Below, in pieces: positions 1-13,833 of a stretch of DNA of 13,833 nucleotides. The DNA lies in assembly GCA_018667205.1 (NCBI GenBank), contig JABIVN010000098.1:1-13833 (forward strand), written 5' to 3'. Positions within the stretch are counted from its first letter, which is position 1, and each line of letters begins with the position of its first letter. Position numbers and translations under genes: made by a program. The notes beneath the pieces were generated by a model. The model did no database searches. It was not told where the DNA came from and was given only the letters and a program-made list of their open reading frames with translations. This DNA comes from Gammaproteobacteria bacterium (GTDB taxonomy: Bacteria; Pseudomonadota; Gammaproteobacteria; Pseudomonadales; Azotimanducaceae).

Positions 1-1325
1 AATTTCACCAACGTCAACTGGTAGTCAGCGACGGTTTTTCCAAAAACCTTTCTATCCTGCGCGTAATTTAACCCCGTTTCAAACGCAGCCTGCATCACGC
101 CGCAGGCTCTGGCGGCAGTCTGGATACGACCACCCGTGAAGCCCCGCATCGTGAAATAGAAGCCCTTACCTAAGCCTTTTTCTTCGCCGATCATATGCGT
201 AGCGGGCACAAAAAAATTATCAAAGAAAAGGTTAAAGGAATGCATACCCCGGTATCCCAGCGTCGGAATGGAACTGCCTGACAGCTTGCCTCCAGCGTCT
301 TGCGAAACCTCAAACGATTCACCGTCATATTCGGGCTTTTCAACCATGAAAAGGCTTAAGCCACGATGCCCTGCAGAGAGATCTGGGTCAGTCCTTGCAA
401 GGGTAAGCAGCACGCCGGATTTACCCGCAAATGTGCTCCAGGCCTTCGCGCCATTTAATACCCAACCACCATCGACCTGGGTTGCTTTGAGTTTCATAGA
501 CGCGACATCCGAACCATAGTCTGGCTCGGTAATAGCAATGGCACAAAGCGGCCGCCCTTCGGCAATTTTTGGCAACCAATGCTGCTTCTGTTCTTCTGTT
601 CCCCCTTCAATCAAGGCTCTCGCCATAATCTCAGGACGGGTGATAAGGCTGCCTGCCCCACCTAATGATCCTCTTGAAAGCTCTTCGGTCACGACGATCA
701 TCCCCAGGTTGTCTTCCTGGTCGTCTGGCAACAGACCTCCGTATCTTTGGGGAACACTAAGGCCAAAGCAGCCCAACTCCCTGACGCCATCCAGGATCTC
801 GTCGGGGATAATTGTGTTTTCCCCGTGTATCCGCGCTGCCAGCGGCTTCACAACATCTTCGGCAAACTGGCGAAAAGTATCGCCCATCAATAGCTTTTCT
901 TCGTCCAGCCCTCGATCACCAAGGTCGCCCTGGCGCTCGACAATGCGCTTACCCAGGGCTTGCAGGCCGGAAGCGGACAAGAGATCACCACAGACATCAA
1001 GGTCAATCTTTTCAAGGTCAGCACTAACCAAGCCATAATCACCCGGGAAGCGGGCAAAACGCTGCCGTATATTATGTAAGGTTTCTGCAGCAAACGTAGA
1101 CGCTAGCTGGTTTTCGATTTCACCCTTTTCATGGGCATATTCCAGGTAATTCCGCGCGCATTGGAGTTCGGCTGTACTAACTGCGAGATCAGAAGTAGCC
1201 TGCTGATGACTGTCGAGCATATCGACATTCATTTTTCCGTCACGATCACAATGCCTTCGTATGTGGGAAAGTCCGGTTGCGATACAGGCCTCGGTTTCGT
1301 CCAGCGCTGCCTTTAAATTATTCAT
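1..1325 (-). CDS. Acyl-CoA dehydrogenase, methylsuccinyl-CoA dehydrogenase-like (3' end off the window)
   Basis: About 441 residues are visible; the C-terminus lies beyond the left edge. The flavoprotein acyl-CoA dehydrogenase fold begins near residue 141. Recognisable pieces are EELSRG, the substrate/FAD segment AIAITEPDYGSD (Thr266, Glu267, Pro268), NGAKAW, LGYRGM and GGRIQTAARA (Arg400), followed by YAQDRKVFGK. The N-terminal 140 residues are an extra, probably helical, domain that ordinary short-chain acyl-CoA dehydrogenases lack. Methylsuccinyl-CoA dehydrogenase (Mcd) of the ethylmalonyl-CoA pathway has such an extension, and the GRIQTAARA block also resembles Mcd. Expected reaction: FAD-dependent alpha,beta-desaturation of an acyl-CoA in the cytoplasm. 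The ATG shares one base with the TAA of the upstream lyase gene (TAATG), so the two are probably co-transcribed and translationally coupled. The family is clear; the Mcd assignment is an inference, since many acyl-CoA dehydrogenases look alike. Confidence 0.9.
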   Translation of the reverse strand, partial: MNNLKAALDETEACIATGLSHIRRHCDRDGKMNVDMLDSHQQATSDLAVSTAELQCARNYLEYAHEKGEIENQLASTFAAETLHNIRQRFARFPGDYGLVSADLEKIDLDVCGDLLSASGLQALGKRIVERQGDLGDRGLDEEKLLMGDTFRQFAEDVVKPLAARIHGENTIIPDEILDGVRELGCFGLSVPQRYGGLLPDDQEDNLGMIVVTEELSRGSLGGAGSLITRPEIMARALIEGGTEEQKQHWLPKIAEGRPLCAIAITEPDYGSDVASMKLKATQVDGGWVLNGAKAWSTFAGKSGVLLTLARTDPDLSAGHRGLSLFMVEKPEYDGESFEVSQDAGGKLSGSSIPTLGYRGMHSFNLFFDNFFVPATHMIGEEKGLGKGFYFTMRGFTGGRIQTAARACGVMQAAFETGLNYAQDRKVFGKTVADYQLTLVK

Positions 1326-2785
1326 TAGTCTGCCCTTAATCTGTTTTCAACTATTTTTTGGAAAGACCTGCCATGCAGTTCTTTTAATGTAATACCCGTC
1401 GCTAAAGCTTCATTCTCACTCAAAGCGCCACAACTTATACCATTGACAAAAAAGTTAAGTAGCCCCTGCGCAGAGGCGGCATCATCAAATGTATTGCCCA
1501 CCATCGACGCCTGCGCTGCCTGTTCAATAAAGGTGCTTAAACGTGCCTTGGCATCTTCAAGCCCCTCCAGAAAAAAATAATAAAACGCTGCATACCGAAT
1601 GGGCAGCTGCGCGGGGTTCAGATCCCATCCCTGGTAAAACCCGAGACGCAGGCTATGAAGAATGTTTTTAAAATGTTCGCGCCATGCTCGTTGGACAACT
1701 TCAACGTTTTCAGTTTTCTGCTTATCAGTAAGGTCTGCCCCTTTGTTAGGCGGGATTGGCATGATGTTGGTAATGCCGTCACAGATACTAACAGCTGTGC
1801 CGGTCAAGCTGACCTGCATCATCTGTCTGGCGAAATCTGCTGAGGGGTGTCGATGATTCTGATGGTGCGAAGCGATGTTGCAACTGGCGGTATAATCAAA
1901 GGTTCCAAGAATCGCAGAAGTAACCCGCCCCTTCCCTGCATCAATAAGCGCCGGTATACCATTAACGCCCTCCAGGGTAATAATTGACTGGATTGTTTCG
2001 ATCATCAGTTCAATCTTGATGTGTCCCACAGGAAATGCGCATCGCCCTTCGAGTAGCTCCACGCAGGTTAAGAGAGCACTGACCTGTTCCGGGCTGGTGA
2101 CTTTAGGTAGAGTGATAAAGAATGGGTCCGGTAGTACAGCACCCTGTTCTGCAAATGTAGACAAGAAAAGATCAAGCGTCCGAATAGACCTTCGCTTGGT
2201 CTCTTCTGTTAACGACTTTATGCGGATACCTATGAATGGCGGCAATAGTCTATTTTTGACCCCTTCAGCAAGCTCCTCCGCGGCAGAAATCGCATGTCCA
2301 TCTTCCTCTTCATCTGCTCGAGCCCTGTACCCATCCTCAAAGTCCAGCCGCTGATCTTCGATGGCCTCCGTCGCCAACTTATGTGTGACACGTTGATATA
2401 CGGTCGCCAAAATCCCTTCAGGTGTATGGTTAACCTGCCCTTTAAGTGCAGCAGCGAGCGCATCAATGGCTTCTTCCTTTAATGGCAGGGACCCAGCTCC
2501 AGGTAATTCCAGCGCTCGGGCAAACTCGGCGAAATTGGGCGCATAGGCTTTTAGATGCTTCAAGGCCAAACCGCCAAGCTTGTTTGGTGTTTCCTTTTTG
2601 AACAGGTGCGCACCGCCATACAAAGTATGTATTGGTAACCGATCCGGCCTAATCCCCGGGTAGCGCTCACTGAATGCCTTATTAGCAACCTCAAGATTGC
2701 CGTAAACGACCGCGAGGTCTGATTCCTTCAAGCGGGTTTTCAAGTCTGATTTACCAAATTTTTCAAACCGGGAATAGTAAACCAA
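1325..2785 (-). CDS. HpcH/HpaI aldolase/citrate lyase family protein (DUF6986-like)
   Basis: A protein of 486 residues if translation starts at the TTG at 2785. It resembles the DUF6986 branch of the CitE/HpcH TIM-barrel lyases: PIHTLYGGAHLF (residues 51-62), a LATEAIEDQRLDFEDGY block (137-153), GIRIKSL (186-192), IELMIET (258-264) and GTFDYTASC (294-302). In CitE-like enzymes acidic residues in the last two blocks bind Mg2+ and the arginine contacts the CoA ester or carboxylate. The family makes or breaks C-C bonds in beta-hydroxyacyl-CoA or 2-oxo acid substrates; the substrate of this branch is not known to me. It precedes the dehydrogenase gene with a TAATG overlap. The start is uncertain: no ATG exists in the N-terminal region, the frame stays open to about 2860, TTG at 2785 lacks a Shine-Dalgarno match, and TTG at 2743 is an alternative closer to the usual family start. 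Confidence 0.85.
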   Translation of the reverse strand: MVYYSRFEKFGKSDLKTRLKESDLAVVYGNLEVANKAFSERYPGIRPDRLPIHTLYGGAHLFKKETPNKLGGLALKHLKAYAPNFAEFARALELPGAGSLPLKEEAIDALAAALKGQVNHTPEGILATVYQRVTHKLATEAIEDQRLDFEDGYRARADEEEDGHAISAAEELAEGVKNRLLPPFIGIRIKSLTEETKRRSIRTLDLFLSTFAEQGAVLPDPFFITLPKVTSPEQVSALLTCVELLEGRCAFPVGHIKIELMIETIQSIITLEGVNGIPALIDAGKGRVTSAILGTFDYTASCNIASHHQNHRHPSADFARQMMQVSLTGTAVSICDGITNIMPIPPNKGADLTDKQKTENVEVVQRAWREHFKNILHSLRLGFYQGWDLNPAQLPIRYAAFYYFFLEGLEDAKARLSTFIEQAAQASMVGNTFDDAASAQGLLNFFVNGISCGALSENEALATGITLKELHGRSFQKIVENRLRAD

Positions 2786-2800
2786 TTTTGACCAAAATTG
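2783..2800. promoter_or_regulatory. Inverted repeat, candidate operator
   Basis: CAATTTTG and CAAAATTG form a perfect 8-bp inverted repeat separated by AC, giving an 18-bp dyad. It overlaps the TTG start candidate of the lyase gene and the weak -10 region of a possible minus-strand promoter, where a repressor would act. It also lies about 80 bp upstream of hemF. The symmetry is directly visible; a regulatory role is inferred and no cognate regulator is identified. Confidence 0.45.
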
Positions 2801-2823
2801 TGGCGTTTCGCGACTAATGTCAA
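2795..2823 (-). promoter_or_regulatory. Possible sigma70 promoter of the lyase/dehydrogenase pair
   Basis: On the minus strand a perfect TTGACA -35 box occupies 2823-2818. It is followed by a 17-base spacer and CAATTT at 2800-2795 as a poor -10 box. Predicted initiation near 2788 would place the TTG at 2785 almost at the transcript's 5' end, implying near-leaderless translation or a downstream start. The weak -10 keeps confidence low. Confidence 0.3.
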
Positions 2824-2879
2824 TGTAATTGATATTGGAATTAGGTACAGTTGGCAGCCTCTAAAAACGGTGACAAGTC

Positions 2880-3791
2880 GTGACAACAGCTCCTTCAATC
2901 CAGGCCGTAAAGGATTACTTTCTAAACCTGCAGGCATCCATCTGCAAGACGTTGGAAGAAATCGATGGTGATGCAATATTCAGCGTCGAGAACATCGAAA
3001 CCAATGGTGGTGGTCTATCCCGGCCAAGGGTCATCGACAATGGCCCTCACATTGAGCGAGGCGCCGTTCAGTTTACTCACTCAGTCGGAGATTCTCTGCC
3101 GCCAGCCGCTAGTGGCAGAAACCCGCACTTGGCAGGTCGAGGTTTTCAGGCTGCCGCTATTTCAATGATCATGCACCCACGAAACCCCTACGCGCCAACT
3201 TTTCATGCGAATCTTCGGTTTTTCCTGATCGATAATGAACATTGGCATTTTGGCGGAGGTTTTGACCTGACGCCCTACTACCCGTTTGCTGAGGATGTCT
3301 TGCATTGGCACAGGGTCGCTGAAAGCGCCTGCGCGCCGTTCAGTCCCGACCTGTATAGCCGGTTAAAAAAATGGTGTGATGAATACTTTTACTTGAGCCA
3401 CCGACAGGAACCCCGAGGGGTTGGCGGCTTGTTCTTCGACGACTGGCGCGAGGGTGGATTTGAAGCAAGTTTCGACCTAACTCGAAGTATAGGGGATCGC
3501 ATCCTGGACGCTTATGTCCCAATACTTGAACGCAGGAAAGACACTGCCTACGGCGAACGGGAAACTGAATTTCAATTATACAGGCGCGGCCGCTACGCAG
3601 AGTTTAACCTTGCGATTGATCGTGGGACACGTTACGGAATACAGTCAGGCAGAAGAATTGAGTCGGTGTTGGCCAGCATGCCACCTCGGGCAATTTGGAA
3701 GTATAACTGGCAGCCCGAAGCGGGCTCCCCTGAAGCGGTTCTCTACGACGAGTATCTAAAATCTCGCGACTGGTTATCTGAATTAGCCTAA
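2880..3791 (+). CDS. hemF: Oxygen-dependent coproporphyrinogen III oxidase
   Basis: HemF oxidatively decarboxylates two propionates of coproporphyrinogen III to give protoporphyrinogen IX, using O2, in the cytoplasm; it is a late step of haem synthesis. The 303-residue length is close to E. coli HemF (299) and similarity spans the whole protein. Visible signatures are the NGGGLSR loop (42-48), HPRNPYAPTFHAN (99-111), WHFGGGFDLTPYY (122-134), LHWHR (141-145), KKWCDEYFYLSHR (163-175), RGVGGLFFDD (179-188) and FQLYRRGRYAEFNL (231-244). His99, His109, His144 and His174 match the conserved histidines proposed to bind metal in the family. The start is GTG with only a weak upstream ribosome site. 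It is divergent from the lyase gene and 33 bases upstream of the aminotransferase, so it likely leads a three-gene transcript. A phenylalanine replaces the usual Ser in PTSHAN. Confidence 0.97.
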   Translation: MTTAPSIQAVKDYFLNLQASICKTLEEIDGDAIFSVENIETNGGGLSRPRVIDNGPHIERGAVQFTHSVGDSLPPAASGRNPHLAGRGFQAAAISMIMHPRNPYAPTFHANLRFFLIDNEHWHFGGGFDLTPYYPFAEDVLHWHRVAESACAPFSPDLYSRLKKWCDEYFYLSHRQEPRGVGGLFFDDWREGGFEASFDLTRSIGDRILDAYVPILERRKDTAYGERETEFQLYRRGRYAEFNLAIDRGTRYGIQSGRRIESVLASMPPRAIWKYNWQPEAGSPEAVLYDEYLKSRDWLSELA

Positions 3792-3824
3792 GATACGGAG
3801 TGTCTACCTGGAAAAAATTGTTGC

Positions 3825-4976
3825 ATGAAAATCGTTTCAAAGCTGCCTGAAGTCGGCACCACCATATTCAGCATCATGTCCAGCATGGCGGCACAATACG
3901 ATGCGATAAATCTCTCCCAGGGTTACCCTGATTTTGATGTCCCATCTGAACTGGCTGAACGCCTGAACCATTACACTGTTTCAGGCTATAACCAGTATCC
4001 TCCAATGCATGGCGTTGCCTATTTACGAGAGCAGATTGCAAGGAAAGTGAATGAGCTTTACGCGGTCTCAGCGAATGTAGATTCAGAAATCACCATCACT
4101 TCCGGCGCCACTGAGGCGCTCTTTGTGGCGATTCAAACCTTGGTTGGCAATGGCGATGAAGTGATTGTGTTCGATCCTGCTTTCGACAGTTACGACCCAG
4201 CGATTAGACTCGCCGGTGGTAAAACAATCCATATTCCGTTGTCGGGTAACAGCTTCAGCATCGACTGGGAGCGAGTCCGCGAAAGCATTACCCCGCGAAC
4301 TAAAGCCATCATCATAAATTCGCCACATAACCCAACTGGGTCCGTGATCTCGAGAGTAGATTTGGACCAGCTAGCCGAACTGGCGTCTAACAATGATCTT
4401 GTCGTTATTTCGGACGAAGTTTATGAACATATGGTGTTTGATGGCCAACAACACAACACCGTCGCAGCGCACCCGGGTCTTCGTGACCGATCGTTTGTCA
4501 TTTCGTCTTTTGGTAAAACCTATCATGCCACTGGCTGGAAGGTGGGTTACTGCATCGCCGCACCAGCGCTGACCATCGAATTTAGAAAAATTCATCAATT
4601 CGTGACATTTACGACCCACACGCCAACGCAGTGGGCGATTGCCGATTACATGGATCACCACCCCGAGCATCACCGGGGTCTTCCTGCTTTTTACCAGGAA
4701 AAACGAGACCTGTTTTCCCAGGCGCTTAAAGAGATTGGTTTTGGCCTTGTGCCAAGCCGTGGAACCTATTTTCAGGTGGTCACCTACGATGCGCTTTCCG
4801 ACCTTCCCGATATCGAGTTTGTAAAAGTGTTAACTCAAAAAGTGGGCGTCGCAGCGATACCCGTCTCAGTGTTTTGTGACGCTCCGGCGGAACTCAGTTT
4901 GGTAAGGTTTTGTTTCGCGAAGAAAAACGACACCCTTTTGGAAGCTGCCCATCGCCTCGAAAGCCATTTCTCATGA
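3825..4976 (+). CDS. ybdL: Methionine/glutamine-type aminotransferase (YbdL-like, PLP-dependent)
   Basis: A class I/II fold-type I aminotransferase of 383 residues. It shows the substrate loop INLSQGYPDFDVP (28-40), SGATEAL (93-99), NSPHNPTG (165-172), SDEVYEHMVFDG (196-207), the PLP lysine in SSFGKTYHATGWKVGY (Lys231) and the carboxylate-binding arginine in LVRFCFAKK (Arg361). The SQGFPDF-type start and the HATGWKVGY block are typical of the YbdL / kynurenine-glutamine aminotransferase group, which transaminates methionine and aromatic amino acids with 2-oxo acids. Its TGA stop overlaps the ATG of the omega-amidase gene by four bases (ATGA). That partner strongly suggests a glutamine transaminase-omega-amidase cycle that regenerates methionine from 4-methylthio-2-oxobutanoate. 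The exact substrate range is inferred from family and context. Confidence 0.92.
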   Translation: MKIVSKLPEVGTTIFSIMSSMAAQYDAINLSQGYPDFDVPSELAERLNHYTVSGYNQYPPMHGVAYLREQIARKVNELYAVSANVDSEITITSGATEALFVAIQTLVGNGDEVIVFDPAFDSYDPAIRLAGGKTIHIPLSGNSFSIDWERVRESITPRTKAIIINSPHNPTGSVISRVDLDQLAELASNNDLVVISDEVYEHMVFDGQQHNTVAAHPGLRDRSFVISSFGKTYHATGWKVGYCIAAPALTIEFRKIHQFVTFTTHTPTQWAIADYMDHHPEHHRGLPAFYQEKRDLFSQALKEIGFGLVPSRGTYFQVVTYDALSDLPDIEFVKVLTQKVGVAAIPVSVFCDAPAELSLVRFCFAKKNDTLLEAAHRLESHFS

Positions 4977-5737
4977 CCGACTTCCATCTGATACAGAGTG
5001 ATCTGACCTGGGAGGACATCGACGTAAACCTTAAGCATCTGGAACGGCAGATCAGTAGTATCCATTCAGGTGCCATTATACTGCCTGAAATGTTCTCCAC
5101 AGGGTTCTCCATGAACTCAGCGAAACTGGCGGAAAGCATGATGGGGAAAACCGTGACCTGGTTAAAGGAGCAGGCAAGGCTTAAACAGGTTTACATCTGT
5201 GGAAGTATTATCATCGAAGAAAATGGCCGTTATTTTAACCGGTTTCTCTGGGTGTCTCCTAACGGCGTGGTGACCGCTTATGACAAACGCCATCTGTTCA
5301 GAATGGCCGGCGAACATAACCACTATTCCGCAGGTTCAGACCGGGTGCAGCTACGTATCAATGATATACAGTTACGACCACAGGTTTGTTACGATCTTAG
5401 ATTCCCCGCATGGAGCAGAAACACTACCGGCTATGATGTCTTGTTGTATGTCGCAAATTGGCCAGCCGCCAGGCGGGCGCATTGGATGACTCTGCTCCAG
5501 GCGCGCGCAATTGAAAACCTGGCCTATGTCATTGCGGTAAACAGGGTGGGCAAAGACGGTAACGAGCTAGTCTATGCAGGCGACTCGTGCGTCATTGATC
5601 CGTGGGGTAATTATTTGCTCAAGATGGATGCCGAGGAAGGAATAGGTTCCGTAAAGTTGGACCTGGGTTCGTTGCGAGAGTATCGCGAAGCTTTTCCTGC
5701 ACATCTCGATGCAGATGTTCTGGAGATCAAAACTTAA
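4973..5737 (+). CDS. yafV: Omega-amidase of the nitrilase (CN-hydrolase) superfamily, YafV-like
   Basis: A 254-residue protein with the nitrilase catalytic triad in order: Glu39 in ILPEMFSTGF, Lys105 in YDKRHLF, and Cys139 in PQVCYDLRFP. The MFSTGFSMN segment and the RHLFRMAGEH block are characteristic of YafV/Nit2 omega-amidases, which hydrolyse 2-oxoglutaramate (or 2-oxosuccinamate) to 2-oxoglutarate and ammonia. This pulls glutamine-dependent transamination forward and fits the overlapping aminotransferase gene just upstream. I start at the ATG at 4973 because it forms an ATGA overlap with the upstream stop and gives the family N-terminus; the frame is open further upstream to 4910, but that would add 21 unrelated residues read out of frame from the aminotransferase gene. 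No strong intrinsic terminator follows. Confidence 0.95.
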   Translation: MTDFHLIQSDLTWEDIDVNLKHLERQISSIHSGAIILPEMFSTGFSMNSAKLAESMMGKTVTWLKEQARLKQVYICGSIIIEENGRYFNRFLWVSPNGVVTAYDKRHLFRMAGEHNHYSAGSDRVQLRINDIQLRPQVCYDLRFPAWSRNTTGYDVLLYVANWPAARRAHWMTLLQARAIENLAYVIAVNRVGKDGNELVYAGDSCVIDPWGNYLLKMDAEEGIGSVKLDLGSLREYREAFPAHLDADVLEIKT

Positions 5738-5808
5738 GCAAGACCTTAAAGCTCGCCCTCGCGCGCAGTAAAGCTACGTGCAAGCAAACATAGAAGGCTC
5801 TTTTTTAC

Positions 5809-5838
5809 CTTAGGTTCTTCTAGCTTAGGTTCTTTTAC
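5809..5838. repeat. 15-bp tandem repeat, two copies
   Basis: CTTAGGTTCTTCTAG is followed directly by CTTAGGTTCTTTTAC, differing at the two variable 3' positions. The core GCTTAGGTTCT recurs once more at 6181-6191, just before the MraY-like start codon. Only the sequence identity is observed; no function is known. Confidence 0.7.
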
Positions 5839-5886
5839 CGATTCTGGATCACGCATATAGCCGACGCACACGCTTATTAGCGCTGG

Positions 5887-5938
5887 TCGAGGACATAATG
5901 TGAGGACATAGTGTGAGCACATAGTGTGAGCAGACAGT
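5887..5938. repeat. 13-bp tandem repeat, four degenerate copies
   Basis: Four adjacent 13-base units are present: TCGAGGACATAAT, GTGAGGACATAGT, GTGAGCACATAGT and GTGAGCAGACAGT. They drift progressively from left to right, as in a slippage-generated minisatellite. The unit is not a multiple of three, which argues against a coding repeat. Direct repeats without spacers rule out a CRISPR array. Confidence 0.8.
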
Positions 5939-6142
5939 GCCAGAACTGTCAGGGATATCACCTTAGATGCAGCACCACGTCGCTTGGCCGCTTCTAGAGA
6001 CAGGATTACATCATCAGCAATGCCGACGCTGAGCGTCGAAAACGAGCTATTTGATCGGCTTATAGAGGCCAAGTGTGTTGGGTTAAGCCATTAATGGCAT
6101 CTTTCGGACGACATTTCTCCTATAATCTCCAGCAAGCATTCA

Positions 6143-6170
6143 TTGTTCTGGCCACATTAGCGCCTATACT
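6143..6170 (+). promoter_or_regulatory. Candidate sigma70 promoter for the MraY-like gene
   Basis: TTGTTC (6143-6148) and TATACT (6165-6170) are separated by 16 bases and would start transcription about 20 bases before the GTG at 6198. A second perfect TATAAT lies at 6121-6126 but lacks a good -35 box. Confidence 0.45.
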
Positions 6171-6197
6171 CACTCACTTTGCTTAGGTTCTATCGCT

Positions 6198-7247
6198 GTG
6201 CTCTACAACCTCGGACAATACCTCGCGGACTTTGCCGGTCCATTCCGGCTTCTTGTTTCGTACATCTTCCTTGCTGGACTTGGTACTGCGCTGGGTGCTT
6301 TTCTGACCTGGTGGCTACTGCCGCGCTACTGGCACCTCCTACCGCGTGACAAGGGTCGTGAATATGCGATAGATGCGGAAAAAAGTATCGGCAAACCCAT
6401 TTCAGCAGGACTCTTCTTCATACCGATTTTTGTGATTTTATGCATCTTGGTGGTACCTTTTGACTGGCAATTCATAGGCATTCTTGCGTGTATCACCGCG
6501 GCGATGATCGTGGGGTTTTTGGACGACCGGTCAGATGGGGGCTGGAGCGAGTACAGATTGGGTGCTATTGACCTAATCATCGCGGTTGTTGCCTCAATGG
6601 TGATCTGTGAGTTGGAGCCTTTTACGCTCTGGTTACCACTCTATAAAGATGCCATTATCCTTAGTCCCCTGTTGTTTATTCCGGGCGCAACGATCCTTAT
6701 CTGGGTCTCCATCAACGCAACCAACTGCACTGACGGCGTTGATGGCCTTTCTGCTAGTCTTTCCTGTATGGGACTAGTGTTTCTTGGCGCTATTCTTTAC
6801 GGCATCGTCGGGCACGAATTAATCGCCTCTTATCTGCTAGTACCGCACTACGAACAGGGTGCTGATTGGGCCATCATGGCATTTGTGATGATCGGATGCC
6901 TGTCAGGATACTTATGGCATAACAGTTACCCCAGTGCCGTTCTGATGGGCGATGCTGGCTCCAGGCCAATTGGCTTGTTACTTGGCGTGTTAGTGCTTGC
7001 CTGTGGCAACCCATTTCTCATTCTAGTCGTCGCATTTATGGTTTTGGTCAATGGTGCGACAGGCATACTCAAGGTTGCCCTGCTTCGATTCTTGAAGGTT
7101 GGGATTTTTGGTCAAGTTCGATATCCACTGCACGACCATGTGCGCCACAACATGGGCTGGTCTAACACCCAGGTCCTGATCAGGTTTATGCTCCTTCAAG
7201 CAGTTGGTACACCAATACTGCTAGTCTTGCTGCTAAAAGTCAGGTAA
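6198..7247 (+). CDS. MraY-like polyprenyl-phosphate sugar-phosphate transferase (MraY/WecA superfamily paralogue)
   Basis: A 349-residue, strongly hydrophobic protein with about ten predicted membrane segments. Superfamily enzymes move a sugar-1-phosphate from a UDP-sugar to undecaprenyl phosphate at the inner membrane. MraY features are visible in order: an AEKSIGKPISAG loop (60-71) in place of HFSKRGTPTMGG, GFLDD with the Mg2+ aspartates Asp109-Asp110, NATNCTDGVDGL (173-184), YEQGADW, HNSYPSAVLMGDAGS (241-255, Asp252) and a C-terminal LKVR identical to E. coli MraY. The canonical PIHHHYELKGW motif is instead PLHDHVRHNMGW (Pro310-Trp321), so one of the three histidines is an aspartate. It is not in a division/cell-wall gene cluster, so it is probably a paralogue acting on another sugar nucleotide or glycan. 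The start is GTG with a weak ribosome site. Confidence is high for the superfamily and low for the substrate. Confidence 0.88.
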   Translation: MLYNLGQYLADFAGPFRLLVSYIFLAGLGTALGAFLTWWLLPRYWHLLPRDKGREYAIDAEKSIGKPISAGLFFIPIFVILCILVVPFDWQFIGILACITAAMIVGFLDDRSDGGWSEYRLGAIDLIIAVVASMVICELEPFTLWLPLYKDAIILSPLLFIPGATILIWVSINATNCTDGVDGLSASLSCMGLVFLGAILYGIVGHELIASYLLVPHYEQGADWAIMAFVMIGCLSGYLWHNSYPSAVLMGDAGSRPIGLLLGVLVLACGNPFLILVVAFMVLVNGATGILKVALLRFLKVGIFGQVRYPLHDHVRHNMGWSNTQVLIRFMLLQAVGTPILLVLLLKVR

Positions 7248-7316
7248 TTCAGAAGGTTATTAGGCTATTTTAATTTACTTTCTCTGCACTTTCCGCGAAT
7301 ATGATAGGCTCAACAC

Positions 7317-7688
7317 ATGGACATTAACGCAAGATACATTTCCTTTAGAACCTTTCGGCGATCCGGTTTAGCCGTTGATACGCCTGTCTGGTTTGCATCC
7401 GTTGACCCTGATAGCCACTACCTATTCAGCGCCGCTGACGCCGGTAAAGTAAAACGGGTAAAGAATAGCTCCACAGCCCAAATGGCCACCTGTGACATGA
7501 GGGGAGGTAACCTTGGGCCATGGCATAAATGTCACGCCTACGTGGTTTTAGATGACGCTGAAACTAATATTGCCTATGCATTGCTTACCAGGAAGTATGG
7601 TTGGCAAATGCGACTCACGGACTTTTTCTCAAGGTTATCCGGTCGAATCGGCAAGCGTACCGTTATCCGATTAGAATCCGGCCAATAA
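7317..7688 (+). CDS. PPOX-class split-barrel flavin/F420-type protein (Rv2061-like)
   Basis: A small protein of 123 residues with the pyridoxamine-phosphate-oxidase-like split beta-barrel signature: an early YISFRTFRRSGLAVDTPVWF block (8-26), SAADAGKVKRVKNSS (38-52), ATCDMRGG (57-64) and a late ALLTRKYGWQMRL (88-100). This order matches the family named PPOX-class probable F420-dependent enzyme, Rv2061 type; relatives bind F420, FMN or haem, and many have no assigned substrate. A TAGG ribosome site lies 8 bases before the ATG. It follows the MraY-like gene by 69 bases on the same strand and may share its transcript. Whether the host makes F420 cannot be judged from this window, so the cofactor is open. 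Confidence 0.82.
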   Translation: MDINARYISFRTFRRSGLAVDTPVWFASVDPDSHYLFSAADAGKVKRVKNSSTAQMATCDMRGGNLGPWHKCHAYVVLDDAETNIAYALLTRKYGWQMRLTDFFSRLSGRIGKRTVIRLESGQ

Positions 7689-7709
7689 AACCGCAGGGGC
7701 TAAGCGCCT

Positions 7710-7761
7710 AGAGCCCCGCTGTCAGAGCCCCGCTCTCAGAGCCCCGCTCTCAGAGTCCCTA
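7710..7761. repeat. 14-bp GC-rich tandem repeat, about 3.7 copies
   Basis: Units are AGAGCCCCGCTGTC, AGAGCCCCGCTCTC and AGAGCCCCGCTCTC, then a partial AGAGTCCCTA. The preceding AGGGGCT at 7695-7701 can pair with the AGCCCC of any unit, so alternative hairpins are possible just after the stop codon at 7688. It may serve as a transcript end, but there is no T-run. Copy number is likely to vary between strains. Confidence 0.8.
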
Positions 7762-7870
7762 TTAAACCTGTCACCGATCACGCGTCATTTAATCCCACCG
7801 CTGGGTTTTGTACCTTAGTTAGCATAAAACCGCGCAAGTGCGCGCCGCAAAAGATTCAGGGTGCCAGGTT

Positions 7871-7891
7871 CTAGCAAGCTTATCTTGCTAG
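7871..7891. other. Perfect 8-bp hairpin, possible part of a small RNA
   Basis: CTAGCAAG and CTTGCTAG pair perfectly around a CTTAT loop. It is not followed by T residues, so it is not itself a terminator, but a terminator-like hairpin lies 33 bases downstream. Together they could form a short structured RNA or leader; this is inference only. Confidence 0.35.
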
Positions 7892-7923
7892 ACAAGCGTA
7901 CCCGTTAACCTTCAGGGGTGATC

Positions 7924-7944
7924 AAAGAAGCTCGAGGCTTTTTT
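7924..7944 (+). terminator. Terminator-like hairpin with T-run
   Basis: AAAGAAGC and GCTTTTTT can pair (seven A-T/G-C pairs and one G-T) around the loop TCGAG, ending in six T. The stem is AT-rich and weak. It would end any plus-strand transcript coming from 7689-7923, about 100 bases before the phosphatase gene. Confidence 0.4.
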
Positions 7945-8045
7945 GTCGGCAGGAACGCAAATAGAGGTTGCTGCGTAAGGCGTCACTATCGAACACTGGG
8001 AAATCTCTATAAAGTATCGCCATCCTTATCTTGCATTCTTAAAAC

Positions 8046-8822
8046 ATGGCGACTTATCTGATCGGCGACTTACACGGACACTATATCGAGTTCGAGCGAC
8101 TGTTAATCGGTGCAGGCCTTTGCAACAAGGACCTCACATGGAGTGGTGGAGGTGACCACCTTTGGTTGATGGGCGACTTCTTTGACAGAGGCGCTTCCGG
8201 CATTAAATGCCTCGAACTCACCATGCGCTTGCAGCAAGAGGCACAAGCTGACGGCGGCGACGTTCAATCGTTACTCGGCAATCATGAGTTAATGATTCTT
8301 TGCGCTTATCAATTTAAGGAAAGAATGACTCGCAGTGGCGATAGCGTGTTTGATCAGTGGCTGAGATGGGGTGGAATCGAGGCAGACTTTGAAGGCTTTA
8401 CTGATGAACATGCTGCCTGGCTACGTAAGTTGCCCGCAATGGCCCTTGTGGGCAACGCTCTACTGATTCACGCCGATGCGCTGATATATGTCAACTATGG
8501 CATGACCATTGAGCGCGTCAATCAAGGTTTTTTCGATTTAATGGCATCGAGCGATCTAGCAGCTTGGGAAGTAGCGCTCTCCGCCTTCAGCGAACATATG
8601 GCGTTTGCATCCCTGGAACTTACTGGCCGCCAGCGCGCAGAGCAGTTGCTGTCGCTTTTCGGTGGTGAACTGTTGGTACACGGACACACCCCGATCCCAC
8701 AGGCAAGGCAGATTAACGCAGAAAATGTTGTTGAAGCCTGGCGCTACGCGGGTGATCGGTGTCTTAATGTTGATGGCGGAATTTACATGGGTAGTCCAGG
8801 CTTCGTGCACAGACTTCACTAA
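8046..8822 (+). CDS. PPP-family metallophosphatase (serine/threonine phosphatase-like)
   Basis: A 258-residue calcineurin-like phosphoesterase with the complete dinuclear metal signature: GDLHGH (7-12), GDFFDRG (43-49), GNHE (78-81), a histidine in ALLIHAD (His142), and VHGHTP (211-216), plus NVDGG near the C-terminus. The GDxHG/GDxxDRG/GNHE series belongs to the PPP superfamily, which includes bacterial protein phosphatases and ApaH diadenosine-tetraphosphate hydrolases. It is slightly shorter than ApaH and I do not see ApaH-specific sequence, so the substrate (phosphoprotein or dinucleotide) is open. There is no signal peptide, so it should be cytoplasmic. It begins with ATG without a clear ribosome site. 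Its TAA overlaps the rimJ stop on the other strand by three bases, so the two genes converge. Confidence 0.9.
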   Translation: MATYLIGDLHGHYIEFERLLIGAGLCNKDLTWSGGGDHLWLMGDFFDRGASGIKCLELTMRLQQEAQADGGDVQSLLGNHELMILCAYQFKERMTRSGDSVFDQWLRWGGIEADFEGFTDEHAAWLRKLPAMALVGNALLIHADALIYVNYGMTIERVNQGFFDLMASSDLAAWEVALSAFSEHMAFASLELTGRQRAEQLLSLFGGELLVHGHTPIPQARQINAENVVEAWRYAGDRCLNVDGGIYMGSPGFVHRLH

Positions 8823-9382
8823 GCGTCGTTAATCAGGGCAGTCAGCAGGTGATCCTCCCAGCGCCCATTAATCTTTAAATACTTTCGCGCAAGCCCTTCC
8901 TTTTCGAACCCAAGACGATTCAGTAAACCTCCGCTTCGCTCGTTATGGGGAAGGTATCCCGCCATAATTCTATGTAGGCCGAGTTCCTGGAACATATACG
9001 CATTGGTCAGCGAGAGGGCTTCAAACATGATGCCTTTGCTTTGGTGTTTCTCAGCCAGAGCATAGCCAAGCTGGCATGACTGAAAAGTACCACGGACAAT
9101 ATTGGAGTAGTTACAGACACCTAGTACTTCATCTTCGTTTGGTGACAACACCACGAAACAGGCGCTCGTGCCCTCCCTGAAGTCTCTTAGTGTCAGCCTG
9201 AGTTGAACTTGCCAAAAACCTTCGGTGAAAAAAACAGGCTGTCGCAGCGGTTCCCACTGCTCGAGATGAGCACGGTTTTCAACCCGAAAGCGCACCATAA
9301 GGTCTGTTTCATGCGGTTCGAGGAGCCTCACATGAAGCCTGTCAGTGCAAAGCCTGGGAAGCCTTTGTCTGTTCAACCTCAT
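8819..9382 (-). CDS. rimJ: Ribosomal protein S5 alanine N-acetyltransferase
   Basis: A 187-residue GNAT-fold acetyltransferase with near full-length resemblance to E. coli RimJ, which acetylates the N-terminal alanine of ribosomal protein S5 using acetyl-CoA. Matching pieces are the N-terminal LCTDRLHVRLL, the ENRAHLEQWEPLR block (35-47), LGVCNYSNIVRGTFQSCQLGY (87-107), the acetyl-CoA loop with KHQSKGIMFEAL (112-123), and HRIMAGYLPHNERSGGLLNRLGFEKEG (137-163). The ATG overlaps the TGA of the upstream cupin gene (ATGA), placing rimJ last in the minus-strand run. The C-terminus is a few residues shorter than in E. coli. Confidence 0.95.
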   Translation of the reverse strand: MRLNRQRLPRLCTDRLHVRLLEPHETDLMVRFRVENRAHLEQWEPLRQPVFFTEGFWQVQLRLTLRDFREGTSACFVVLSPNEDEVLGVCNYSNIVRGTFQSCQLGYALAEKHQSKGIMFEALSLTNAYMFQELGLHRIMAGYLPHNERSGGLLNRLGFEKEGLARKYLKINGRWEDHLLTALINDA

Positions 9383-10032
9383 GGGTGGCTAGACAACTGA
9401 ATTACCGCACCAAACTTAAGGTAGAGCGAACAGCCCTGGCTTATTATTCTGACGCTATCCCCATCCGGAAATCTAAACCAGTCATACTGGCCCAGGTCAG
9501 CACCATTAACCTTGACGTTTCCTGCCAGCACAAAGCCTTCACAACCACCTTCACATTTTCTGGTTATTACCTGCCCTTCGTCGAGTTGCGCGACAATGGT
9601 TTTTTCAATCACATTGCTGTGTAGCATTTTGGCGTTTACGCCATCGATTTCTGCGGTCTTAAGAGAATCCAACGCGAGCCTTACCGGTTGTAAATCAGGA
9701 TACTGCCTGAGCTTCACCAGCAACCGGCAGCCTGCTTTTGAATATGGTGCGTGAGTAAAACCCTCGGGGTTAAGCAAATAGGAGCCTTTTGGCCAATCGC
9801 CTGTTTCGTCGCTGAAAATGCCTTTGAGTACTAATATTTCTTCACCGCCCGGATGAGCGTGAGCCGGAAAGCTTGCGCCGGGATTATATTGGACTAACGA
9901 TGTCACCTGCCCGGTTTCCGCTTCACCAACCAGATGAAACCGCTTGCGGCTAACCGTGGCAGAGGGTGAGGTTTGCCAATCCATCGTGCCCGCGTAAACC
10001 ACCGCGGCGATCGACATATTTGAATTCAACAT
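9379..10032 (-). CDS. ChrR-like cupin protein with two cupin domains
   Basis: A 217-residue protein resembling the cupin domain of the zinc anti-sigma factor ChrR. The first cupin (about 30-111) has the motif FPAHAHPGGEEILVLKG with His58, His60 and Glu64, the distal HAPYS histidine (His94) and a closing LLVKLRQY. A second, degenerate cupin (about 120-215) lacks the His-rich motif. There is no N-terminal zinc-binding anti-sigma helix domain, and no ECF sigma gene sits beside it, so it is more likely a stand-alone metal-binding cupin than a true anti-sigma factor. The ATG at 10032 has a TTAGG site upstream; ATG at 10017 is an alternative. It starts 8 bases after the SDR stop and ends overlapping rimJ. 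Confidence 0.85.
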   Translation of the reverse strand: MLNSNMSIAAVVYAGTMDWQTSPSATVSRKRFHLVGEAETGQVTSLVQYNPGASFPAHAHPGGEEILVLKGIFSDETGDWPKGSYLLNPEGFTHAPYSKAGCRLLVKLRQYPDLQPVRLALDSLKTAEIDGVNAKMLHSNVIEKTIVAQLDEGQVITRKCEGGCEGFVLAGNVKVNGADLGQYDWFRFPDGDSVRIISQGCSLYLKFGAVIQLSSHP

Positions 10033-10040
10033 TCGAAAGC

Positions 10041-10877
10041 CTAATCCAAGCCAAGTTTGTGGCGAATGGACAGCAGGTCCTCGAACGTGACGTCAGGGCC
10101 AAGGTCGACGGCTTCACCAACGTCCAAACGAATTCGAGAGAAGCGTCCATCTGCGGCCTGAAGAATAACGCCTTGGGGGGCTTGTTCTGAACAGAGGTAC
10201 AACACAGCGGGGCTTACCTGCTCTGGTCGACCTCGGCGGCTAGTGTCGTGCAGACTTTCCGTCATTCTAGTGATCGCACCGGGCGCTAGCGTGTTTACCT
10301 TGATGCCTTTGCTCGCACCTTCCAGTGCCAATACGTTCATTAGCCCGATCAAGCCCATCTTTGCCGACGCATAGTTGGATTGACCAAAGTGACCGAATAT
10401 TCCTGACCCTGAACTGGTAAAAACAACTCTTCCCCAATTGTTTTCGCGCATGATCGGCCAAGCTGCTTTCGTGACCAATACGGAGCCCATAAGGTGCACG
10501 TCCAACACTTCCCTGAAGTTTTCAATCGTTACATTGGTGAAGGTCTTGTCGCGCAGAATACCGGCATTGTTCACCAGAATATCGACACGACCGCAGTTCT
10601 TCACCGCGGTATGGATTATTGCCGCGGCGCCTTCCGGCGTTGTCACCGAATCAGTGTTAGCGTAGGCCTCGCCGCCGAATTTCCTGATTTCATCAACGAC
10701 GGTCTGGGCGGTTGTTCCACTGCCTGTTCCATCAACAGCGCCCCCTAGGTCATTGACAATAACGCGCGCGCCACGCCGGGCGAACTCGATGGCATGAGAA
10801 CGCCCAAGCCCTCGCCCTGCCCCTGTCACGACCACGACCTTCGATGCGAACGAAGTGTCACTGATGGAAGTACTCAT
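10041..10877 (-). CDS. Short-chain dehydrogenase/reductase, peroxisomal MFE-2-like (3-hydroxyacyl-CoA dehydrogenase type)
   Basis: A 278-residue classical SDR. It has the Rossmann cofactor motif TGAGRGLG (18-25), the VNDLGGAVDGTGSG segment (41-54), NNAGILRD (103-110), the active-site serines in TSSGSGIFGHFGQ (154-166) and the catalytic YASAK (Tyr169, Lys173). The NDLGG, NNAGILRDKTF and FGQxNYASAK blocks are typical of the dehydrogenase domain of multifunctional enzyme type 2 (HSD17B4), which oxidises 3-hydroxyacyl-CoAs with NAD+. In bacteria such single-domain relatives often serve lipid, steroid or branched-acid degradation. A GAGG ribosome site lies just before the ATG. It is the third gene of the minus-strand run, 71 bases after the VOC gene, so it could also have its own promoter. 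The substrate is inferred only. Confidence 0.92.
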   Translation of the reverse strand: MSTSISDTSFASKVVVVTGAGRGLGRSHAIEFARRGARVIVNDLGGAVDGTGSGTTAQTVVDEIRKFGGEAYANTDSVTTPEGAAAIIHTAVKNCGRVDILVNNAGILRDKTFTNVTIENFREVLDVHLMGSVLVTKAAWPIMRENNWGRVVFTSSGSGIFGHFGQSNYASAKMGLIGLMNVLALEGASKGIKVNTLAPGAITRMTESLHDTSRRGRPEQVSPAVLYLCSEQAPQGVILQAADGRFSRIRLDVGEAVDLGPDVTFEDLLSIRHKLGLD

Positions 10878-10948
10878 GCTGCCTCATTATTAGTATTTTT
10901 GGAGGTACGACGGCAAGAGTAGCGGTTTCACTCGGCCGAAACAAACTG

Positions 10949-11350
10949 CTATCTTGCAGCTTTAAGCTCGAGGGTGTTACCGTCAGGGTCAGTAACGTAA
11001 ATCGACAAGCCGTAGCCATCGGCGCCATATCGTGTTTCTACCTTGCTGCAGGGAACACCCGCAGAGACCATCAACTCAGCAATAGCTTCTGGCTCGAAAG
11101 GCGATATAGTCAGGCAAAAATGATCTAGATTCCTGGTTTCCTGAATGACATCAAAGTTCCCTGCCAATTTGCCACCAATAGGAACCAAATCTATTAACTG
11201 CCTTCCCGCACGAAGCTGGTAAAGGCCTAGATCAGGTAACTCACGCTCCATTACGCAACCAAGTAACTCTTCGTAGAATTTACGCGCCTTCGTCAGGTCT
11301 CTAACCCGTAGCACCAAATGATCGATGCCTTCGATATCGAAAGGTCTCAT
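10949..11350 (-). CDS. VOC-superfamily protein (glyoxalase/dioxygenase/bleomycin-resistance fold)
   Basis: A 133-residue single VOC module made of two beta-alpha-beta-beta-beta units. The first metal-ligand position is His11 in GIDHLVLRVRD, followed by the usual KARKFYEELLG helix. The second half opens with NLDHFCLTI (His77) and ends with VTDPDGNTLELK (Glu128), the normal His/His/Glu metal triad. Members act as dioxygenases, glyoxalases, epimerases or drug-binding proteins, so the reaction cannot be named. Its ATG overlaps the TGA of the GNAT gene upstream (ATGA), so the two are probably coupled. Confidence 0.9.
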   Translation of the reverse strand: MRPFDIEGIDHLVLRVRDLTKARKFYEELLGCVMERELPDLGLYQLRAGRQLIDLVPIGGKLAGNFDVIQETRNLDHFCLTISPFEPEAIAELMVSAGVPCSKVETRYGADGYGLSIYVTDPDGNTLELKAAR

Positions 11351-11865
11351 ATGGGTCTTGCCGCCGCTCGAACAAGAATGAGATAGGGCACATCCGTTGA
11401 GTGTTCGAAAAATTCACTTTTTATTTCAAAATCAAAATTTTCATACAGTTTCAACGCTCGCTGATTAAACTTTGCAACGGTCAAGCGAAGGAACTCCGGG
11501 CTGAGCGAATCAAGCGCAAAACCTAAAATTGCGCCAAAAAAAGCTGCCCCTTGACCCTGCCCCGTGGACGCTGGCCGCATTCCTACGCCGATATCTAAAG
11601 CTTCGTCACCATAGTCACCGCCCAGCACCTGTCCATCAGAACCAAACGAGCAAAAACCAATCATGGTCCCGCGGGCATCAATGACTGCGTGAAAATTTAA
11701 CGCTGGATTCAGGAACTGTTTGACGTAATGGTCATGATAAGCGTCGACCGATGGGTTATAAAAATCATAGGGAAACGGGTATTCCCAGCTCAGAATGTCC
11801 CTTGCCTGGTGCTCTTCCAAAGGCCTTACCCGATAGTTATCATCTGACACTGGCATACTATGCAC
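11347..11865 (-). CDS. GNAT-family N-acetyltransferase
   Basis: A protein of 172 residues from the GTG at 11865, or 169 from the ATG at 11856, which I find equally plausible since neither has a clear ribosome site. The GNAT fold is shown by the early YRVRPLEEHQARDIL strand-helix, ALDIGVGMRPASTGQGQGAAFFGAIL with the acetyl-CoA pyrophosphate loop (GQGQGA), and the late FLRLTVAKFNQRALKLYENFDF. The conserved Asn and Tyr of the last block fit the family. It resembles short RimI-like acetyltransferases of unknown substrate and differs from RimJ at the other end of this run. It appears to be the promoter-proximal gene of the five-gene minus-strand cluster and is divergent from the selenoprotein gene. 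Confidence 0.88.
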   Translation of the reverse strand: MHSMPVSDDNYRVRPLEEHQARDILSWEYPFPYDFYNPSVDAYHDHYVKQFLNPALNFHAVIDARGTMIGFCSFGSDGQVLGGDYGDEALDIGVGMRPASTGQGQGAAFFGAILGFALDSLSPEFLRLTVAKFNQRALKLYENFDFEIKSEFFEHSTDVPYLILVRAAARPI

Positions 11866-12018
11866 GCAACTTTGTTTAGTCGATAAATAATCGCGCGTTG
11901 GCGCCGTTAGTGCAAATTATGTGGTGAACTCGACTAGCTTGAATGGCGCTGTTACCACGACCGAAAACATTGTAAAAAGGCGATCGTCATCCGAACCAAA
12001 ATACTAAGCATAACGTTG

Positions 12019-12558
12019 ATGCTCATCCTCTGCTTATCTGGCAGAGATTTATGGGCTGCAGAATGGCGATGGGCAAATGATCTTCCCCTGGGTGCCCCGC
12101 TTCCCGAGTTTAGTGTTGTTGATGCCAGCAGCTCGGTTATCCCGGTTCAAAGCCTGTATGGTAAGAGAGGACTTCTGTTGTATTTCAATCGCAGTACAGA
12201 ATGGTGACCTTACTGCATCAGACAGCTCGTTGAGCTGTCAAAGCATGGCCCCGAGTTACAGGGGAAAGGCGTTAATGTCGCTGCGATTTTATATGACTCA
12301 CCTGCAACACTTAAACGCTTTTCGGAAAAATACGGGATTAGCTTTCCTGTCCTAAGTGACCCAGATTCATCGGCCATCATCCAGCTGGGGTTGCTCAACC
12401 CTAATTACGATCCATCAAGCAAATATTATGGCGTACCTTACCCTGGCGTGTTTTTGGTTGACTCAAAGGGCATCATCGTCGGCAAGTTTGCAGAACAGAG
12501 CTATCGTGATCGGCCGCTCATGGAACATCTGATTCGCGCGGTCAATGAACTCGATTGA
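12019..12558 (+). CDS. Selenocysteine-containing peroxiredoxin-like (redoxin/AhpC-TSA) protein, in-frame TGA read as Sec
   Basis: The frame runs to a TGA at 12556-12558 and is interrupted once by TGA at 12205-12207. Both sides belong to one thioredoxin-fold redoxin protein: GKRGLLLYFNRSTEW before, and PYCIRQLVELSKHGPEL, AAILYDSPATLKRFSEKYGI, FPVLSDPDS and YPGVFLVDSKGIIVGKF after. The TGA (codon 63 from the ATG at 12019) replaces the cysteine of the family W-C-P-Y-C site, giving W-Sec-P-Y-C with Cys66 as likely resolving residue and a T-x-x-Sec peroxiredoxin-type motif. A SECIS-like hairpin follows. A thiol peroxidase or disulfide reductase role is expected from the family. The start is unsettled: ATG 12019 or TTG 12016 cut into a hydrophobic segment, while an AAAAGG ribosome site at 11975-11980 precedes an ATC at 11989 that would give a full signal peptide (RTK then a hydrophobic core). 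Periplasmic location is therefore likely. The 3' end overlaps the symporter gene by 14 bases. Confidence 0.85.
12205..12239 (+). promoter_or_regulatory. Selenocysteine codon and SECIS-like hairpin
   Basis: TGA at 12205-12207 is followed after 13 bases by GACAGCTC (12221-12228), loop GTT (12229-12231) and GAGCTGTC (12232-12239), a perfect 8-bp stem. A short apical loop beginning with G, followed by U, about 20 bases after the UGA matches the bacterial SECIS consensus recognised by SelB. The stem falls in codons for QLVEL, which is conserved in cysteine relatives, so part of the symmetry could come from coding constraint. Confidence 0.75.
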
Positions 12559-13833
12559 AGCTTTGCTGATCACTTTTGGTGATCTGGCGTGGGGACCCTG
12601 GTTACTGATTTTGCTGCTGGGGGGTGGGCTTTACTTCATGTTTCTGTCGCGTTTTCTTCCCTTTCGGTATCTTTCTCATAGTCTGATGCTGCTATCTGGA
12701 AAATTCGATAATCAAGGCCCCGGAGAGATCACCCATTTTCAGGCGCTGTCCAGCGCGCTCGCGGGTACCATCGGGATGGGTAATATCGCGGGTGTTGCCG
12801 TTGCTATTACCGTAGGTGGTCCCGGCGCAGTCTTTTGGATGTGGATTACGGCAGTGCTTGGTATCACCACTAAATTTTTCACCTGCACATTAAGTGTCAT
12901 GTATCGGGGTGAAGACAGTGAGGGGAATATTCAAGGGGGCCCGATGTACGTTATTACAGAAGGCTTAGGCAAAAGGTATAGATGGCTCGCCGTGTTTTTC
13001 TGTATCGCCGGTGTTATTGGCTGCCTACCGATGTTTCAAACCAACCAGCTAGTCCAGGCGATTCGCGAATTGATCTTCATTGAGCAGGGTTGGATCAGGC
13101 AGGATCAGGTAACAGAATTCAATCTCATCGCCGGCCTCGTTCTTGCCGTTATCGTGGCAACGGTAATATTCGGGGGGCTCTCACGAATTTCCAAGGTTGT
13201 CTCGCGGCTCGTGCCCGTAATGTCGTTACTGTATGTCAGCGTCGCGTTCTACATTCTCTTGATGAATTGGACCGAAGTGCCGCATTATTTGATGCTGATC
13301 CTGACAGACGCTTTTACAGGGACGGCCGCGGCAGGTGGCGCAATTGGAACCGTCATTGCAACGGGGGTCAGAAGGGGGGCATTTTCAAACGAAGCAGGTA
13401 TCGGTACTGAAGCGATGGCACATGGCGCCGTCAGGACCAGTGAGCCTGTCAGCGAGGGCCTGGTTGCCATGCTGGGTCCCATCATAGATACCCTGGTTAT
13501 TTGCACCGCGACAGCGCTGCTGATTCTCATGACGGGCGCTTGGCAAGCCACTGACGCTAGTGGCGTTACCATCACGAGCATCGCTTTTGAAACTGCACTG
13601 CCAGGTTACGGCTCATTTCTGTTAATCGTGTGCATCTTTTTCTTCAGTATCACGACGATTTTTAGCTATTCTTATTATGGATCAAAATGCCTTAGCTTCC
13701 TGATAGGCGCCGAGAGACGTCATTATTACAACTACCTGGTTATCCTTATGACAGTCGTTGCCAGTATGCTTTCTCTGGATGCCATGGTGGGGCTTATCGA
13801 TGGCGCGTTTGCGCTGATGGCAATACCGACAAT
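12545..13833 (+). CDS. Sodium:alanine/glycine symporter, AGCS family (3' end off the window)
   Basis: About 429 residues are visible and the frame is open to the right edge. Expected role: Na+-coupled uptake of alanine, glycine or a related small amino acid across the inner membrane. AGCS signatures are clear: GGGLYFMFLSRFLPFR near the N-terminus, then ITHFQALSSALAGTIGMGNIAGVAVAI, GGPGAVFWMWITAVLG, TKFFTCTLSVMYR, QGGPMYVI and, later, RRGAFSNEAGIGTEAMAHGAVRTSEPVSEGLVAMLGPIIDT. These alternate with hydrophobic membrane segments. The ATG at 12545 lies 14 bases inside the end of the selenoprotein gene, so translation is probably coupled and the two share a transcript. The first membrane helix follows MNSIEALLITFGD directly, as in other AGCS proteins. 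Normal length is about 450-500 residues, so only a small part is missing. Confidence 0.95.
   Translation, partial: MNSIEALLITFGDLAWGPWLLILLLGGGLYFMFLSRFLPFRYLSHSLMLLSGKFDNQGPGEITHFQALSSALAGTIGMGNIAGVAVAITVGGPGAVFWMWITAVLGITTKFFTCTLSVMYRGEDSEGNIQGGPMYVITEGLGKRYRWLAVFFCIAGVIGCLPMFQTNQLVQAIRELIFIEQGWIRQDQVTEFNLIAGLVLAVIVATVIFGGLSRISKVVSRLVPVMSLLYVSVAFYILLMNWTEVPHYLMLILTDAFTGTAAAGGAIGTVIATGVRRGAFSNEAGIGTEAMAHGAVRTSEPVSEGLVAMLGPIIDTLVICTATALLILMTGAWQATDASGVTITSIAFETALPGYGSFLLIVCIFFFSITTIFSYSYYGSKCLSFLIGAERRHYYNYLVILMTVVASMLSLDAMVGLIDGAFALMAIPT

Follow-up and report, generated by a model that had tools for sequence, protein, structure and literature searches.

Organization of the Locus

The window analyzed here is a stretch of 13,833 nucleotides from the MAG of a gammaproteobacterium. 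Near its 3' end, on the forward strand, lies the reading frame of a redoxin of the AhpC/TSA fold (12019-12558 from ATG to stop, 179 residues), interrupted by one in-frame TGA at codon 63 (12205-12207). This codon falls within the redox motif EW-U-PYC, where U63 is the putative selenocysteine (Sec) of W-U-P-Y-C; the frame then continues for 116 codons with no further stop and terminates at another TGA (12556-12558). The read-through protein matches PF00578 with 88.7 bits (cut-off 26) over residues 25-154 and PF08534 (Redoxin) with 60 bits. Both matches span the TGA, which bears out the proposal, made in a first-pass annotation of this DNA, that the frame stays open through 12205 with family similarity beyond it.

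The upstream neighbor, on the reverse strand and divergent, is a GNAT acetyltransferase gene (11347-11865) that is conserved in loci L006-L008, L016 and L018. Downstream, on the forward strand, the symporter recognized at first pass is a Na+/alanine-glycine symporter gene (AGCS; 12545-13833) that matches PF01235 (390 bits) and TIGR00835 (403 bits) and continues past the end of the window. The ten other window genes scanned (1325-11350) have commonplace assignments: DUF6986, coproporphyrinogen oxidase, class I aminotransferase, C-N hydrolase, glycosyltransferase 4, metallophosphatase, GNAT, cupin, short-chain dehydrogenase and glyoxalase.

Standard gene calling splits the redoxin gene. In the list of standard-code open reading frames of at least 60 aa, its frame yields only a 63-aa entry (12016-12207), and most of its relatives in the protein collection are either cut down to their C-terminal part or called under table 4: of 27 that were found, 20 are 100-114 aa long, every one starting 3' of the motif, and the longer P0002, P0003 and P0018 have W at the Sec codon, the residue that a table-4 gene call would give. 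The expectation that a gene caller would report a 63-residue fragment or nothing thus holds for the window but not for the relatives.

Probable Translation Start and Signal Peptide

The ATG at 12019, from which the protein was originally read, is probably not its start. The 12 codons that precede it (11983-12018, forward strand) form a probable signal-peptide extension, conserved as the peptide I-V/I-IRxxxLxxTL in five rows and thus in four relatives of the window. In L005 and L006 no ATG, GTG or TTG is available between an in-frame TAA and the equivalent of the 12019 ATG. In the window, a Shine-Dalgarno-like AAGG (11977-11980) lies 8 nt before the ATC at 11989, an arrangement conserved in four relatives, and the relative P0003 was called from the position of 11983. 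Because of this conserved leader, the lack of a conventional start codon, the AAGG and the P0003 call, a non-ATG start (AUC or AUU, at 11983 or 11989) is likely but unproven. By eye, the leader provides the charged N-terminal part of a signal peptide, and on this reading a signal peptide and export of the redoxin are likely.

Selenocysteine and Cysteine Forms among Relatives

Among 39 homologous rows, the codon corresponding to codon 63 is TGA in 27 and TGC or TGT in the remaining 12. Such a distribution goes beyond a chance hit on a motif codon, as had been argued at the outset, and the anticipated pairing of U with Cys in homologues is found in those 12 rows. Four of the TGA rows are near relatives from the same genus (L005-L008, which are the same four loci as L011-L014 of a second collection); these are 71-86% identical to the window redoxin along their entire length. 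One of them, L008, bears the name K189A clade, a group placed by NCBI in the OMG group of Gammaproteobacteria. The comparison of codons and hairpins was made on these 27 Sec and these 12 Cys rows, after removal of duplicates (L010-L014, L076-L079, L085), second copies (e.g., G063:C48 and G201:C144), other TGA redoxins (e.g., G013:C11:767556 and L034) and L104; the Sec/Cys site was read residue by residue in L076-L103. The archaeal locus L009 was rejected as a Sec-containing relative: its product is Prx-like with the motif TPGC, and the codon in question is not TGA.

A protein search of 38 genomes (the source genome and relatives) gave matches with E < 1e-28 in 17, and exactly one TGA is present in 15 of these. 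The matches in the other two, G009 and G013, are partial and have no TGA; they were discarded as possible Cys forms, that of G009 being cut by the contig end and that of G013 being devoid of the motif segment. The G013 copy (L024; G013:C11:1200698) keeps its signal peptide and C-terminal half but misses the UxxC stretch; it looks damaged, either decayed or misassembled, and its genome has selA, selB and selC. The G018 copy (L027; G018:C143:33705-34161), which has both TGA and hairpin, also looks damaged: about 90 codons on, its match shifts to another frame, through a frameshift or an assembly error. The distribution of the redoxin is patchy, with no match below E 1e-15 in 8 of 16 other same-genus genomes (G002, G003, G006, G008, G010, G012, G015 and G016), three of which are 86-94% complete.

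In a sample of 293 genomes of the order, 28 match the A2 profile at 170 bits or more, 16 with TGA and 12 with TGC/TGT (a second G063 copy being left out of the tally). The selA gene is present in all 16 Sec-form genomes, in 5 of the 12 Cys-form genomes and in 39 of the 293 overall (hypergeometric 4e-16, uncorrected for kinship). A tree was built from the compared rows except L027, in which the reading frame is broken; with its 26 Sec and 12 Cys rows, it needs at minimum two changes of Sec/Cys label and contains two Cys groups, each beside two Sec rows; in one of these groups selA is still present in four of five genomes. If Sec is ancestral, two Sec-to-Cys replacements would have taken place. 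With its paired Sec and Cys forms in a single order, the family is useful both for annotation and for the study of Sec-to-Cys exchange.

A SECIS Hairpin and Selection on Both Sides of the TGA

On the forward strand, just 3' of the UGA, the transcript can form a bacterial SECIS hairpin, GACAGCUC-GUU-GAGCUGUC (12221-12239), whose loop (12229-12231) lies 21 nt after the UGA. This small apical loop with a guanosine agrees with the criterion for bacterial SECIS elements in PMC1088965. An Rfam search of the window found no family, and the single sequence (71 nt) has only a moderate advantage in folding over shuffled versions (z -1.8; 13 of the 200 shuffles do equally well). With 16 aligned rows, RNAalifold found the same stem unaided, three of its six pairs being changed on both sides. 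When the structure is imposed on the alignment, 86.7% of the cells pair, as against 20-45% for slid versions; 15 cells are changed on both sides compared with 4.9 in shuffles, and the covariation score is 0.361 compared with 0.152, while two of the five covariation measures are no higher than in shuffles.

The best control for the element is provided by the Cys orthologues. The full set of six core pairs is present in 25 of 27 Sec rows, compared with 1 of 12 Cys rows, and the same counts are obtained for GU at loop columns 40-41; the Fisher value is 5e-7 in each case and overstates the independence of the rows, since they are related. The Cys rows still keep a mean of 4.5 of the 6 core pairs, because they share the coding sequence. 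In the Sec rows the hairpin is preserved, and in the Cys rows it has for the most part disappeared.

Codon substitution was compared on either side of the TGA. Between the window and its relatives, dN/dS is 0.16-0.19 over the 46 codons that precede the TGA (from three comparisons, a fourth being saturated at synonymous sites) and 0.12-0.15 over the 116 codons after it (four comparisons); several pairs among L005, L006 and L007 give 0.3-0.65, with few changes in those pairs. Judged by these ratios, both halves of the redoxin are under purifying selection, and the window comparisons show translation beyond the TGA.

These results bear on the possibility that the TGA is simply a nonsense mutation in a pseudogene, or a TGC/TGT miscalled through sequencing or assembly error. 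The data do come from MAGs, and damaged copies such as those of G013 and G018 occur. Yet the MAGs of four near relatives, and more distant genomes too, have the same TGA, dN/dS for the window is below 0.2 on both sides of it, and a covarying SECIS is specific to the rows that have it. Contradicted in this way by independent assemblies, the explanation by decay or error was rejected as extremely improbable.

The Selenocysteine Machinery

In the source genome (3.2 Mb in 614 contigs, 69% complete), selA (588 bits) and selB (442 bits) are adjacent genes of contig C238, while contig C94 carries selD (263 bits). SelD by itself is not specific to Sec, as it also serves selenouridine; SelA and SelB are specific. 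The search for selA, selB, selD and selC that had been recommended was thus successful for the first three, and selC was not found in this 69%-complete MAG of 614 contigs. Two weak tRNA-Sec matches proved to be tRNA-Leu and tRNA-Arg, and a search of the genome with the selC of a relative returned a single 24-base match (E 0.47). In 9 of 16 other same-genus genomes selC scores above the Rfam cut-off, and ARAGORN reported tRNA-SeC(tca) in all three loci submitted to it (G005, G009 and G011). Where selC and selB are on one contig (G007, G009, G011, G012, G013 and G016), they lie about 10-24 kb apart; since contig C238 is only 4.7 kb long, an assembly gap is the likely reason for the missing selC. 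The first-pass annotation held that a complete genome without the sel genes would speak against Sec; what we find is an incomplete one with selA, selB and selD.

The 15 genomes with a one-TGA redoxin match show the same association: selA is above cut-off in 15 of 15 (23 of 38 overall), selB in 14 (the match in G014 being 201 bits, on a 3.2-kb contig) and tRNA-Sec in 13 (all but G000 and G004). A tRNA-Sec match just above cut-off in G030 (49.9 bits) was taken as false, this genome having no selA.

The machinery also bears on whether UGA might instead encode Trp (code 4) or undergo non-specific readthrough. The gene callers did put W at the codon in P0002, P0003 and P0018, but the residue in all 12 non-TGA rows is Cys, TGA terminates 3 of 11 window genes examined as well as the redoxin itself, and the source genome encodes SelA, SelB and SelD. 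On these grounds we discarded a Trp reading, to which we attach almost no credence. The redoxin at 12019-12558 is, on the evidence of comparative sequence analysis, almost certainly a real selenoprotein in which the TGA at 12205 is decoded as Sec.

Further TGA-containing redoxin genes were encountered. In six of nine same-genus genomes searched (G001 on C389, G005 on C52, G009 on C136, G011 on C16, G013 on C11 and G016 on C86), selB is followed on its own strand, at a distance of about 0.3-1.2 kb, by another AhpC/TSA gene with one in-frame TGA somewhere in the match; it is as though a predicted Sec peroxiredoxin-like gene were part of the sel locus. Of the 16 AhpC-TSA matches in G013, 7 have a single in-frame TGA at some position, and L034 of G016 is another redoxin that reads W-U-P-Y-C; the genus looks rich in Sec redoxins.

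Active Site and Probable Activity

The active site of peroxiredoxins consists of P-x-x-x-T-x-x-C plus an Arg, which we take to be Arg116 from the title of 4xih and our own count. In an alignment with AhpE, U63 takes the place of the Thr and C66 that of the peroxidatic Cys, so that the Pro, Thr and Arg are replaced by R58, U63 and P142 and only C66 is kept; the redoxin thus lacks the site of a true peroxiredoxin. In the A2 alignment R58 and C66 are invariant and P142 is nearly so. The description of the TGA as standing at the catalytic cysteine is consequently right in the thioredoxin/ResA sense, U63 being the first residue of UxxC, but not with reference to AhpE.

With Sec at the position of the Thr, C66 at that of the peroxidatic Cys and the Pro and Arg replaced, we consider a thiol:disulfide oxidoreductase-type activity somewhat likelier than a classical peroxiredoxin mechanism. 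This preference is weakened by the overall fold, which, among the matches listed, ranks nearer to peroxiredoxins than to ResA: the best structural matches listed are Bcp4, AhpE and other peroxiredoxins, and ResA is absent from the best 50 listed, which excludes nothing. A selenoprotein that acts as a peroxiredoxin-type peroxidase, either with C66 as the peroxidatic residue or with U63 attacking peroxide directly, is accordingly a substantial though lesser possibility; it draws on these structural matches, on the Pfam AhpC-TSA and Redoxin matches and on the alignment of C66, and has against it the replacement of three of the four active-site residues as well as the U-x-x-C spacing, which is that of the ResA CxxC.

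In the mechanism that we favor, the hairpin at 12221-12239 would recruit SelB with Sec-tRNA(Sec), and the UGA at 12205 would be decoded as Sec. The redoxin, with its thioredoxin-type AhpC/TSA fold, would be exported; U63 would attack a disulfide or peroxide, C66 would resolve the U63 intermediate as a selenenylsulfide, and a thiol donor would regenerate the U-P-Y-C redox pair. We infer the UxxC chemistry, the export, the substrate and the reductant from the sequence.

Relation to Known Families

Selenoproteins of this general kind were catalogued in 2005 and 2008. PMC1088965 describes a Prx-like UXXC family of 22 sequences from the Sargasso Sea, and Table 2 of PMC2398784 lists 225 sequences of Prx-like 1 (PF00578, UxxC) and 68 of Prx-like 3 (UxxC, with a weak match to PF08534, E above 0.001). 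Table 1 of PMC13188914 has two corresponding entries, a "Prx-like thiol:disulfide oxidoreductase, PF00578, UxxC" and a "Redoxin family protein, PF08534, UxxC", both predicted and not experimentally verified. The first-pass statement that Sec-containing Prx-like proteins are known from bacteria is in line with these catalogues, and its suggestion that this redoxin subfamily may be new was too strong; Prx-like UxxC selenoproteins are already known from these sources, and the window redoxin, with a PF00578 score above the cut-off and the UxxC motif, is an additional member.

Going by the table descriptions, the redoxin resembles Prx-like 1, or the Prx-like thiol:disulfide oxidoreductase, in PF00578, UxxC, a bacterial SECIS, Cys homologues and a marine origin, while the passages on Prx-like 1 make no mention of the GNAT/AGCS neighborhood seen here. 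With Prx-like 3, or the Redoxin family protein, it shares the PF08534 match and UxxC, but it matches PF00578 more strongly.

No NCBIfam model reaches its cut-off for the window protein. A ResA/TlpA-type thiol:disulfide oxidoreductase has a similar fold, CxxC at the same place and a likely export signal, whereas the window redoxin has Sec for the first Cys and scores 42 bits against NF002854 (cut-off 170). The AhpC/TSA fold and a Cys at the peroxidatic position are shared with the AhpE/BCP peroxiredoxins and with the Sec peroxiredoxin (TxxU), but in the redoxin the Sec lies three residues earlier (UxxC) and the Pro, Thr and Arg of the site are replaced. The motif of SelL is UxxU; weak similarity to the SelL-related model NF040769 occurs in 15 of 15 A2 members (for the other 14, NCBIfam gave E-values and not cut-offs), but the window protein has one Sec, in UxxC, and scores 43 bits against a cut-off of 120. 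Our literature search found no paper on selenocysteine in the K189A clade nor on a UPYC peroxiredoxin selenoprotein, and nothing on point for selenium-dependent coupling or the OMG group among the matches listed.

A Possible Coupling to the Symporter Gene

Starting from its ATG (12545), the symporter frame shares 14 nt with the 3' end of the redoxin frame, an arrangement repeated in L005, L006 and L008, and no Shine-Dalgarno sequence is evident by eye for this ATG. The symporter adjoins the redoxin in these three loci (89-93%) and in L015 (69%); the remaining 29 of the 34 loci examined, whose flanks are at most about 1.5 kb in most cases, showed no symporter next to the redoxin. The overlap is not general. 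In L015 there are 50 nt between the redoxin stop and the opening of the symporter frame, whose first listed start is a GTG at 1009, and in L007 only a remnant is left (L007:5527-5857), with ATC in place of the start ATG and most of the gene deleted. The redoxin of L007 is intact, which suggests that it need not have the symporter. The protein P0002 reads on into a shortened symporter piece.

Because the symporter ATG lies inside the redoxin frame, with a 14-nt overlap and no evident Shine-Dalgarno sequence, the Sec codon might act as a selenium gate for the symporter. Ribosomes would then reach its ATG mainly after decoding the UGA as Sec and terminating at 12558, and synthesis of the symporter would depend on the selenium supply. 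We put this forward as a tentative and rather unlikely reading, and as a modest new prediction from the redoxin locus; if it is true, symporter production would be tied to the availability of selenium.
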